NCBI RefSeq assembly: GCF_000166055.1
Contig: NC_014664.1
Span: 1,451,927-1,515,926 of the forward strand
DNA: 64,000 nt
Reading direction: 5' to 3'
From: Rhodomicrobium vannielii ATCC 17100
Lineage (GTDB): Bacteria; Pseudomonadota; Alphaproteobacteria; Rhizobiales; Rhodomicrobiaceae
A program made the translations under genes and the position numbers. This document shows positions 1 to 64,000 of the stretch, piece after piece; position 1 is the first letter of the stretch, and the number at the start of each line of letters is the position of its first letter. The notes under the pieces are model-generated. The model did not search any database, was not told the DNA's origin, and was given only the letters and a program-made list of their open reading frames with translations.

Positions 1-409
1 TGAGGATGCTCGCCAGCTCCACCGTTTCGCCCGACCACGAAAGCGCGAGGACGGTGTCGGCCGCCGTTATCATGCCGAGATCGCCGTGGCTTGCCTCTGC
101 GGGATGAACGAACTGCGCGGGCGTGCCGGTTGAAGCGAGCGTCGCCGCGATCTTCTGGCCGACATGGCCGCTTTTGCCCATGCCGGTGACGATCACGCGG
201 CCACGGCAGGCGTGGATCAGCGCGACCGCACGCTCGAAATCGAGGGCCAGGCCGTTGGCGAGCGAGGCTCGAAGCGCGAGAAGCCCGTCGAGGCTGCATT
301 CGAGTGTCCGACGCGCCACCGCGGCAGCGCTGCCCGGCTCGGGCAACGCCTCGCCCGCGCTAACGATTCTGTCCACGCCAATGCCGATCCGCGCCGCAGA
401 TTGCACCAT
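1..409 (-). CDS. kpsF: KpsF/GutQ-type sugar-phosphate isomerase, SIS domain (partial)
   Basis: This is the N-terminal 136 or so residues of a SIS-domain isomerase; the gene runs off the left edge of the window. The reading frame from the ATG at 409 (preceded by a G-rich ribosome site in the reverse complement) contains GRVIVTGMGKSGHVG, ATLASTGTPAQFVHPAEASHGDLG and LALSWSGET, the characteristic SIS-fold blocks of D-arabinose-5-phosphate isomerase. That family converts D-ribulose-5-phosphate to D-arabinose-5-phosphate for Kdo synthesis in lipopolysaccharide. The C-terminal CBS pair expected in KpsF cannot be seen, so a GutQ-like or CBS-less relative is possible. It is followed on the same strand, upstream of its start, by galU, another surface-polysaccharide gene. 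Confidence 0.85.
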   Translation of the reverse strand, partial: MVQSAARIGIGVDRIVSAGEALPEPGSAAAVARRTLECSLDGLLALRASLANGLALDFERAVALIHACRGRVIVTGMGKSGHVGQKIAATLASTGTPAQFVHPAEASHGDLGMITAADTVLALSWSGETVELASIL

Positions 410-520
410 CGCCGCCCCCTTTTGTCCTGTCGCCGTTTACCCTTTGTTAAGGAGCAAATGCGGTCGCATCAAGAAAAGCGGGCGGGCGTGTGTGAGGAAA
501 AAGCCGTTGCAACCGGCTGA

Positions 521-1447
521 TTATTCGGCGGCCTTTTTCACCTGCATCTCGGCGGCGAGCTTCTTCAGCTCCTCGCCAAATTTGGGGCCGAGGTCGGAGC
601 GCGCCAGCGCGAACGCGACGTTCGCCGTGAGGAAGCCAAGCTTCGAGCCGCAATCGTAGCTCTTGCCCCGAAATTTGTAGGCGAAGAACAGTTGATCGCG
701 CATGAGCGTGCGCATCGCGTCGGTCAGCTGGATCTCGTTGCCCGCGCCGCGCTCCTGATACTTCAGGATGTCGAAAATCTCGGGCTGGAGGATATAGCGA
801 CCCATGATGATGAGATTCGAGGGCGAGGTGCCCTTGGCCGGCTTTTCCACCATCGAATCGATACGCCACAAGCTGTCGCCCTCGACGCCAGCAAGTCCGA
901 CCACGCCGTAGGAACTCGTCTCCTCGGGCGCGACCTCTTCGACGGCGACGATGTTGATCTTCGCGTCGGGATATTTCTCGGTGAGATTGCCATAGACACG
1001 GATCATCTGGCCGAGGCAGCTCTCGCCATCGGGCAGCACGATCACGTCCGGCAGCAGCAGCGCGAACGGATCGCTGCCCACGATGTCGTGCGCGCACCAC
1101 ACCGCGTGACCGAGGCCGAGCGGCTCCTGCTGACGCGTGAAGCTCGTCGCACCCGGCTTCGGCAGATGCGTTTCGAGGTTGAGCAGCTCTTCCTGCTTGT
1201 TGCGCCGCCTAAGCACTTCTTCCAGCTCGAATTGCCGGTCGAAATGATCCTCGATGACGCCTTTATTGCGCCCAGTTACGAAGATGAAATGCTCGATGCC
1301 GCCAGTACGCGCCTCGTCGGCCACGTGCTGGATGATGGGGCGATCGACAACGGTCAGCATCTCTTTCGGCATCGCCTTGTTGGCGGGGAGAAAGCGCGTG
1401 CCGAGACCGGCGACGGGGAAAATGGCCTTGCGGATAGGCTTGCTCAT
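521..1447 (-). CDS. galU: UTP--glucose-1-phosphate uridylyltransferase
   Basis: A 308-residue nucleotidyltransferase that makes UDP-glucose from UTP and glucose-1-phosphate in the cytoplasm for polysaccharide and glycolipid synthesis. The N-terminus holds the pyrophosphorylase signature AGLGTRFLPANKAMPKEML (residues about 14-32), and later blocks such as EKPAKGTSPSNLIIMGRY and the C-terminal YDCGSKLGFLTANVAFAL match bacterial GalU rather than RfbA/GlmU. Length is normal for the family. The start is an ATG with no competing upstream start. It ends about 110 bp before the start of the downstream kpsF gene, so the two may be cotranscribed. Confidence 0.95.
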   Translation of the reverse strand: MSKPIRKAIFPVAGLGTRFLPANKAMPKEMLTVVDRPIIQHVADEARTGGIEHFIFVTGRNKGVIEDHFDRQFELEEVLRRRNKQEELLNLETHLPKPGATSFTRQQEPLGLGHAVWCAHDIVGSDPFALLLPDVIVLPDGESCLGQMIRVYGNLTEKYPDAKINIVAVEEVAPEETSSYGVVGLAGVEGDSLWRIDSMVEKPAKGTSPSNLIIMGRYILQPEIFDILKYQERGAGNEIQLTDAMRTLMRDQLFFAYKFRGKSYDCGSKLGFLTANVAFALARSDLGPKFGEELKKLAAEMQVKKAAE

Positions 1448-1593
1448 GGGACTTCTCGGTGGGGTTTGAGCTTATCGACGAAGTTTCTCGGGCGCTTCAG
1501 CGGTGCAACCGTTCGCGAGTGATATAGCGAACGCCCGCCGAGATAGAAGCGTTAATTGCGGCTCCCGCGAGGCGCTTTGAGGGAGAATCGACG

Positions 1594-2622
1594 GTGCAAA
1601 TGGTCGCCGCGCGTGTGGCCGCCGTGCTCATCGTGACGATGGCGCTCGCGACCTTCTCAAGCGTACGCGCCGGAGAGGCGCAGGACACCGCATTTGCCGC
1701 CCTGAAGTCGGAGCTTTGGCCGGTCGCCGAGCGCGAGGGCGTTTCACGCGAGACGTTCAATGCGGCGTTCGCGGGGCTGGAACCCGATCCCGAAGTTCTG
1801 CGGCTCGCCAACCGCCAGCCCGAGTTCACCCTCACCGCGACGCAATATCTCGATCGCATCATCACGCCTGCGCGCATCGCCGACGGCAAGGCCGCCTATC
1901 TCAAATACGAGGCGAAGCTCAAGGTGCTGGAGCGGCGCTACGGCGTGAGCCGCTTCGTCCTGGTCGCGATATGGGGCGCCGAATCGGATTTCGGCAACAA
2001 GCAGGGATCGTGGGCGGTCTTCCGCTCTCTCGCCACGCTCGCGGCATCCGGTCGTCGCGCGGATTTCTGGAAGACGCAGATCGTGGAGGCGCTCAAGATC
2101 GTTGAGAGCCAGCGCATCTCCCCCGACAAGCTGTCCGGCTCCTGGGCGGGCGCGATGGGCCACACGCAGTTCATTCCGTCCACATACAACAAATTCGGCG
2201 TCAGCTTCTCCGGCACGCCGCGCGGCGACATATGGGATAATCCGGCCGACGCGATGGCCTCGACGGCGAACTATCTCGCGCAGTCGGGCTGGCTGCGAGG
2301 GCGCACCTGGGGCTACGCGGTGCGGCTGCCAGACGGCTTCCAGACGACAGACGAGATGGAGGCCTCCGCGATGCCGCTTGAAAGCTGGCGAAAGCTCGGC
2401 CTGAAGCGCGAAACGGGGGGACGCTTCCCGAGGCCCGCCGAAACCGCGCGTCTTTTCCAGCCTGAAAAAACGAACCCGTTCACGGCCGAAAAATCGAACC
2501 TTTCCGCCTTTCTCACCATCGCGAACTTTGACGTCATTAAGACATACAACAATTCGGACCTGTATGCTCTCGCGGTTGGGCTGCTCGCCGACCGGCTTGC
2601 CGCCGAGCTTTCATGGCGATAG
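1594..2622 (+). CDS. Lytic murein transglycosylase, MltB family
   Basis: A 342-residue exported enzyme that cleaves the MurNAc-GlcNAc bond of peptidoglycan with 1,6-anhydro formation. A hydrophobic signal peptide spans residues about 4-24 and ends at an SVRA-like cleavage site. The SLT domain is clear: IWGAESDFGN carries the catalytic Glu, followed by WAGAMGHTQFIPSTY and DAMASTANYLAQSGW, blocks typical of the MltB fold. There is no lipobox Cys, so it should be a soluble periplasmic form. A C-terminal peptidoglycan-binding repeat found in some homologues is not present. The GTG at 1594 has the better-spaced ribosome site; an ATG two codons later is an alternative. It is transcribed divergently from galU. 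Confidence 0.9.
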   Translation: MQMVAARVAAVLIVTMALATFSSVRAGEAQDTAFAALKSELWPVAEREGVSRETFNAAFAGLEPDPEVLRLANRQPEFTLTATQYLDRIITPARIADGKAAYLKYEAKLKVLERRYGVSRFVLVAIWGAESDFGNKQGSWAVFRSLATLAASGRRADFWKTQIVEALKIVESQRISPDKLSGSWAGAMGHTQFIPSTYNKFGVSFSGTPRGDIWDNPADAMASTANYLAQSGWLRGRTWGYAVRLPDGFQTTDEMEASAMPLESWRKLGLKRETGGRFPRPAETARLFQPEKTNPFTAEKSNLSAFLTIANFDVIKTYNNSDLYALAVGLLADRLAAELSWR

Positions 2623-2767
2623 GCGGAAGGCTGAGCTTTCCGTGGCATTGGGTGGAAAAAAGTGTGCAGTCACAGAGCAGGCTTGATCCTGACACATTCC
2701 CGCATAAAAGAAGGCCATGGGCAATGGGGTGGAGTTCGGTCTTGGGCGCGTCCGCGAGGATTTTGAA

Positions 2768-4045
2768 ATGACCTCGATTTCCCGCGCCCTGGCGGTCTTT
2801 CTCATGACAGCCGTCGTTGTTTTTGCCGCGCTGGCCGCAGGCGGCGGCACCCTTCTCGCGCAGACACCGAACCCCCTTTCGTCGAGCTACGTCACGCCGT
2901 TTCCGCAAACGGATCGCTATCAGGTCCGCGTCATCGGCGACTGGCTCGGATCGGGCCTTGCAAACGGCCTTCAGGACGCGTTCAAACAGGATGCGTCGGT
3001 GCAAATTCAGGATGCGTCGAAATCGAATTACGGCCTCGCTCGAACGGAGCAGATCAGCCTTTTCGGCGACATCGACAAGCTGACCTCATCCAATCCGCCC
3101 GTTAACATCGCGGTCGTCATGCTGGGCGTGAACGACGCCACGTCCATGAAAGCGCCAACCGCTACGGGGCGGCTTCAGGTCGGCACCGCCGAATGGAAGG
3201 ACGCCTACGGACGGGAAGCCGAAAAGCTCATCCGCAAGCTGAAAGGCGCCAACATCGCGATTTACTGGCTCGGTCTGCCCGTCATGGCCAACAGCCAGAG
3301 AAACGACGCGGTCGCGGCCATGAACGACGCGGTGCGTCAGGCGGCCTATGTCAACGGCGCAAAATTCATCGATACGAGCGCAGGCTTCACCGATCAGTCC
3401 GGCGCCTACACGGCCTATGGCCCCGACCTCACCGGCCAGACGAAGCGGCTGCGCGAAGGCGACGGCGTGGGCTTCACGGCAGCGGGCAGCCGCAAACTCG
3501 CCAACTATGTGGAAATCGTGCTGAGGCGCGATCTCGCCCAGGCGAAGGCGCAGCGCAACATTCCGCTCGCGGGCGACGAGGAAGAACAGGCGCGTGTGGT
3601 GCCTGGGAACCGCTCGGCGAAGAGTGCTGGCGGTAAGTCGCGCTGGACGACGGAGATGGGCGCACGGTCCGACGGCGCGCCAGCTGCAGCGACTGAACCG
3701 GCAACGAAAGCCACGACCGATAAAGATAATGCGCCCGCCTCGACCGCAGCTTCCGCGACGGCGGCGGCCGCGACTGACGAACAGCGCCGCGAGCAGGCCG
3801 CCTTTGCCGGTCCGTCCGGCTTTCAGGGTGGCGAGTTGATCTTTGGCGATCTCGGCGACGGCATGACCGCAATAGCCGTCATATCGCCCGTCGGCGAATT
3901 TTCGATGCGGGAGGTCCAGCGGCAGACGCCCCTCGCCGACCGCCTTTATTTCAAAGTCCTGAGCCGTGGCGATGCCCTACCTCCGAAAGATGGGCGAGCC
4001 GATGATTTCACGTGGCGCGAGGATAGCGCCGCCTCCCAGCAATAA
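2768..4045 (+). CDS. Exported SGNH/GDSL-like protein (DUF459 type), catalytic residues degenerate
   Basis: A 425-residue protein with an N-terminal signal/anchor segment (about residues 5-30) and an SGNH-fold core like that of DUF459 proteins. Block I reads VIGDWLGSGLANGLQ where a GDS core is usual, block III is VVMLGVNDA (Gly and Asn present), and block V reads DGVGFTAAGSRKLANYVE where a His normally follows DGV. By manual comparison both the nucleophilic Ser and the catalytic His look replaced, so a non-hydrolytic role is possible. A low-complexity Ala/Thr-rich linker (about residues 300-340) precedes a C-terminal 80-residue tail. The ATG at 2768 follows a GCGAGGA ribosome site; an in-frame ATG at 2717 looks too far upstream. 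A second SGNH-like gene follows 50 bp downstream. Confidence 0.75.
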   Translation: MTSISRALAVFLMTAVVVFAALAAGGGTLLAQTPNPLSSSYVTPFPQTDRYQVRVIGDWLGSGLANGLQDAFKQDASVQIQDASKSNYGLARTEQISLFGDIDKLTSSNPPVNIAVVMLGVNDATSMKAPTATGRLQVGTAEWKDAYGREAEKLIRKLKGANIAIYWLGLPVMANSQRNDAVAAMNDAVRQAAYVNGAKFIDTSAGFTDQSGAYTAYGPDLTGQTKRLREGDGVGFTAAGSRKLANYVEIVLRRDLAQAKAQRNIPLAGDEEEQARVVPGNRSAKSAGGKSRWTTEMGARSDGAPAAATEPATKATTDKDNAPASTAASATAAAATDEQRREQAAFAGPSGFQGGELIFGDLGDGMTAIAVISPVGEFSMREVQRQTPLADRLYFKVLSRGDALPPKDGRADDFTWREDSAASQQ

Positions 4046-4095
4046 TCCTTTTTCGTGCTTGTCGAATGTCGTCGAGTAAGTGTGCCGGAGTCTTC

Positions 4096-5721
4096 ATGCA
4101 GGGAAGTCAACGACCTGATCGGCGCTTATGGCGGAAGCGGTTGCTTCCGGTATTGGGATTGGTGGCGCTTCCGTTCCTTGGCGGATGCCTGCCCGGCATG
4201 GGCTGGGGCGACGATTCCGACCGCGCGTCGCTCGCGGACGACCGTGAAGGCGCACCCGCGCTGAACCGTTCCTACAAGACCAATTTTCTTTCGTTCCAGT
4301 CTCCGTCGTCGGCAGGCTCCCAACCCGCGCCCACGCTCATGCCGGACAGCGGACCGTCGTTTTTCGCCTTCTCGACCTTCGAGGCACGGCGGCCCTCCCC
4401 GTCCGACGCCTCGCTCGCGCTTGCGCTCAACACCGCCGACGCCAACGAGCCGAACCCGGTCACCGCAGCCGAAGCCCTGCAGAACTTCTACGGCGCGCTC
4501 GCGCAGTTGAACGCTGGAAGACGGTCGGGCGCGGCAAAGATCGTGCATCTCGGCGGCGACGACATCGTGGACGACCGCTTCGCCGGTGCCCTGAGGGAGC
4601 ATCTCACCAGCCGCTTCGGCAATGCGGGGCGGGGCCTCATGCTGCCGAGCCTCTATCCCGTGCGCGGGATGAAGATCGACCGACGCGGCGCGTGGTCGCT
4701 TGCCAGCGCGGCAGGGAATGCGCCCGGTCCGTTCGGCCTTTCCGGCGTGCGCGTGACGTCGTCCTCCTCCGACGCATGGCTGCGGTTCACCTCGGCTGAA
4801 ACCTCGTTCGATTGGGTCGAGGCCTCGTTCATGACGGGGCCGCAACAGGGGACGGTCGCCATCAGCGTCGACGGCGAGACGAAGCTCGTTCCGACGCGTG
4901 CGCCCAACACGGCCCAAACCTCCATCCGTATCATGGCAAAGGCGCGCGAAATCACGATCCGCCCGCGCGGCGATGGCGCCGTGACGATGCTGTCGCTGAC
5001 GACCGGCACGCAGACGCCCGGCATCGTTTACTCGAACGCGGGAGTTCCCGGCGCAACTGCGCTGACGCTCGCCAAATGGAACCGCGACTTCGCCGCGAAC
5101 GACCTCAAGAAGCTCGATCCGGATCTCATCATTCTGAGTTTCGGAAAGAAAGAGGGCTTCGACGACGATCTCGACATGCGCGAATACGAAGCGCGCCTCA
5201 GGCTGACGGTCGATCAGATCAAGAGCGCCGTGCCGACCGCCTCGCTCCTCCTGATCGGGCCACCGGATGCGGCGCGGCTGCCCACCTTCGCTAGCTTCGG
5301 CGGCGCGCAGGTTTGCCGCGCACTCAATCCGCAGGAAACTGCTGGCTATTCGCGCCTGCTCGGTCGCGGCGACGAGCGGTTAGGGCGATGGCACGCGCCG
5401 CCACGCCTCGAAACCGTGCGCGCTGTAATCCGGCGAACAGCGGCTGCAAACGGGGCCTTCTACTGGGACTGGGCGAGATATATGGGCGGCCACTGTTCCA
5501 TCCACGCATGGACGACCATGAACCCGCCGCTTGCCGCCCCCGACCATATGACCCTGACGGAAGCAGGGAATGCGCGTTCGGCGCGTGCGTTGTTCGCGGA
5601 ATTGATGGCGGGCTTCGACGGTTATCAGCGCATGGCTTTGGCGAAAACCGCCATCGTGCCACAAGCCGCCGCCTTGATTACCGCCGCGCCTCCGAAGACG
5701 GCCGGCAAGAAGCGGCACTGA
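4096..5721 (+). CDS. Exported SGNH-like (GDSL superfamily) protein, probable lipoprotein
   Basis: A 541-residue protein with a basic N-terminus, a hydrophobic stretch and an LGGC lipobox-like site near residue 31, suggesting lipidation or export. The core follows the pattern of large periplasmic SGNH proteins: HLGGDDIVDDRFAGALREHL aligns with the usual HIGDSH block, then GNAGRGL, a central beta-rich insertion, LIILSFGKKEGF (block III region), and APDHMTLTEAG near the C-terminus (block V). In both catalytic blocks the expected Ser and His appear substituted (GGDD for GDSH, DHMT for DxVH). It is probably cotranscribed with the preceding SGNH-like gene. Related folds act in polysaccharide acetylation or deacetylation, but the substrate here is unknown. 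Confidence 0.7.
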   Translation: MQGSQRPDRRLWRKRLLPVLGLVALPFLGGCLPGMGWGDDSDRASLADDREGAPALNRSYKTNFLSFQSPSSAGSQPAPTLMPDSGPSFFAFSTFEARRPSPSDASLALALNTADANEPNPVTAAEALQNFYGALAQLNAGRRSGAAKIVHLGGDDIVDDRFAGALREHLTSRFGNAGRGLMLPSLYPVRGMKIDRRGAWSLASAAGNAPGPFGLSGVRVTSSSSDAWLRFTSAETSFDWVEASFMTGPQQGTVAISVDGETKLVPTRAPNTAQTSIRIMAKAREITIRPRGDGAVTMLSLTTGTQTPGIVYSNAGVPGATALTLAKWNRDFAANDLKKLDPDLIILSFGKKEGFDDDLDMREYEARLRLTVDQIKSAVPTASLLLIGPPDAARLPTFASFGGAQVCRALNPQETAGYSRLLGRGDERLGRWHAPPRLETVRAVIRRTAAANGAFYWDWARYMGGHCSIHAWTTMNPPLAAPDHMTLTEAGNARSARALFAELMAGFDGYQRMALAKTAIVPQAAALITAAPPKTAGKKRH

Positions 5722-6044
5722 CGGGGATGCGCGCCAGCGCTTTCCGCGATGCCGCCGCCGGTTCGCGTGAGGTCCATGTCGCAACGGAAGACGAGGGGTG
5801 AGGACGAGAGGCGCAAGCGCCTCCCGCGGTGCTGCGGGCTATCGTTCCCTTCGGTGGCGGCACTGCTCGGCATCTACCCCTTGCGCGACGCGCAGGCGCG
5901 CTGTCCGCCGATGATACCGGGATCGACCAGCGGCAGCCGTAGGAACAAACGCTGATGCGCAGTTGCAGAGAACGAGGGCTGTCCCTCCGACGCGCCGCAC
6001 GACGCCTCTTGCGTTTCGTTTGCTCATGGGATGGCGGAAGACCT
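5722..6044. other. Intergenic region between convergent genes
   Basis: No credible gene is visible between the 3' ends of the SGNH-like gene and hflX. The only clear structure is a perfect 7-bp inverted repeat with a 2-nt loop (GAGGCGC AA GCGCCTC) at 5808-5823, which could help end transcription although it has no T-run. Small open frames here have no recognisable content. Confidence 0.5.
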
Positions 6045-7433
6045 CTAGCTGCCCGGGCGAGCGATATGCAGGTCTAGGTCGTGCTCACGCTCCGGCGCGA
6101 CGCGCACCTGAAACAGCTGGCTGCCATCCTCGCGGCCTTGCCGGTCGATAACCTCGGTGTTTTCGTAAAGCCAGTGGATGAACGCGCCATCGGCCTCGCC
6201 CACGACCACGTCGCGGGTGCGCAGATGCGCCTGAAGTCGGATGCGGATCGCCGCTGCAAGCTCGGGAACGCCCTCGCCTGTCTGCGCCGAGACGAGCCCG
6301 GCCGGATGCGCGGCGTTCTCGGCTCGCTTTCCGACTGCCGAACGCTCATCCTCCGAAAGAAGGTCGGACTTGTTCCATACCTCGATCACGCGGCTTGCTT
6401 GCGCGGCCGCATCAATGCCGATCTCGGCCAGCACGCGCTCGACCTCGATCTTCTGCGCCTCAGACGACGCGCTCGCGATGTCGCGCACATGCAGGATCAG
6501 ATCGGCTTCGAGAATTTCTTCGAGGGTCGCATGGAACGCGACAATGAGCTGCGTCGGCAGGTCGGAGATGAAGCCCACAGTGTCGGACAGAATGAACGCG
6601 CCGCCATCCGCAAACTCCACGCGGCGAAGCGTCGGGTCGAGCGTCGCGAACAGCATGTCCTTCGCCAGAACGCCCGCGCCTGACAGCGCGTTGAACAGCG
6701 TCGACTTCCCCGCATTCGTATAGCCGACGAGCGACACGATCTGCTGATCCGTCTCCTTGCGCCGCTTGCGATGCAGCCGCCGCGTGCGTTCGGACACGGC
6801 GAGGTCGTTCTTGATGACGTCGATGCGTTCGCCGATGGCGCGCCGGTCCGCCTCGATCTGCGTTTCGCCGGGGCCGCCGAGAAAGCCGAAGCCGCCGCGC
6901 TGGCGCTCAAGGTGGGTCCACGACCGCACGAGGCGGCTCTTTTGGTAGGTGAGGCGCGCAAGCTCCACCTGAAGGCGGCCTTCCTTGGAGCGCGCGCGCT
7001 CGGCGAAGATTTCGAGGATGAGCCCGGTGCGGTCGAGCACCTTGGCGTTCCACGCCTTTTCGAGGTTGCGTTGCTGGATGGGCGTCAGCGGATGATCGAC
7101 GATCGCCACGCTCACGCCTTCGGCTGCGATGATCGCGCCGATCTCCTCAACCTTGCCCGTGCCGAGCAGCGCCGCAGGCTTGATTTGCGCCAGCGGCACC
7201 GTGCCCGAAAAGGCAACATCGAGCCCGATGGCAATGGCGAGCCCCACGGCCTCTTCCAGCCTCTCTTCGCTCGAAAGCGCCAGAGCGAATGCGCCTTGCG
7301 GACCGCTCTGGCCCTTCAGCACCGGCACGATCACGATAGCGCGCGTCGCCCCGTCGTCATCGCCTGCCGTTGTTTCGCCGTCGTTGATGCCCGCGCGCTG
7401 CGCGGCTCGTTCACTGCGTTCGAGCGTTTTCAA
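6045..7433 (-). CDS. hflX: GTPase HflX
   Basis: A 462-residue ribosome-associated GTPase that splits or rescues stalled 70S ribosomes under stress. The N-terminal HflX domain includes VDHPLTPIQQRNLEKAW and DRTGLILEIFAERARSKEGRLQVELA. The linker has the family motif GGFGFLGGPGETQIEADRR. The G domain has GYTNAGKST (Walker A), DTVGFI (G3), and WNKSDLL (G4, NKxD type). The first start after the hfq stop is a TTG codon at 7433, only 6 nt past hfq, so it is probably translationally linked to hfq. The hfq-hflX pairing is conserved across Proteobacteria. The N-terminal 30 residues are a variable hydrophilic extension. Confidence 0.95.
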   Translation of the reverse strand: MKTLERSERAAQRAGINDGETTAGDDDGATRAIVIVPVLKGQSGPQGAFALALSSEERLEEAVGLAIAIGLDVAFSGTVPLAQIKPAALLGTGKVEEIGAIIAAEGVSVAIVDHPLTPIQQRNLEKAWNAKVLDRTGLILEIFAERARSKEGRLQVELARLTYQKSRLVRSWTHLERQRGGFGFLGGPGETQIEADRRAIGERIDVIKNDLAVSERTRRLHRKRRKETDQQIVSLVGYTNAGKSTLFNALSGAGVLAKDMLFATLDPTLRRVEFADGGAFILSDTVGFISDLPTQLIVAFHATLEEILEADLILHVRDIASASSEAQKIEVERVLAEIGIDAAAQASRVIEVWNKSDLLSEDERSAVGKRAENAAHPAGLVSAQTGEGVPELAAAIRIRLQAHLRTRDVVVGEADGAFIHWLYENTEVIDRQGREDGSQLFQVRVAPEREHDLDLHIARPGS

Positions 7434-7439
7434 TGTCTG

Positions 7440-7688
7440 CTATCGATCCTGTACCTGATCTCCGTCCAAGAACGAAATGGGGCCGCCGGGCATGATTGTC
7501 GAGATGGCGTGCTTGTAGACAAGCTGCGAGTGACCGTCGCGGCGCAGGAGCACGCAGAAATTGTCGAACCACGTGACGATGCCTTGCAGCTTGACGCCGT
7601 TCACGAGGAAAATCGTAAGCGGGGTCTTGTTTTTCCGTACGTGATTGAGAAAAGCGTCCTGAAGGTTCTGTTGTTTCTCTGGAGGCAT
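7440..7688 (-). CDS. hfq: RNA chaperone Hfq
   Basis: An 82-residue Sm-like RNA chaperone that pairs small RNAs with mRNAs as a hexamer. The start is set at the ATG at 7688 (MPPEKQQN); an upstream in-frame ATG at 7733 would add 15 residues not seen in the family. The QDAFLN and [18 protein letters not shown] segment is the Sm1 motif, with the DNFCVLL strand, and the [10 protein letters not shown] segment is Sm2 with the YKHA box of the uridine-binding pocket. It sits between dat and hflX, as in rhizobia. Confidence 0.97.
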
Positions 7689-7745
7689 GACCTGTCCATT
7701 ATTTTCTCGCGACACTGATGGCCGCTTGCCCAATACCCGCTATTT

Positions 7746-7820
7746 GCCCCTGTTAGCTCAGTTGGTTGCTGGCGCAACCCATCTCTGGCACCGCAACGCC
7801 GGCACCGCCACCTCCGATAG
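7746..7820 (+). pseudogene. tRNA-like fragment (possible decayed tRNA)
   Basis: The sequence GTTAGCTCAGTTGGT at about 7751-7765 is a near-perfect tRNA D-arm consensus, preceded by a possible acceptor start GCCCCTG and followed 35 nt later by GCCGGCACCGCC, similar to a tRNA 3' end. No anticodon stem or T-loop (GGTTCRA) can be found between them, and instead a GGTTGC TGGC GCAACC hairpin follows. It is therefore not a functional tRNA. It may be a remnant left by rearrangement or a chance match. Confidence 0.25.
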
Positions 7821-7829
7821 TCTGACGCT

Positions 7830-8708
7830 CTAAGTTAAAAGGTGGTGTGGCGTGGAGACTTCAGCCACTCCGTGGTAGGCCGCTCTCAAGCCGCTTGCGA
7901 TCTCGCCCGGTTTCCCGTTTCCGATCGCGACCCCGTCGATTTTCACCACGGGCATCACAAGCCCGGATGCGGAGGTCTGGAAGGCTTCCCTAGCCGATTT
8001 GGCTTCCTCCACCGTGAAAGGCCGCTCTTCGTAGTGAAGACCACGCGCGCGGGCGGTTTCCATCGCAACCTCTCGCGTGATCCCTCGGAGGATACCAGAC
8101 TCCGCAGAGCGCGTCACGAGCTTGCCATCGCCTGTTAAGATCCACGCGTTGCAGGATGCGCCTTCCGTGACGTAGCCCTTTTCGTCGACAAGCCAGGCCT
8201 CGTAGGCGCCCGCTTCGCGCGCCGCCTGCCTTGCGAGCGACTGCGCGAGAAGGCCGGTCGTCTTGATGTCGACGCGCTTCCAGCGGATGTCCGGCAGAGT
8301 GATCACCGCCACACCGACCGCCGCCTTCGCATCGCCCGCCTTGCGTGACAGCGAGCGCGCGAAGCACACTACGCCCGGTGCGTCGCCGGGGCTCGGAAAG
8401 GCGAAATCGCGCCGCGCCACACCGCGCGTGATCTGCAAATAAACGATGCCATTTCTGACGCGGTTGCGGCGAACGGTTTCGCGCAAAATGACACCCAGCG
8501 ACCGCAGGCTCATCGGCTCGTCGATCCGCAGTTCCGAGAGCGACCGTTCGAGCCGCGCCATGTGGCGGCGCTCATCCACGAGATTGCCGTCGAGGATCTC
8601 GCACACTTCGTAAACGCCGTCCGCGAACTGAAACCCGCGATCTTCCACATGCACGCTCGCCTGCGCGTAGGGAACGTATTCGCCGTTTACATACACAACC
8701 CGCGTCAT
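7830..8708 (-). CDS. dat: D-amino-acid (D-alanine) transaminase, class IV PLP enzyme
   Basis: A 292-residue fold-type IV aminotransferase interconverting D-alanine and D-glutamate with 2-oxo acids, supplying D-amino acids for peptidoglycan. The N-terminal YVPYAQASVHVEDRGFQFADGVYEV block, the RWKRVDIKTTGLL segment with the PLP-binding Lys, the VTEGASCNAW block and the GILRGITREV segment match D-amino-acid transaminases. Length is normal. The ATG at 8708 is the natural start. Its position between ntrX and hfq is conserved in rhizobia (as dat), although trkA, usually placed before it, is absent here. Confidence 0.9.
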   Translation of the reverse strand: MTRVVYVNGEYVPYAQASVHVEDRGFQFADGVYEVCEILDGNLVDERRHMARLERSLSELRIDEPMSLRSLGVILRETVRRNRVRNGIVYLQITRGVARRDFAFPSPGDAPGVVCFARSLSRKAGDAKAAVGVAVITLPDIRWKRVDIKTTGLLAQSLARQAAREAGAYEAWLVDEKGYVTEGASCNAWILTGDGKLVTRSAESGILRGITREVAMETARARGLHYEERPFTVEEAKSAREAFQTSASGLVMPVVKIDGVAIGNGKPGEIASGLRAAYHGVAEVSTPHHLLT

Positions 8709-9149
8709 CGTCTGCCTTTCTTACGCGAAGGTGCGAGCCGCTTCTGTCGTCGATCGCAACTTCGCCACATGTCTGCTCGCGCCTGTCCCACCGGAACAGC
8801 GCGCACCTTTTCTCCGAAAGTGGCTCGCCGCGCAAGCCTGCTCGCAGGCAACGGGCATGCAACTTTACTGCCAACATGTATCGAGGGTGTGAAGGGACAA
8901 AAGACAGCCATCGTTCGACGGCTCCGAAGCTTCCGCCTCGCCTTCAGAGCGCTCCAGCTTTTGATGGAATCAAAAGCGCGCTCCTGTCCACTTTTACGGA
9001 TCATGCCCTCATGCAGTGAATTTTACATTCGATCCGCATCCGCTGCTGGCACTTTCATCAAAATTCAAAACTGCTCTGCAATCAATTGGTTGCTGGTGCT
9101 CTCAAAGCGCATGCGTTTGCTATGTGGACCAGAAATATACGCCAGAGCA
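8709..9149. other. Gene-free spacer between ntrX and dat, containing two dispersed repeats
   Basis: This 441-bp stretch has no convincing open frame. It occupies the place where rhizobial relatives carry trkA. It holds a copy of repeat family B (8947-9010) and a copy of repeat family A (9091-9153, overlapping the ntrX stop codon). The remainder shows no recognisable gene; the dat promoter may lie in the part next to 8709. Confidence 0.6.
8947..9010 (-). repeat. Dispersed repeat, family B, copy 1
   Basis: Read on the minus strand this segment contains GCATGATCCGTAAAAG and GGAGCGCGCTTTTGATT, both found in the same order in the + strand segment 38625-38715. The GAGCATGATCC...AAAAG core resembles short palindromic intergenic elements that are frequent in alphaproteobacterial genomes. 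The copy also has internal symmetry around AATCAAAAGC and GCTTTTGAT. Confidence 0.65.
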
Positions 9150-9153
9150 CTAG
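9091..9153 (-). repeat. Dispersed repeat, family A, copy 1
   Basis: On the minus strand it begins CTAGTGCTCTGGCG and ends AGAGCACCAGCA, with TGGTCCAC and GCAAACGCATGCGC inside. The same landmarks in the same order occur on the + strand at 31147-31222. The ends are roughly complementary to each other (GTGCTC near one end, GAGCAC near the other), so the element can fold into a hairpin. The CTAG end supplies the TAG stop codon of ntrX. Confidence 0.65.
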
Positions 9154-10547
9154 TGACGGACCTCGCCGCCCCTTTCGTTGGAATTGACGCCAAGCGCGCG
9201 CAGCTTCCTGTGCAGCGCCGAGCGTTCCATGCCGACGAATTCCGCGGTGCGCGAGATGTTGCCGCCGAAGCGGTTGATCTGCGCCATGAGATATTCGCGT
9301 TCGAAGATTTCGCGTGCGTCGCGCAGCGGCAGCGACATGAGATGTTCACCGCCGGAGCCGTTCGACGATAAAGGGACGTTCGCGCCGATGTCGTCGGGCA
9401 GCATGTCGGCGGTGATGACCGCGTCCGGCTCGCCGGTAGACATGATCATGACACGTTCGACAATGTTGCGAAGCTGACGCACGTTCCCCTGCCATTCGTG
9501 GCTTTGCAGCACGGCCATGGCGTCGTCGCCGATGACGCGCGGCGGAAGGCCCGACGACGCCGCGATCTGCTTCACGAAGTGCTCCACGAGTTCCGGGATG
9601 TCTTCGCGCCGCTCGACAAGGGCCGAAACCCTCAGCGGCACCACGTTGAGGCGGTGGAAAAGATCCTGCCGGAAGCGCCCGGCCGCCATTTCGCGCTCAA
9701 GGTCGCGGCTGGTGGACGACACGAGGCGCACGTCGACCGACACTTTCGGGCCGCCGCCGATGCGCTGGAATTTCTGCTCCACGAGCACGCGCAGGAGCTT
9801 GCCCTGAGTCTCGACCGGCATGTCGGCCACTTCATCGATATAGAGCGTACCGTTATGCGCCTCTTCGAGCGCGCCGACCTTGCGCACCGTCGACCCGGTT
9901 TCCTCGACGCCGAAGAACTCAGTCTCCACGCGGTCGGCGGCCATGGACGCGGCATTCACGGCGACGAAGGGGCCGTTCGCGCGGCTCGAACTGGCGTGCA
10001 GATAGCGCGCGGCTAGCTCCTTGCCGGAGCCCTGCGGCCCCGTAATCATCACGCGGCTGTTCGTCGGCGCGACCTTCTGAATAGCCTGCCGCAGATGGTT
10101 CATCGCCGCGGATTTGCCGATCAGGTCGGAGCTGTAATAGCTCCTTTCCTTCAACTCGCGATTTTCGCGGCGGAGCTTGGACGCTTCGAGCGCGCGGGCC
10201 GTGACGAGCACGAGGCGATCCGCCTTGAACGGCTTCTCGATATATTCGTAAGCGCCGCGCTTGATGGCGGTGACGGCCGTTTCGATATTACCATGGCCGG
10301 ATATGATGACCACCGGCAGCTCGGGATGGTTCTTCTTCACCCGGGCGAGCACTTCGAGCCCGTCGAGCTTCGACCCTTGCAGCCAGATGTCGAGGATGAC
10401 GAGCGAGGGGCGGCGTTCCTCAATGGAGCGCAACGCTTCGTCGCTGTCCTTGGCGAGCCTCGTCTTGTGGCCCTCGTCTTCGAGGATGCCCGACACGAGT
10501 TCCCGGATATCGGCTTCGTCGTCGACGATCAGAATGTCTGACGCCAT
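9150..10547 (-). CDS. ntrX: Nitrogen-regulation response regulator NtrX
   Basis: A 465-residue response regulator paired with the membrane kinase NtrY; in alphaproteobacteria the pair controls nitrogen metabolism, redox and envelope processes. Residues 1-120 form the receiver (ILIVDDEAD; phospho-acceptor Asp53 in LVILDIW; EKPF Lys). The AAA+ domain has Walker A GPQGSGKE and TLYIDEVADM. The GAFTGA loop needed to contact sigma-54 is missing, as is usual in NtrX. The C-terminus is a Fis-type HTH (ISRTAEFVGMERSALHRKLRAL). The stop codon lies within a dispersed repeat. It is 19 bp downstream of ntrY, so the two are an operon. Confidence 0.95.
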   Translation of the reverse strand: MASDILIVDDEADIRELVSGILEDEGHKTRLAKDSDEALRSIEERRPSLVILDIWLQGSKLDGLEVLARVKKNHPELPVVIISGHGNIETAVTAIKRGAYEYIEKPFKADRLVLVTARALEASKLRRENRELKERSYYSSDLIGKSAAMNHLRQAIQKVAPTNSRVMITGPQGSGKELAARYLHASSSRANGPFVAVNAASMAADRVETEFFGVEETGSTVRKVGALEEAHNGTLYIDEVADMPVETQGKLLRVLVEQKFQRIGGGPKVSVDVRLVSSTSRDLEREMAAGRFRQDLFHRLNVVPLRVSALVERREDIPELVEHFVKQIAASSGLPPRVIGDDAMAVLQSHEWQGNVRQLRNIVERVMIMSTGEPDAVITADMLPDDIGANVPLSSNGSGGEHLMSLPLRDAREIFEREYLMAQINRFGGNISRTAEFVGMERSALHRKLRALGVNSNERGGEVRH

Positions 10548-10566
10548 GGCTTGCTCCCTCTTCCCC

Positions 10567-12891
10567 TCAGCTTTGCAAATGGCTGTCGGCGAGCATCAGC
10601 TCCGCCTGGCCGTTCGTTCTCGCTTCGTCTTTTTCAGTTCGTTCCGCGCCGTGCGACACGGGGATCGTCATGCTGATCCGCGCGCCGTGGTCGCAGTTTT
10701 CAGTGACCGGAGCGTCGGCGAGTTCGAGCACCCCGCCGTGCTGCTCCGTAATTCTCTGCACGATGGCCAGACCGAGGCCCGTGCCCTTCTGCCGCGTCGT
10801 CACGTAGGGCTCGACAAGCCTGTGGCGGTTCTCCTTCGGCAGCCCCACACCTGTATCCACGACCTCGATGTCAAAGCGATGATCGATGAGCCTGAGCTTC
10901 GTCATCACGCGCCCTTTCCCGCTCTCGGGATTCGAAGCGCGGTACGCATCCACGGCCTCGCTCGCGTTCTTCACAAGATTGGTGACGGCCTGCGTGAGAA
11001 GCCGCCTGTCGCACAGCGCGATGAGCTTCTCCTTCGGCATGTCGAGCTTGTATTCGATGTCGGAGCGGCTCATCTGGAACAGAATCACCGCCTCTCGCAC
11101 GACTTCGCGAATATCCTGCTCCTCGAAGACTGCCTGAGGCATGCGTGCGAACGACGAGAACTCATCCACCATGCGACCAATGTCACCCACGTGGCGGATG
11201 ATGGTTTCCGTGCACTTCTCGAAAATTTCGCGATCATGCGTTATCGACGCGCCGTATTTGCGGCGGATGCGCTCGGCGGAAAGCTGGATCGGCGTCAGCG
11301 GATTCTTGATCTCGTGCGCGATGCGGCGCGCGACGTCGGCCCATGCGGAGGTTCGTTGCGCGACGGTCAGTTCGGTCACGTCGTCGAAGGTGAGGACGAC
11401 GCCGAAATCGGCCTGATCGTCCTTCTCGCGCGTGACCTGGACGGCAAAATTCCGTTCGCCCGTCTCGCGCACGATGGTGATCTGGCCATGCACCGGCTTC
11501 GTCCGCGACTGGCGGCGGCCCTTCTCGATGACCTCGCCGAACTCCGGCACGGCCTCCACCAGCGGCTTGCCGATGACGCCATCATCGTCGGGAAGGCCCA
11601 GAAGTTCGAGGCCGGAGCGGTTGATGAGTTTGATGCAGCCCGCCGGATCGACGCCGATCACACCGGCTGTCACGCCCGAAAGCACCGCCTCAATGAAGCG
11701 GCGGCGCTCGTCGAGTTCGGAATTGGCGCTCATGATGTCGTCGCGCTGCGTCTTCAGGTCGACCGTCATCTGCTTGAACGTCTGGCCGAGGCGGCCGATG
11801 TCGTCGCGCGCGAACCCGTCATCGAACTGGACGTTCAGATTGCCCTGACTCACTTCCTGCGCCGCGCCGATGAGCTTCCTGATCGGCATGACGAGGCGGT
11901 TCGCGAAGACGAGGCCCGTCCAGATCGCCGACGCGAGCAACGTCAGCGCGAGGAGCACATACATCAGCGCGAACACGAACTGATATTGGGCGCGCGAATA
12001 TTCGAGCTGCTGGAACTGGATGATGTTTTGCTGCGTGCGCTGGAGAAGGCGGAACACGTTCGGGTTCACCGGGCGCAGGGCATAGATGAACGCGTCTTCG
12101 AAGCCGTTCAGCTTCTTGATCGCGGCGACACCGTTAGCCAGATCCCACGAAAGTGGCACGATGCGCCCCTCCGCTGCCCGCGCGATGTCGGCGGGCGGCG
12201 GGGCCTTGTAGCGCGGGCCATCGGTCGACGACGCCGCGAGCAATTTCCCGCGCGAGTCGATGATGAAGGCCGCCGGCAGCGCGCGAAGGGACACAGCGGA
12301 CGAGAAAAGGCGTTCGAACGCCGCCTTGTTCTCCGTGAAAAGCGCTGCCCCGATTTCGACCTCGCGCGCCACGTCCACGAGGTCGGAGCGGATCACCTGC
12401 CCGCTTTCCTGCAGATAGGACTGCGCGACCTCGACCGTGTTGTTGACGATGCTCTTGACGCGCGTGGAGAAGAAAGTGTCGAAGGTGCGGTCGATGGAGA
12501 CGGTGGCGAAGACCGCGAGCAGCACCGCCGGAAACAGCGCCACGAAGCTGAACACCGCAGCGATGCGGAAGTGAAGCCCCGCGCCCGCCTCCCGTTTTCG
12601 CGCCTTCAGAAGCTGGACGACCTGGAAGCCGATGATGCCGATGATGATGGCGACGAACGAGGCGTTGATGCCGAGCGTCGACAAGACGACATTGTTCGTC
12701 GGGAAGATCGAGGTGAGGCCGTTGAGGATGAGGAACGTCGCGACGGAGGACGTAATGGCCGCGATCACGACGCCGAGCGAGAGCCAGAAGCGCAGTGCCT
12801 TGCCGAAAAGTCGTGCGTTTGCCACGCTTGCGAGTACCGCCCGCACCCGCGAAAACCCTGCATTCAAATGCGTCGGAATGCCTGCCGCCAC
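10567..12891 (-). CDS. ntrY: Nitrogen-regulation sensor histidine kinase NtrY
   Basis: A membrane sensor kinase, about 774 residues if the GTG at 12891 (with an AGGGG ribosome site 12 nt upstream) is the start; the frame stays open to 13275 but that extension lacks family content. Two to three N-terminal membrane segments and a long periplasmic or extracytoplasmic region (about 110-290) are followed by a HAMP domain after a further membrane segment, a PAS domain (SGVTAGVIGVDPAGCIKLINR) and the kinase: [22 protein letters not shown] is the H-box, LVKNASEAVD the N-box, and VVDTGVGLP and GTGLGLAIV the G-boxes. It phosphorylates NtrX, encoded immediately downstream. It is divergent from lipA instead of following ntrC as in rhizobia. 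Confidence 0.93.
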   Translation of the reverse strand: MAAGIPTHLNAGFSRVRAVLASVANARLFGKALRFWLSLGVVIAAITSSVATFLILNGLTSIFPTNNVVLSTLGINASFVAIIIGIIGFQVVQLLKARKREAGAGLHFRIAAVFSFVALFPAVLLAVFATVSIDRTFDTFFSTRVKSIVNNTVEVAQSYLQESGQVIRSDLVDVAREVEIGAALFTENKAAFERLFSSAVSLRALPAAFIIDSRGKLLAASSTDGPRYKAPPPADIARAAEGRIVPLSWDLANGVAAIKKLNGFEDAFIYALRPVNPNVFRLLQRTQQNIIQFQQLEYSRAQYQFVFALMYVLLALTLLASAIWTGLVFANRLVMPIRKLIGAAQEVSQGNLNVQFDDGFARDDIGRLGQTFKQMTVDLKTQRDDIMSANSELDERRRFIEAVLSGVTAGVIGVDPAGCIKLINRSGLELLGLPDDDGVIGKPLVEAVPEFGEVIEKGRRQSRTKPVHGQITIVRETGERNFAVQVTREKDDQADFGVVLTFDDVTELTVAQRTSAWADVARRIAHEIKNPLTPIQLSAERIRRKYGASITHDREIFEKCTETIIRHVGDIGRMVDEFSSFARMPQAVFEEQDIREVVREAVILFQMSRSDIEYKLDMPKEKLIALCDRRLLTQAVTNLVKNASEAVDAYRASNPESGKGRVMTKLRLIDHRFDIEVVDTGVGLPKENRHRLVEPYVTTRQKGTGLGLAIVQRITEQHGGVLELADAPVTENCDHGARISMTIPVSHGAERTEKDEARTNGQAELMLADSHLQS

Positions 12892-12961
12892 GTGGTTTTG
12901 CCGCCCCTGTTGCTGTCTCGCATCGGTGCAGCCTGAGTTTGGGGAAATTGTGGCATATGCA

Positions 12962-12977
12962 TCACATTTTAATGTGA
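12962..12977. promoter_or_regulatory. Inverted repeat in the ntrY-lipA divergent promoter region
   Basis: TCACAT TTTA ATGTGA is a perfect 6-bp inverted repeat with a 4-nt spacer in an AT-rich patch between two divergent genes (ntrY start about 70 bp to the left, lipA start 195 bp to the right). Its symmetry is that of a dimeric regulator operator. No specific regulator can be assigned. Confidence 0.35.
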
Positions 12978-13172
12978 CCTGGTGTGGCCTGTGGGTTTCT
13001 ACACCGATGGGTGGACTGCGGCGCACAACCCGCCCTGGTCGACGATGGTGGCTCGAATGGCAACAGACGACAACATGAATCGCGTCCGCGCGAAACGAAG
13101 CAGACAAGCGGGCGATTTCGTTGCAAACGCCGCTCCATCCCTTATCTTCGCGTGAGGAACAAGGGCGCAACC

Positions 13173-14162
13173 ATGGCAACACTCCTGGACAACCGCGACG
13201 GCAAGCAGTCAGGCGCCCCGCGCCACCCGGAAAAGGCGCATCGGCCTGACACGCCCGTGCTTCGCAAGCCCGCATGGATCCGCGTGAAGGCGCCCGCTTC
13301 GGCGGGCTATGCGGGCACGGCGTCCATCGTTCGCGGCAACCGCCTCCACACGGTCTGCGAGGAAGCGGGCTGCCCCAACATCGGCGAGTGCTGGGAGAAG
13401 AAGCACGCCACCATGATGATCATGGGCGACACCTGCACGCGCGCCTGCGCCTTCTGCAACGTCAAGACCGGCATTCCCGGCGCGCTCGACGCAGCGGAAC
13501 CGGAGAATGTGGCGCGCGCGGTGGCGACCCTCGGCCTCAATCATGTGGTCGTGACCTCGGTCGACCGCGACGACCTCGAAGATGGCGGCGCGGCCCATTT
13601 CGCCGCCACGATTCGCGCCATCCGAGCAGCGGCGCCCGCCACCACCATCGAAGTTCTGACGCCCGATTTCCTGAAGAAGGGCGCGCGCCCGCTCGAAACC
13701 GTCATTGCGGCGAAGCCCGACGTCTTCAACCACAATCTCGAAACCGTGCCCGGCCTCTACCTCACCATCAGGCCCGGCGCGCGTTATTTTCACTCGCTGC
13801 GGCTGCTCCAGCGCGCGAAGGAACTCGACCCGACCGTATTCACGAAGTCCGGCATCATGGTCGGCCTCGGCGAAAAGCGGAACGAGGTGCTTCAACTGAT
13901 GGACGATTTGCGTTCGGCGGACGTGGACTTCCTCACCATCGGCCAATATCTCCAGCCGACGCGCAAGCATGCCGCCGTCGACCGCTTCGTGGAGCCCGCC
14001 GAGTTCGACAGCTACAAGGCACACGCCTACGCGAAGGGCTTCCTCATGGTGGCTTCGTCGCCGCTCACGCGCTCGTCCTACCTCGCGGGCGACGACTTCG
14101 CGAAGCTGAAAGCGGCGCGGCTTGCCAAAGCCGCCGACAACGCCTTACACAACGCCTCGTGA
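13173..14162 (+). CDS. lipA: Lipoyl synthase
   Basis: A 329-residue radical-SAM enzyme that inserts two sulfurs into protein-bound octanoyl groups to make lipoyl cofactor for pyruvate and other 2-oxoacid dehydrogenases. The auxiliary-cluster cysteines are at residues 62, 67 and 73 ([13 protein letters not shown]), and the radical-SAM CxxxCxxC is at 88, 92 and 95 (CTRACAFC). The RSSY motif near the C-terminus, typical of LipA, is present ([12 protein letters not shown]). The ATG at 13173 follows an AAGGG site; upstream in-frame codons look untranslated. ratA follows about 120 bp downstream. In rhizobia lipA follows lpd, which here lies 7 kb away beyond an inverted block. Confidence 0.97.
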
Positions 14163-14285
14163 AGCACGTGCCGGCATGCGGCGAAATACCCTCTCGCCAC
14201 GGCGGCGCGCGCGCCCCATCCAATGCCATGATGATTGCAGGCCGCATGGAACGCCTTCGGCCCCTCACTCAAGCCTGAGCCGCTG

Positions 14286-14759
14286 ATGCCCCATTTCGAA
14301 ACGACCCATCGCGTCCATCACACTGCGGAAAATATGTTCGCCCTCGTCGCGGACGTGGAGAGCTATCCCAAATTCCTGCCGCTATGCTCGGCGCTGCACA
14401 TCGAGAAGCGCATCCCGGACGAAGACGGCGAGACGCTCATCGCGCGCATGACCGCGTCGTACAAGCTGTTCAGCGAGAGCTTCACCACAAGGGTGCGGCT
14501 CAAGCCCGAGAACCGCGTGATCATGGTCGATTACCTCGACGGGCCGTTCCGCAAGCTGGAAAACCGCTGGACATTCGTTCCGGGGCCGGATGGCACCTGC
14601 CGCATCCTCTTCTATCTCGACTACGAATTCCGCTCGCTGCCGTTGCAGATGCTGATGGGATCGGTGTTCGACAAGGCGTTCCGCAAGTTCTCGGCCGCGT
14701 TCGAGGACCGCGCCGACGCGATTTACGGTCGCCATCCGGGCGTCGCCGCCGCTAGCTGA
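14286..14759 (+). CDS. RatA/COQ10-type polyketide cyclase (START-like) protein
   Basis: A 157-residue single START/SRPBCC-fold protein. The opening HRVHHTAENMFALVADVESYPKFLPLC and the central GPFRKLENRWTF and LDYEFRSLPLQMLMGSVFDKAF blocks are those of the ubiquinone-binding COQ10/RatA family. In mitochondria COQ10 binds ubiquinone; in E. coli RatA was reported to hinder ribosome subunit joining. In alphaproteobacteria the gene regularly follows lipA, as here, which suits a respiratory-quinone role better than a toxin role. No antitoxin partner is seen. The ATG at 14286 matches the family start; the frame also opens 51 bp upstream. Confidence 0.85.
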   Translation: MPHFETTHRVHHTAENMFALVADVESYPKFLPLCSALHIEKRIPDEDGETLIARMTASYKLFSESFTTRVRLKPENRVIMVDYLDGPFRKLENRWTFVPGPDGTCRILFYLDYEFRSLPLQMLMGSVFDKAFRKFSAAFEDRADAIYGRHPGVAAAS

Positions 14760-14853
14760 CGAAAACGCGTCCTGCACGGTTAAGCCGAGTTTCTCGCACT
14801 TTCGGTAGCACATCGACCACCTTCGAATGCGGTGAGTGTTCTTGCGTGGCGGC

Positions 14854-15390
14854 TTAAGGAGCTTGGGTTTGATCTGCCGGGCTGGCCAGCGCCTCCAGGA
14901 TGAGCCCTAGCGCCGTCTCGACCGAGCGTGCCCGAACCTCAGCACGGCCGATATCGCCGAAGCGTTCATCGCGATGGAGCAGGCGAACGCCGTTGCCCGT
15001 CGTCCGCGCCGCCGCGAAATGCACCAGCCCCACGGGCTTCTCGGCGCTGCCGCCGTCCGGCCCCGCGACCCCGGTGATTGAAACCGCAATCCCTGCATGC
15101 GATCGGGCGAGCGCGCCTTTCGCCATGGCGAACGCGACCTCCTTCGACACCGCACCGTGCGCCGCGATCAGCGCGGGATCGACGCCGAGCATGTCGGCCT
15201 TAGCCTCGTTCGAATAGGTGACGAAGCCCCGGTCGAACGCGCTCGACGAGCCGGGCACCGCGGTCAGCGCGGCAGCAACAAGCCCGCCCGTGCATGATTC
15301 CGCCGTCGCGATGAAGAGCTGGTTCTCGCGCGCCTTCGCCAGCGCGTCTGCGGCCAATGCATAGGCCCGGCCGCTGAGTTCTTCCGCCAT
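14854..15390 (-). CDS. pncC: Nicotinamide-nucleotide amidohydrolase PncC (CinA C-terminal domain)
   Basis: A 178-residue stand-alone CinA C-terminal domain, which deamidates nicotinamide mononucleotide to nicotinate mononucleotide in NAD recycling. The diagnostic TAESCTGGLVAAALT segment is at about residues 28-42, followed by FDRGFVTYSNEAKADMLGV and the VSITGVAGPDGGSAEKPVGLVHFA block. The N-terminal MoaB-like domain of full CinA is absent, as in many rhizobial homologues. It is convergent with ratA and lies about 130 bp downstream of ispDF. Confidence 0.92.
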   Translation of the reverse strand: MAEELSGRAYALAADALAKARENQLFIATAESCTGGLVAAALTAVPGSSSAFDRGFVTYSNEAKADMLGVDPALIAAHGAVSKEVAFAMAKGALARSHAGIAVSITGVAGPDGGSAEKPVGLVHFAAARTTGNGVRLLHRDERFGDIGRAEVRARSVETALGLILEALASPADQTQAP

Positions 15391-15518
15391 TCCCTGAGCC
15401 TCCGCTGCGGCGCACCAAGGTGTGCGGCGCCGCTTTATGCCAGAATATGGGGCACGCCCTGCGGTTCGTCAGCCTGGCCCACAGCGATCAAGCGCCGGGC
15501 GCTGGACGCGACCCCGCC

Positions 15519-16721
15519 TCAGCGCGCGGCGAACACCACGGTAGCGGACGCCAGCGCGGCGATGCCCTCGCGGCGGCCGGTGAAGCCGAGTTGCTCGCTC
15601 GTCGTCGCCTTGACGCTGACGCGCTCGATCTCAATGCCAAGGATTTCGGCCATCCGCGCGCGCATGGCGTCGCGATGCGGGCCGACCTTGGGGCGCTCGC
15701 AGATGAGCGTCACGTCGGCGTTGGTGATGCGTCCGCCCTTCTCCGCCACCAGGGCTACGGCGTGTTTCAGAAACACGGTCGAATCCATCGCGCGCCATTG
15801 CGGATCGGACGGCGGGAAATGATCGCCGATGTCGCCCGCGCCGATGGTGCCGTAAAGCGCGTCGGTGAGCGCGTGCAGCCCCGCGTCGCCATCCGAATGC
15901 GCCTTCAGTCCCTTGTCGTGCGGGATCTTGACGCCGCAAAGTGTGACGTGATCGCCATCCTCGAAAGCATGCACGTCGAAGCCCGAGCCGACGCGCACAT
16001 CCGGCAGCGCCACTCCGCCGCTCGCGATCATATCCGCCATGACCAAATCCTCCGCAGTCGTGATCTTCATGTTTTCAGATGTGTTCGAGACGAGCGCCAC
16101 GGAGAGGCCATGCCACTCCGCAATCGAGGCGTCGTCGGTGAAATCGGTGCGCTCGCCCGCCGCGCGATGAGCCGCCACGATCTTGTCGTAGATGAAGGTC
16201 TGCGGCGTCTGCGCGCGCCAGAGCCCTGCCCTGTCCACGGTGCCCGCGCTCCGGCCATCCTCGCCGCGCTTCAGCGTGTCGGTGACGGGTGCCGCCGCGA
16301 TCGAACCATCGCTCGCATCGAGTGCCGCGATGGTGTCCGAGATGCAGGCCGCCGAAATGAAGGGCCGCGCGGCGTCGTGGATCAAAACCGCATGCGGTGT
16401 GTGCGCTTCGAGCGCATCGAGCCCCGCCTTAACGGAAAGTTGCCGCGTCGCGCCGCCGGGGACGGGTGGAAGCAGCTTGCTCGAGTCGAGCCCCGCCACC
16501 GCTTCCGCATAAAGCGCCTCGTCGCCCGCGCGCATCACCACGACAACGGCGGCGATTTCCGAATGGAAAAGAAAGGCTTCAAGCGTCCGCCGCAGGATCG
16601 GCTTGCCGCCCGCCAAGCAATATTGCTTCGGCCGCCCCTGTTTCTGCCCCGCACGGACACCGCTTCCCGCAGCCACGATCAGCGCCGCATTGACCGGCAA
16701 ATGTTGGTCTTCTTCTTGCAT
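15519..16721 (-). CDS. ispDF: Bifunctional MEP cytidylyltransferase / MEcPP synthase
   Basis: A 400-residue fusion of two steps of the non-mevalonate isoprenoid pathway. Residues about 10-235 are Isp[14 protein letters not shown] (CTP-binding loop), [21 protein letters not shown]. Residues about 240-400 are Isp[14 protein letters not shown] (metal-binding Asp and His), [32 protein letters not shown] and [19 protein letters not shown]. The fusion is common in alpha- and epsilonproteobacteria. The ATG at 16721 is preferred over a TTG five codons upstream. It is divergent from ntrB; in rhizobia dusB lies between them and is missing here. Confidence 0.95.
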
Positions 16722-16868
16722 GTTTGAACGAACCAAAAAGGAGGGAACGCGCCGAAACCTTATAAGCTGCCTCTAAAACCGCCAAGAGCTTTCGCGAGCC
16801 TTGAGATTTGCCTGCTGACACGGGGGCCGAATTTGCTACAATGCCTAGAACTTAGTCGATCTGCATTT

Positions 16869-16887
16869 CTGCCCAGCATTTGGGCAG
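16869..16887. promoter_or_regulatory. Inverted repeat upstream of ntrB
   Basis: CTGCCCA GCATT TGGGCAG is a perfect 7-bp inverted repeat with a 5-nt spacer, ending 62 bp before the proposed ntrB start and lying in the ispDF-ntrB divergent region. It could be an operator or a 5'-leader hairpin. The regulator is unknown. Confidence 0.35.
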
Positions 16888-16949
16888 GGCATGATGCAGC
16901 CTCGGCTAGCCTGCCACATTCATTGGACACGGCTAAATTGCTGAAATCT

Positions 16950-18083
16950 ATGGCTCCCCGCGACAAGACGAAGAAGGCGTCCGACGCTGCCAAACCGCTC
17001 GATTTCAAGGCGCTGGTGCAGGGTCTGCCCCATGTGGTCGTCGTTGTCGATGCCACAAATCGCATCGTGTTCGCAAATTTCGCCGCCGAGAATTTCTTCG
17101 GCCTTGGCGAAGCGCTGCTGAAAAAGCGCGCATTGCCTGCGCTCGTGGCATTCGCCAACCCCTTGACTGCGCTCGCCGATCAGGTGCGCCACACGCGCGG
17201 CGCGGTGAACGAATATGAACTCGACCTGGCGATGCCGGACCGGCCAGCGCGCTCGGTGGACGTGTTCGCTTCGATTCTGAACGAACGCGAAGATTACGTG
17301 CTCCTGATGCTCCAGCAGCGCAACATGGCCGCGATGATCGAACGGCAGCTGACCCATCGCGGCGCCGCGCGTTCCGTGTCCGCCATGGCCGCCGTTCTCG
17401 CCCACGAGATCAAGAACCCGCTCTCCGGCATTCGCGGCGCGGCGCAGCTCCTCGAAGCGGGCGCGTCCGAGGAGGACCAGCCGCTCGCCCAGCTCATCAC
17501 CGAGGAAACCGACCGCATCCGCGATCTCGTCGACCGCATGGAGGTGTTCGGCGACGAGCGCCCGGTGAGCAAGGACGCCGTCAACATTCATTCAGTGCTC
17601 GACCATGTGAAGCGCATCGCGCGTGCGGGCTTCGCGCGGCATATCACCATTCAGCAGAGTTTCGATCCGAGCCTGCCGTCCGTGCCCGGCAACCGCGACA
17701 AGCTCATTCAGGCGCTGCTCAACCTTGTGAAGAACAGCGCGGAAGCCATCGGCGACAAGAACGACGGCGTCATCACGTTGTCGACTGCCTTCCGTCCGGG
17801 GCTTTCGCTGCGTCTGCCAAATTCCGATTCGAGCGTGAAACTGCCGCTTGAAATCGGTGTGTCGGACAATGGCTCGGGCGTACCGGAAGACGTGAAGCCG
17901 CACCTGTTCGAGCCTTTCGTGACGACGAAGGCGAAGGGCGCGGGATTGGGCCTTGCACTCGTGGCGAAAATCGTCGGCGACCATGGCGGAGTGATCGAAT
18001 GCGAATCGAGAAGCCGGCTGACAACCTTCCGTATGCTTCTTCCGATGTATCAGCCATCCGCGCGAAAGACCGGAGCGATATGA
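16950..18083 (+). CDS. ntrB: Nitrogen-regulation sensor histidine kinase NtrB (NRII)
   Basis: A soluble kinase of 377 residues from the ATG at 16950; the frame opens earlier at 16833 but that extension is not family-like. An N-terminal PAS domain (about 20-130: [23 protein letters not shown]) is followed by the H-box [21 protein letters not shown] with His152 as phosphorylation site, the N-box [10 protein letters not shown], and the [10 protein letters not shown] and [14 protein letters not shown]-boxes. It phosphorylates or dephosphorylates NtrC according to nitrogen status signalled by PII. Its TGA stop overlaps the ntrC start (ATGATG), so the genes are translationally coupled. Confidence 0.95.
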
Positions 18084-19530
18084 TGGGCCGCGGAAACGTA
18101 CTCATTGCGGACGACGACGCCGCCATCCGCACCGTCGTCAATCAAGCGCTCGCCCGCGCGGGCTACAGCGCGCGCGCGACGAGCAACGCCGCCACGCTGT
18201 GGAACTGGATCGCGCAGGGCGACGGCGACGTGGTCATTACCGACGTCATCATGCCGGACGAGAACGCGTTCGATCTCATTCCGCGCATCAAGAAAATCCG
18301 CCCGGAACTGCCGATCATCGTGATGAGCGCGCAAAACACGTTCATGACCGCCATCACGGCGGCCGAGCGCGGCGCCTATGAATATCTGCCGAAGCCGTTC
18401 GACCTGAAGGAGCTCGTCGCCGTTGTGGGCCGCGCGCTTCGCGAGCCGAAGGTGGCGAAGTCGTCCATGCAGGCCCCGACGCCGAGAGCGAAAATTTGCC
18501 GCTGATCGGCCGCTCGCCTTCGATGCAGGACGTCTATCGCGTCATGGCGCGGCTCATGCACACAGACCTCACCGTGCTCATCACGGGCGAAAGCGGCACC
18601 GGCAAGGAACTCGTCGCCCGCGCGCTCCACGATTACGGCCAGCGGCGCAAGGGTCCGTTCATCGCCATCAACATGGCCGCCATCCCGCGCGAACTGATCG
18701 AGAGCGAGCTGTTCGGCCACGAGAAGGGCGCGTTCACCGGCGCGGCGCAACGTTCGGTCGGCCGCTTCGAGCAGGCGGACGGCGGCACGCTGTTCCTCGA
18801 CGAGATTGGCGACATGCTGATGGAGGCGCAAACGCGCCTGCTCCGCGTGCTTCAGGAAGGCGAATACATGACGGTTGGCGGCCGCGTGCCGATCAAGACC
18901 GACGTGCGCATCATCGCCGCCACCAACAAGAGCCTCGAAAACCAGATCGCGCTCGGGCTGTTCCGCGAAGACCTCTACTACCGCCTCAACGTGGTGCCGC
19001 TGCGCATGCCGCCCTTGCGCGAGCGCCTCGAAGACGTGCCGGACCTCGTGCGCCACTTCCTGAAGCTCGCCGAGAAGAGCGGCCTGCCGTCGAAAACGCT
19101 GACGCAGGAGGCGTTCGACCGGCTCAAGCGCCACACATGGCCCGGCAATGTGCGCGAACTCGAAAACCTCGTACGCCGGCTGTCCGCGCTCTACTCGCAG
19201 GAGTTGATCTCCGCCGACATCGTAGACAATGAGCTTTCCACACATTCCAGCCCGCCGCCGCTCGACACACCGCAGTCCGGCACCGCGAAGCTCAACGAGT
19301 GGATGGAGGCGTATCTCACCGACTATTTCGGCGGTTTCGGCGATCAGCTTCCGCCGCCCGGCCTCTACGACCGCGTGTTGCGCGATGTGGAAGCGCCGCT
19401 CATCACGGCGGCGCTGACGGCTACGCGCGGCAACCAGATCAAGGCGGCGGAACTTCTCGGCCTCAACCGCAACACGCTGCGGAAAAAGGTCCGCGAGCAG
19501 AAGATCCGGGTTGTGCGCAGCCCGGCTTGA
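18080..19530 (+). pseudogene. ntrC: Nitrogen-regulation response regulator NtrC, interrupted by a frameshift
   Basis: All NtrC domains are present but in two frames. The first frame (18080-18505) holds the receiver: LIADDDAA, Asp55 in [12 protein letters not shown], and the KPF Lys. It then runs out of frame into a TGA at 18503. The second frame (open from 18496, content recognisable from about 18460) gives [13 protein letters not shown], the AAA+ domain with GESGTGKE, the sigma-54 loop [14 protein letters not shown], and a C-terminal Fis HTH ([19 protein letters not shown]). One missing base near 18473-18478, within a GGCCCCG run, would explain the break. Sequencing error and real inactivation cannot be told apart here. 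Gene order ntrB-ntrC and the ATGATG overlap are normal. Confidence 0.85.
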
Positions 19531-19566
19531 CGGCTACGGCGCAGTCCGGGGCGCGCCCGATGGAAT

Positions 19567-20061
19567 CTACTGATTGAGCCTCAACGACTTCGCCATGCGG
19601 CCGATCTGCGGATCGTAGACGGGCTTGTACTGCGCGGGATAGGTGATCTGAAGGTTGAGGATCAGATCGTTGTCGCGCACGAGCAGATATTTCTCGTAAT
19701 AGACCGTGTCGCCGCGAAGGCCCGAAAGCACCAGCGTCTTCGCGTCGGCGAAGCGATAGGTCAGGCCGGAATAATCGTCATTGCCGCGCACGAACGCTTC
19801 GTGTTGCTCGATGGTGAGCGGGTTCTCGTCCATAGCGTTCCAGGAACCGTAGGCGAGGATCGCCGCGCCGTCCTTCGCCTCGAAGCGGCTTCCGTCCGAG
19901 TTCTCGGATGTATCGGCGGCCGTGAACCAGCCGGGATACTCGAACGAGAAGTCGAAACGGGGATTGTGATAAGTCTTCCAGTCGTCCGCCCGCGCCGTGC
20001 TCGCGCCGAGCGCCGCCGCCGCCAGCCCCGTCAGAACCGCGCGCCTGTTTACGTGGTCCAT
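19567..20061 (-). CDS. Exported protein of unknown function, Tat-like signal
   Basis: A 164-residue protein whose N-terminus (NRRAVLTGLAAAALGAS, then ARA) looks like a twin-arginine or Sec signal peptide cleaved near residue 25. The mature part starts with DDWKTYHNPRFDFSFEYPGWFT, an N-terminal pattern common to small periplasmic proteins, with NLQITYPAQYKPVYDPQIGRMAKSL at the end. I do not recognise a defined family. The ATG at 20061 was chosen because the signal begins there; the open frame continues upstream without sensible content. It lies between lpd and the inverted lipA-ntrC block, 143 bp after lpd on the same strand. Confidence 0.75.
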   Translation of the reverse strand: MDHVNRRAVLTGLAAAALGASTARADDWKTYHNPRFDFSFEYPGWFTAADTSENSDGSRFEAKDGAAILAYGSWNAMDENPLTIEQHEAFVRGNDDYSGLTYRFADAKTLVLSGLRGDTVYYEKYLLVRDNDLILNLQITYPAQYKPVYDPQIGRMAKSLRLNQ

Positions 20062-20204
20062 GCTCTTGATCCCCGTTTGGTTGCAACTCATGTCTTGCAC
20101 CGGTAACGTGCCGCCAGTCCGATGGCGCGGCAACCAAAAGCTAATCAGCGGTGGCGCGAAATCCGGCCGCAGGGCGTTGCTAAAAGCCGCCCCGTCGACG
20201 CGCC

Positions 20205-21605
20205 TCAAATATGAATAACCCGCCCATACGCGTCGAACACGCTTTCCAGCATCGTCTCCGATAGCGTCGGGTGCGGGAAAACCGTCTCCATAAGCTCCGC
20301 CTCGGTCGTCTCCAGCGTCTTCGCCACACCGAAGCCCTGAATGAGTTCCGTTACCTCCGCGCCGACCATATGCGCGCCGAGAAGTTCGCCCGTCTTCGCG
20401 TCGAAGATCGTCTTCACGAGCCCTTCCGGCTCGCCGAGCGCGATGGCCTTGCCGTTGCCCTGATAGGGGAAGCGGCCCACCTTGATCTCGCGGCCGTCCT
20501 TCTTCGCCATCGCCTCGGTGATGCCGATGCTCGCCACCTGCGGATGCGAATAGGTGCAGCCCGGAATGTTGCGCACATTCAGCGGATGCGGATCGCGCCC
20601 CGCGATCTTCTCCACGCAGATGATGCCCTCGTGGCTCGCCTTGTGCGCAAGCCACGGCGGCCCGGCCACGTCGCCGATGGCGTAGACGCCCGGCATGTTG
20701 GTGCGGGAGAACTCATCCACCACGATATGCGTGCGATCCGTCTTGATGCCCAGCTCTTCGAGGCCGATGCCCTCGACATTGCCGACGATGCCCGCCGCCA
20801 CGATGACGCGGTCGAACTCAGCGACCTGCGTCCTGCCGTCCTTCAGCGCGAGCGTCGCCTTCACGCTGTCCTTACCCTTTTCGAGCTTGTCCACCTTCGC
20901 GCCTGTGTGAATCGTCATGCCCTGCTTCTCGAAGCTCTTGCGGGCAAGGGCGGAAATCTCGTCGTCCTCGAAGGGCAAAATCTTGTCCACGATCTCGACG
21001 ACCGTCACCTTCACGCCGAGCGCATTGTAAAAACTTGCGAATTCGATGCCGATGGCGCCGGAGCCCACGACGAGCAGCGATTTCGGCAAGCTCGGTGGCA
21101 CCATCGCTTCCTTGTAGGTCCACACAAGCTTGCCGTCCGGCTCAAGCCCCGGCAGCACGCGAGCGCGCGCGCCCGTCGCGATAATGATGTGCTTCGCCTC
21201 GACATCGGCGAGCGGCTTGCCGTCCTTGCCCGCCACCGCGACGACGCCCTTCGCCTTCAGCCGCGCCGTGCCGTCGATCACCGTGACCTTGTGCTTCTTC
21301 AGGAGGTACGCGACGCCCGAGGCGAGCTTGTTCGCCACCGCCCGCGACCGCGCGACGATCTTGCCGAGGTCGAAGCTTAACCCCTCGGCCTTGATGCCGA
21401 ACTCCGCGCCGTGCTGCGCGAGCCGCAGCACTTCCGCCGTGCGCAGCAGCGCCTTTGTCGGGATGCAGCCCCAGTTGAGGCAGATGCCGCCGAGGTGCTC
21501 GCGCTCGATCACCACCGTCTTGAGCCCGAGTTGCGCCGCACGGATCGCCGCCACATAGCCGCCCGGTCCGCCGCCGATCACCGCGACATCGAATGCTTCC
21601 GCCAT
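20205..21605 (-). CDS. lpdA: Dihydrolipoyl dehydrogenase (E3)
   Basis: A 466-residue FAD enzyme that reoxidises dihydrolipoyl groups with NAD+ for the pyruvate dehydrogenase complex. VIGGGPGGYVAAIRAAQLG binds FAD, the redox disulfide is in GGICLNWGCIPTKALL, the NAD site is VVGSGAIGIEFASFYNALG, and the C-terminal interface contains the catalytic HPTLSE His-Glu pair. Length and all motifs are normal. It is downstream of pdhC on the same strand with a short gap, so it belongs to the pdh operon. Confidence 0.97.
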   Translation of the reverse strand: MAEAFDVAVIGGGPGGYVAAIRAAQLGLKTVVIEREHLGGICLNWGCIPTKALLRTAEVLRLAQHGAEFGIKAEGLSFDLGKIVARSRAVANKLASGVAYLLKKHKVTVIDGTARLKAKGVVAVAGKDGKPLADVEAKHIIIATGARARVLPGLEPDGKLVWTYKEAMVPPSLPKSLLVVGSGAIGIEFASFYNALGVKVTVVEIVDKILPFEDDEISALARKSFEKQGMTIHTGAKVDKLEKGKDSVKATLALKDGRTQVAEFDRVIVAAGIVGNVEGIGLEELGIKTDRTHIVVDEFSRTNMPGVYAIGDVAGPPWLAHKASHEGIICVEKIAGRDPHPLNVRNIPGCTYSHPQVASIGITEAMAKKDGREIKVGRFPYQGNGKAIALGEPEGLVKTIFDAKTGELLGAHMVGAEVTELIQGFGVAKTLETTEAELMETVFPHPTLSETMLESVFDAYGRVIHI

Positions 21606-21645
21606 CTGTCCCTCGAAAACCTGGTCGTTGTTGCCGGTAGCGGGC

Positions 21646-22986
21646 TTACGCCAGCATCGTCACCGGCTCCTCGATGTAGCCCTTGAACGCCTGAAGCAGC
21701 CTTGCGCCGAGTGCGCCATCCACCACGCGATGATCGCAGGACAGCGTGCAGCCCATGGTCGTCGCGATGACGATCTGGTTGCCCTTCACCACGGGGCGCT
21801 TTTCGCCCCGCCCGACCGCGAGGATGGTCGCGTGCGGCGGGTTGATGACCGCGTCGAAATTGTCCACGCCGAACATGCCGAGGTTCGACACCGCCGTCGT
21901 CCCGCCCTGATACTCATGCGGCGCGAGGCGGCGTTTGCGGGCACGCTCGGCGAGATCCTTCACCTCGTTCGAGATGTCGGCGAGCGACTTCCTCTCGACG
22001 CCGCGGATCACGGGCGTAAACAGGCCGCCTTCCACCGCCACCGCCACGCCGACATCGCTCGCCTTGTGCAGGAGGATGCCGCGCTCGGTGAACGTCGCGT
22101 TCGCGTCCGGCACGCGCTGGAGCGCGAGGCCAAGCGCCTTGACGATGAAGTCGTTGACGGAAACCTTGAACGCGCCCGGCTGGCCGTCCTTCGGCGAACG
22201 CATATTGATGCGCTGGCGCGCTTCGAGCAGCGTGTCGATCTCGCATTCGACGAACAGGCGGAAATGCGGGATCGTCTGCGTCGCCTGCGTGAGGCGCGTG
22301 GCGATGGTCTTGCGCATGTTGTCGAGCGGGCGAAGCTCGTAGGTGCCCTTCTCGTACATGGCGATGATCTGGTCGTCCGGGATCGCGGCTGCGAGGCGAG
22401 ACGGCACGAGCGCGCCGCCGTTCTGCGTGGGCGCGGCAGCTGCGGCGGGCTTCGCGGAGCCGGTCGCTTTCGCCTCCTCGACATCGTGCTTCACGATGCG
22501 GCCATGCGGGCCGGTGCCCTTCACGGCGGCGAGGTCAAGCCCGGCGTCCTTCGCGATGCGGCGGGCGAGCGGCGAGGCAAAGACGCGGCCGCCATCATGG
22601 CCGTTATGGCCGTTGGACTGCGGGGCGGCAGCGGGTGCGCCGTTCACCTTGGCGACCTGCACAGGCTCGGAGGCTTGCGCAGCCTTCGCGGGCGCGGGCT
22701 GCGGCGGCTCCGCACCGTAACTCTTCAGCGCGGCAGCGTCCTCGCCCTCGCCAAGCAACAGCGCAATCGGCGTGTTCACCGCGACACCTTCCGTGCCCTC
22801 GGCGACCATGATCTTGCCGATGGTGCCTTCGTCCACCGCCTCGACTTCCATCGTGGCCTTGTCGGTCTCGATCTCGGCAATGGCGTCGCCAGAAGCGACC
22901 TTATCGCCCTCTTTCTTCAGCCATTTCGCGAGCTTGCCCTGCTCCATGGTTGGCGAAAGGGCGGGCATCAGGATCGGTGTCGGCAT
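21646..22986 (-). CDS. pdhC: Pyruvate dehydrogenase E2, dihydrolipoyllysine acetyltransferase
   Basis: A 446-residue acetyltransferase forming the core of the pyruvate dehydrogenase complex. The N-terminal lipoyl domain carries the lipoylated Lys in [15 protein letters not shown], a Pro/Ala-rich linker follows, then the peripheral subunit-binding domain ([29 protein letters not shown]), a second linker and the catalytic domain ending with [14 protein letters not shown] (active-site His and Asp). The start is set at the ATG at 22986 ([14 protein letters not shown]); the frame extends 24 codons upstream into the preceding gene. Confidence 0.96.
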
Positions 22987-23044
22987 GGCTTTATCCCTGA
23001 AGCGCGGGGCAGCGGACGTGCCCGCGAAGAACAGATTCAGAAAC

Positions 23045-23323
23045 CTAAGAAGCAGCATCGCCCGCGTCGATCACGATCTGGGCCGCGCGGCGGCCCATCG
23101 GCTGGGTCGTCTCGCCGCGCGCGAGCTTCGCCGCAGCGATGGCCTCGATCTCGTCGTCGATGTCCTCGATGAGCGTCTTGCGGTCGACCGGGCGGTCGGC
23201 GGGCATGCGATAGCGCGTGTTGAGATAGCCGTCCGTAACGATCACGAAATAGTCCGTGCCAGCAGCCTCGAAATCCGCCGCATGGCCGTCGCCATACCGT
23301 GTCCATGGGGAACGCTTCTGCAT
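23045..23323 (-). CDS. Small protein encoded between pdhB and pdhC (DUF5076-like)
   Basis: A 92-residue acidic protein without signal peptide or membrane segment, containing [38 protein letters not shown] and [12 protein letters not shown]. It starts 7 nt past the pdhB stop and ends 58 nt before pdhC, so it is inside the pdh operon. Rhizobial genomes often have a small uncharacterised protein at this place, which I recall as DUF5076, but I cannot confirm the assignment. A role tied to the complex is only inferred from position. Confidence 0.7.
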
Positions 23324-23329
23324 CGCGCG

Positions 23330-24742
23330 TCAGCTCCGGTAGCAGACGGCCTTCACGGCCTCGACAACCTTCTGGGCGTTCGGCAGCGCGAGCTTTTCGA
23401 GGTTCGCGGCATAGGGCATCGGCACGTCCTCGCCGGAGACCTTTGTCGGCGGCGCATCGAGATAATCGAACGCCTTCGCCACCACCTGCGCCACGATCTC
23501 GGAACCGACAGAGCACACGGGCCACGCCTCTTCCACGGTCACGATGCGGTTCGTCTTGCGCACGGAGGCGAGCACCGTGTCGATGTCGAGCGGGCGAAGC
23601 GTGCGAAGGTCGATCACTTCGGCGTCGATGCCATCGGCCTCAAGCTGCTTCGCCGCGTCGAGCGCATAGACCATGCCGCGCGACCAGGAGACGATGGTGA
23701 CGTCCTTGCCGGGCCGCGCGATCTTCGCCTTGCCGATGGGCACAAGCCAGTCGTCGCCCTTGGGCACAGGCCCGGCTATGCCGTAGAGGATTTCGTTTTC
23801 GAGAAACACCACCGGGTTCGGATCGCGGATCGCGGCCTTGAGCAAACCCTTCGCGTCGGCGGCAGTGGAGGGCGCGATGACCTTCAGCCCCGGCACATGC
23901 GCGTACCACGCGGAATATTCCTGGCTGTGCTGCGCGCCGACGCGGGCCGCCGCGCCGTTCGGCCCACGGAACACGATGGGGCAATCGATCTGCCCGCCCG
24001 ACATGTAGTGCGTCTTCGCCGCCGAGTTGATGATGTGGTCGATGGCCTGCATCGCGAAGTTGAACGTCATGAATTCGACGATGGGGCGCAGGCCCGCAAA
24101 CGCCGCGCCGACGCCAAGCCCCGCGAAGCCCGCTTCCGTGATCGGCGTATCCACCACGCGGCGCGCGCCGAACTCGTCGAGCAGCCCCTGCGTGATCTTG
24201 TACGCGCCCTGATATTCGGCCACTTCCTCGCCCATGACGAACACGTCGCCATCGCGGCGCATTTCCTCGGCCATTGCGTCGCGGAGCGCCTCGCGCATGG
24301 TGATCTGCACGAGTTCCGCGCCTTCGGGGATTTCCGACGCGGCGTCATAGGCTGCGGGTGCTACGGCCTCGCGCGGCTGATCCTTCACGCGAACGTCGAC
24401 AGGAGCACGCGCCGTTTCCCCGCCGCCCGTCGCGGCATCGGCCGGAGCATGCGCCCCGTTCGTCTTGCCCGCGCCGTTGAGCGATGCGCCTGCTTCCTCA
24501 CCCTCCGCCAGAATGATCGCGATGGGCGTGTTGACCTTCACGCCCTCGGTGCCCGCGGGAACGAGGATCTTGCCGATCTTGCCCTCGTCCACCGCTTCGA
24601 CTTCCATCGTGGCCTTGTCGGTCTCGATTTCCGCGATCACGTCGCCAGAGCGCACATCGTCGCCCTCGGCCTTGACCCATTTCGCGAGTTTGCCCTCCTC
24701 CATCGTGGGGGAGAGAGCGGGCATCAATACCTGCGTCGCCAT
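23330..24742 (-). CDS. pdhB: Pyruvate dehydrogenase E1 component, beta subunit with N-terminal lipoyl domain
   Basis: A 470-residue subunit that with PdhA decarboxylates pyruvate and reductively acetylates lipoyl groups. Residues 1-80 are a lipoyl domain with the modification Lys in [15 protein letters not shown], nearly identical to that of PdhC. A Gly/Ala-rich linker follows, then the transketolase-type core: [49 protein letters not shown] and the C-terminal [18 protein letters not shown] lipoyl-E1beta fusion is characteristic of alphaproteobacterial complexes. Start ATG at 24742; pdhA ends about 125 bp upstream. Confidence 0.96.
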
Positions 24743-24868
24743 CGTCTTAACGCACCTTTGCGATAAAGGAGGGGGTGGCCGCGAACCCTGCGGACGCGCC
24801 TTTACAAAACATCGCCGTGTGTCTCACGCCGTCCCGAAAAATGCTGCTCATCGCGCCGATTCCCCAAG

Positions 24869-25876
24869 CTACCTCACGACGTTGGTATAAAGCTCCGCCA
24901 CGTCCGGCTCGGGATCGGTCTGCGCGAATTCCGCCGCCTCGTTCACGATCGCCCGGATTTCCTTGTCGATCGCCTTGAGGTCGTCCTCGGTCGCGCGGTC
25001 CGACGCGATGAGACGCTGGCGCACCATCTCGATGGGGTCGTGCTCGTGACGCATCTTGTCGACCTCCTCCTTCGAGCGATATTTCGCCGGGTCGGACATG
25101 GAATGGCCACGATAGCGGTAGGTCAGCATTTCGAGGATGTACGGCCCCTTGCCAGCGCGCGCCCAGGCGACCGCCTCTTCGCCCGCTTCCTTGACCGCGC
25201 GAACGTCCATGCCGTCGACCTGCCTGCCGGGGATGTTGAAGCTCGCGCCGCGTTGCGACAGGTTCGTGAGGGCCGAGGCGCGGTTGATGCTCGTGCCCAT
25301 GCCGTACTTGTTGTTCTCGACGACATAGACGACCGGCAGCTTCCAGAGTTCCGCCATGTTGAAGGCTTCGTAGACCTGGCCCTGGTTGGCCGCGCCATCG
25401 CCGTAATAGGTGAGCGAGACATTGCCGTTGCCGCGATACTTGTTCGCGAAGGCGAGCCCGGTGCCGAGCGGCACCTGCGCGCCGACGATACCGTGTCCGC
25501 CGAAGAAATTCTTTTCCACAGAAAACATGTGCATCGAGCCGCCCTTGCCGCGGGAGTAGCCGCCGCGGCGCCCGGTCAGTTCCGCCATGACGCCTTTCGG
25601 GTCCATGCCGCAGACGAGCATATGGCCGTGATCGCGATAGGCGGTGATGACTTGGTCGCCTTCGCGGACGGTCATCTGCATGCCGACGACGACCGCCTCC
25701 TGCCCGATGTAAAGGTGACAGAAGCCGCCGATCTGGCCCATGCCGTAGAGTTGCCCCGCCTTCTCCTCGAAGCGGCGAATGAGGAGCATCTCGCGATAGG
25801 CGTGCAACTCCTCGTCGCGTGACAATTCCGGCGGATTGCCTTTTGGCGATGTGCCGTTGGGAAGATCGTCAAACAT
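24869..25876 (-). CDS. pdhA: Pyruvate dehydrogenase E1 component, alpha subunit
   Basis: A 335-residue thiamine-diphosphate subunit. The TPP-binding motif GDGAANQGQVYEAFNMAELW...NNKYGMGTS, the HGIVGAQVPLGTGLAF loop and the phosphorylation-loop-like YRYRGHSMSDPAKYRSKEEV are all present. It is the first gene of the pdh operon (pdhA-pdhB-small protein-pdhC-lpd), preceded by an FtsB-like gene 121 bp upstream, the standard rhizobial order. Confidence 0.97.
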   Translation of the reverse strand: MFDDLPNGTSPKGNPPELSRDEELHAYREMLLIRRFEEKAGQLYGMGQIGGFCHLYIGQEAVVVGMQMTVREGDQVITAYRDHGHMLVCGMDPKGVMAELTGRRGGYSRGKGGSMHMFSVEKNFFGGHGIVGAQVPLGTGLAFANKYRGNGNVSLTYYGDGAANQGQVYEAFNMAELWKLPVVYVVENNKYGMGTSINRASALTNLSQRGASFNIPGRQVDGMDVRAVKEAGEEAVAWARAGKGPYILEMLTYRYRGHSMSDPAKYRSKEEVDKMRHEHDPIEMVRQRLIASDRATEDDLKAIDKEIRAIVNEAAEFAQTDPEPDVAELYTNVVR

Positions 25877-25997
25877 GATGCGCCTCGTCTTGGAGATTGC
25901 GCGGCTGAGCGAGGTGCGCTGATTCGCCCCGCAGTCACCTTGTTAGATACGGGTTTTGCGAAGCGCGCGCCACCCGGTTATCTCGCACAAGCGAAGG

Positions 25998-26324
25998 TTA
26001 TCGAGCGGTTTTCTCGGCGTTTACGATCACAATATCGGCAGGTCGGGCGAGATCGAGAAGGGCGCGGGCCTGCTCGTCGAGGAGATCGGAATGCGTGGAC
26101 GCCTTCGGGCCGAGAAGGTCCGCGTCGCGTTCGAGGCGGGCGCGCTCCCGCTTCAGCGCCGTGAGATCCCGGTTGAGATCGGCGATCTTCGCCCGCAGAA
26201 GCTCGTTCGCGATCAAACCATGTGGGCCGCGTACGGCGTCGGCCGCGACATAGGCGGTCAGCGACAGGAAAATCGCCAGCAGGCCGAATTGCCGCAGAAG
26301 CCGCCCGTTTCGCCCCGGTGTCAT
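25998..26324 (-). CDS. Septum formation initiator family (FtsB/DivIC-like) protein
   Basis: A 108-residue bitopic membrane protein: a short basic cytoplasmic tail, one membrane helix at about residues 12-30 (FGLLAIFLSLTAYVAADAV), and a coiled coil (LLRAKIADLNRDLTALKRERARLERDADLL). GPHGL just after the membrane segment is the usual FtsB-family turn. FtsB joins FtsL and FtsQ in the divisome. In rhizobia this gene sits just before pdhA, as here. Start ATG at 26324. Confidence 0.85.
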   Translation of the reverse strand: MTPGRNGRLLRQFGLLAIFLSLTAYVAADAVRGPHGLIANELLRAKIADLNRDLTALKRERARLERDADLLGPKASTHSDLLDEQARALLDLARPADIVIVNAEKTAR

Positions 26325-26547
26325 GGTCCCTCCATCTTCTGGACCCCAATATGACCGAGCGCGAATACGAAACCGTTAATACTGTTGCGGCGGCAGATTG
26401 CCGGTGCGTCGCCCGGCCGCAGCTTGGATGCCTAATCTTTGTTAAAATAGAAGCGGTTAGTCGACAAAGTTAGGGAAAACTTAACGCGAAAACTTTAATC
26501 GAATTGTATGGGCGCTCCGCCCTCGGCGAGCCCTTCCGAAGGGAGAT

Positions 26548-26985
26548 ATGGACATGTCTGACAGCACTTCGCGGAAATTGGCATTCCTTATTGCCGGTCT
26601 TCTCGTGTTGGGAATTTGGCTCAAAGCCCAGGAACAGAAGAAGGCGCATCTCGCCGCCACGCCATCGGCAGCGACGATCAGCGTTTCCGCAACGCAGCCG
26701 CAGCTCGCCCCTGGCGTCAAGGCCGTGGCCATCCCTGTGGAAAAATGTGCGCTGACGTTGACGAACGGCGGCACCTACGCGCTCGCCAAGCCGACTGCAT
26801 GCCCCGGCGTCACAATTGCGTCGGTGAAGCTCGGCGTCTCCGAAAAGCCTTGCTCGGAAAGCAAGGAGTCGGACTTCCAGAGCGTGAGCAGCAGCACTTA
26901 CTATAAGGGTGAGTTTGGCTTCTTTCTCGGTAAGAGCAACCCGCGCCGTTGCCTCGTCGTGCGGGAAATTCTGGGCGCGATCTAA
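26548..26985 (+). CDS. Small anchored or exported protein, unknown function
   Basis: A 145-residue protein with an N-terminal hydrophobic helix (LAFLIAGLLVLGIWL, about residues 11-25) followed by a Lys/Ala-rich stretch and a likely extracytoplasmic domain with four Cys residues (EKCALTL, TACPGVT, EKPCSES, PRRCLVV) that could form two disulfides. The ATG at 26548 has a strong ribosome site (AAGGGAG). It stands alone, with a hairpin terminator shortly after its stop. No family recognised. Confidence 0.7.
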   Translation: MDMSDSTSRKLAFLIAGLLVLGIWLKAQEQKKAHLAATPSAATISVSATQPQLAPGVKAVAIPVEKCALTLTNGGTYALAKPTACPGVTIASVKLGVSEKPCSESKESDFQSVSSSTYYKGEFGFFLGKSNPRRCLVVREILGAI

Positions 26986-27009
26986 GGCTGCTCAGCGATG
27001 ACAGGCGAC

Positions 27010-27033
27010 AAGCCGCGAGGAGTCCGCGGCTTT
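27010..27033 (+). terminator. Probable rho-independent terminator
   Basis: AAGCCGCG and CGCGGCTTT pair as an 8-bp GC-rich stem with a 7-nt loop, ending in a short T-run, 25 bp after the stop codon of the small anchored protein gene. The T-run is only three bases, so strength is uncertain. Confidence 0.45.
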
Positions 27034-27126
27034 GCTCGCGTTGCAGCGAGACAGCCACTCGTCATCGATCGTCGCCGACTGACGACGTGCGGCGCTGTGA
27101 ATGAAAGCTGTCGGTAGGAACGGCTG

Positions 27127-27381
27127 TCAGGGCTGCGCGGCGGCGCGCCTCTCGAAGGGAATGACGTTGCGCTCGGACGGGTGAACTAGAGGGACAATTC
27201 CCTTGGCCATGTTGGCGCGATCCGCACCTTCGACATGCCAGAAAATTTCCGCGTTGCATTGATAGGCGTAAGCTTCGCCTTCGCTCGTGGGAACGCGATG
27301 CATCCCATGCCGCGACCTCGCCATTCGGATCGCCGCTTCAAGCGCCTTTATCTGATCTTCATTCAGGAAATCCGTAAACAC
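27127..27381 (-). CDS. Small cytoplasmic protein, unknown function
   Basis: An 84-residue hydrophilic protein beginning at the GTG at 27381, which has a strong GGGAGG ribosome site 8 nt upstream; a TTG at 27417 would add 12 residues with no such site. It contains FLNEDQIKALEAAIRMARSRHGMHR and AYQCNAEIFWHVEG, with no membrane segment or HTH that I can identify. It is divergent from the 27655 gene. No function assigned. Confidence 0.6.
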   Translation of the reverse strand: MFTDFLNEDQIKALEAAIRMARSRHGMHRVPTSEGEAYAYQCNAEIFWHVEGADRANMAKGIVPLVHPSERNVIPFERRAAAQP

Positions 27382-27595
27382 GGTTTCCGCCTCCCTCGAT
27401 GCCCGAGCAACCCTCAACTCCCTTAATGGTTTTGGTCATAACCTGACTATCAGTTCCATACAAGCAACGTCGTTGATATTTGCCACGTGAAGCGACGCGG
27501 CGAGTATTGTGTACAAGTTTGTCTGGATTACGGACAATTGTAACTTTCTTTCGCTCTTCCACAATTTCGCCCAAAATGCGCGGATTTTTTCGACG

Positions 27596-27615
27596 GCGTT
27601 AACGAATGTTAACGC
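27596..27615. promoter_or_regulatory. Perfect 20-bp palindrome upstream of a secreted-protein gene
   Basis: GCGTTAAC GAAT GTTAACGC is an inverted repeat with 8-bp arms and a 4-nt spacer, located 39 bp before the start at 27655 and within the divergent region shared with the 27381 gene. Its length and position fit a dimeric repressor or activator operator. It could also act as an mRNA leader hairpin. Regulator unknown. Confidence 0.4.
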
Positions 27616-27654
27616 GACGACATCATCGACATCAAGAAGAGAGACCGATCCCCG

Positions 27655-28035
27655 ATGCAGCGATTTGTCCTGCCCATTCTCCTCGCCGCCCTGCCGGTCG
27701 CAGCCGCCGACGCTGGTGAAGAAGCGCTCATTGGCCCGGCCCTTCATAGCGCGGTCTCGGGAAAAACCGTCTATATCAGCACGCCCATGGGCGAAGTGCC
27801 GATCCGCTATGCCGCAAACGGTCAAGTCAGCGGGCGCACGGAGCTCGCTCTCCTCGATGGCGAAACCACAACCAAGGACAGCGGTCGCTGGTGGGTCGCC
27901 GATAGCAAGCTTTGCATTCGCTGGAACCGCTGGATGTCGGGCGAAACGCACTGCTTCACCATGAAGCGCGTCTCGCCGACCGAGGTGCATTGGCGTCGCG
28001 ACGACGGGAAGAGCGGCAGGGCGCGATTGGGCTAA
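27655..28035 (+). CDS. Small secreted protein, unknown function
   Basis: A 126-residue protein with a clear signal peptide (FVLPILLAALPVAAADA, cleavage about residue 20). The mature part contains GRWWVADSKLCIRWNRWMSGETHCFTM, a Trp- and Cys-containing pattern seen in small periplasmic proteins of Hyphomicrobiales whose function is not defined. Two Cys residues could form a disulfide. It ends 45 bp before the convergent PfpI gene. Confidence 0.65.
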   Translation: MQRFVLPILLAALPVAAADAGEEALIGPALHSAVSGKTVYISTPMGEVPIRYAANGQVSGRTELALLDGETTTKDSGRWWVADSKLCIRWNRWMSGETHCFTMKRVSPTEVHWRRDDGKSGRARLG

Positions 28036-28080
28036 AACGCTCTCCAGCCGTCTTGACCCCCAAGGCACCCTTAGCGCGAC

Positions 28081-28641
28081 TTAGGCAGCGCGGCGCTCGT
28101 GCCTGCCCTCGCGCACCTCTTCGATGATCTTCGCTGAAAACGCGTCGAGATCGGACGGCTGACGGCTCGTAATCACGCCGTTATCCGTCACGACGGCCTC
28201 GTCGACGAACTCCGCGCCCGCATTGGTGAGGTCGGTGCGGATCGTCTTGTATCCCGTCGCGCGCTTGCCGTTGATGATCCCCGTCTCGATCAGGAGCCAC
28301 GGCGCGTGGCATACGGCTGCGACGGTCTTGCCTTCGGTATAGAAGTCCTTGATGAACGAAAGCGCCTGCTCATTGCCGCGCAACAGATCGGGGTTGATTT
28401 GCCCCCCCGGCAACACGATCGCGTCGTAGTCGCTGGCGTGCGCTTCAGCGAGCGGCCGGTCCACCTTCACCGGGTTGCCCCAGTCCTTGCCGATCCAGCC
28501 ACGTATCTCGCCGGCTTCTGGCGAAATCACCTCAACCGTTGCGCCCGCCTCGCGGAGCTTTTTCTGCGGCACTTCGAGTTCGGATTGCTCAAAACCGTTC
28601 GTCGCGAGGATCGCGATCTTCTTGCCCTGGATGTCGGCCAT
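28081..28641 (-). CDS. DJ-1/PfpI family protein (YhbO/PfpI-like)
   Basis: A 186-residue class I glutamine-amidotransferase-like protein. KKIAILATNGFEQSELEVPQKKLREAG is the N-terminal strand-helix with the conserved Glu, LPGGQINPDLLR the middle loop, and VAAVCHAPWLLIETG the nucleophile elbow with the catalytic Cys and adjacent His. Family members act as stress-related deglycases, hydratases or proteases; which activity applies is not decidable. The ATG at 28641 fits the family; the frame opens 18 codons earlier. Downstream of the patatin gene on the same strand with a gap of about 175 bp. Confidence 0.9.
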   Translation of the reverse strand: MADIQGKKIAILATNGFEQSELEVPQKKLREAGATVEVISPEAGEIRGWIGKDWGNPVKVDRPLAEAHASDYDAIVLPGGQINPDLLRGNEQALSFIKDFYTEGKTVAAVCHAPWLLIETGIINGKRATGYKTIRTDLTNAGAEFVDEAVVTDNGVITSRQPSDLDAFSAKIIEEVREGRHERRAA

Positions 28642-28815
28642 ATTGTCCTCCTTGTTCGCGGCGCGGGAGCGAACCGGGCGACGCACGTCAAGCACATCGC
28701 GCTCGTATGACTTCCTGACGCGCCCCGCGTTGAGCTTTGCGTGTTGAAGGGCGAACGATCCGGCGCGCAGGCTGTTCCAGGCGCATGCTCTGCGATAAGA
28801 GGCCGAAACGGCGGC

Positions 28816-31131
28816 TTAACCCGGCGAAAGCTGCCAGCTTCCGACAAGCTTCGGCGTGAGCAGCGCGGTGATGCGCTTCAACTCGCAACTGTTGCGGATC
28901 GCCATCCTGACGCCCTCGTCGGACGCCTTCACGGCCTCGGGCTCGGTGCAACCAGCCGGGTCGCCGATGGTGAGGCGGATAATGTCGCTCGAAAGCTCGG
29001 ACAGTTTCCAGCCGAGCGGGAGCGGAAAGGCGCGCTGATCGAGCTGCACGACGATCATCCTGTCGCCGAGCGCCTTGCTCGCCTCGGTGACCGCCCGGCG
29101 CGATTGCAGGTCGCGCACGGAAAGCAGCGTCGTCAAAGGCGATATCGTGTCGTAGATCCAGCTTCGCACCGGCTCCAGACCGGCAGGCTCGACATCCGTC
29201 GCGTTGAGCGCCTTCAACTTGTCGGTCAGCGCGATCAGATAGACGTCGACATCGTCCCCGCCGATGCGTTTCACCTCCTCGTAAAGCTGAAACGCGGTCG
29301 CGGTCGCGGATGCGTCGGCATAGCCGCCATCGACGAAGGTGAGGCGCTGGCCGCCGCCAAGCTCGGAGACAAACGGCGGCATCAGAACCGGAAAGCGCGC
29401 GCTGATTACCGCTGCGCCGATGAGCGACGGGTCGGGCGCTTTCGTGCCGACGTCTCGGAAGGAATAGAGTGTGCCGCCCCCGAAGGATTGCAGGTCGAAC
29501 GGAGAGAACGCCACGCGGTAGCCCGTCTCGACCCAGGTTGCGTTAAGGAGAAGCGCGGGCAGGTCCGTGTTCGCGGCGTCAGGCCAGCTTTGCGAATAGG
29601 GCGCGGTAAGTATGACGTCGCGGCTGCCCGTTCCGTGTAGCGCGGGCTTGCCGCCGCCGGAGGGATCGCTGCGGCGGAAGCTCTCGACGAAGCTTCGCTC
29701 AAGAATCGCGTCGCGTCCGACAACGCCGAAAGGCAGCGCCTCGCTAAGCGCCTCCGGCGCCGACAGGCTGGCGGGGAACAGGCCCCGCATGAAATCGGGC
29801 ATCAAAAATGCCAGCACCGGGCTGATGTGGTCGTCTTCGGTGATCGTCCGCAGCCGCTTCGTCAACTCGCGCGGCTCCACGAAGCTGCCACAGCCCGGCT
29901 CCACGTCAACCGCGGCTTTCGGCGCTCGCCCGCTCGCCTTGCTGTCGGCGAAGGCGGCCGTGAACAGGCTTGCACCAACCGCGCCGCCCGAAACCGCGCT
30001 GATAGCGAACACATGCCGCGCGAACGCCGGGCAGTGGTCCTGCATCGCGGCGAGGAATGCCCCAGCCGACGACGCGGCGTAGATGCCGCCGCCCTGCGCC
30101 GCCACGATGAAGACGGGATAGCGGCCGCCGCCTTCGGGCTTTCGCTGATGCAGCCACGTCTTGAAGGACGTTTCGAGATCGGCCCCCGCGTGCTCAAGCG
30201 CCGCCGCGCGCAGCGGCTGAGTATCGGGCCGGTCGGCGATGATCCCCCTGACGAGAAAAACGAAGGCGATGAGCGGCAGCGCTGCCACGACAGCGTAACG
30301 AAGGCCGGGAAATCGCCCGGTCGACAGGAGCGCCCATGAGGGCAGCGCCCGGATCAGCCACAGAAAGCTCGTGAGTCCGATGACGACGACGCGCACGAGC
30401 ACAGCAATCTCGATCAGCACAAGCGCGGTCGTGACGAGCGGCCCAGCGAAGCGCGTCGCACCGAGCGTCCAGTCTGGCGCCGCCACAGGGACGATGGCGA
30501 AGACGAGCGCAACCAGCGCGCAAAACCATACCAGCACCGCATGCCTCCCGCTTCGCAGCAAGAGGACGATCAGCGCGCCCCAGACGAACGCTGTCACGGC
30601 ACCGCTTGCGATCACCATGTCCAGCAGGTCGGATAATGTGCCGAGCGCGTGGCCCTGCGGAAGACCGCCGCTATCGCGCAGGCTTTCCGCATCGAGCACA
30701 TGCCGATAGACCTGCGCGAGGCCGAGCAGGATGCCAACGAACGGAAGGCTCGCCGCGACGGCGCAATAGATGTCGCGCAGCCGGAAAATGCGGCGATCGA
30801 AATGAATATCTGCGTGTTCGGGATAGATGCGGTCGATGCGGCGCGTCACCTCGACATGGTTCCACGCGTACAGCAGCGCCGCGAACAGCGCCACAGCCAG
30901 AAGGCCACCAACGCCTCGCGCGATATCGGGGCGTTCGATCAGCGCCAGATAGATTTCCTGCATCTGCGGCACGAAGGCGAAGAGCCAGGCGGACGCGAGG
31001 CCGATCAGGATCGGCGTGATATAGGCTGTATCCGAAAGATAACGGAAGACGCGGTTCCACGGCATGCCCGCACGCGCGCGCCGCAGATGAAGGCGCAGAC
31101 GCCTCCCCCGCGTGATGGTCGACAAGCCCAT
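28816..31131 (-). CDS. Membrane-anchored patatin-like phospholipase
   Basis: A 771-residue protein: about seven membrane helices (residues roughly 38-56, 72-90, 122-142, 175-193, 198-215, 230-255, 278-296) followed by a cytosolic or periplasmic patatin domain (about 335-770). The domain has the oxyanion loop GGGIYAASSAG (347-357), the nucleophile elbow AVSGG with Ser381 (Ala replaces the first Gly of GxSxG), and the catalytic Asp601 in FVDGGYADAS. Patatins are phospholipases A. The ATG at 31131 follows a GGGGGG ribosome site. It lies just downstream of a Nudix-macro fusion gene, separated by a family A repeat. Large membrane patatins of this kind occur in various bacteria, with roles mostly unknown. 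Confidence 0.85.
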   Translation of the reverse strand: MGLSTITRGRRLRLHLRRARAGMPWNRVFRYLSDTAYITPILIGLASAWLFAFVPQMQEIYLALIERPDIARGVGGLLAVALFAALLYAWNHVEVTRRIDRIYPEHADIHFDRRIFRLRDIYCAVAASLPFVGILLGLAQVYRHVLDAESLRDSGGLPQGHALGTLSDLLDMVIASGAVTAFVWGALIVLLLRSGRHAVLVWFCALVALVFAIVPVAAPDWTLGATRFAGPLVTTALVLIEIAVLVRVVVIGLTSFLWLIRALPSWALLSTGRFPGLRYAVVAALPLIAFVFLVRGIIADRPDTQPLRAAALEHAGADLETSFKTWLHQRKPEGGGRYPVFIVAAQGGGIYAASSAGAFLAAMQDHCPAFARHVFAISAVSGGAVGASLFTAAFADSKASGRAPKAAVDVEPGCGSFVEPRELTKRLRTITEDDHISPVLAFLMPDFMRGLFPASLSAPEALSEALPFGVVGRDAILERSFVESFRRSDPSGGGKPALHGTGSRDVILTAPYSQSWPDAANTDLPALLLNATWVETGYRVAFSPFDLQSFGGGTLYSFRDVGTKAPDPSLIGAAVISARFPVLMPPFVSELGGGQRLTFVDGGYADASATATAFQLYEEVKRIGGDDVDVYLIALTDKLKALNATDVEPAGLEPVRSWIYDTISPLTTLLSVRDLQSRRAVTEASKALGDRMIVVQLDQRAFPLPLGWKLSELSSDIIRLTIGDPAGCTEPEAVKASDEGVRMAIRNSCELKRITALLTPKLVGSWQLSPG

Positions 31132-31146
31132 TGTGCCCCCCAAAGG

Positions 31147-31222
31147 CTAGTGCTCCGGCGCATGCGTTTGGTCCACTTTGCTTCACACTCTCAAGCAAAC
31201 GGATGCGCCAAAAGCACCAGCA
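31147..31222 (+). repeat. Dispersed repeat, family A, copy 2
   Basis: Begins CTAGTGCTCCGGCG and ends AAAGCACCAGCA, with TGGTCCAC and GCAAACGGATGCGCC inside, in the same order as the copy at 9091-9153 (opposite strand). GCGCATGCGTTTG and CAAACGGATGCGCC pair, so the element forms a long imperfect hairpin. It lies between the patatin gene and the Nudix-macro gene, immediately upstream of the patatin start. Confidence 0.65.
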
Positions 31223-31301
31223 CGGCTTATTGCAATATTTCTGAACAAACGCTTGGAGCGCCGACTCTTCAGCGCCGATGACGCTTTGTAAGGCCGAGTC
31301 G

Positions 31302-32600
31302 CTATTCCCCCGCCTTCACCTCGACGGGTGTGACGCCGGTCACGACGCGAATTTCGTTCTTGAGTCGCGCGAGATCCCCCTCCGAATAGGCGACGAAGTA
31401 GATTTCGCGCAAAGGCGACTTCGGATTCTCCGCGAAGAAGTCGCGCGCGCCCTTGACCAGAACCGGCACCACCTCGCTAACCGGAAAGCCGCCCTGCCCC
31501 GTGCCGAACAGCGGAATCAGCGCCGAGCGATAGCGCCGCTTCGAGATCGCGGCCAGGACGTTGTCGATGGATCGCTCGATATTGGCAAGCGTCGTCGAAA
31601 GGCCCGTGCCGATGTCGCCCGCCACGCTCGCAACGTGGAAGATGCGCTGCACATTGTGCGTCTTTTCGAGCTCGCCCGGTTCGGTTTCAAGCACCGTGCC
31701 GGGCGTCACGAAGTTGCGACCGCCCAGCGCCTTCGTGAGTGCGAGACCGATCGTGTCCTCCTGTATGGACGTGCTCCCCTCGTGCTTTTTCGCGCCGAGC
31801 ACCCGGATCGTTGCCGATACGGAGCGCCGAAAGAAGCGGTCCATCTGCATGTCGGTGTTTTCGGAGTTGACCCACGCCTCAACGTCCTTGATGGCGGAGA
31901 TATTGCCGGTCTTGATGCCGATCGTCTGGCGGGGATTGAGTTCGGCCACGAAGGTTCGCGAGGTCTTGGTGTCGTACTCCGCCGCCAGATTGCCGCGCCG
32001 CGCCATCAGCCATTGCCCGGCGATGATGAGCTTCGGATCCTGAAACTCGCCCGCGACGAGCCTGTCGAAAAACTCGTCGATGGCGAACTCGACGATCTCG
32101 ATGTCTTCGCCCTCGGCCGCGTTGCCGCCGCCCTTCTCGGTCTGATCGACAGTGCGGACTTCGGCATAATAGAGATGGATGATTTCCGTGCTACCGCCGG
32201 GCGACGAGTAATATTTGCCGACAGGCGTCAACCGCGTGAGCTGATAGCCGGTCTCTTCCTGCGTCTCGCGCATCACGCAATCGTAAGGCGTTTCGGACTC
32301 ACCGCCGTCCGTTGTGTTGAGCATGCCGGCGACGGCCTCTACCATCCAACCGCGCCCCGGCTCGCGCAGATGCACCGGCAGGCGGAACTGGCGCACCGTG
32401 ATGATTTTCCGCCGCTCGGGATCGTACAGGAGCGCGCCCACCGCATCGCCGCGCTCGAAGACAAGCGTCGAACGCGGCTCGCTCATCGCGCCGTCGAGAC
32501 GCTCGTGGGACACCGCGTAGTCGTCGACCTTGAAAAACAGATCGAGCACGCGGCTATGCTCGGAAATCGTCACCCGCGACGGCTTTGCCAGGTCAGGCAT
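31302..32600 (-). CDS. Nudix hydrolase (NudK-like) fused to a macro-like domain
   Basis: A 432-residue two-domain protein. Residues about 10-205 are a Nudix hydrolase of the NudK/ADP-ribose pyrophosphatase type; the Nudix box spans about 92-119 and ends RETQEETGY, with all catalytic Glu residues, though the segment between the first Gly and Glu carries an insertion. Residues about 227-410 resemble a macro domain: IKTGNIS, AWVNSENTDMQM (where classic macro domains have VNAAN), RIFHVASV, and LIPLFGTGQGGFP, the phosphate-loop motif of ADP-ribose binding. Nudix and macro folds both act on nucleoside-diphosphate sugars or ADP-ribose derivatives, so ADP-ribose turnover or sensing is inferred. No membrane segments. 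ATG start; lipB ends 81 bp upstream. Confidence 0.82.
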   Translation of the reverse strand: MPDLAKPSRVTISEHSRVLDLFFKVDDYAVSHERLDGAMSEPRSTLVFERGDAVGALLYDPERRKIITVRQFRLPVHLREPGRGWMVEAVAGMLNTTDGGESETPYDCVMRETQEETGYQLTRLTPVGKYYSSPGGSTEIIHLYYAEVRTVDQTEKGGGNAAEGEDIEIVEFAIDEFFDRLVAGEFQDPKLIIAGQWLMARRGNLAAEYDTKTSRTFVAELNPRQTIGIKTGNISAIKDVEAWVNSENTDMQMDRFFRRSVSATIRVLGAKKHEGSTSIQEDTIGLALTKALGGRNFVTPGTVLETEPGELEKTHNVQRIFHVASVAGDIGTGLSTTLANIERSIDNVLAAISKRRYRSALIPLFGTGQGGFPVSEVVPVLVKGARDFFAENPKSPLREIYFVAYSEGDLARLKNEIRVVTGVTPVEVKAGE

Positions 32601-32681
32601 GCGCGCTTACTCCCATTGAATATCGATAAAGCAAACACGAAAATCGCGACGACCGCCGGGCTGGAGTGTGCCGCAATCGTG

Positions 32682-33353
32682 TCACGATGGAGGCGCCGCC
32701 GCGGACACTTCCGCGCGCTCCCGAAGCGCCCCCAGCCGTTCGAGCGAGGTGACGCCCGCGTCTTCGATCCCGCACGGCACGATACCCGCGTAATGCGAGA
32801 GGTCGGGCCGCACGTTGATCGCCGTGCCGTGGAACGTCACCCAGCGGCGCACGCGAACGCCGATGGCCGCGATCTTGTCCTCGCGCGCGCCATCGCGCAC
32901 CCAGACGCCCGGCCTGTCGTCGCGTGCCGCTCCCGCCACGCCATAGTCGGCAAGCGCCGCGATCACCCAGTCTTCGAGGTGGCGGACATGGCGGCGCACA
33001 TCGCGCCCGCGCCGGTTCAAGTCGAGGAGCACATAGGCGACGAGTTGGCCCGGCCCATGATAGGTATATTGCCCGCCGCGCCCTGCCGCGTGGACCGGAA
33101 AGCGCGCCGCGTCGAGGAGATCCGTCGCCTTGGCGCTGGTGCCTGCCGTGTAAAGCGGCGGATGTTCGAGGAACCAGACGAGTTCCGGCGCGTCGCCTGC
33201 AAGGATGGCCGCCGCGCGCTCCTCCATCGCGGACACTGCCGCTTCATAAGGCACGAGGTCGGCGCTCGTTCGCCACTCGACGTCCGTCAGATCGCCGAGC
33301 GCCTCACGGTGTGCCAGGAGCTTTTCCGCGAAAGCGGCGACCGCCTGATCCAC
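32682..33353 (-). CDS. lipB: Lipoyl(octanoyl) transferase
   Basis: A 223-residue enzyme transferring octanoate from acyl carrier protein to lipoyl domains, the step before LipA. The [17 protein letters not shown] block, [13 protein letters not shown], the [17 protein letters not shown] segment with the conserved Lys, and [14 protein letters not shown] with the catalytic Cys are all present. The start is a GTG at 33353. It is followed on the same strand by the Nudix-macro gene 81 bp downstream. Confidence 0.95.
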
Positions 33354-33673
33354 GTAATTTTATCTCCCACTTATCGAGGGCCTTTACTGAAGCGTAACGC
33401 CTCCACGCCATACTGCAACTGTCTCGCGTTGCTGCGGGGCTTTGGGGCGGTTGTCCCGCGTTCGCCCCTCAAAAGCCCCGCAGCCGACGAGAACACTCCC
33501 GAACTTCGACAAGCCCCTTTCGTGCGGTAACATCGCATCAAGGCTGTCAAAAAATCCCCAGCCGCGCGCTGGCGAAGGGTTCGAGTTCGCTCCGCGCCTT
33601 AATCATTCGCTCAGAGGTTGGCCGTCTCATGGACGGCAATCGTTCAGTTGAACGCAAACCAGCGAGTGAAGTC
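33354..33673. other. Divergent intergenic region between lipB and an exported protein gene
   Basis: No gene seen. Besides promoters expected for the two divergent genes, the main structure is the long inverted repeat at 33431-33484, listed separately. Confidence 0.5.
33431..33484. repeat. Long inverted repeat / stem-loop
   Basis: GCTGCGGGGCTTTGGGGCG pairs with CGCCCCTCAAAAGCCCCGCAG(C) across a loop of about 14 nt, giving a stem of roughly 18 bp with one small bulge. It lies about 75 bp upstream of the lipB start on one side and 190 bp upstream of the exported protein on the other. It could be an orphan terminator, a structured leader or a small mobile palindrome. Confidence 0.5.
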
Positions 33674-34228
33674 ATGCGTAAATCGCTATTGCTTTTAGGC
33701 GCGGCATCGGCCGTCGCCCTGACATTTGCGTGGCCTATGCACGCCGACGCGAAGACGATACGGGCCTGCGAGACCGAATGGCGGGCAAATAAGGACACCC
33801 TTCAGGCAACCGGCAAAAAGAAAACCGAATTCATGACGGAGTGCCGTGCCCAGACGGCTACGGCGAAACCCGCTCCGAACGCCGCGACCCCGCCCGCCGC
33901 CGTAGCACCTCCCGCAACACCGCCCACCGCCGCGCCGCAAAGACGCTCCGAAGCACCCGTGAATCCGGATACGTCGGCGAATACGCGCAGTTCAAACCGC
34001 AGACCTCAGGTTCTCGCCGCCGATGGCCAGTTCCCGACCGAGGCTGCCGCCAGGGCGCATTGTCCGCGCGAGATGGTCGTGTGGGCCAACACCCAATCGA
34101 AGGTGTATCACTTCCCTGGTTCAAGGACATACGGCAAGACCCGGCAGGGCGCCTTCATGTGCGAAAGCGAAACCGCGCCCGCCGGCATCCGCGTGGCAAA
34201 GAACGAGAAGCGCCCGCCAATTCGGTAG
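33674..34228 (+). CDS. Exported protein with Pro/Ala-rich linker, unknown function
   Basis: A 184-residue protein: signal peptide (residues 1-26, ending MHADA), a short Cys-containing segment (IRACETEWRANKDTLQATGKKKTEFMTECRA), a Pro/Ala/Thr-rich linker of about 45 residues, and a C-terminal domain (AARAHCPREMVVWANTQSKVYHFPGSRTYGKTRQGAFMCESEA-like) with two Cys. The C-terminal pattern VVWANTQSKVYHFPG is one I associate with small exported rhizobial proteins of unknown function. ATG at 33674 begins the signal peptide. Confidence 0.7.
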   Translation: MRKSLLLLGAASAVALTFAWPMHADAKTIRACETEWRANKDTLQATGKKKTEFMTECRAQTATAKPAPNAATPPAAVAPPATPPTAAPQRRSEAPVNPDTSANTRSSNRRPQVLAADGQFPTEAAARAHCPREMVVWANTQSKVYHFPGSRTYGKTRQGAFMCESETAPAGIRVAKNEKRPPIR

Positions 34229-34584
34229 GCTCCGTTTTCGCCAGAAACCTGCTTTTTCGAGCCGCGCGCTTTCGTCGCAATTCGCCAGAACCGAAGCGCG
34301 CGTTTCCCTTGTATGCAATGCCGCACCTCCTACAAAATATTACAATTTGCCTTCCGCATGACGCGCAAAATTACCAGCCATGCGCTTGCCTCATGATTTA
34401 TATCAAATCCCACCCAAAGCCGCGATGATACGATCCGTTCGATACAGGAGTGGACGTTTTCCGCGTCATTTTTTACGTGATACCAACAGGTTCGCCTCGG
34501 GGGCACGACAGTTATTCAGGCTGGGGCCCCGGTCTGGTTGATGTTTTTCAACCTCTCGAACACGATTACAAGGGAGCATTTGAG
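34229..34584. other. Intergenic region upstream of a GntR regulator gene
   Basis: No gene assigned. It contains an FNR/FixK-like site at 34393-34406. In-frame codons upstream of the GntR start (from 34450) lack family content and have no good ribosome site. Confidence 0.5.
34393..34406. promoter_or_regulatory. FNR/FixK-like box
   Basis: ATGAT TTAT ATCAA matches the TTGAT-N4-ATCAA consensus of FNR/FixK-type regulators at nine of ten positions. It lies 179 bp upstream of the GntR-family start at 34585, within an AT-rich intergenic stretch, so it could make this regulator oxygen-responsive. Confidence 0.4.
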
Positions 34585-35286
34585 GTGGCACCATCGGCCC
34601 ATCAGCCGGAACTCAAGATCGTCCCTATCGAAGCCGGGACAAGCTTGAGAACATTAGCATACGATGCCCTCAGGCTCGCCATCACGCAGATGGACATCTA
34701 CGGTCAGATCGAGCCAATTCGTCTGGACGAAAGGCAACTTTCCCAAAAGCTCGGCGTCAGCCGGACACCCATCCGCGAGGCACTCACGCTCCTTGAGCAG
34801 GAAGGTTTCGTGCGAGCCGTGCCCCGCCGCGGCATTTATGTCGTGCGCAAGTCGAGGCGCGAGATTTGCGAGATGATCGTTGTCGCCGCCGCCCTTGAAA
34901 GCCTCGCGGCCCGCCTCGCCGCACAGAAGGCGACGGAAGACCAGTTCAAGAAGCTTTCCGAGCGCTTCGAGAAGTTCAGCAACGAAACCTCGTCCGAGCT
35001 CCTGAACCCGTTTTCGCAGGCGAACCTCGACTTTCATCGGAAGATCCTCGCGCTCGGCGGCTGCGAACTGATCCGAAAGACGACCGAAAACCTTTTCGCA
35101 CATATCCGCGCGATCCGAACGATTTGCGTCACTCATGAAGAGCGGCCGCGCCACGTCGTCACCCTCTACAAGGAGATCGTGGAAGCGATCAGCCAGCGAG
35201 ACGGCGACAAGGCCGAAAGGCTCGTCCGCGACTACACGCTCGACCTCGCCGCTTATGTTGAAAAGCACGGCCTGTTCGCCGAGTAG
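34585..35286 (+). CDS. GntR-family transcriptional regulator (FadR/FCD type)
   Basis: A 233-residue regulator starting at the GTG at 34585, preceded by AGGGAG at 8-nt spacing. The winged HTH (about residues 18-90) contains LDERQLSQKLGVSRTPIREALTLLEQEGFVRAVPRRGIYV, a textbook GntR motif. The FCD ligand-binding domain follows, with ANLDFHRKIL and the later HEERPRHVVTLYKEIVEAISQRDGDKAE and His residues that bind metal or acid ligands. Members control organic-acid, sugar or amino-acid catabolism. It is upstream of an FMN reductase and a GST on the same strand, possible targets. Confidence 0.88.
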   Translation: MAPSAHQPELKIVPIEAGTSLRTLAYDALRLAITQMDIYGQIEPIRLDERQLSQKLGVSRTPIREALTLLEQEGFVRAVPRRGIYVVRKSRREICEMIVVAAALESLAARLAAQKATEDQFKKLSERFEKFSNETSSELLNPFSQANLDFHRKILALGGCELIRKTTENLFAHIRAIRTICVTHEERPRHVVTLYKEIVEAISQRDGDKAERLVRDYTLDLAAYVEKHGLFAE

Positions 35287-35406
35287 CGCGGCCACGCCAT
35301 CGAAGGCGCATGTCGGGCGGCGAGGAAAATTCGCCGTGAACGGAAAAGCGCGTGGGGCGTTATGACGGATGGCCGCATGGCCATCCTGAAAGAGAAAGCG
35401 CTCCCA

Positions 35407-35970
35407 ATGACCGGACCCTATACTGTCGGCGTTTTTGTAGGCAGCTTGCGCAAGGACTCGCTCAATCGCAAGCTTGCCAAGGCACTCGTCGAACTCGCGC
35501 CGTCCGAATTCAAGTTCGAGTTCGTCGATATTGCCGCGCTACCCCACTACAATGAAGACGAGGATGCCGATCCGCCAGCGGCGTGGAAGGAATTCCGCGA
35601 GAAGGTCAAGCCGCTCGACGCCCTCTTGTTCGTCACGCCCGAATATAATCGCTCCGTGCCGGGCGTGCTGAAGAACGCGCTCGATGTCGGGTCGCGGCCC
35701 TATGGCCAGAGCGTCTGGGAAGGCAAGCCCGCAGCCGTCGTGAGCGCCTCGCCCGGAGGAATCGGCGGCTTCGGCGCGAACCATCATTTGCGGCAATCGC
35801 TGGTGTTTCTGAACGTCCCCGCCATGCAGCAACCCGAAGCCTATATCGGCGGCGCGAACAAGCTGTTCGACGAAAACGGGCAGATCGCGAACGACGGCAC
35901 GCGAAAATTCCTTCACGGATTCATGGACGCCTTCGCGCACTGGGTCGAATTGCATGCAAAGAGGGCGTGA
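35407..35970 (+). CDS. NADPH-dependent FMN reductase / quinone reductase
   Basis: A flavodoxin-fold enzyme of about 187 residues (ChrR/NQR type). VGVFVGSLRKDSLNRKLAKAL is the FMN phosphate-binding loop, LLFVTPEYNRSVPGVLKNALDVGSRP the second FMN contact (PEYN), and AAVVSASPGGIGGFGANHHLRQ the third. Such enzymes reduce quinones, chromate or free flavin to protect against oxidative stress. The ATG at 35407 matches the family; an in-frame ATG at 35362 would add 15 residues. A GST gene follows 82 bp downstream. Confidence 0.9.
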   Translation: MTGPYTVGVFVGSLRKDSLNRKLAKALVELAPSEFKFEFVDIAALPHYNEDEDADPPAAWKEFREKVKPLDALLFVTPEYNRSVPGVLKNALDVGSRPYGQSVWEGKPAAVVSASPGGIGGFGANHHLRQSLVFLNVPAMQQPEAYIGGANKLFDENGQIANDGTRKFLHGFMDAFAHWVELHAKRA

Positions 35971-36052
35971 TCGGGCCTCGCTTCTCGGTCAGCGAGGAAC
36001 CTTGGACCTCCGCAAACATTCCTCGCCTTAAGACAACAAAATCGGAGACTTC

Positions 36053-36673
36053 ATGACCACGCTTTATTATGCACCCGGCGCGTGTTCGCTCGCCCCTCAC
36101 ATCGTGCTTGAATGGATCGGGAAGCCCTACGAGGAAAAGCGCGTCGGCTATCAATCGCCGGAACTGCTCGCGGTCAATCCTGCGGGCGCGGTGCCCGTTC
36201 TCGACGATGACGGCTTTGTTCTGACACAGGCCGGCGCGATCCTTCATTACCTCGCCCGGAAGCACCCGGAAGCGCGTCTCGGCGGCGGCGAGGGATTGCA
36301 CGCCTCGGCCGAACTGGATCGGTGGTCCTCGTTCTTCACCGGCGACTTGCACCCCTCGTTCTTCCCGATCTTCATGCCCTACCGCTATACGAAGGACAAA
36401 TCGGACGCAGCGCAGGAGGCGGTGCGTGACGCGGGACGCGACCTCGTTCGCAAGCGTCTCAAAATTCTGAACGCCCATCTCGAAGGCCGCGAGTGGATTC
36501 TCGATGGCGGCCGGTCGGTGATCGACGCCTACGCGTTTCCCATGATCCGCTGGGCCAAGGGCATGCTGCCCGAGGGTATCGGCGCCTATCCGAACCTCGA
36601 AGCCCTCCATGACCGGATCGCTTCGGACGAGAAGGTGAAGGCTGTTCTCGCCCGCGAAGCTGCCGAAAACTGA
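36053..36673 (+). CDS. Glutathione S-transferase, beta-like
   Basis: A 206-residue GST. The N-terminal thioredoxin-like domain contains YYAPGACSLAPHIVLEW with the Cys10 of beta-class GSTs, and AVPVLDDDGFVLTQAGAILHYL (the cis-Pro loop and Gln/Ala variant of the usual ES glutathione-contact pair). The C-terminal all-helical domain follows, with the SVIDAYAFPMIRWA N-capping box. Its role is glutathione-linked detoxification. Same strand as the FMN reductase, suggesting a small stress operon. Confidence 0.92.
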   Translation: MTTLYYAPGACSLAPHIVLEWIGKPYEEKRVGYQSPELLAVNPAGAVPVLDDDGFVLTQAGAILHYLARKHPEARLGGGEGLHASAELDRWSSFFTGDLHPSFFPIFMPYRYTKDKSDAAQEAVRDAGRDLVRKRLKILNAHLEGREWILDGGRSVIDAYAFPMIRWAKGMLPEGIGAYPNLEALHDRIASDEKVKAVLAREAAEN

Positions 36674-36835
36674 CACCGCCGCCAAGCGCGTTTTGTCGTC
36701 GCGACGCGTCTCGGCGGGGGAACGATCGCCGATTGTTCAAAAGAAGGCGCGTCCTCGTAAGCGTTTAAAAGCCACGAACGCGGTGCTATATAGGAAAGAA
36801 GACAGGTAACGCCGCAACGAGGCTTGGACGCGACA

Positions 36836-37261
36836 ATGGATCAACCCGTGAGTCAGAAGGAAAAGGCGCGCCTTCACGTGAGCCTCGCCCTGCCTAATGG
36901 CGGCAGCCTCGACGAGGAAGACATCGCGCTCATCGAAACCGTGCAGAAGTGCCGCTCGATCCTCGGCGCGAGCAAGCTGATGGGCATTTCCTATCGCAAG
37001 ACGTGGCTGATGACGGACGCGCTGAACCGCACCTTCGAGACGCGCGTCATCGATACGTTTCCGGGCCGTCGCGGCGGCGGTGCCGAGGTGACGCCGTTCG
37101 GCGAGCGCATCGTCGCGGTGTTCCGCTCCGTCGAGCGACGCTCCGCACGCGCCGCAACCGCGACGCTCGAAGAGCTTACGTCGTCTCTGGATTGGGCGTT
37201 CGAGACTGCAACGTCGGGCGCGGCTCGGGAAGAGACTCAGGATTTACGTTCATCTGCGTGA
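36836..37261 (+). CDS. ModE-type winged-helix regulator, no TOBE domain
   Basis: A 141-residue protein with the ModE N-terminal DNA-binding fold: IALIETVQKCRSILGASKLMGISYRKTWLMTDALNRTF, then GRRGGGAEVTPFGERIVAVFR, which matches the ModE wing. The two molybdate-binding TOBE repeats of full ModE are absent, as in many short alphaproteobacterial ModE-like proteins. It may regulate molybdate-related or sulfur genes. The ATG at 36836 has a plausible ribosome site. Its last 86 bp overlap the 3' end of the convergent TOBE-only gene. Confidence 0.85.
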   Translation: MDQPVSQKEKARLHVSLALPNGGSLDEEDIALIETVQKCRSILGASKLMGISYRKTWLMTDALNRTFETRVIDTFPGRRGGGAEVTPFGERIVAVFRSVERRSARAATATLEELTSSLDWAFETATSGAAREETQDLRSSA

Positions 37262-37736
37262 TGGCGATGGTCTTGATCATCGCCCACGCCTTGAGGCCGG
37301 GTTCGAGCGCCAGCCGCTCAACCGATTCCCATGTGACGAGCGAATGCAGATTGCAGACGCCGAGATCGAACGTCACCCGCGCATAGGGCGCGTCGAGATA
37401 TTCCACCTCGACAATCGTTCCGGGCAGCCGGTTGGTGATCGACACGTCCATCGGGCGCGACAAGGCGATGGACACGTCGCTCGCATCGATCTCGACCGCG
37501 ACACCCGTGCCCGGCTCTGCCTCGACGCGCGGCACGCGCAGTTCGAACGCGCCCAGAAACAGCGTCGTCACGCCGGTCTTGACGTTATGATGATGCACCC
37601 GCGCTTCGAGCGTGGTGGAAAGCTTGAACCTGTTTTTCGGCGCGCTGTCGGTCGGCAAAGGGATGTTCCCTGATCGAGTCGTCTGGTTGGTCGGTTTTGC
37701 AACACGGGATGCGATACAGCGCTTTGCAAAAAGCAT
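37176..37736 (-). CDS. TOBE-only protein, molbindin-like or remnant of ModC C-terminus
   Basis: About 186 residues. From LSTTLEARVHHHNVKTGVTTLFLGAFELRVPRVEAEPGTGVAVEIDASDVSIALSRP onward it resembles the TOBE region that follows the ATPase domain of ModC, with ITNRLPGTIVEVEY beginning a second half. No Walker motif is present, so this is either a stand-alone molybdate-binding protein or the tail of a deleted modC. The start is uncertain (ATG at 37736 or 37757, GTG at 37790). It is convergent with and overlaps the TOBE-less ModE gene by 86 bp and begins close to a tRNA. Confidence 0.65.
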   Translation of the reverse strand: MLFAKRCIASRVAKPTNQTTRSGNIPLPTDSAPKNRFKLSTTLEARVHHHNVKTGVTTLFLGAFELRVPRVEAEPGTGVAVEIDASDVSIALSRPMDVSITNRLPGTIVEVEYLDAPYARVTFDLGVCNLHSLVTWESVERLALEPGLKAWAMIKTIAITQMNVNPESLPEPRPTLQSRTPNPETT

Positions 37737-37815
37737 GCAAGCCTCGCGCCATGGCATCGGCTCATAATTGGGAGCGACGCCAAACGGCACTGCGTTCTAT
37801 CATGAATTGAATGAA

Positions 37816-37890
37816 TGGTGGGCACGACAGGGATCGAACCTGTGACCCTTCGCGTGTGAAGCGAATGCTCTACCGCTGAGCTACGTGCCC
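37816..37890 (-). tRNA. tRNA-Val (CAC)
   Basis: A full cloverleaf on the minus strand: acceptor GGGCACG paired with CGTGCCC, D-arm TAGCTCAGCGGTAGAGC, anticodon stem TTCGC/GCGAA with loop TTCACAC giving anticodon CAC (reads GTG valine codons), and T-arm ACAGGTTCGATCCCTGT. The CCA end is encoded. Length is 75 nt. Confidence 0.97.
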
Positions 37891-38253
37891 GCGCCGCCAT
37901 AAGCGAGCGAGGAACCTTTATTACCAATGCAGGCCTCGCAATCAAGAGACTTCGGCGAAGTTTTCCTATTTTTCCTGTCCGGCGTTCTTCGACCGGCGTT
38001 TCCGCCTGGCGAACAGGAGCTTTTTTGCATAACTCGCGAGAAAAGGGGGATGGTGTTCTCCCTCCGATCTCAGACGCAATATTGTTTTCCTAATAACGCT
38101 CTCAACCGCCAAACTGCGCACTTATTTTCCATATAATGCGCATTTATCCTTGAGAAGTTTTCAAAGATCGCCAAACTCTGGCCCAAGGCGAGCGGGTTCC
38201 GCTGGCCCCGCGGCGGGCTGCGCCGCTCACTTATCAGGGTCGGGGAAACGAGA
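37891..38253. other. Intergenic region upstream of the sulfite-reductase operon
   Basis: No gene visible. An AT-rich patch holds a perfect TATAAT at 38132-38137 lying between two copies of TGCGCA (38115-38120 and 38137-38142), which could mark a regulated promoter for the DUF2849-cysI operon. No good -35 hexamer accompanies it. Confidence 0.35.
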
Positions 38254-38622
38254 ATGGCACATCCTCATCAGCAGAAGCTCAAGATCAGCGGACCGGTGGT
38301 CATCACCGCAAACCGCCTTGCCGATGGCGTTGTGATCCACCGCACGAGCGAAGGGCGGTGGTCGGAAAATCTCGCGGCCGCGCAAATCCTCCTGACGGCC
38401 GACGAAGCGCTCGCCGCGCTGAAGGCCGCCCAGGCCGATGGGCTCATTGCGGTCGGCCCCTATGTCGCTCGCGTCGAGGCCGCGCCTACCGCCAAGCCGG
38501 GTCATTCGCCTAAGCCGGGCAATCTGCGCGAGAAAATTCGCAGCCATGGCCCCACATTCCCGCTTCCCTCCGATGCACCCGTTGCCTACCTTCCCAATGA
38601 AGTCGGCAAGGTGGCGGCTTAG
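38254..38622 (+). CDS. DUF2849 domain protein of the sulfite-reductase operon
   Basis: A 122-residue protein beginning AHPHQQKLKISGPVVITANRLADGVVIHRT, then WSENLAAAQILLTADEALAALKAA and VGPYVARVEA, the pattern of DUF2849 proteins that precede cysI in many alphaproteobacteria. Its biochemical role is unknown; a structural or assembly role with sulfite reductase has been inferred only from gene order. cysI starts 123 bp downstream, after a family B repeat. Confidence 0.85.
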   Translation: MAHPHQQKLKISGPVVITANRLADGVVIHRTSEGRWSENLAAAQILLTADEALAALKAAQADGLIAVGPYVARVEAAPTAKPGHSPKPGNLREKIRSHGPTFPLPSDAPVAYLPNEVGKVAA

Positions 38623-38624
38623 AG

Positions 38625-38715
38625 CATGATCCGCAAAGGCTGGGCGCCGTTTTGCGATAAAGATCCCGCTCAACCAAGAACTTGGAGCGCGCTTTTGATT
38701 TATCGAAAGCGATAA
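38625..38715 (+). repeat. Dispersed repeat, family B, copy 2
   Basis: Contains AGCATGATCCGCAAAG near its start and TTGGAGCGCGCTTTTGATTTA near its end, matching the minus-strand content of 8947-9010 in the same order, with a longer middle. It lies between the DUF2849 gene and cysI, 30 bp before the cysI start, so it is transcribed within the operon. Confidence 0.6.
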
Positions 38716-38745
38716 CGTTCTGGAAATTTCGGAGACCGTTCCGCG

Positions 38746-40404
38746 ATGTATGTTTATGACGAATTCGACCGCACGTTCATCGCGGAGCGTGCCGCTCAGT
38801 TCCGCGATCAGGTGGCGCGACGTCTTTCGGGCGAAGTGACGGAAGACGAGTTCAAGCCGCTGCGGCTCATGAACGGCGTCTATCTTCAGCTTCACGCCTA
38901 CATGCTGCGAATCGCGATCCCGTACGGAACGCTGTCCTCGAACCAGCTTCGCAAGATCGCCGAAATTGGCCGCGTCTATGACAGGGGCTACGGGCATTTC
39001 ACGACGCGGCAGAACATCCAGTTCAACTGGATCAAGCTTTCCGACATGCCGGACGTGCTCGTGAGCCTCGCCGAGGCCGGGCTGCACGCCATCCAGACTT
39101 CGGGCAATTGCATTCGCAACATCACGACCGACCAGTGGGCCGGCGTCGCGCCCGACGAGATCGAAGACCCGCGCTTCTGGGCGGAAGTGCTGCGGCAATG
39201 GTCCTCGCTGCACCCCGAATTCACCTTCCTGCCGCGCAAGTTCAAGATCGCGATCACGGCCGCCCCGCACGACCGCGCGGCGATCAAGGTGCACGACGTC
39301 GGCTTGCGCCTCGTGCGCAACGACGCAGGCGAAGTCGGCTTTCAGGTGCTGGTTGGCGGCGGTCTCGGCCGCTCGCCCTTCATCGGCAAGCTTCTGCGCG
39401 ACTTCCTGCCGAAAGAGCACCTCATCAGCTATCTTGAGGCGATCCTTCGCACCTACAACGCCCACGGCCGCCGCGACAACATCTACAAGGCGCGCATCAA
39501 GATCCTCGTCCATGAAATCGGGGTCGAGAAGCTGAAGGCCGATGTCGAAAAGGAATGGGAGCGCATCCGCGACGGCTATCTGAAGCTGGACGACGCGTTC
39601 CTCGCCGACATCCGGTCGCGCTTCATCTATCCCGACTACGAGTCGCTCGAAGACGAGTCCGAGGCGTTGAAGCTGGCGCTCGCCGCCGACGCACGTTTCG
39701 CGACCTGGCACAGAAACTCGGTCGCGCCTCACAAGACGCCGGGTTACGGCATTGTCACCGTGTCGCTGAAGCCCATCGGCAAGCCGCCGGGAGACGCGAC
39801 CTCCGGCCAGCTCGACGCGCTCGCAGACCTCGCGGACACCTACAGCGCGGGCGAGATCCGCGTCGGCCACGAGCAAAACCTCGTGCTGCCCCATGTGCGC
39901 CAGCAAGACCTCTTCGCGCTGTGGCAGAAGCTCGACGCGACGGGTCTCGCAACACCGAACGTGAACCTCATCTCGGACTCGATCACCTGCCCCGGCCTCG
40001 ACTATTGCAGCCTCGCCAACGCGCGCTCGATCCCGATCGCAACCGCCATCGCGGAGCGTTTCGCCGACCATGACAGGGCGCGCTCGGTCGGCCGTCTGCA
40101 TCTGAACATCTCGGGCTGCATCAACGCCTGCGGCCATCATCACGTCGGCCATATCGGCATTCTCGGCGTCGAAAAGAACGACCGCGAATTCTACCAGATT
40201 ACGCTTGGCGGCAAGGCGGACGAGGATGCGCGGTTCGGCGATTTGCTCGGCCCGGCCATTCCTTATGAGGAGGTGGTGGACACCATCGAGCGCATCGTGA
40301 ACCGCTATCTCGACCTTCGGCAGAGTGAAACCGAACTCTTCGTCGACACAGTGAAACGCCTCGGCGTCGAGCCATTCAAGGAAGCGCTTCATGCCGTACA
40401 TTAA
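38746..40404 (+). CDS. cysI: Assimilatory sulfite (nitrite/sulfite) reductase hemoprotein
   Basis: A 552-residue siroheme-[4Fe-4S] enzyme reducing sulfite to sulfide with six electrons. The duplicated ferredoxin-like and siroheme domains are present: MLRIAIPYGTLSSNQLRKIA, GHFTTRQNIQFNWIKL and TSGNCIRNITTD in the N-terminal half, VGGGLGRSPFIGKLLRDFL in the middle. The cluster Cys residues are 415 and 421 (CPGLDYC) and 458 and 462 (CINAC). The form with DUF2849 and DUF934 partners is the sulfite reductase type. It overlaps the DUF934 gene by 14 bp. Confidence 0.93.
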   Translation: MYVYDEFDRTFIAERAAQFRDQVARRLSGEVTEDEFKPLRLMNGVYLQLHAYMLRIAIPYGTLSSNQLRKIAEIGRVYDRGYGHFTTRQNIQFNWIKLSDMPDVLVSLAEAGLHAIQTSGNCIRNITTDQWAGVAPDEIEDPRFWAEVLRQWSSLHPEFTFLPRKFKIAITAAPHDRAAIKVHDVGLRLVRNDAGEVGFQVLVGGGLGRSPFIGKLLRDFLPKEHLISYLEAILRTYNAHGRRDNIYKARIKILVHEIGVEKLKADVEKEWERIRDGYLKLDDAFLADIRSRFIYPDYESLEDESEALKLALAADARFATWHRNSVAPHKTPGYGIVTVSLKPIGKPPGDATSGQLDALADLADTYSAGEIRVGHEQNLVLPHVRQQDLFALWQKLDATGLATPNVNLISDSITCPGLDYCSLANARSIPIATAIAERFADHDRARSVGRLHLNISGCINACGHHHVGHIGILGVEKNDREFYQITLGGKADEDARFGDLLGPAIPYEEVVDTIERIVNRYLDLRQSETELFVDTVKRLGVEPFKEALHAVH

Positions 40405-40921
40405 AAAGGGCGAGATCGCGGACGATCCCTATGTCCGCCTCGGCGGAGATGAGCCGGTGCCTACCGATGTGCCGGTCATCGTTCCGCTCGAATGGCTGCT
40501 TGCGCAAACGCCGCAGTCGCTGGAGGGCCGCAACGTGCCGCTCGGCGTAGCGCTGCCGAACGACAAGCCGGAGAGCCTGCTCGAACCATACCTTCCGCGC
40601 CTGTCGCTGATTGCGCTCGACTTTCCGATTTACCGCGACGGTCGCGCCTTCACGCAAGCGCGGCGGCTGCGGGAAGCCTACGGCTTCACCGGGGAGATCC
40701 GCGCCGAGGGCGACGTGTTGCGCGATCAGTTTCTTTTCATGGTGCGTTCCGGCTTCGACGCGTTCGAAGTCAAGAACGATAAAGACGCGAAGGCCTTCGC
40801 TGAGGCGCTTCATGAATTTTCGGGCTTCTACCAGCCAGCGGGCGCAGGCGACGCGCATTTTCGGTTTCGCTTCGCTCCGCCATTTTCTCCGGCAAGAAAA
40901 GAGGGTGAAAGCGATGCTTGA
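40391..40921 (+). CDS. DUF934 domain protein of the sulfite-reductase operon
   Basis: A 176-residue protein with VPLEWLLAQTP, NVPLGVALPNDKPESLLEPYLPRLSLIALDFPIYRDGRAFTQARRLREAYGFTGEIRAEGDVLRDQF and DAFEV, diagnostic of DUF934. It follows cysI, with which it overlaps by 14 bp, in many Proteobacteria, where it is thought to serve sulfite reduction, possibly as an electron-transfer or assembly partner. cysH, which usually follows, is not here. Confidence 0.9.
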   Translation: MPYIKKGEIADDPYVRLGGDEPVPTDVPVIVPLEWLLAQTPQSLEGRNVPLGVALPNDKPESLLEPYLPRLSLIALDFPIYRDGRAFTQARRLREAYGFTGEIRAEGDVLRDQFLFMVRSGFDAFEVKNDKDAKAFAEALHEFSGFYQPAGAGDAHFRFRFAPPFSPARKEGESDA

Positions 40922-41096
40922 GGCGTTTCTCTCTTACGTCCGGCTCGGTTCAAGGGGGATCGGCGTCCGCATACCCGGCCGGGCGTCGTGTGGAAGCCCC
41001 AGCTGAGGCGCGAACGCGCGCAGCAAGGGGGGAAGACCAGCGCGAGCTGGCGCATTGCAGAAGCATCGCATTCGAAACCGAAATTTGGAGATTTTC

Positions 41097-42086
41097 ATGC
41101 TCAGACGGACAGTTCTGGCACTGGCGGCGGCTACGCTGATCGGCGCGCCTGCTTACGCTCTCGATTCATTGCTCAACGTTTCCTACGACCCGACGCGCGA
41201 GTTCTACTCCGATTTCAACAAGGCGTTCGTCGCCAAGTGGAAAGCCGACAAGGGCGAGACGCTTGAAATCAAGGCGAGCCATGGCGGCTCTGGCAAGCAG
41301 GCCCGCGCCGTGATCGACGGCATCGCGGCCGACGTCGTGACGCTCGCGCTTGCCTACGACATCGACGCCATCGCCGAGAAGGGCATTCTCGACAAGGACT
41401 GGCAGAAGAAGTTCCCGGACAATTCCGCGCCTTACACGTCCACCATCGTCTTCCTCGTCCGCAAGGGCAACCCGAAGGGCATCAAGGACTGGGACGACCT
41501 CGTGAAGCCGGGCGTCTCGATCATCACCCCGAACCCGAAGACGTCGGGCGGCGCGCGCTGGAACTATCTCGCGGCCTGGGGCTACGCGCTGAAGAAATAC
41601 GGCTCGGAAGATAAGGCGAAGGAATTCGTCACGCAGATCTTCAAGCAGGTGCCGGTGCTCGACACGGGCGCGCGCGGCTCGACAGTAACGTTCGTCCAGC
41701 GCAATCAGGGCGACGTGCTCCTCGCCTGGGAGAACGAAGCGTATCTTTCGGTGAAGGAATTCGGCGACGACAAGTTCGAGATCGTCACGCCGTCCCTCTC
41801 GATCCTCGCGGAACCGCCCGTCGCCATCGTCGATTCAGTCGTCGACAAGCGCGGATCGCGGGCCGCCGCCGAAGCCTATCTGAAGGCGCTCTACGCTCCG
41901 GAAGGCCAGGAACTCGCGGCGAAGAATTTCTACCGCCCGCGTTCAAAGGAAGTCGCCGACAAATATGCCGACAAGTTCTCGAAGGTGGCGCTCTTCACCA
42001 TCGATGACGTGTTCGGCGGCTGGCAGAAAGCCCAGAAGGCTCACTTCGGCGATGGCGGCGTCTTCGATCAGATTTACGGTCGCTAA
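41097..42086 (+). CDS. sbp: Sulfate ABC transporter, periplasmic binding protein
   Basis: A 329-residue exported sulfate/thiosulfate-binding protein. Signal peptide residues 1-21 ([15 protein letters not shown]). The mature part starts [19 protein letters not shown] and contains [32 protein letters not shown], the sulfate-binding P-loop like region, then [20 protein letters not shown] and [28 protein letters not shown]. All match the Sbp/CysP family. It is the first gene of the transporter cluster and lies 175 bp after the DUF934 gene. Confidence 0.95.
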
Positions 42087-42144
42087 GATTGCGGGGGGCA
42101 AGACCTGAACTCGCGTTTATAATCGGACACGGAAACAGACAAGA

Positions 42145-42996
42145 GTGAGCGCCTTGCCCCCCTTATCGAACACCTTGCGCTTTCGCGAACCGAGCGTCAT
42201 CCCCGGCTTCGGGCTGACGTTCGGGCTGACCGTGACCTGGCTATCGCTGATCGTGCTGATCCCGCTGGCGGCGATGATTCTCTACGCGTCGAGGCTCGGC
42301 TTCGACCAGTTCATCGCCATCCTCACGGCTCAGCGCACACTGAACGCGCTGAAGCTTTCATTCGGCATCGCCTTCGCGGCCGCGATCTTCAACGTGATCT
42401 TCGGCCTGATCGTCGCGTGGGCGCTGACACGCTATGAATTCCCCGGCCGCCGCATCGCCGACGCGATCGTGGATATCCCCTTCGCCCTGCCGACCGCCGT
42501 GGCCGGCATCGCGCTCGCTACGCTCTATTCGCCGCAGGGCTGGATCGGTCAGTTTCTCGCGCCGCTCGGCATACAGGTCACGTTCACGCCGCTCGGCATT
42601 CTTGTGGCGCTGATCTTCGTCGGCATTCCCTTCGTGGTGCGGACCGTTCAGCCCGTGCTGAAGGATCTCGACCCGGAACTCGAACTCGCCGCGGCAAGCC
42701 TCGGAGCGTCCCGCTGGCAGGTCATCCGCAAGGTGATCGCGCCGACGCTGCTGCCCGCGATTTTGACCGGCTTCGCTCTCGCCTTCGCCCGCGCGGTAGG
42801 GGAATACGGCTCGGTCATCTTCATCGCGGGCAATCTGCCGAACATTTCGGAAATCGCGCCCCTTCTCATCGTCATTCGCCTTGAGGAATTCCGCTATGCC
42901 GATGCAACCGCAATCGCGGTTATCATGCTCTTCGTCGCGTTCATCATGCTGCTCATAATCAACCGGCTTCAGCGTTGGACAGAGGTCAGGAGCTAG
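42145..42996 (+). CDS. cysT: Sulfate ABC transporter permease CysT (CysU)
   Basis: A 283-residue inner-membrane permease with six membrane helices. [22 protein letters not shown] begins the first, and the EAA loop [51 protein letters not shown] contacts CysA. It pairs with CysW to form the channel. The start given (42145) is a GTG. It is separated from cysW by one base. Confidence 0.95.
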
Positions 42997-42997
42997 G

Positions 42998-43927
42998 ATG
43001 ATGACGCTCGTTGAAGCGACGACCAACCGGCAGGCTGGTTTCGGCGGCGCGGAGGAAAGCTCCGGGCCGGCACGGCGAAGCGAATTCGCGGCGCGCGCGC
43101 CGAGAGGCGCCAAGGCGAATACGGAAACGCTTCCGGTCCGCATTCTTCTTGTCTTCGTTGCGCTCGGATTTCTCACGCTGTTCATCGTCATCCCGCTGGT
43201 CGCGGTGTTCTTGCAGGCTTTTTCGAAGGGCTGGACCGCCTATTTCTCGGCGCTTACGGACCCCGACGCCATCTCGGCCATACGCCTCACGGTGATCGTG
43301 GCGGCCTGTTCCGTCGTGGTGAACCTCTTCTTCGGCCTCATCGCGGCATGGACGATCACGAAATACCGTTTTCCCGGCAAGACGCTGCTGATAACGCTGA
43401 TCGACCTGCCCTTCTCGATCTCTCCGGTGGTGTCGGGCCTCGTCTTCGTGCTTCTGTTCGGCTTGCAGGGCTTCTTCGGGCATTGGCTTCAGGATAATGA
43501 CATCAAGATCCTGTTCGCCTTTCCCGCCATTCTGCTCGCGACGATCTTCGTCACCTTCCCCTTCGTCGCGCGCGAGTTGATCCCGCTCATGCAGGAACAG
43601 GGCACGACCGAGGAGGAAGCCGCGCTGTCGCTTGGCGCATCGGGGCTCACAACCTTCTTCAAGGTGACGCTGCCGAATATCAAGTGGGGGCTGCTCTACG
43701 GCATCCTGCTTTGCAACGCGCGCGCCATGGGCGAATTCGGCGCGGTGTCGGTCGTTTCGGGCCATATTCGGGGCGAGACCAATACGATGCCGCTCCACAT
43801 CGAAATCCTGTATAATGAATACCAGCTCACGGCCGCTTTCGCGGTGGCGTCGTTGCTCGCGCTTCTCGCGTTGGTTACGCTCGTTCTGAAAGCCGTCCTC
43901 GAACGCAAACTGGAGCGCAAGAGATGA
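42998..43927 (+). CDS. cysW: Sulfate ABC transporter permease CysW
   Basis: A 309-residue permease. A hydrophilic N-terminal tail of about 45 residues precedes six membrane helices. The EAA loop is [51 protein letters not shown]. The [20 protein letters not shown] helix and [10 protein letters not shown] are typical of CysW. Its stop overlaps the cysA start (ATGA), so translation is coupled. Confidence 0.95.
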
Positions 43928-45000
43928 AGATCGATGTCCGTAACCTGTCGAAGCGCTTCGGAAACTTCGTCGCCCTCAAGAACGTGGATCTCGACATCGC
44001 AAGCGGAGAACTGCTCGCGCTTCTCGGCCCATCGGGTTCCGGCAAGACCACGCTTCTGCGTATCATCGCGGGGCTGGACTTCGCGGATGGTGGCGAGGTG
44101 TATTTCGCCGGAGAGAACGCAGCCAACCTCAACGTGCGAAAGCGGCATGTGGGCTTCGTCTTCCAGCACTACGCCCTGTTTCGCCATATGACCGTCTTCG
44201 AGAACGTGGCGTTCGGCCTTCGCGTCAGGCCCCGCCGCGAGCGAAAGCCGGAACACGAAATCGTGAAGCGCGTGAAACGGCTCCTCGAATTCGTGCATAT
44301 CGAAGGGCTTGCCGAGCGCTATCCAGACCAGCTTTCGGGCGGCCAACGCCAGCGTGTCGCGCTTGCACGGGCGCTTGCGATCGAACCGAACGTGCTGTTG
44401 CTCGACGAACCGTTCGGCGCGCTCGACGCCAAGGTGAGGAAATCGCTGCGCCGCTGGCTGCGCGACCTGCATGGCGAACTGAACGTCACATCCGTGCTCG
44501 TCACCCACGATCAGGAGGAGGCGCTGGAAGTTGCTGACCGCATCGTCGTCATGGGCAACGGCAAGATCGAGCAGGTCGGCACGCCCGAGGAAATCTACAA
44601 CGAGCCAGCGAACTCCTTCGTGTTCGACTTCATCGGCGAGTCCGTGAAACTGCCGGTGCGCATCGAAAACGGCGGAATCTGGATCGGCTCGCGACGCCTC
44701 GCCACAAACGATGAACTTCCGGCGTCGGGCCCGGCCCGGCTCTTCGTCCGCCCGCACGATCTCACCTTCGGAGAGGTCTCGGAAGCGCCGCTTCAGGGTG
44801 CTGTGCGCTCCGTCCGCCGCGTCGGCGCGCTGTCCTTCGCGGACGTGCGGCTCGACTACGGCGGCGACGATCTTCTGGTGGAAGCGAGTTTGCCGCCGGA
44901 GACGATAGTCCGCGCCGGCGACCTCGTGGGGCTGACCCCGCGGCGCTATCGCATTTACGAGGATGGAGCGGCCGAGTCGCTGACCTCGGCGGCCTTATAG
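43924..45000 (+). CDS. cysA: Sulfate ABC transporter ATP-binding protein
   Basis: A 358-residue ATPase powering sulfate uptake. Walker [10 protein letters not shown], the Q-loop VFQHYALF, signature [15 protein letters not shown], Walker [17 protein letters not shown] and the H-loop [13 protein letters not shown] are intact. The C-terminal 120 residues form the TOBE-like regulatory domain of CysA ([23 protein letters not shown] and [10 protein letters not shown]). It completes the sbp-cysT-cysW-cysA cluster. Confidence 0.95.
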
Positions 45001-45051
45001 ACACCCAACGCGCCGAGCCCGCCTGTGCCGGTTCCGGCGCGCCGCGTGCGC

Positions 45052-46932
45052 TTATTCGGCCGCGTATCGCCCCGGCTCGGCGATAGGCTCGGCGGACTCG
45101 CGCTCCTCCAGCAGGAAGCCGCCCGACTGCCGCGCCCACAGGCTCGCATAGAGCCCGCCGTCCCGGAGCAGCTCCTTGTGCGTGCCGTCCTCGACGATAT
45201 GGCCCTTGTCCATCACGATGAGCCGATCCATGGCCGAGATCGTCGACAGCCGGTGCGCGATGGCGATCACGGTCTTGCCTTCCATGAGATTGTACAGCTG
45301 ATCCTGAATCGCGGCTTCCACCTCCGAGTCGAGCGCCGCCGTTGCCTCGTCGAGGATCAGGATCGGCGCATCCTTCAACAGCACGCGCGCAATCGCGATG
45401 CGCTGGCGCTGGCCGCCCGACAGCTTGACGCCGCGCTCGCCCACCTCGGCCTCGTAGCCTTTGTTGCCGTGGGAATCCTGAAGATCGACAATGAAATCAT
45501 GCGCATGCGCCTTCTTCGCCGCCGCCACGATGTCGTCCATCGTTGCGTCAGGCCGCCCGTAACGGATGTTGTCGGCGACGGACCGATGCATAAGCGAGGT
45601 GTCCTGCGTCACGAGGCCGATCTTCGCGCGCAGCGAGTCCTGCGTGACCTTCGAGATGTCCTGCCCGTCGATCAGGATGCGGCCGGACTCGAGGTCGTGG
45701 AACCGCAGAAGGATATTGATGAGCGTGGACTTGCCCGCGCCCGAGCGACCGACAAGACCGACCTTCTCGCCCGGTTTGATGCGGAGCGAGAGGTCTTCGA
45801 TGAGGCCCTTGCCGCGCCCGTAGTGGAACTGAACGTGCTCATAGGAAATCGCGCCCTTGTCGACCGTGAGCGGCTTCGCATCCGGCGCGTCGACGACATT
45901 CCACGGCTTCGACAAGGCGCGCATGCCCTCTTCGACCGTGCCGACATTCTCGAAGATCGTCGTGATGACCCACATGATCCACGACGACATGTTGTTGATG
46001 CGGATGGCGAGGCCCGTCGTCACCGCGATTGCGCCGAGCGTCACCGCCCCCTCGCTCCATAGCCAGAGCGAAAGCCCGGTCGTGCCAGCGATGAGAAGGC
46101 CCGTCAGCACCCACTGGCACATCTCGAAGAGCGTGATGACGCGGAGCTGAGCTTGCAGCTTGTGCAGATGATCGGAGATCGCGTCCTTCGCGTAGGCTTC
46201 CTCGCTCGCCGTATGCGCGAAAAGCTTCACCGTCAGGATGTTCGCGTAGCTGTCCGTGACGCGGCCCATGAGCGTGGAACGCGCCTCCGAAACCGTCACC
46301 GCCATGCGGATGAGCCGCGGCACGAAATACCAGACCATGACGCCGAAGCCGACGAGCCAAAGCAGCAGCGGAATGACAAGTCGCGCGTCGAGATCGAAGA
46401 AGATGACGGCGGCCGAAAGCCAGTAGATCGCGACATACCAGAGCGCATCCACCAGATCGATGGCCGATTGGCGCAGCGATTGCCCCGTCTGCATGATGCG
46501 GTTGGCGATGCGGCCTGCGAAGTCGTTCTGGAAGAACGACAGGCTCTGGCGGAGCGTATAGCGGTGCTGCCGCCACCGCACGAGCGCCTGCGTGTTCGCG
46601 TTGATGCTCTGATTGATGAGCAGCGAATGGATCGTAAACGCAATCGGGCGGATGACGAGCGCCACGATCGCCATGAAGATCAGCGTTCTGCCGTGATCGT
46701 GGAAGAAGGCCGCCGGGTTCTCGGCCGCCTTGGCGAAATCGACGATCTGCCCGACAAAGGTGAACAGCGCAACCTCGATCAGCGCTGCGACTACGCCGGA
46801 GATGAGGACAAGGCCGAACACCCACCAAACGCCGCCGATGTAATGCCAATAGAATGCAAGAAGTTTCTGCGGCGGCCGCGTCAGCGGGACAGTCTTGAAA
46901 GGGTCAATAAGCTTTTCAAACCAGGAAAACAT
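45052..46932 (-). CDS. ABC-type exporter, fused membrane and ATPase domains
   Basis: A 626-residue half-transporter. The membrane domain (about residues 30-350, six helices) includes the ABC exporter pattern NANTQALVRWRQHRYTLRQSLSFFQNDFAGRIANRIMQTG. The ATPase has Walker A VGRSGAGKST, signature [17 protein letters not shown], Walker B ILILDEATAALD and the H-loop IAHRLSTI. It is of the ABCB type for multidrug or lipid export; substrate unknown. The start is set at the ATG at 46932 because the 64 in-frame codons upstream look non-coding. It is convergent with cysA. Confidence 0.92.
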   Translation of the reverse strand: MFSWFEKLIDPFKTVPLTRPPQKLLAFYWHYIGGVWWVFGLVLISGVVAALIEVALFTFVGQIVDFAKAAENPAAFFHDHGRTLIFMAIVALVIRPIAFTIHSLLINQSINANTQALVRWRQHRYTLRQSLSFFQNDFAGRIANRIMQTGQSLRQSAIDLVDALWYVAIYWLSAAVIFFDLDARLVIPLLLWLVGFGVMVWYFVPRLIRMAVTVSEARSTLMGRVTDSYANILTVKLFAHTASEEAYAKDAISDHLHKLQAQLRVITLFEMCQWVLTGLLIAGTTGLSLWLWSEGAVTLGAIAVTTGLAIRINNMSSWIMWVITTIFENVGTVEEGMRALSKPWNVVDAPDAKPLTVDKGAISYEHVQFHYGRGKGLIEDLSLRIKPGEKVGLVGRSGAGKSTLINILLRFHDLESGRILIDGQDISKVTQDSLRAKIGLVTQDTSLMHRSVADNIRYGRPDATMDDIVAAAKKAHAHDFIVDLQDSHGNKGYEAEVGERGVKLSGGQRQRIAIARVLLKDAPILILDEATAALDSEVEAAIQDQLYNLMEGKTVIAIAHRLSTISAMDRLIVMDKGHIVEDGTHKELLRDGGLYASLWARQSGGFLLEERESAEPIAEPGRYAAE

Positions 46933-47297
46933 GGCTTTGCTCGCGCTATGAGGTGAATTTTGCGCGGCAAGGCGAAGCTTAAGTGTTCGCGGAGGCTCGC
47001 GCCCGATCAGAAAATTTTTTCTGTCGCATTGTTTTGGAGATTTCTTTGCTCTCGCAGTGACAGCAGGAGCGCTGCTTCTACCACAGAACGATGCATTTGG
47101 GAAGCCGTCGGCAAAACCGCTCAACCTTCGCGATTACTGACGCATGCATTCACTTTATTGCCCGGCCGTTGTGAAATCCCACCATACCAACCCGTTTTGT
47201 TTTCGATAAAACAATAAATTAAGTTGTCATATAATTATCACATCAATATGATCGTATGCAAATATAGCGTAGTCGAGTTCAAGGTGGGACCGAACTC
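46933..47297. other. AT-rich divergent promoter region
   Basis: This 365-bp region between the ABC exporter gene and the 47298 operon is markedly AT-rich in its right half (about 47195-47275) compared with the surrounding sequence. It holds a perfect 7-bp inverted repeat, TTGTTTT CGAT AAAACAA, at 47197-47214. No gene is visible. Promoters for both flanking genes are expected. Confidence 0.45.
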
Positions 47298-48113
47298 ATG
47301 AATAGCCGCGCCTCCTGGTTCGCCGGCTCGTGTATGGTCGTGTGCCTGTTCGCCGCGTCTTCGCCTGCCCTTTGCGCTCCGGAATGCGGGCCGAGCGTCG
47401 GCGTCGAGCCCGTCAGCGCGGGCCTATCACGGATAAAAATCTCCGCCCCCTGCTTCCCGAGTGGGCGAATCGTTCTGCGCTACGACAGCCTTACGCTCGT
47501 TCGGGCGCTCGACGAAAACGGCGCGCTCACCCTGCTTTTCGACTGTTATCTCGGCGAAAAACCTCCCCTCAAACTGACCTTCCCCGATGGCGCGGAGGTT
47601 CAGGCCCAGCTCAGGACGATCGATCTCGAACGCGTGACGAAGGTGGCGCTGCTCTGGCGCGGCCGCGCGAACCTCGACCTCCACGCGTTGGAATACGCCG
47701 CAGATTTCAACGACGCCGGACATGTCTGGGCCGGCGCGCCTTCGAGCCGCTGGCAGGCGGAGGAGCGGCACCGGCGCGACAAGCGCGGTCACGGCTTCAT
47801 GACGACCGTCTCTGACGGCACGAGCGAAGGAGACCAACTCGAAGTCTACACCTTCATTCATGAAACGGGCCAGGCTTCCGGCGCCGTCACGCTCGCCCTC
47901 GACTACGAAAGCCGCGCCCGCACCCCACAGGAGCCCGACAGCTGCGGCACCGGGCTTTACGCCGATCTCGAATATCGCGTCTCCGTCTTGCGCCCGAGCG
48001 GAGGCATTTCGCGCACGCGCGGTTCCTTCGCGCCGCTCCCCTGCGGACAGCCGTCGGATCAGACCGCCCGCTACAGTTCCAAGGCGCTGCCGCAACTCAT
48101 TCTCACCCGCTGA
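47298..48113 (+). CDS. Secreted protein of unknown function, partner of a PstS-OmpA fusion
   Basis: A 271-residue protein with a signal peptide ending at ALCA (residue about 26). The mature protein has paired Cys (PECGP, APCFP, FDCYL, SCGTG, LPCGQ) and segments RIVLRYDSLTLVRALDENGALTLLFDCYLGEKP, NLDLHALEYAADFNDAGHVWAG and LEVYTFIHETGQASGAVTLALDYESR, likely beta-rich. The LDLHAxE plus HVWAG pattern recalls periplasmic beta-sandwich domains but I cannot name a family. It is 42 bp upstream of the PstS-OmpA gene on the same strand and is probably cotranscribed. Confidence 0.75.
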   Translation: MNSRASWFAGSCMVVCLFAASSPALCAPECGPSVGVEPVSAGLSRIKISAPCFPSGRIVLRYDSLTLVRALDENGALTLLFDCYLGEKPPLKLTFPDGAEVQAQLRTIDLERVTKVALLWRGRANLDLHALEYAADFNDAGHVWAGAPSSRWQAEERHRRDKRGHGFMTTVSDGTSEGDQLEVYTFIHETGQASGAVTLALDYESRARTPQEPDSCGTGLYADLEYRVSVLRPSGGISRTRGSFAPLPCGQPSDQTARYSSKALPQLILTR

Positions 48114-48155
48114 TTCCACCCGAAACGCCGACCGGCTCTCCTCCCGAGGTTTTCC

Positions 48156-49685
48156 ATGTCCATTCGAAACGCTTGTCGCGCCAGCGCATCGCTTCTGGCC
48201 CTCGCCGCCTCCTTCGCGCCCGTGAACGCGGAGGATGTCACGCTCACGCTTCGCGGCGGCGGACTGACCGTGATCGGCGAACTTGTCGCCGCTGACGCCG
48301 CCTCCTTCGTGATCCGCTCCGACAAATTCGGCATGATGGCGCTCGAAAGCGCGAAGTTCGAGTGCAACGGGCCGTCCTGCCCGAAGCCGCTGATCCCGTC
48401 GCTCGGCATCCACGGCTCGAACACCATCGGCGCTCAGCTCATGCCGAACACCGTGGAGCGCTTTGCCGAGGAAGAGGGCTTCGTTGCGGAAAAGGTCGTC
48501 GGCGCGGACCCCGAGGAAGTGGTGTTCAAGTTCTCCGACGCCAGCGGAAAGGACGTCGCTTCCATCGACATCAAGTCGCACGGATCGGGCACCGCGCCGA
48601 AAAGCCTGATCGAAGGCAAGGCACAGATCGGCGCCATGTCGCGACCAATCAAGGAGGATGAGGCCAAAGCCGTCGCCGATGCGGGCGTCCCGCTCAAGAC
48701 GCATGTCTTCGCGCTCGACGGCATCGTGGTGTTTGTCTCGCCGAAGAACCCGGTCAAGACGCTAAGCCTCGAACAGATCGCGAAGATCTTTTCGGGCGAC
48801 ATCAAGGACTGGAAAGACGTCGGCGGCAATCCTGGCCCGATCCACATCTACGCACGCGACGCGAAATCCGGCACCTTCGACACCTTCAACACGCTCGTGC
48901 TTTCGCCGCTCAAGCTGAAGCTGTCGCCCGGAGCCAAGCGCTTCGAGTCAAACCACGATCTTTCCGACGAGACGGCACGCGATCCGAACGGGATCGGCTT
49001 TTCGGGCTTCGCCTATATCCGCAATGCGAAGCCGCTTTCCGTCGCTTCTAATTGCGGGATCGTCTCCACGCCGGACGTCTTTTCGGTGAAGACCGAAGAA
49101 TATCCTCTCTCGCGGCGTCTCTACCTCTACAGCGGCAAGGCCGGGCCGCTCGGCGACAAGCTTATCGCCTACGCGCTGTCCGACAAGGCGCAGGACATTA
49201 TCTCCGAAGCCGGGTTCATCAACCAGCACATCGACCTTCAGACCTTCGACCAGCAGGCTGGACGCGTGTGGCCCGCCTTTCTGGTCGCGGAAAAGGACTT
49301 CAGTTTCGCCCTCATGCGTGACCTGACGGCCGACGTGAAGTCCGGCAAACGCCTTTCGGTGAACTTTCGCTTTCACCGCAACTCCGCCGTTCTCGACGAC
49401 AAAGCCATGCAGGACGTCCCCCGGCTCGCGCGCTTCCTGAAAAGCGATGCGAACGGCAAGGACTTGCTTCTCCTCGGTTTCACGGACGGAACCGGCGCTT
49501 TCGAGACGAACAAGGCGCTGTCGCTCAACCGCGCGACGAGCTTCAAGAACGCGCTTGTCGCGGAAGGCGTGCCCGCCAACAAGATCACCGTGAAGGGATA
49601 CGGAAGTCTTCTGCCGGTGGGCTGCAATACCTCGGACGCGGGCCAGAGCGCGAACCGCCGCGTCGAGGTCTGGATGAAGGACTAA
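48156..49685 (+). CDS. PstS-like substrate-binding domain fused to an OmpA peptidoglycan-binding domain
   Basis: A 509-residue periplasmic protein. After a signal peptide (1-25) comes a short beta module (about 26-75, LTLRGGGLTVIGELVAADAASFVI), then a PstS-type phosphate-binding domain (about 88-390) with GIHGSNTIG, AQIGAMSRPIKEDEAKA, IVVFVSPKNPVKTLSLEQIAKIFSGDIKDWKDVGG and GIGFSGFAYI. The C-terminal 115 residues form an OmpA-like domain: VNFRFHRNSAVLDDKA, LLGFTDGTG, NKALSLNRA and ANRRVEVWMKD. The fusion suggests a ligand-binding protein held to the cell wall. No transporter genes adjoin it. Confidence 0.85.
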   Translation: MSIRNACRASASLLALAASFAPVNAEDVTLTLRGGGLTVIGELVAADAASFVIRSDKFGMMALESAKFECNGPSCPKPLIPSLGIHGSNTIGAQLMPNTVERFAEEEGFVAEKVVGADPEEVVFKFSDASGKDVASIDIKSHGSGTAPKSLIEGKAQIGAMSRPIKEDEAKAVADAGVPLKTHVFALDGIVVFVSPKNPVKTLSLEQIAKIFSGDIKDWKDVGGNPGPIHIYARDAKSGTFDTFNTLVLSPLKLKLSPGAKRFESNHDLSDETARDPNGIGFSGFAYIRNAKPLSVASNCGIVSTPDVFSVKTEEYPLSRRLYLYSGKAGPLGDKLIAYALSDKAQDIISEAGFINQHIDLQTFDQQAGRVWPAFLVAEKDFSFALMRDLTADVKSGKRLSVNFRFHRNSAVLDDKAMQDVPRLARFLKSDANGKDLLLLGFTDGTGAFETNKALSLNRATSFKNALVAEGVPANKITVKGYGSLLPVGCNTSDAGQSANRRVEVWMKD

Positions 49686-49975
49686 TCCACCGCAGGTTGT
49701 GGATATGGTTAACTTACCGCTGAAAATTATTGGAAAATTGTCGCTTTATTGAGCCTGTTGCAAAAAAGCGCAACCGGGGCTAGGAGAAAGGTGGTAATTT
49801 GCATGAGTGCGACAGGGGGAAGATTGCATATGGCCTTTGCCATCCGTTTTCGATAAGGTGGCGGTAATTATACAATCTGTGTCCAAAAAAGCGCAGATTG
49901 TTCACAGGGCCCATGCTATCGTTTCTGACGAGTCGCTGAGAATTGAAACCGCGTTGAAGCATTGACGAAAGTCTC

Positions 49976-50797
49976 ATGCTAACAGCATCGATTATTACTC
50001 TTGAGCAAACTCCCGTTCTACGCGTCCCCGATGTCGGGTGCACCGTGGAACTCAGACGCTCGCCACGCGCCAAGCGATTTTCTCTCAAAGTCAGCCATAC
50101 CGAGCGCGCCGCGATCTTGACGCTTCCCAGTCGGGGCCGCGTCGAAGATGCCAGCGCATTCCTCGCCCGCCATGCGGACTGGCTGAAAAGGCAACTCGAA
50201 CGCCTGCCGGAGCCTGTCCCCTTCGCGGAAGGCTCGCTCATTCCATTGCGCGGCCAAATGCATCGTGTCCGCTTCGCCGGGCCGAAGCGCCATACGCAAG
50301 TCGTGTGGACCGAAACGCCCGAATACGCGCAGTCCCTTCCCTGTTCCATCATCCGCCCCGACATGGCGCGCGACCTTTCCTGTTTCCGCGTCGATCCACG
50401 AATGCCGGGGCTTTTCGTAAGCGGCGATTTTGAGCATGCGCCGCGGCGCCTTCATGACTGGCTCCGTGCCGAAGTACGCAAAGACCTCGCAGCATGCGTG
50501 GAAAAACACGCGCAAGTCCTCACCTGTTGCCCCAAACGCCTTGCGATCCGCGATCAGGCAACGCGTTGGGGCTCCTGCTCCACCAGCGGCACACTCTCTT
50601 TTTCATGGCGGCTCATCTTTGCGCCGCCATTTGTTTTGGACTACGTCGCCGCCCATGAGGTCGCCCATCTGAGGGAAATGAACCACGGCCCAAGCTTCTG
50701 GCGTCTCGTCCGCGACACTGTTCCCAATTATAATCGCGCCAAAAATTGGCTCAAAACAAACGGTGCGGAGCTCCATCGGTTCGGTAGCGAAATTTAA
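49976..50797 (+). CDS. YgjP-like metallopeptidase (DUF45 family)
   Basis: A 273-residue soluble protein with the YgjP/DUF45 zinc protease signature: TCCPKRLAIRDQATRWGSCSTSGTLSFSWRLIFAPPFVLDYVAAHEVAHLREMNHGPSFWRLV, where HEVAH plus the later His are the metal ligands. The N-terminal half (VELRRSPRAKRFSLKVSHTERAAILTLPSRG) is also typical. Its natural substrate is unknown. The 290-bp region before it is AT-rich with no gene seen. Confidence 0.88.
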   Translation: MLTASIITLEQTPVLRVPDVGCTVELRRSPRAKRFSLKVSHTERAAILTLPSRGRVEDASAFLARHADWLKRQLERLPEPVPFAEGSLIPLRGQMHRVRFAGPKRHTQVVWTETPEYAQSLPCSIIRPDMARDLSCFRVDPRMPGLFVSGDFEHAPRRLHDWLRAEVRKDLAACVEKHAQVLTCCPKRLAIRDQATRWGSCSTSGTLSFSWRLIFAPPFVLDYVAAHEVAHLREMNHGPSFWRLVRDTVPNYNRAKNWLKTNGAELHRFGSEI

Positions 50798-50883
50798 TTT
50801 CCCGTTTATTCCCTTTTGCTTCTGGCTTAACGTCTTTTTTTTAGGCACTATGGTCCGGCTTCCACGCTAGCCACCAGAATCCC

Positions 50884-51618
50884 TTGGACCAGAAACGACG
50901 ATTTCCCGAGTTTTATGTGACTGCGCCACAGCCTTGCCCCTACTTGCCCGGGCGAATGGAGCGCAAGATCTTCACCCATTTGTCTGCGGATCGTCCCCTC
51001 GCCCTCGTCGATAATCTGCTCAAGGGTGGCTTTCGCCGCAGCCAGAACATCGCCTACATGCCCTATTGCGACCACTGCGCGGCCTGCGTGCCCGTGCGCA
51101 TCGTGGTCAACGAGTTCAAGCCGCACCGCACCCTCGCGAAGATCGGGCGCGCGAACGAGGATCTTTGCGCCCGCCGCGTGTCAGGCCGCGCCACGCTCGA
51201 ACAATTCTCCCTTTTCCGCGCATATATCGAAGCCCGCCACGCCAATGGCGGCATGGCCGACATGACGCTGCTCGACTATTCGATGATGATCCAGGATAGC
51301 GCGGTCGAAACCTATCTTACGGAATACCGCCTCAGGCCGCGCGATGGCGAGAGCAAAGGCCCGCTTGTCGCGGCCGTGCTTTGCGACCGGCTCAGCGACG
51401 GCATCTCGCTCGTCTATTCATTTTACGATCCCGACATGGTGAAGCGCGGTCTCGGCAACTTCATCATCCTCGAACAGGTCGAATTTGCCCGGGCGCGGGG
51501 TCTGCCATATGTTTATCTCGGCTATTGGATCGCGGGCTCACGCAAGATGGCCTACAAGACCCGCTTTACCCCACAGGAGCATCTGACGCCGCTTGGATGG
51601 GTCCGTCGCGAAACTTAG
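50884..51618 (+). CDS. bpt: Aspartate/glutamate leucyltransferase (Bpt)
   Basis: A 244-residue N-end-rule enzyme that adds Leu from leucyl-tRNA to proteins beginning with Asp or Glu, marking them for ClpAPS. EFYVTAPQPCPYLPGRMERKIFTHL is the N-terminal block, YCDHCAACVPVRIVV carries the conserved Cys cluster, and YDPDMVKRGLGNFIILEQVEFARARGLPYVYLGYWIAGSRKMAYK is the acyltransferase core. The start is a TTG at 50884, chosen because it sits right before the family's first conserved block. Confidence 0.92.
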   Translation: MDQKRRFPEFYVTAPQPCPYLPGRMERKIFTHLSADRPLALVDNLLKGGFRRSQNIAYMPYCDHCAACVPVRIVVNEFKPHRTLAKIGRANEDLCARRVSGRATLEQFSLFRAYIEARHANGGMADMTLLDYSMMIQDSAVETYLTEYRLRPRDGESKGPLVAAVLCDRLSDGISLVYSFYDPDMVKRGLGNFIILEQVEFARARGLPYVYLGYWIAGSRKMAYKTRFTPQEHLTPLGWVRRET

Positions 51619-51841
51619 GCGCAGTTGCACAAGCGCTGGAGGCCGCGCGCTTCAGAAGAAGGCGTGGCAGTCCGCCGCCGAACGTCGATCCTGACATCGA
51701 GTCGACAAGAAGACTGCTGCGGGCCGCAACATCACTCCACCGCGCCCGCTGCAACGCGATGCAAATCGCCCGCCAGATTCAAGCGCATGGATCGGCCTGC
51801 GCCCGCGTGGCGCTTTTACGGCACTTGCGGCGAAACTTCGC

Positions 51842-52306
51842 CTACTCGCCCATGCCCGCCTGCATCACCGTCGACATCGCCGCGTCGAGCTTGGCCACCA
51901 TGTGACGCCACTTCGCCGCCGTATTCTTCACGACCTCGTCCATCGCCAGCCGGAATTCGCGGAGCATCGAACAACGCCCATCCTCCGAAGCCGCGTTACT
52001 TGCGTCAAAAGACTGCACCTTGACGAGCAGGGCACGGTTCGCGGCGTCCAACGCCGTCGTCGTGTCGTCCTTTACGAAGGGCGTCGCGTGAACCGGATAG
52101 GCCTCATCGGACCAGTTGTGAAACGCGCGCAGCGCCTGAAGCTTCGCCTGCACCGCCTTCGCATTGGCCTCCTGCAAGCCGGAGATTGCCGCACCGGTCT
52201 CCGCCATCACAGCCTTGAAAGCTCCCGCGCCGCATACCGTCGCTTGCGCGAAAGCAGGCGCGCTTGCGCCAACGAAAAGGACGATGAAAAGCCCTCTGAC
52301 CTGCAT
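51842..52306 (-). CDS. Small periplasmic protein, unknown function
   Basis: A 154-residue protein with a signal peptide (VRGLFIVLFVGASAPAFAQA, residues 3-22). The mature part is mostly alpha-helical by residue pattern (FKAVMAETGAAISGLQEANAKAVQAKLQALRAF, LDAANRALLVKVQSF and MDEVVKNTAAKWRHMVAKLDAAMSTV). Two Cys could pair. No family recognised. The ATG at 52306 starts the signal; the open frame extends upstream. Confidence 0.7.
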   Translation of the reverse strand: MQVRGLFIVLFVGASAPAFAQATVCGAGAFKAVMAETGAAISGLQEANAKAVQAKLQALRAFHNWSDEAYPVHATPFVKDDTTTALDAANRALLVKVQSFDASNAASEDGRCSMLREFRLAMDEVVKNTAAKWRHMVAKLDAAMSTVMQAGMGE

Positions 52307-52914
52307 GCCGATTTCGCTTGCCCCAAGCCTATTTGCGCATTCGCTCGGCCGGAACGCCCAACGCCCCGCCGAACCGGAAGCCTTCTTTGCATGTTCGACA
52401 CGCGCAAAGGCTCGACCCATTTGTTTCTGCGCCTCTTTCAGCGAACCGGTAACCGCTCCGCTCGAAAGCGCTCAAAACGTGGACGCCACGCGTCACGCCT
52501 TGTTAACAAACGTTAATAGACAGTTCACGGTGCAAAATTGTGGCGGAGGCGCGCCCGAACCCGACAAAACGTCATCTTTCATCGGGAGATGTCATCGTCT
52601 TCTCAGCCGAGCGAACGCGGCGGCGTCGGAAGATCGTCGCGGCTACACGCTCGCGGGACTGACGACCACTGGCGCCATTCCAACGCCTGAACTTAAAAAG
52701 CCAGCGCTCGGGAAGCGCTGGCTTTTAGACTTACGGGTCGATCAGTTGTCCCGTGGTTCATAGCACCTGGACAGGGCAATCAGCGATGGAACTGCGCCTG
52801 GTTAGCTTGCGCATCCTTCAAAGCGTCGTGCAGCAAATTCGATGCGGCAGGACGCTGTAGTTCCGCGTGGCCAAATCTCCTCGTCAAATCGAGACCGATT
52901 TAACGCCGACTGCT
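52307..52914. other. Long intergenic region with a hairpin terminator
   Basis: About 600 bp between two minus-strand genes. No convincing gene is present on either strand, although weak open frames cross it. It contains the strong hairpin at 52695-52726. The part from about 52500 to 52695 is GC-rich with no clear promoter; a small RNA ending at the hairpin cannot be excluded. Confidence 0.4.
52695..52726 (-). terminator. Strong rho-independent terminator (possibly bidirectional)
   Basis: AAAGCCAGCGCT and AGCGCTGGCTTT form a perfect 12-bp stem with a 5-nt loop. Read on the minus strand the stem is followed by TTTTTAAG, a good U-tract, so it would stop transcription coming from the MipA gene, whose stop lies about 190 bp away. 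On the plus strand a shorter T-run follows, so it could work both ways. Confidence 0.75.
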
Positions 52915-53742
52915 TTAATACGCGAAGTTGAACTTGTAAGCAGCGCCGATGCCGGCCTGCCACTGGTTCTCGTCGCCGCGAAGCTTGACGAGTGGGCTGT
53001 CGGCCGCGTCGCCTTCGAGGCGGTTCCACTCCGCGAAGCCGCGAATAGACCAGCGCTCGTTGACGTCATATCGCGCGCTGCTGGAGACGCCCCAAGAGTT
53101 CAAGCCGCCATCAGCATTGTAAGCTCGCCCCAAATTCAGATATGACGCCGGCGTCGAGAAGAACTCGGAGTTATACTGGCCATCGACAAACTTGAGGCGC
53201 GGACCAACCGTGAACTGCCATTGCGCAGCCGGGCGATAGATGAAGTCCGCGATGAGGTTGGCTTCGAAGCCTTCCGCGCCGGTGATGCCCTGCAGCACTT
53301 CGATGCGGGTGCGGATGAACGGCACCGGATAGTATTCGGCGAAGCCGCCGAGCTGGATCGTGTAGTCGATGTCCTGGAGGCCCTGGAGGGCGCGGCGGTC
53401 GTCGCTAACATTGCGGTCGTCGATGTAGTTGCCCGCAACGCCGAATCGGAAATTACTCGTCTGATAGAGCGTGAAGCCGAACGAGTCGTTCGGAAGGCTC
53501 AGCCATTCGCTTTCGCCAGCGCGATAAAAATCGAAGATCGGGCGGAACGTGAAGTCCGTCTCCTTGGAGCCCGGGAAAGACGGCTCGACAGCGGCGTAGC
53601 CGCCAACGGTGACGACCCAGTAAGGTGCCGCCGCGCCATCCTTATATCCGCCATCCGCACTGAACAGGTCCGACGCCTGAGCGCCGCTCGCTGCGAGGCC
53701 CAGAAACGCAACACAAGCCGCAGCTTGTTTCAATCCCACCAT
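52915..53742 (-). CDS. MipA/OmpV family outer-membrane protein
   Basis: A 275-residue outer-membrane beta-barrel. The signal peptide (residues 6-23) is followed by WVVTVGGYAAVEPSFPGSKETDFTFRPIFDFYRAG, VPFIRTRIEVLQGITGAEGFEANLIADFIYRP, the alternating strands and a C-terminal strand ending in aromatic Tyr (AAYKFNFAY), a barrel insertion signal. MipA binds MltA and PBP1B in E. coli; OmpV-type members are salt- or stress-linked porin-like proteins. Start ATG at 53742. Confidence 0.9.
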   Translation of the reverse strand: MVGLKQAAACVAFLGLAASGAQASDLFSADGGYKDGAAAPYWVVTVGGYAAVEPSFPGSKETDFTFRPIFDFYRAGESEWLSLPNDSFGFTLYQTSNFRFGVAGNYIDDRNVSDDRRALQGLQDIDYTIQLGGFAEYYPVPFIRTRIEVLQGITGAEGFEANLIADFIYRPAAQWQFTVGPRLKFVDGQYNSEFFSTPASYLNLGRAYNADGGLNSWGVSSSARYDVNERWSIRGFAEWNRLEGDAADSPLVKLRGDENQWQAGIGAAYKFNFAY

Positions 53743-54054
53743 AGCCCACGCCCTTGCCGTTTGACGTTTGAATCTGTGCGTAAGATGGCTGAGTCAGGCC
53801 CCGATGGCTTGTGTTTTTTGAAAGTGTACGGATCGAAGATCGATGCAAGTTGTATTTTTACATCGAATTTGAGAGCGCATTCTGAATACTTCGTACCAGC
53901 GCGGGAATGCTTCACCGATCAACCGTGAATTATAGTTGCCGCCGATGCTTACGATAATACGATCTCTCATCTGCGGAATTGACACGCGGACTTTTCCCCT
54001 CTGATGTGGCCGAGGAAAACGCTGAACGTGCTGGCCAGTTCGCCGAGTTCGGCC
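53743..54054. other. Promoter region of the MipA/OmpV gene
   Basis: A 312-bp region between two minus-strand genes. It is AT-rich near 53825-53960 and should hold the promoter of the outer-membrane protein gene. No gene or strong repeat is seen. Confidence 0.4.
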
Positions 54055-54969
54055 TTATCCCTGCACGCGGTGAACGAGGAATTCCTTGACCTTCTTGGCG
54101 AGTTCCTCCGCGCCGAGGTCGTGGAAGTTCTGATCGGTGCCGGGAACCACCGCCAGCGTCACCGTCTTGAGCTGCGAAAACTCACCCTCCGCCGCCTTGA
54201 TTTCGGGGAGCGCCGGATCGCCGTCGCCGACCGCAATCAGAACCGGCAGCTTGATGCTCGGCAGAAGGTTGGTCGTCTTGAATTTAGGGTTGGACCCGTA
54301 ATAGTTCGCGAACGCACCCGCCGTCACCGCCGGATTTGAGCAGGTCAGGAAGCCCGGCACATTCACGAACTGATTGCCGTTCTGGCTCGCCACGAGTTCC
54401 TCGGCCTTCCCGAGTTCCTGCCGGAGCGAACCTTTGAAAATAGCGCGATATTCCGCTTCGGCGCTTTCCTCCGTCTGCATCAGCGGAGCCATCAGGACGA
54501 CGCGTTTCACGGACTTGTCGAGGCGGTTGATGGCGTAAAGCGCCACCTGGTTGGCGCCGCGGCCATGCCCCGCGACGGTGATGGAAGACGCGCCCTTGTC
54601 CTTCAGCCACTTCACCCAGTCCGCAATCTCGTCGATCGCGTCCTCGTGGTGATGGGCCTGTTCCAGCGCGCAGTTGAAGTTGCCCTTACGGTTATCGATG
54701 CCAAGCCCGAGCGTAATCGCAAGCGTATTGATGCCGTGGTCGCGCAGCGCGTCCTGAAGCGTCGCGATGGGCTCCATGCGGTCGCTGCCGAGCGTGTTGT
54801 GGACGATCAGCACGGCGCCGTCGCCCTTCAGCGACTTGCCCGGCGCAAGTTCCAGATTGGCGGTAAGGTCGAGCCCGAGATGGTCGATCGTAACCCGCTC
54901 GGCGACGCAAGGGGCCGCTCCCGCCGCGATCATGAACGCCGCGAAGGCCGTAACGATAAGGCCGCGCAT
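54055..54969 (-). CDS. Exported alpha/beta-hydrolase-fold protein with altered nucleophile elbow
   Basis: A 304-residue periplasmic protein with a signal peptide (1-24). The fold is hydrolase-like: VLIVHNTLGSDRMEPIATLQDALRDHGINTLAITLGLG, ITVAGHGRGANQVALYAINRL at the position of the nucleophile elbow, VVLMAPLM, VLIAVGDGDPALP (acid loop) and FHDLG (likely base His). The elbow reads GHGRG where GxSxG is expected, so the nucleophilic Ser is missing. Related DUF3530-type proteins show similar loss. Function unknown. Start ATG at 54969; an earlier in-frame start exists. Confidence 0.75.
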   Translation of the reverse strand: MRGLIVTAFAAFMIAAGAAPCVAERVTIDHLGLDLTANLELAPGKSLKGDGAVLIVHNTLGSDRMEPIATLQDALRDHGINTLAITLGLGIDNRKGNFNCALEQAHHHEDAIDEIADWVKWLKDKGASSITVAGHGRGANQVALYAINRLDKSVKRVVLMAPLMQTEESAEAEYRAIFKGSLRQELGKAEELVASQNGNQFVNVPGFLTCSNPAVTAGAFANYYGSNPKFKTTNLLPSIKLPVLIAVGDGDPALPEIKAAEGEFSQLKTVTLAVVPGTDQNFHDLGAEELAKKVKEFLVHRVQG

Positions 54970-55110
54970 GATTCCCCTTCCCGATATTGGTACCCAACCC
55001 GCAACCACTGGCTAGCGGGCGTTATGGACGAAATCAGGGCCAAGACCGCGGCCAAGTCAATGGCGCGGCTCCCGGTTGTGGAGAAAACGCGAGGGTTTGC
55101 CGCAAGTAGC

Positions 55111-55962
55111 CTATCGACGGCGCTGTTTTTGCGGGGATTTCCCCCGTCGAGGCGGCCTGCCTGCGTCTGATGCACCCCCTCCGGCTGACGGCGCAGCGAC
55201 AGAAACGGGGCGCGTAGCCGGTTTTGATTCGGCACGCGCGGCCTGCGGGGCGGCGCGCTCGCGACGCGCCTTCGCCCATATGTTGAAAGCCTCGATCACC
55301 GCCGCAAAGCCCATCGCAAAGTAGATGTAGCCCCGCGGGATGTGGACCTCGAAGCCGTCCGCGATGAGCGCCACGCCGATCAGGAATAGAAAGGCAAGGC
55401 CGAGCATCTTCGTCGTCGGATGCCTCTTGATGAATTCCGCGACCGGGTTCGCCGCAAGAAACATTACTGCGATTGCGATGCAGACAGCCGCCACCATTAC
55501 TTCGATGTGCTGTGCAAGGCCAACCGCCATGATGATTGAATCGAGCGAGAAGACCGCATCCATCAGCGCGATCTGCGCGATGACGGCCCCGTAACTCGCC
55601 TTGGCTGCTGAGTTGCTCGCGTGTCCATCGCCTTCGACAGAGGCGTGAATTTCCTGCGTGGCCTTCACAAGCAGGAACAGACCGCCGCCGATCATGATGA
55701 GATCGCGCCACGAGAATTCACGCCCGATGACTGAAAACACGGGATAGGTGAGGTGGATGATCCATGAAATCGCGAACAGCATCGCGATCCGCAGCACGAG
55801 CGCGAGGGTGAGCCCGATGGCGCGCGCCTGTCTTGCCTGCTCCGGCGGTAGACGCTGCGTGAGGATCGACAGCACCACAATGTTGTCGATGCCGAGGACG
55901 ATTTCGAGCGCCGTCAAGGTGACGAGGGCGGCCCACACTGACGGATCGAGTAGCAATTCCAC
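55111..55962 (-). CDS. TerC family integral membrane protein
   Basis: A 283-residue protein with seven to eight membrane helices. The TerC landmarks are WAALVTLTALEIVLGIDNIVVLSIL (acidic EIVLGIDN helix) and IAQIALMDAVFSLDSIIMAVGLAQHIEVM (second metal-binding-like helix pair), with HIPRGYIYFAMGFAAVIEAFNI near the end. A basic Pro/Ala-rich cytosolic tail of about 55 residues is at the C-terminus. Members have been linked to tellurite resistance and to manganese export during metallation of exported proteins. The start is a GTG at 55962. Confidence 0.88.
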   Translation of the reverse strand: MELLLDPSVWAALVTLTALEIVLGIDNIVVLSILTQRLPPEQARQARAIGLTLALVLRIAMLFAISWIIHLTYPVFSVIGREFSWRDLIMIGGGLFLLVKATQEIHASVEGDGHASNSAAKASYGAVIAQIALMDAVFSLDSIIMAVGLAQHIEVMVAAVCIAIAVMFLAANPVAEFIKRHPTTKMLGLAFLFLIGVALIADGFEVHIPRGYIYFAMGFAAVIEAFNIWAKARRERAAPQAARAESKPATRPVSVAAPSAGGGASDAGRPPRRGKSPQKQRRR

Positions 55963-55995
55963 GGTTGTTCATCCGCTCGCAGAGCGGTCCTCAAA

Positions 55996-56745
55996 TCAAG
56001 CGCCGGACTGTGTCGCCAACTTCGATGTATCGGATGGCGAAGCGCTTCGCCTTCTCCCGCTGACGCCGACCGCGATCAGGTAAACCGCCGCAACCACGAA
56101 AACGATCCGTTCTCCGAGCGTGCCGGGAAATCCGTGGACAATCGCCGAGATTGCTGCCGCGCCCCATGCCAGCGCAACACCCAGCGTGAGGAGGCGCAAA
56201 CGCCGAACGCGCACCGGATGCACCCAGCACAACGGGATGAAGGTGAAGACCACGCAAACCGCGATCACGCCGGCTGCGATCGCCTGATCGAGGCCGAGCA
56301 CGAAGCAGTAAAGAATGACAGCGTTCCAGATGGCTGGGAAACCGACGAAATAGCCCTCGGCCGTTTTGCTCTCCTTGTCGGAGAAATGATAGAGCGATGA
56401 GAGCATGATGAGCGCCGCCAGCGGCAGGCGAAGGCCCTCGGGCGCGATGGGCGAGGTCACCACCATATAGGCGGGTACGGTGACATAGGTCAGGTAGTCG
56501 ACGACATGGTCGAGATCTTCGCCCGAAAAACGCGGCAGCGTCTTCTTGATGTCGAGCGCTCGGGCGAGGGGACCGTCGATGCCGTCCACCACCAGCGCGA
56601 CCCCGAGCCAAGCGAATGCGATCTCCCATTGAGAGTCGCTCGCAGCCATGAGCGCGAAAAGGCCGAAGACAGCGCCGCTCGCGGTGAGAAGATGAACGCC
56701 CGCGCAAGCCCAGATCTTAAGCGTCGAGACAAAGCGCGAGGTCAT
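55996..56745 (-). CDS. pcs: Phosphatidylcholine synthase
   Basis: A 249-residue inner-membrane CDP-alcohol phosphotransferase. VVDGIDGPLARALDIKKTLPRFSGEDLDHVVDYLTYVTVP is the signature (DGxxAR spaced to DxxxD), in the form specific to bacterial Pcs, which condenses CDP-diacylglycerol with choline to make phosphatidylcholine. About seven membrane helices surround it. Phosphatidylcholine made this way is typical of rhizobia and relatives that take up choline from hosts or soil. ATG at 56745. Confidence 0.92.
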   Translation of the reverse strand: MTSRFVSTLKIWACAGVHLLTASGAVFGLFALMAASDSQWEIAFAWLGVALVVDGIDGPLARALDIKKTLPRFSGEDLDHVVDYLTYVTVPAYMVVTSPIAPEGLRLPLAALIMLSSLYHFSDKESKTAEGYFVGFPAIWNAVILYCFVLGLDQAIAAGVIAVCVVFTFIPLCWVHPVRVRRLRLLTLGVALAWGAAAISAIVHGFPGTLGERIVFVVAAVYLIAVGVSGRRRSASPSDTSKLATQSGA

Positions 56746-56765
56746 CGAAAGCCCGCTGGCTGATG

Positions 56766-57167
56766 TCAGAATTTATGTGTGAAGGTGCCCTTGATCTGCA
56801 CGTCGTCCTTTTCGATCGCGCGTTGATCGAATTGGAGGGGCGGAGCCGACAGTTCCGCCGCGGAACCGCCACTTTTCGGGCCGTACAGCAGTTCAAGGCC
56901 GAAATCGAGCTTCGGCAGGGTGCCGACGATGCCGATGCCGGGGATGGAAACTTCCGTGCCGCCCGACTTGGCGACCTGCTCCCCGGGCGCGTTGAATTCC
57001 GCCTGAGGCTGGGCCGGTTGTGCAAGCGGTGACGATGGAACCTGCGTCGCAGCCGGAGGTGTTACCGGCTCGGCCGTGAAGGCTTCCGCTGTCGTCGTCT
57101 GCTGGGCAAGCGACAAGGCGATACAACACGCCAGTGCTGCCTCCTTCAACTTTCCTTGCCTACCCAT
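56766..57167 (-). CDS. Small exported protein, unknown function
   Basis: A 133-residue protein with a signal peptide (about 8-28), a Pro/Ala/Gln-rich mature N-terminus (residues 30-60) and a short C-terminal part, VSIPGIGIVGTLPKLDFGLELLYGP and VQIKGTFTHKF, which reads like beta strands and may associate with the outer membrane. No family recognised. It lies 20 bp upstream of pcs on the same strand, so the two may be cotranscribed. Confidence 0.65.
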   Translation of the reverse strand: MGRQGKLKEAALACCIALSLAQQTTTAEAFTAEPVTPPAATQVPSSPLAQPAQPQAEFNAPGEQVAKSGGTEVSIPGIGIVGTLPKLDFGLELLYGPKSGGSAAELSAPPLQFDQRAIEKDDVQIKGTFTHKF

Positions 57168-57341
57168 GCACTTTACTCCCCCGCTACAAACCTAAGATGA
57201 TTGCGAACCTCTATGAATGCAAGTTCGTTGATTCATCCTTTAAGTACCTCTGTTTTCGAGGGTTTTAGGATTGTTGATGTGGAAGCGTTGCGAAAAAGCA
57301 CCAACCTTGCGCGAAGCTTGCCATAATTTCGGCTCAATGAG

Positions 57342-57677
57342 CTAGCGCGAGGTGGCGGTTTGATTGCAGAGCCATTCGAGATAAGATGCCGCCACATCGC
57401 TGGGCTCGAAAACCAGGATGGCGGGGACCGTGTAGGGATGGCGAGCAGAAATTTCACGCATCACCTGCACCTTCAGGCTCTTTCTGGTTTTAACGAGCAT
57501 GACGGCTTCGTTTCCGTTTTCGACGGCGCCTTGCCATCGATAAATTGAAACCATTCCGGGAAGAATATTGACGCAGGCGGCGAGCTTCTCTTCCACCAGC
57601 GCGCTGCCTAATTTCTGAGCATCCTCTTCACTCGGAAGCGTGGTATATATGACGATCATTGCGGCATCTTCGGTCAT
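57342..57677 (-). CDS. cutA: Divalent-cation tolerance protein CutA
   Basis: A 111-residue trimeric PII-like protein. [85 protein letters not shown] is continuous CutA sequence, including the conserved Cys and the HPYTVP motif. The start at 57677 (ATG) matches the family; the frame runs open far upstream but only this part is coding. It is divergent from nadK, whose start is about 80 bp away. Confidence 0.93.
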
Positions 57678-57755
57678 GGCTTCATCTCGGACGGGTTCAC
57701 GAATGCGCATCGCATGTCGGCTGGCCGGCTTGCCGGACAACAGGGCCGGATTCTC

Positions 57756-58565
57756 ATGGCCGAGGTAAGCCAGGCCACGAGCCGCGGCGCGGTCTTCGCG
57801 GATAAGGTGCGCCTCGGCTTCGTTGCAAGCCCCGCGCCGGAAGCACAGGCCGCCCTGAAGAAATTCGCAAAGCGTTATGGCGCGGTGGACCCGTCCTCGG
57901 CGACCGTGATCGTGGCGCTGGGCGGCGACGGGCTCATGCTGTCCACGCTCCATCGCTTCATGGGCACCGAGGTGCCGATCTACGGCATGCATCGCGGCTC
58001 GGTCGGCTTCCTCATGAACGAATTCATCGAGGACGACCTGCCCGAACGCGTGGCCAACGCCAAACTGTCGATCATCCACCCCCTCAAGATGCAGGTCGAG
58101 AACATGGCGGGCGAGACGCTCAACGCGCTCGCTGTGAACGAGGTCCATCTGTTCCGCCAGACCGCGCAGAGCGCTAGGCTGTCGATTTCGGTCGATGGCA
58201 AGGAGCGCATCGGCGAACTCGTCGCTGACGGCGTGCTGGTGGCGACGCCAGCGGGCAGCACCGCCTACAATTTCTCGGCGGGCGGCCCGATTCTGCCGTT
58301 GAAGGCCAAGCTGCTTGCGCTCACCCCCATCAGCCCGTTTAGGCCGAGGCGCTGGCGCGGTGCGCTTCTCTCGAACAAGGCGCATGTGAAGATCACGGTG
58401 CAGGAAGCCGGGAAACGCCCCGTGAGCGCTGTGGCCGACCATGCCGAGTTCCGTAACGTGCTCTCCGTTTCGATTCGCGAGGAGCGCGCCATCGGGCTGA
58501 AGCTCCTTTTCGATCCGGGCCACGCGCTTGAAGAGCGCATTCTCGCCGAACAGTTCCGGTTCTGA
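57756..58565 (+). CDS. nadK: NAD kinase
   Basis: A 269-residue kinase making NADP from NAD. The family motifs are [18 protein letters not shown] (GGDG), [14 protein letters not shown] (the NMR variant), [27 protein letters not shown] (NE/D block) and [26 protein letters not shown]. Length is normal. The ATG at 57756 gives the expected N-terminus; an ATG at 57714 is an alternative. It faces away from cutA. Confidence 0.93.
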
Positions 58566-58646
58566 CCGTGCGCCCTCGGCATCCGGGAAAGCGCGACGTA
58601 ACCTTTGCCGGATAATGATGCTTGACGCGCGAAAAAGGGGTTTGCG

Positions 58647-60530
58647 ATGCGGACGGGTCTTGCGGGTCTCCTTGGCGGCTTTTGCGTCGGCGGCCTGATG
58701 CTGCTTTCGGCGATGGGAGCGGCGGCTGCCGAGACACGCGCGGTGATCGTGCTCGATGCGACGGCGCAGATGAACGCGCATCTCGGTGCAAAGACGAAGA
58801 TCGACATCGCGCGGGCAAGCATCACCAGCGCGCTCGCGAAGCTCGGTCCGGGCGCTAGCGTCTCGCTGTGGACGTTTGGCGGTAATCCGCAGAAGAAGTG
58901 CGCAGATCGCGCCGATTCGCTGTCGGGTCAGTCGCGGGAAGCGACGCTGCCAGCTCTGACCAAGGCACTCGCCAAGATCGAGCCGAAAGCAGGGCGCGCG
59001 CCCGCGTTCTCGGCCGTCGAAGAGGCGGTGATCGCATTCGGCGGCGACAGGCCCGTTTCCGCTGTGCTGATCGCGGGCACCGGCGACGACTGCGCGGCCG
59101 ATGTCTGCGCGGCGGCTCGCGCGCTCCACGACGCAGCGCCGCAGGCGAAACTCACCGTGTTCGGCCTCGGCGCTAACGAGAAGGCGGCGGCCGCCTACAC
59201 CTGCGCGGCCAAGGCCATGGGCGGCACCTTCACCGCGATCAAGGCGCCCGCCGATCTCGACAAGGCGCTGCGCCAGACCCTGGCCGACGCACAGGCCGAG
59301 ACGGCGAAGGCCGCCCCCGCGAGCGAGTCTGCCCCGCCTGAGGGCGCGCCCGCCAAACCCGCGACAACCGCCGTTCCTTCGCCGCTGGAGGCGGACGCCG
59401 CCAAAACCGTCGCCGCCACGCCGGGCGAAGCCGCGCCTTCCGCGCCGCCTCCCCCGCCGCCTGCTGCACCCGCCGACAACAAGCCAGCGCCGCCCGCACC
59501 TGCGCAGCCCGAGCCGAACGTCGTCCTTTCCGCCACGCTCGCGCCGGGCTTGCCGATGCTCGACGCCGGAGTGACATGGGAAATCTTCAAGATCGTGCCG
59601 ACCCCCACCGGTCAGATGCGCGAGGCTGACGCGCCGCTCTGGGTCGGCGGTGGCGGACAGGCGAAAGCCAAATTGCCGGACGGCCGTTACAAGGTCCAAC
59701 TCACCTATGGCCTTGCCACGGCGAGCGCGGAATTTGCGGTCGAGGGTTCAAGAGTTGAGCGCACTGTGCCGCTTGACGCTGGCACGATTGCCGTCGAAGC
59801 GCTGAGATTGCCTGGCGGCGATCCGGCGGTGGGTGCATTCTTCACGCTCTGTCGGCAGGGCGCAAACGGGGCGCGCGAAGAAATCGGCCGCTCAAGCATC
59901 GCGCCCGCGATCTTTCAGGTAAACAGCGGCAGCTACATCCTCGCGGCCACAGCAGGGCTTTCGCGGCTTGAAACGCCGGTGCGCGTTGAAGGCGGAAAGG
60001 TTTCCGTCGTCAGTATGGCGCTGAACGTCGGCACGCTCGCAATCAGGACGCTCGCCGCCCCAACAGCGCAGACGGCGCTTCCCGCATGGCATCGCCTTTT
60101 TGCCGACGGCGCCAACCCGGCCGCGAAGGGTGGCCCGCCGCTCGTTCGGCTGTCTGGCGCATCGCCGCGCATCGATCTTCCGGCGGGAACCTATCGCCTT
60201 GAAACCGTCTATGGCGCGATCCGCGACGTGCGGACCGTGAGCGTCGCGGCGGGGCGGACGACAGCGGAAAACATCATTCTCGATGCGGGCGAAGCGAAAA
60301 TCGCCCTGCCCTTCGGCAAGCAGGACGGCGTGTGCGCGGTCTACGAGGCGGGCGGTGAACGCGCGGCGGCGTCGCCCTTGGTCCGCGCGGCGGGCGGTGA
60401 GCCCCATTTCATCCTGAGGGCGGGCCGCTACGACCTCGAATGCCGGGCGAAGAACAAGCCGGACGCGCCGCGCCGAGCCGAAATCGTCATCGTCGCGGGA
60501 GAGGTAAAGACGACGAATCTCGGGGAGTGA
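58647..60530 (+). CDS. Exported vWA-like protein with beta-sandwich repeats
   Basis: A 627-residue protein. After a signal peptide (1-28) comes a von Willebrand A-like domain (about 30-215: AVIVLDATAQMNAH, ARASITSALAKLGPG, VSAVLIAGTGDDCAADV and LTVFGLGAN). The metal site reads DATAQ rather than DxSxS, so metal binding is doubtful. A Pro/Ala-rich linker (about 218-290) precedes three or four tandem repeat units such as VTWEIFKI...GRYKVQLTYGLATA, GSYILAATAGLSRLETPVRV and GTYRLETVYGAIRD. A neighbouring gene has the same repeat unit. Probably periplasmic or surface exposed; role unknown. Confidence 0.75.
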   Translation: MRTGLAGLLGGFCVGGLMLLSAMGAAAAETRAVIVLDATAQMNAHLGAKTKIDIARASITSALAKLGPGASVSLWTFGGNPQKKCADRADSLSGQSREATLPALTKALAKIEPKAGRAPAFSAVEEAVIAFGGDRPVSAVLIAGTGDDCAADVCAAARALHDAAPQAKLTVFGLGANEKAAAAYTCAAKAMGGTFTAIKAPADLDKALRQTLADAQAETAKAAPASESAPPEGAPAKPATTAVPSPLEADAAKTVAATPGEAAPSAPPPPPPAAPADNKPAPPAPAQPEPNVVLSATLAPGLPMLDAGVTWEIFKIVPTPTGQMREADAPLWVGGGGQAKAKLPDGRYKVQLTYGLATASAEFAVEGSRVERTVPLDAGTIAVEALRLPGGDPAVGAFFTLCRQGANGAREEIGRSSIAPAIFQVNSGSYILAATAGLSRLETPVRVEGGKVSVVSMALNVGTLAIRTLAAPTAQTALPAWHRLFADGANPAAKGGPPLVRLSGASPRIDLPAGTYRLETVYGAIRDVRTVSVAAGRTTAENIILDAGEAKIALPFGKQDGVCAVYEAGGERAAASPLVRAAGGEPHFILRAGRYDLECRAKNKPDAPRRAEIVIVAGEVKTTNLGE

Positions 60531-60619
60531 CCGCTTTCGCCTCAATTTCATCGAAGGCAGTTTCTAGCGTTTCCCGCGAAGCAGACGCTTCAAGAGGATG
60601 AGGACGACCTGAACATCCG

Positions 60620-61642
60620 ATGACGACTTTCCGGGCGGAAAAATCGATGTGCGCTGCAACACCGGCGCTCCTTGGACGCGCCTTCGCAATCGCGCTCGCG
60701 GCGATGCTGTGCGTGGCGATGGGATTCGCCGTCGCCGACGCCGCGACGAAATACAAAGGCAGCCCGAACGTCGTCGATGGCGAGGAAATCCCGACCGACG
60801 CCGAAGCCGTCATTCCGCCCGACGCAGGCATGGAGGCCGAGCAGCCGCATTCGCGGCCCGCACCCCCGAATTCAGGGCCGCCCGCTCCGGTCACCCTCAC
60901 GGCTTATCTGAGCGAGGGCAGCGCGCCCATGGTGGCCGATGTGGTCTGGCGCGTCTTCCAGCAGCGTAACGCCCGCGACGGCACCTACAAGATCGTCACG
61001 AAAATTCACGAGGCACGCCCAACAATCGAACTGAAGCCGGGCCGGTATCTCGTGAACGTCGCCTACGGCCGCGCAAACCTTACGCGAAAGATCGACGTCT
61101 GGCCGCAGACCCCCTCCAACGAGGATTTCGTCGTCAACGCGGGCGGGCTTCGGCTGATGGCTACGCTGGCGCATGGCCCCATCGTGGCCGAACACCTGCT
61201 GAAGCTCGAAATCTACTCCGATGCGCAAGATCAGACGGGCAACCGGCAGCGGCTTTTCGGCGATCTCCGGCCGGGTATCGTCATTCGCCTGAACTCCGGC
61301 ATTTATCACATCGTCAGCACGTACGGCGACGCGAACTCGGTCGTATCGACGGACATCGTGATCGAACCCGGTAAGATCGCCGAGGCGAACGTCGATCACG
61401 ACGCGGGCAAGGTTACGCTTAAGCTCGTACAACGCAGGGGCGGCGAGGCGGTCGCCGGCACGCGGTGGACGATTTACAATGCCGGCGGCGAGGTGATCCG
61501 CGAAAGCGCGGGCGCGTTCCCGACGCACGTGCTCGCGGCGGGAGAGTACCGCGTGGCGGCGCAGCATGGCGAGCGTCAATTTGCCGGAGCTTTCACGATT
61601 GCGGCGGGCGACACGACCCTAGTCGAAGTCCTCATGCAATAG
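60620..61642 (+). CDS. Exported beta-sandwich repeat protein, paralogous to the preceding vWA protein
   Basis: A 340-residue protein with a signal or anchor helix (about 17-42), a short acidic and Pro-rich segment, then three repeat units: VVWRVFQQRNARDGTYKIVTK...GRYLVNVAYGRANLTRKIDV, LRPGIVIRLNSGIYHIVSTYGDANSVVSTDIVIE, and GTRWTIYNAGGEVIRESAGAFPTHVLAAGEYRVAAQHGERQFAGAFTI. The unit G-x-Y-x-(V/L)-x(3-4)-YG followed by a strand is shared with the 58647 gene, 89 bp upstream on the same strand, showing a duplicated pair. No vWA domain here. Function unknown. Confidence 0.7.
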   Translation: MTTFRAEKSMCAATPALLGRAFAIALAAMLCVAMGFAVADAATKYKGSPNVVDGEEIPTDAEAVIPPDAGMEAEQPHSRPAPPNSGPPAPVTLTAYLSEGSAPMVADVVWRVFQQRNARDGTYKIVTKIHEARPTIELKPGRYLVNVAYGRANLTRKIDVWPQTPSNEDFVVNAGGLRLMATLAHGPIVAEHLLKLEIYSDAQDQTGNRQRLFGDLRPGIVIRLNSGIYHIVSTYGDANSVVSTDIVIEPGKIAEANVDHDAGKVTLKLVQRRGGEAVAGTRWTIYNAGGEVIRESAGAFPTHVLAAGEYRVAAQHGERQFAGAFTIAAGDTTLVEVLMQ

Positions 61643-61666
61643 GCCGGGCCGCGCAGGCGCGCGCAT

Positions 61667-62398
61667 TCATTTTTGCTCGGAGCGGAACTGAGAGAGCACG
61701 AAGACGCAAAGACAAACGCTGCACACGACGTAAAGCGCGATGGTGGCCGTCCATGCGAGTGACTGGTCGCTCGTTTGCTCCACCGCACGCGGCAAAACGG
61801 CAAGCGTCTCGTCGAGGCGCATGGTGGACGCGACCGCCATATAATGCGTCGATGAAAGGACGATGCCGAGCGCCACAGCGCCCGCGCTTGTCAACACGAT
61901 GCCCCGCAGCCGTATCCGCAACAGGAGCCATAGCGCAACGATTGCCGCCTGGATCGAAATCGCGACGCCTATGACCGTCAGGAACCAGGACAAGCGCAGT
62001 TCCCGCCCGGCTACCGCCGCGAGGCCCGAATAATTCGTAAGCACGAGCGTAAAGCCGAGGAGCGTCGCGGCGAGCGGCAGACGTGTCGCGGCCCCGTCCG
62101 ACCTTATGCCGACGAGAAGCAGCGCGGCGGTGGTTCCGGTGAACGCCACGAGCGCAGAAAGGGCGAGCAGCTCCGGGTTATGTCCGAGATTAACTGGCGA
62201 TTCGAGCGCCAGCAGGCCCACGAAATGCGTCGTCCAAATCGCGCCGCCGAGCACCAGCCCGGCCATGAGAAGCCGGGCGCGCCTTTCGCCGCCGCGAAGC
62301 CGATCCAGATTTGACATGAGGATGGCCGCCGTCAGGGCACCGATGAGCGAGATCGCCACCGACAGGATCACCAGCTCTGTCTCGTGTGGAATAGCCAT
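61667..62398 (-). CDS. MHYT-domain membrane sensor protein
   Basis: A 243-residue membrane protein with seven predicted helices. THFVGLLAL and STHYMAVAS are MHYT-type motifs, with a third position (LTNYSGLAAVAG) degenerate. MHYT domains are thought to bind copper and sense small molecules such as oxygen, CO or NO, usually ahead of a GGDEF/EAL or kinase output domain; none is encoded here. The ATG at 62398 is the best start. Confidence 0.82.
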   Translation of the reverse strand: MAIPHETELVILSVAISLIGALTAAILMSNLDRLRGGERRARLLMAGLVLGGAIWTTHFVGLLALESPVNLGHNPELLALSALVAFTGTTAALLLVGIRSDGAATRLPLAATLLGFTLVLTNYSGLAAVAGRELRLSWFLTVIGVAISIQAAIVALWLLLRIRLRGIVLTSAGAVALGIVLSSTHYMAVASTMRLDETLAVLPRAVEQTSDQSLAWTATIALYVVCSVCLCVFVLSQFRSEQK

Positions 62399-62570
62399 CC
62401 GGCGCTTTCTGCTCGTGGTCGCTCCGCTAGTTGGCGATGCCCGCGACAAGCCGCCACCCTACCCCTTGCGGGTTTTCCCAAGCTTGAGCGATGGCGACGA
62501 CATGGCTGCCTGCCGTGGCGCGCATGGCTGGCCCCATAGCACTGGCTGTCGCAAAACGGATGGCGGCCGA

Positions 62571-63458
62571 TCAGGGAACCTGCGGCGGCAAGACCACGCC
62601 GCGTTTTTTCTCGCGCATCAGCGTCAGCATCCCGGACCCGACGATGAGCGCGATCCCCGCCGCCATCGGCGCGTCGACGTCATCACCGAAGAACAGATAA
62701 CCGAACAGCACCGCCCAGATCATCTGGCTGTATTGCGTCGTTCCGACGAGCGAAGCTGGCGCTTCGGCGGTCGCGTGGATGAGCAGCACGCTGGCAACCG
62801 CCGCCAGCAGCCCGTATGAGGCGAGCAGCACCCACTCGATCCGCGTCGGCATCTGAAAAGTCGGGATCGACGCGAGGCCGCAAAGGACGATCGCGCCGAG
62901 CATGCCCGCTCCGAACAGCGATGCATTCGTTTCCTTCGGCCCCATGGCGCGCAGGATCACCACCGAAACAGCAGCGCCGAGCGCGCAGATGAACGCCCCC
63001 AGATGACCCACGGTAAGCTCGCGAAAGCCGGGACGCAGCACGATCAGCACGCCCGCGAAACCGATCAGCACGGCGGACCACCGCCGCACGCCGACACGCT
63101 CCTTCAGGAAAACCACCGACAGGACGATGATGAGCGAGGGCATGAGGAAGATGAGGACGAAAGCCTCCGCCATGGAAAGATGCGTGAAGGCCACGATCGC
63201 GCCGACCGAACTCAGAGCCGACGAGACGAACCGAACAAACCAGAGCGGCCTGTTCGTCGTACGCACCATGTCGAAGAACCCTTCCCCCTTCGCGAGCGCG
63301 AGCGGCAGCGCCGCCAGCCCGATGAGCGTTCCAAGGAAGGCCGATTCGTAAGCCGGGATCGCGCCCGCGATGGCCTTCACCGAGGCGTCGCTCACGGCAT
63401 AGGCGAAGAAGGCGAGAAAGGCGATGAGAACGCCTCTGAGATGCTGATCGGAGGACAA
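62571..63458 (-). CDS. EamA/DMT-family transporter
   Basis: A 295-residue protein with ten predicted membrane helices in two EamA repeats: GVLIAFLAFFAYAVSDASVKAIAGAIPAYESAFLGTLIGL begins the first, and HLGAFICALGAAVSVVILRAMG the second. Typical motifs such as LSMAEAFVLIFLMPSLIIVLSVVFLKERVGVRRWSAVLIGFAGVLIVLRPG occur in each half. Substrate unknown; family members export amino acids or metabolites. Start is a TTG at 63458. Confidence 0.9.
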   Translation of the reverse strand: MSSDQHLRGVLIAFLAFFAYAVSDASVKAIAGAIPAYESAFLGTLIGLAALPLALAKGEGFFDMVRTTNRPLWFVRFVSSALSSVGAIVAFTHLSMAEAFVLIFLMPSLIIVLSVVFLKERVGVRRWSAVLIGFAGVLIVLRPGFRELTVGHLGAFICALGAAVSVVILRAMGPKETNASLFGAGMLGAIVLCGLASIPTFQMPTRIEWVLLASYGLLAAVASVLLIHATAEAPASLVGTTQYSQMIWAVLFGYLFFGDDVDAPMAAGIALIVGSGMLTLMREKKRGVVLPPQVP

Positions 63459-63590
63459 GGGTTTGCTTTGCGGTGCGAGGGCGGGCGATGCAACGCTGGA
63501 TAGCGCCCGTATGTGGCAGGTTGGCGACAGGGCGGCCGGAAATGATGCCGTGGCGCTACAGCGGTCGCGGGCTGATTTAGTGGAGCGGCG

Positions 63591-64000
63591 TCATTCCCAC
63601 GGATTGAGAAGCGGCACCTCGGTTGCGACGAAATCCTTCACATTGCGGGTCACGACGGTAAGGCCGTGCACAAGCCCCGTCGCCGCGATCAGAGTGTCGA
63701 TCACCGGCGCGCGGCCTTCCTTGCTGAGCGCGCCCCAGACGCGGGCCACTTCAGCGGTCACGTCGAGGATACGGTCGGAGAAATCCGTTTCGATGCGGTC
63801 AGCCCAGCGGCCGATCTGGTCGGCGGCGACCGCGTCCGAAAGACGCTTCTTCTCGACGCCCTTTTTCATTTCGCCGATGGTCAGCACGCTGAGATAGAGC
63901 TTCGTTCCGTCGGCGCCTTCGAGAAAGCGGATCACACCCGCATTCGGACGCAGCTTGCGCGTTTCCGACAGCACACAGGTGTCGAGGAGGTAGCCAGCCA
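63591..64000 (-). CDS. VapC-type PIN-domain ribonuclease toxin (partial at the right edge)
   Basis: About 136 residues visible; the start lies just outside the window, since the frame continues to the edge as AGYLLDTCVLSETRK. The PIN acidic residues are LLDTC (first Asp), GEMKKG (Glu), PVIDTLIAATGLVHGLTVVTRNVKDF (second and third Asp, the latter in RNxKDF). Such toxins are site-specific RNases, usually cotranscribed with a short upstream antitoxin, which would lie beyond 64000. It is closer to the FitB/VapC group than to other toxins. Confidence 0.85.
   Translation of the reverse strand, partial: AGYLLDTCVLSETRKLRPNAGVIRFLEGADGTKLYLSVLTIGEMKKGVEKKRLSDAVAADQIGRWADRIETDFSDRILDVTAEVARVWGALSKEGRAPVIDTLIAATGLVHGLTVVTRNVKDFVATEVPLLNPWE

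Follow-up and report, generated by a model that had tools for sequence, protein, structure and literature searches.

In the current work, we describe a gene of the photosynthetic bacterium Rhodomicrobium vannielii in which a Nudix hydrolase domain and a macro domain are joined in one chain. The gene lies in a 64,000-nucleotide stretch of DNA (hereafter, the window). The fusion is genuine, well beyond chance, and the identities of its two domains are secure; from these and from the genomic setting we infer a role in signaling. Our preferred reading, to which we assign a probability of roughly 0.4, is that the protein would act as a two-domain reader and hydrolase of an ADP-ribose-type nucleotide, possibly controlling a lipase encoded downstream. 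The initial annotation mentioned neither this neighboring lipase nor the losses of the segment in sister species, both of which shape the likely function of the fusion. The minus-strand gene order is lipB, the fusion gene, a membrane patatin-like gene and a DJ-1/PfpI gene, and the features discussed below are as follows.

32682..33353, minus strand: lipB (lipoyl/octanoyl transferase), the housekeeping upstream neighbor; fixed left edge of the variable segment, in a conserved flank.
31302..32600, minus strand: the complete Nudix-macro fusion gene, with an ATG start and 432 aa, defined by its translation and an orthologue.
31974..32600, minus strand: Nudix hydrolase domain, residues 1-209 (domain from ~14), of the YffH/AdpP (NudF/NudK) subfamily, defined by profile matches and by catalytic residues in the translation.
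31305..31976, minus strand: macro domain, residues 209-432 (core about 215-420), with WVNSENTDMQM as loop 1, GTGQGGF as loop 2 and no MacroD GGGVDGAIH loop.
28816..31131, minus strand: membrane patatin-like gene downstream of the fusion, with about 8 predicted membrane-spanning stretches between residues 36 and 298, followed by a patatin-like lipase domain at the C-terminus.
28081..28695, minus strand: DJ-1/PfpI family protein, downstream; fixed right edge of the variable segment, in a conserved flank.

Domain identity of the fusion protein

The open reading frame given in the initial annotation (31302-32600) was recovered exactly, and its strand, not stated there, is minus. A full-length orthologue, 88% identical, is found in Rhodomicrobium sp. 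Az07 (L009, also G658). Comparison of the two genes gave dN/dS values of 0.16 for the Nudix half and 0.15 for the macro half, with 0.18 for the downstream lipase-like gene and 0.15 for lipB. Both halves of the fusion are thus conserved as coding sequence under purifying selection of similar strength. An artefact is excluded, since a second Rhodomicrobium species carries the fusion intact and purifying selection acts on it there. A structure prediction of the whole protein from three sequences was of low confidence (pLDDT 45), and we therefore claim no relative placement of the two domains.

The Nudix half matches Pfam NUDIX (PF00293) with E=1.4e-12 and 48.2 bits against a cut-off of 21.1, and the NCBIfam model TIGR00052 (YffH/AdpP) with 109.4 bits against 79.55, which upholds its earlier placement among Nudix hydrolases of the NudK/ADP-ribose-pyrophosphatase type. 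The intact Nudix box reported previously (RETQEETGY, residues 111-119) is present in the translation and reads E103-x7-R111 E112 xx E115 E116 x G118, with all catalytic residues in place; GEDIEI follows at residues 164-169. Likeness to NudF (ADP-ribose diphosphatase) and NudK (GDP-mannose pyrophosphatase) extends over the whole Nudix half, including the catalytic box, and its solved relatives are 1viu, 3o52 and 9b1z, the nearest being NudK and ADP-ribose pyrophosphatases. NudF and NudK are single-domain proteins of about 190-220 aa, whereas the fusion continues into a macro domain at its C-terminus and has six extra residues ahead of the Glu of the Nudix box. This insertion, between G92 and E103, makes the loop longer than in NudK and recurs in a lone Nudix protein of another Rhodomicrobium genome. 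The NudF/NudK equivalog models PRK10729 (95.2 vs. a cut-off of 248) and PRK15009 (88.9 vs. 234) both fell below threshold, so that the substrate of the Nudix half cannot be named from sequence.

The macro half reaches 23.9 bits with Pfam PF01661 (E=4.1e-5, cut-off 22), and its Az07 orthologue reaches 26.8 bits; no other macro domain is found by this model in the R. vannielii genome. A single-sequence phmmer search of solved structures with the macro half returned the PARP14 macro domains (5.9e-9) and also macroH2A1, and a profile built from three relatives reached PARP14 at 2.7e-16. An AlphaFold model of residues 209-432 has a mean pLDDT of 87 and a pTM of 0.88; it was built from an alignment of 49 sequences, namely the fusion protein, its Az07 and L010 (Acidobacteria, see below) relatives and 46 viral macro proteins, so that the alignment consists mostly of distant MacroD sequences. 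The structures closest to this model are the macro domains of macroH2A1.1, PARP9 and PARP14, with Z of about 24 and 2.1-2.3 A over 186-191 residues. The match to macroH2A1.1 (Z 24.3, 2.2 A, 186 residues) answers the doubt raised in the initial annotation as to whether residues 227-410 adopt the macro fold, and the profile searches and structure prediction proposed there confirm both domain assignments.

The macroH2A1.1, PARP14 and PARP9 macro domains are the best matches of the macro half in both structure and sequence, and a GxGxxGF-type loop 2 is common to both groups. Judging from the alignment, the aromatic Y405 of the macro half probably falls in the adenine-stacking region. In contrast to these domains, to which it is about 19-20% identical, the macro half is bacterial and fused to an enzyme, and its WVNSENTDMQMDRF and SATIRxLGAxK motifs are distinctive and common to L010. 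The motifs AWVNSEN (242-248) and PLFGTGQGG (363-371) lie where they were first reported, and the departure from VNAAN noted at that time is real: in an alignment with MacroD-type proteins VNAAN becomes VNSEN, while GTGQGGF of loop 2 is kept. GGGGVDGAIH, the MacroD loop that supplies the catalytic Asp, is absent, and DRFFRRSVSATIR occupies its position in the alignment. The macro half does not carry the MacroD signature of VNAAN plus GGGxDGxIH; VNSENTDMQMDRFFRRSVSATIR stands there. NCBIfam deacetylase models scored far under their cut-off (18 bits vs. 271). Because the MacroD loop is replaced, homology does not predict the classical MacroD mechanism or the release of ADP-ribose, and these motifs favor a reader function for the macro half over that of a classical MacroD-type eraser. 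The earlier proposal of a relay, in which ADP-ribose is freed by one half and hydrolyzed by the other, is therefore not supported. The adenine-binding Asp of the GDI motif corresponds to Asn233; the two Rhodomicrobium proteins share this Asn, whereas L010 has the usual Asp, and the substitution could weaken the binding of ADP-ribose.

Genomic neighborhood and loss in sister species

The fusion gene and the lipase-like gene lie on the same strand, separated by 170 bp in R. vannielii and 25 bp in Az07. Counted from its ATG, the lipase-like protein carries QGGGIYA at 346, SAVSGGAVG at 378 and DGGYAD at 601, so that the GGG, xSGG and DGG elements are all present. Pfam Patatin (PF01734) gives 15.5 bits here and 24.0 in Az07 with a cut-off of 27.7, and the protein is designated patatin-like on these motifs and sub-threshold scores. 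PADLOC returned no match for the fusion or the lipase-like protein, and where relatives of the lipase occur elsewhere, no macro or Nudix gene adjoins them. The G+C content of the fusion-lipase segment (0.61-0.68) falls within that of the flanks or just exceeds it. We considered a recent acquisition of the segment and rejected it as judged by composition, which resembles that of the flanks and bears no sign of foreign DNA.

Two sister Rhodomicrobium genomes have lost parts of this region. G655 matches the window at about 92-95% identity in the flanks, and all that remains there of the fusion-lipase segment is a Nudix scar of ~60 bp and the final 23 lipase codons. G657 lacks the macro half and almost the whole lipase; its Nudix half is open to residue ~208 and continues directly into the final part of the lipase gene. 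The scars show that both genomes have lost the lipase gene and that G655 has also lost the fusion gene; in G657, the parsimonious assumption is that the macro half was lost. The segment is dispensable. That the macro half and lipase disappeared together from G657 while the Nudix half was kept fits a macro-lipase partnership, but it could also reflect chance deletion of adjacent dispensable DNA. By position, different deletions with scars are seen at L055:9440-9700 and L053:8820-9000 in two sister Rhodomicrobium genomes, and each of them stops within the final part of the lipase gene.

Distribution of the fusion and its macro relatives

Nudix homologues occur in 128 of the 289 sampled genomes of the class, and sampling of about 1,000 genomes within the phylum (overlapping samples of 289, 398, 21, 321, 385 and 289) gave no second Nudix-macro fusion. 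When one genome of each bacterial species was scanned, an approach that detects no more than the close relatives of a single query, the matches were Az07 and one Acidobacteria metagenome-assembled genome (MAG), the latter with the macro half only. Whole-genome searches within the phylum added one further relative of the macro subclass (G626). On plasmids, no fusion was present and matches were confined to the Nudix half and a Streptomyces macro protein. Viral contigs yielded ordinary MacroD proteins but nothing related to the fusion, its Nudix half or its macro subclass, and phage records searched with the macro half gave no match. The literature searched, with subscription papers and InterPro architecture tables outside its scope, contained no description of a bacterial Nudix-macro fusion; Nudix and Macro domains have been described as separate parts of NAD-linked conflict systems (PMC7159879). 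Within these genomes, plasmids, viral contigs and publications, the novelty surmised in the initial annotation stands. As far as could be searched, the combination is undescribed, and it is a rare assembly of known parts and no new kind of domain.

Several candidates were rejected on inspection. Two long matches from the class-wide search (L016 and L024) consist of a Nudix gene followed by an unrelated gene whose product carries GNTPLIRL, with no macro domain. Long-frame macro matches (L081, L095, L104 and L076) were read and all lacked a Nudix domain, one being an FHA-cyclase-macro protein and the rest ordinary macro proteins; four others (L079, L085, L097 and L080) fell outside this reading. 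A further four (G316, G393, L070 and L071) are ordinary MacroD-type proteins. One of the proteins encountered, L095 (G411), is another unusual macro fusion, joining FHA-like, adenylate-cyclase-like and ordinary MacroD-type macro domains in one chain.

Relatives of the macro half were found in three settings. In the Acidobacteria MAG (L010:682-1854), a macro domain of the same rare subclass, 39-42% identical, is joined to a TIR-like domain on its N-terminal side (E=6e-7 for the PADLOC TIR effector), with two HIT/CwfJ-like proteins and a nucleoside-deoxyribosyltransferase-like protein encoded nearby, and this cluster looks like a nucleotide-based conflict system. On a Streptomyces clavuligerus megaplasmid (L037:5497-12447), the gene for a related 380-aa macro protein lies upstream of that for a RES NAD+ phosphorylase, in a row with another protein, a CHAT protein and, on the opposite strand, a caspase. 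We regard this row as a candidate conflict system; PADLOC gave no match for either of the two proteins searched. In G626 (L032:561-2473), a transmembrane-macro protein is related to the macro half (E=3.6e-15, profile A2); its gene overlaps a PARP-like gene on the opposite strand, followed by one for a cytidylyltransferase-like protein, and the protein resembles a Thoeris-like effector with no TIR gene recognized nearby. Since relatives of the macro half recur in NAD or conflict settings, with TIR-like, RES/CHAT or transmembrane modules, we lean towards a nucleotide reader.

Proposed function and alternative explanations

A characterized precedent for such a reader is the TM-macro effector of Thoeris, whose non-MacroD macro domain binds ADP-ribose and imidazole adenine dinucleotide and oligomerizes (PMC11204291). 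Like the fusion, this ThsA (PDB 8V6Q-8V6S) couples a macro domain with a non-MacroD binding site to another module, and the TM-macro protein of G626 relates to the macro half. Unlike ThsA, the fusion has no transmembrane segment and no adjacent TIR protein ThsB; 8V6Q-8V6S were absent from the PDB sequence-search results and from the structure matches listed, an absence that excludes nothing. A type II Thoeris system, with a TM-macro ThsA and an adjacent TIR ThsB, was rejected in the lack of both. No signal-producing enzyme occurs in the neighborhood, and the four TIR proteins of the genome (TIR_2 matches) are encoded at 3.04-3.43 Mb, more than 1.5 Mb from the window at 1.45-1.52 Mb. They lie at C1:3039150-3073117 and C1:3434079-3434411; two are near 3.07 Mb, and one has a predicted nucleotide-binding region behind its TIR domain. 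TRPM2 with its NUDT9-homology domain resembles the proposed arrangement in linking a Nudix-type module for ADP-ribose to a membrane effector, but it is a eukaryotic channel with Nudix and effector in one chain and no macro domain, a likeness in principle only (PMC5671594).

By analogy with the Thoeris effector, the macro half would bind ADP-ribose, either free or altered by base exchange or another modification, and the tethered Nudix domain would cleave the pyrophosphate to yield AMP and a ribose-5-phosphate derivative. More tentatively, reading of the nucleotide might switch on the membrane patatin-like lipase, hydrolysis by the Nudix domain might limit or end this signal, and the fusion-lipase pair might constitute a dispensable stress or phage-response cassette. 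This reader-hydrolase reading draws on the significance of both domains, the confident model of the macro fold, the intact Nudix catalytic residues and the absence of the MacroD loop. It is further favored by purifying selection on both halves and the lipase (dN/dS 0.15-0.18), by same-strand adjacency in two species, by the joint losses in G655 and G657, and by macro relatives beside NAD-consuming or conflict modules. It is weakened because the fusion-lipase link is seen in one genus only, where adjacent dispensable genes may be deleted together by chance, and because lipase relatives have no macro or Nudix neighbors, a signal-producing enzyme is absent nearby and the TIR proteins are distant. 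The Asn in place of the GDI Asp, the sub-threshold Pfam score of the lipase and the preponderance of distant MacroD sequences behind the macro model weaken it as well.

The main rival, which we consider nearly as probable, is that the protein simply cleans up, with the macro half as an accessory to binding: the Nudix half would remove free ADP-ribose or a nucleotide sugar, the macro half would only raise the local substrate concentration or help the protein to dimerize, and the lipase would be unrelated. The wide occurrence of NudF/NudK-type enzymes in the class and the housekeeping nature of the adjoining lipB agree with such a role, as does the open Nudix-only gene that G657 retains without the macro half and lipase, which indicates that the Nudix half can stand alone. 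However, the whole fusion gene is missing from G655 and hence dispensable, the macro half is constrained as strongly as the Nudix half, and the relatives of the macro half sit in conflict-type contexts.

An eraser of ADP-ribosylation, whose macro half would free ADP-ribose from protein, nucleic acid or a small molecule for destruction by the Nudix half, is unlikely. Replacement of the loop with the catalytic Asp and the low deacetylase scores speak against it, and no ADP-ribosyltransferase partner was recognized beside the fusion gene, although both folds act on ADP-ribose and PARP14, whose macro domain 1 is one of the closest structures, is reported as hydrolase-active (PMC10499325), so that lack of the MacroD loop is no bar to activity. 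It is very unlikely that the fusion is a protective factor that binds and destroys ADP-ribose-derived immune or toxin products, sparing the cell from NAD-consuming effectors: its chromosomal site lies between housekeeping-type genes with no adjoining effector except the lipase, and no viral relatives were found on the contigs searched, even though phage Macro and Nudix proteins have been proposed to counter such signals (PMC9503650) and TIR proteins are encoded in the same genome.

A more specific form of the reader-hydrolase reading, which we consider unlikely, is a hitherto undescribed NAD-derived signaling cassette in which the macro reader and a signal-ending Nudix domain in one chain would gate a membrane patatin-like lipase that damages the cell's own membrane upon infection or stress, placing sensor and off-switch in the same protein. 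With a reader and a hydrolase of ADP-ribose-type nucleotides in a single bacterial chain, the fusion would be a compact and testable case of a signal being sensed and removed by one protein. Knowing the ligand of this rare macro subclass, members of which accompany TIR-like, RES and membrane modules across unrelated bacteria, could help to reveal an ADP-ribose-derived messenger that still lacks a name, together with its effectors.
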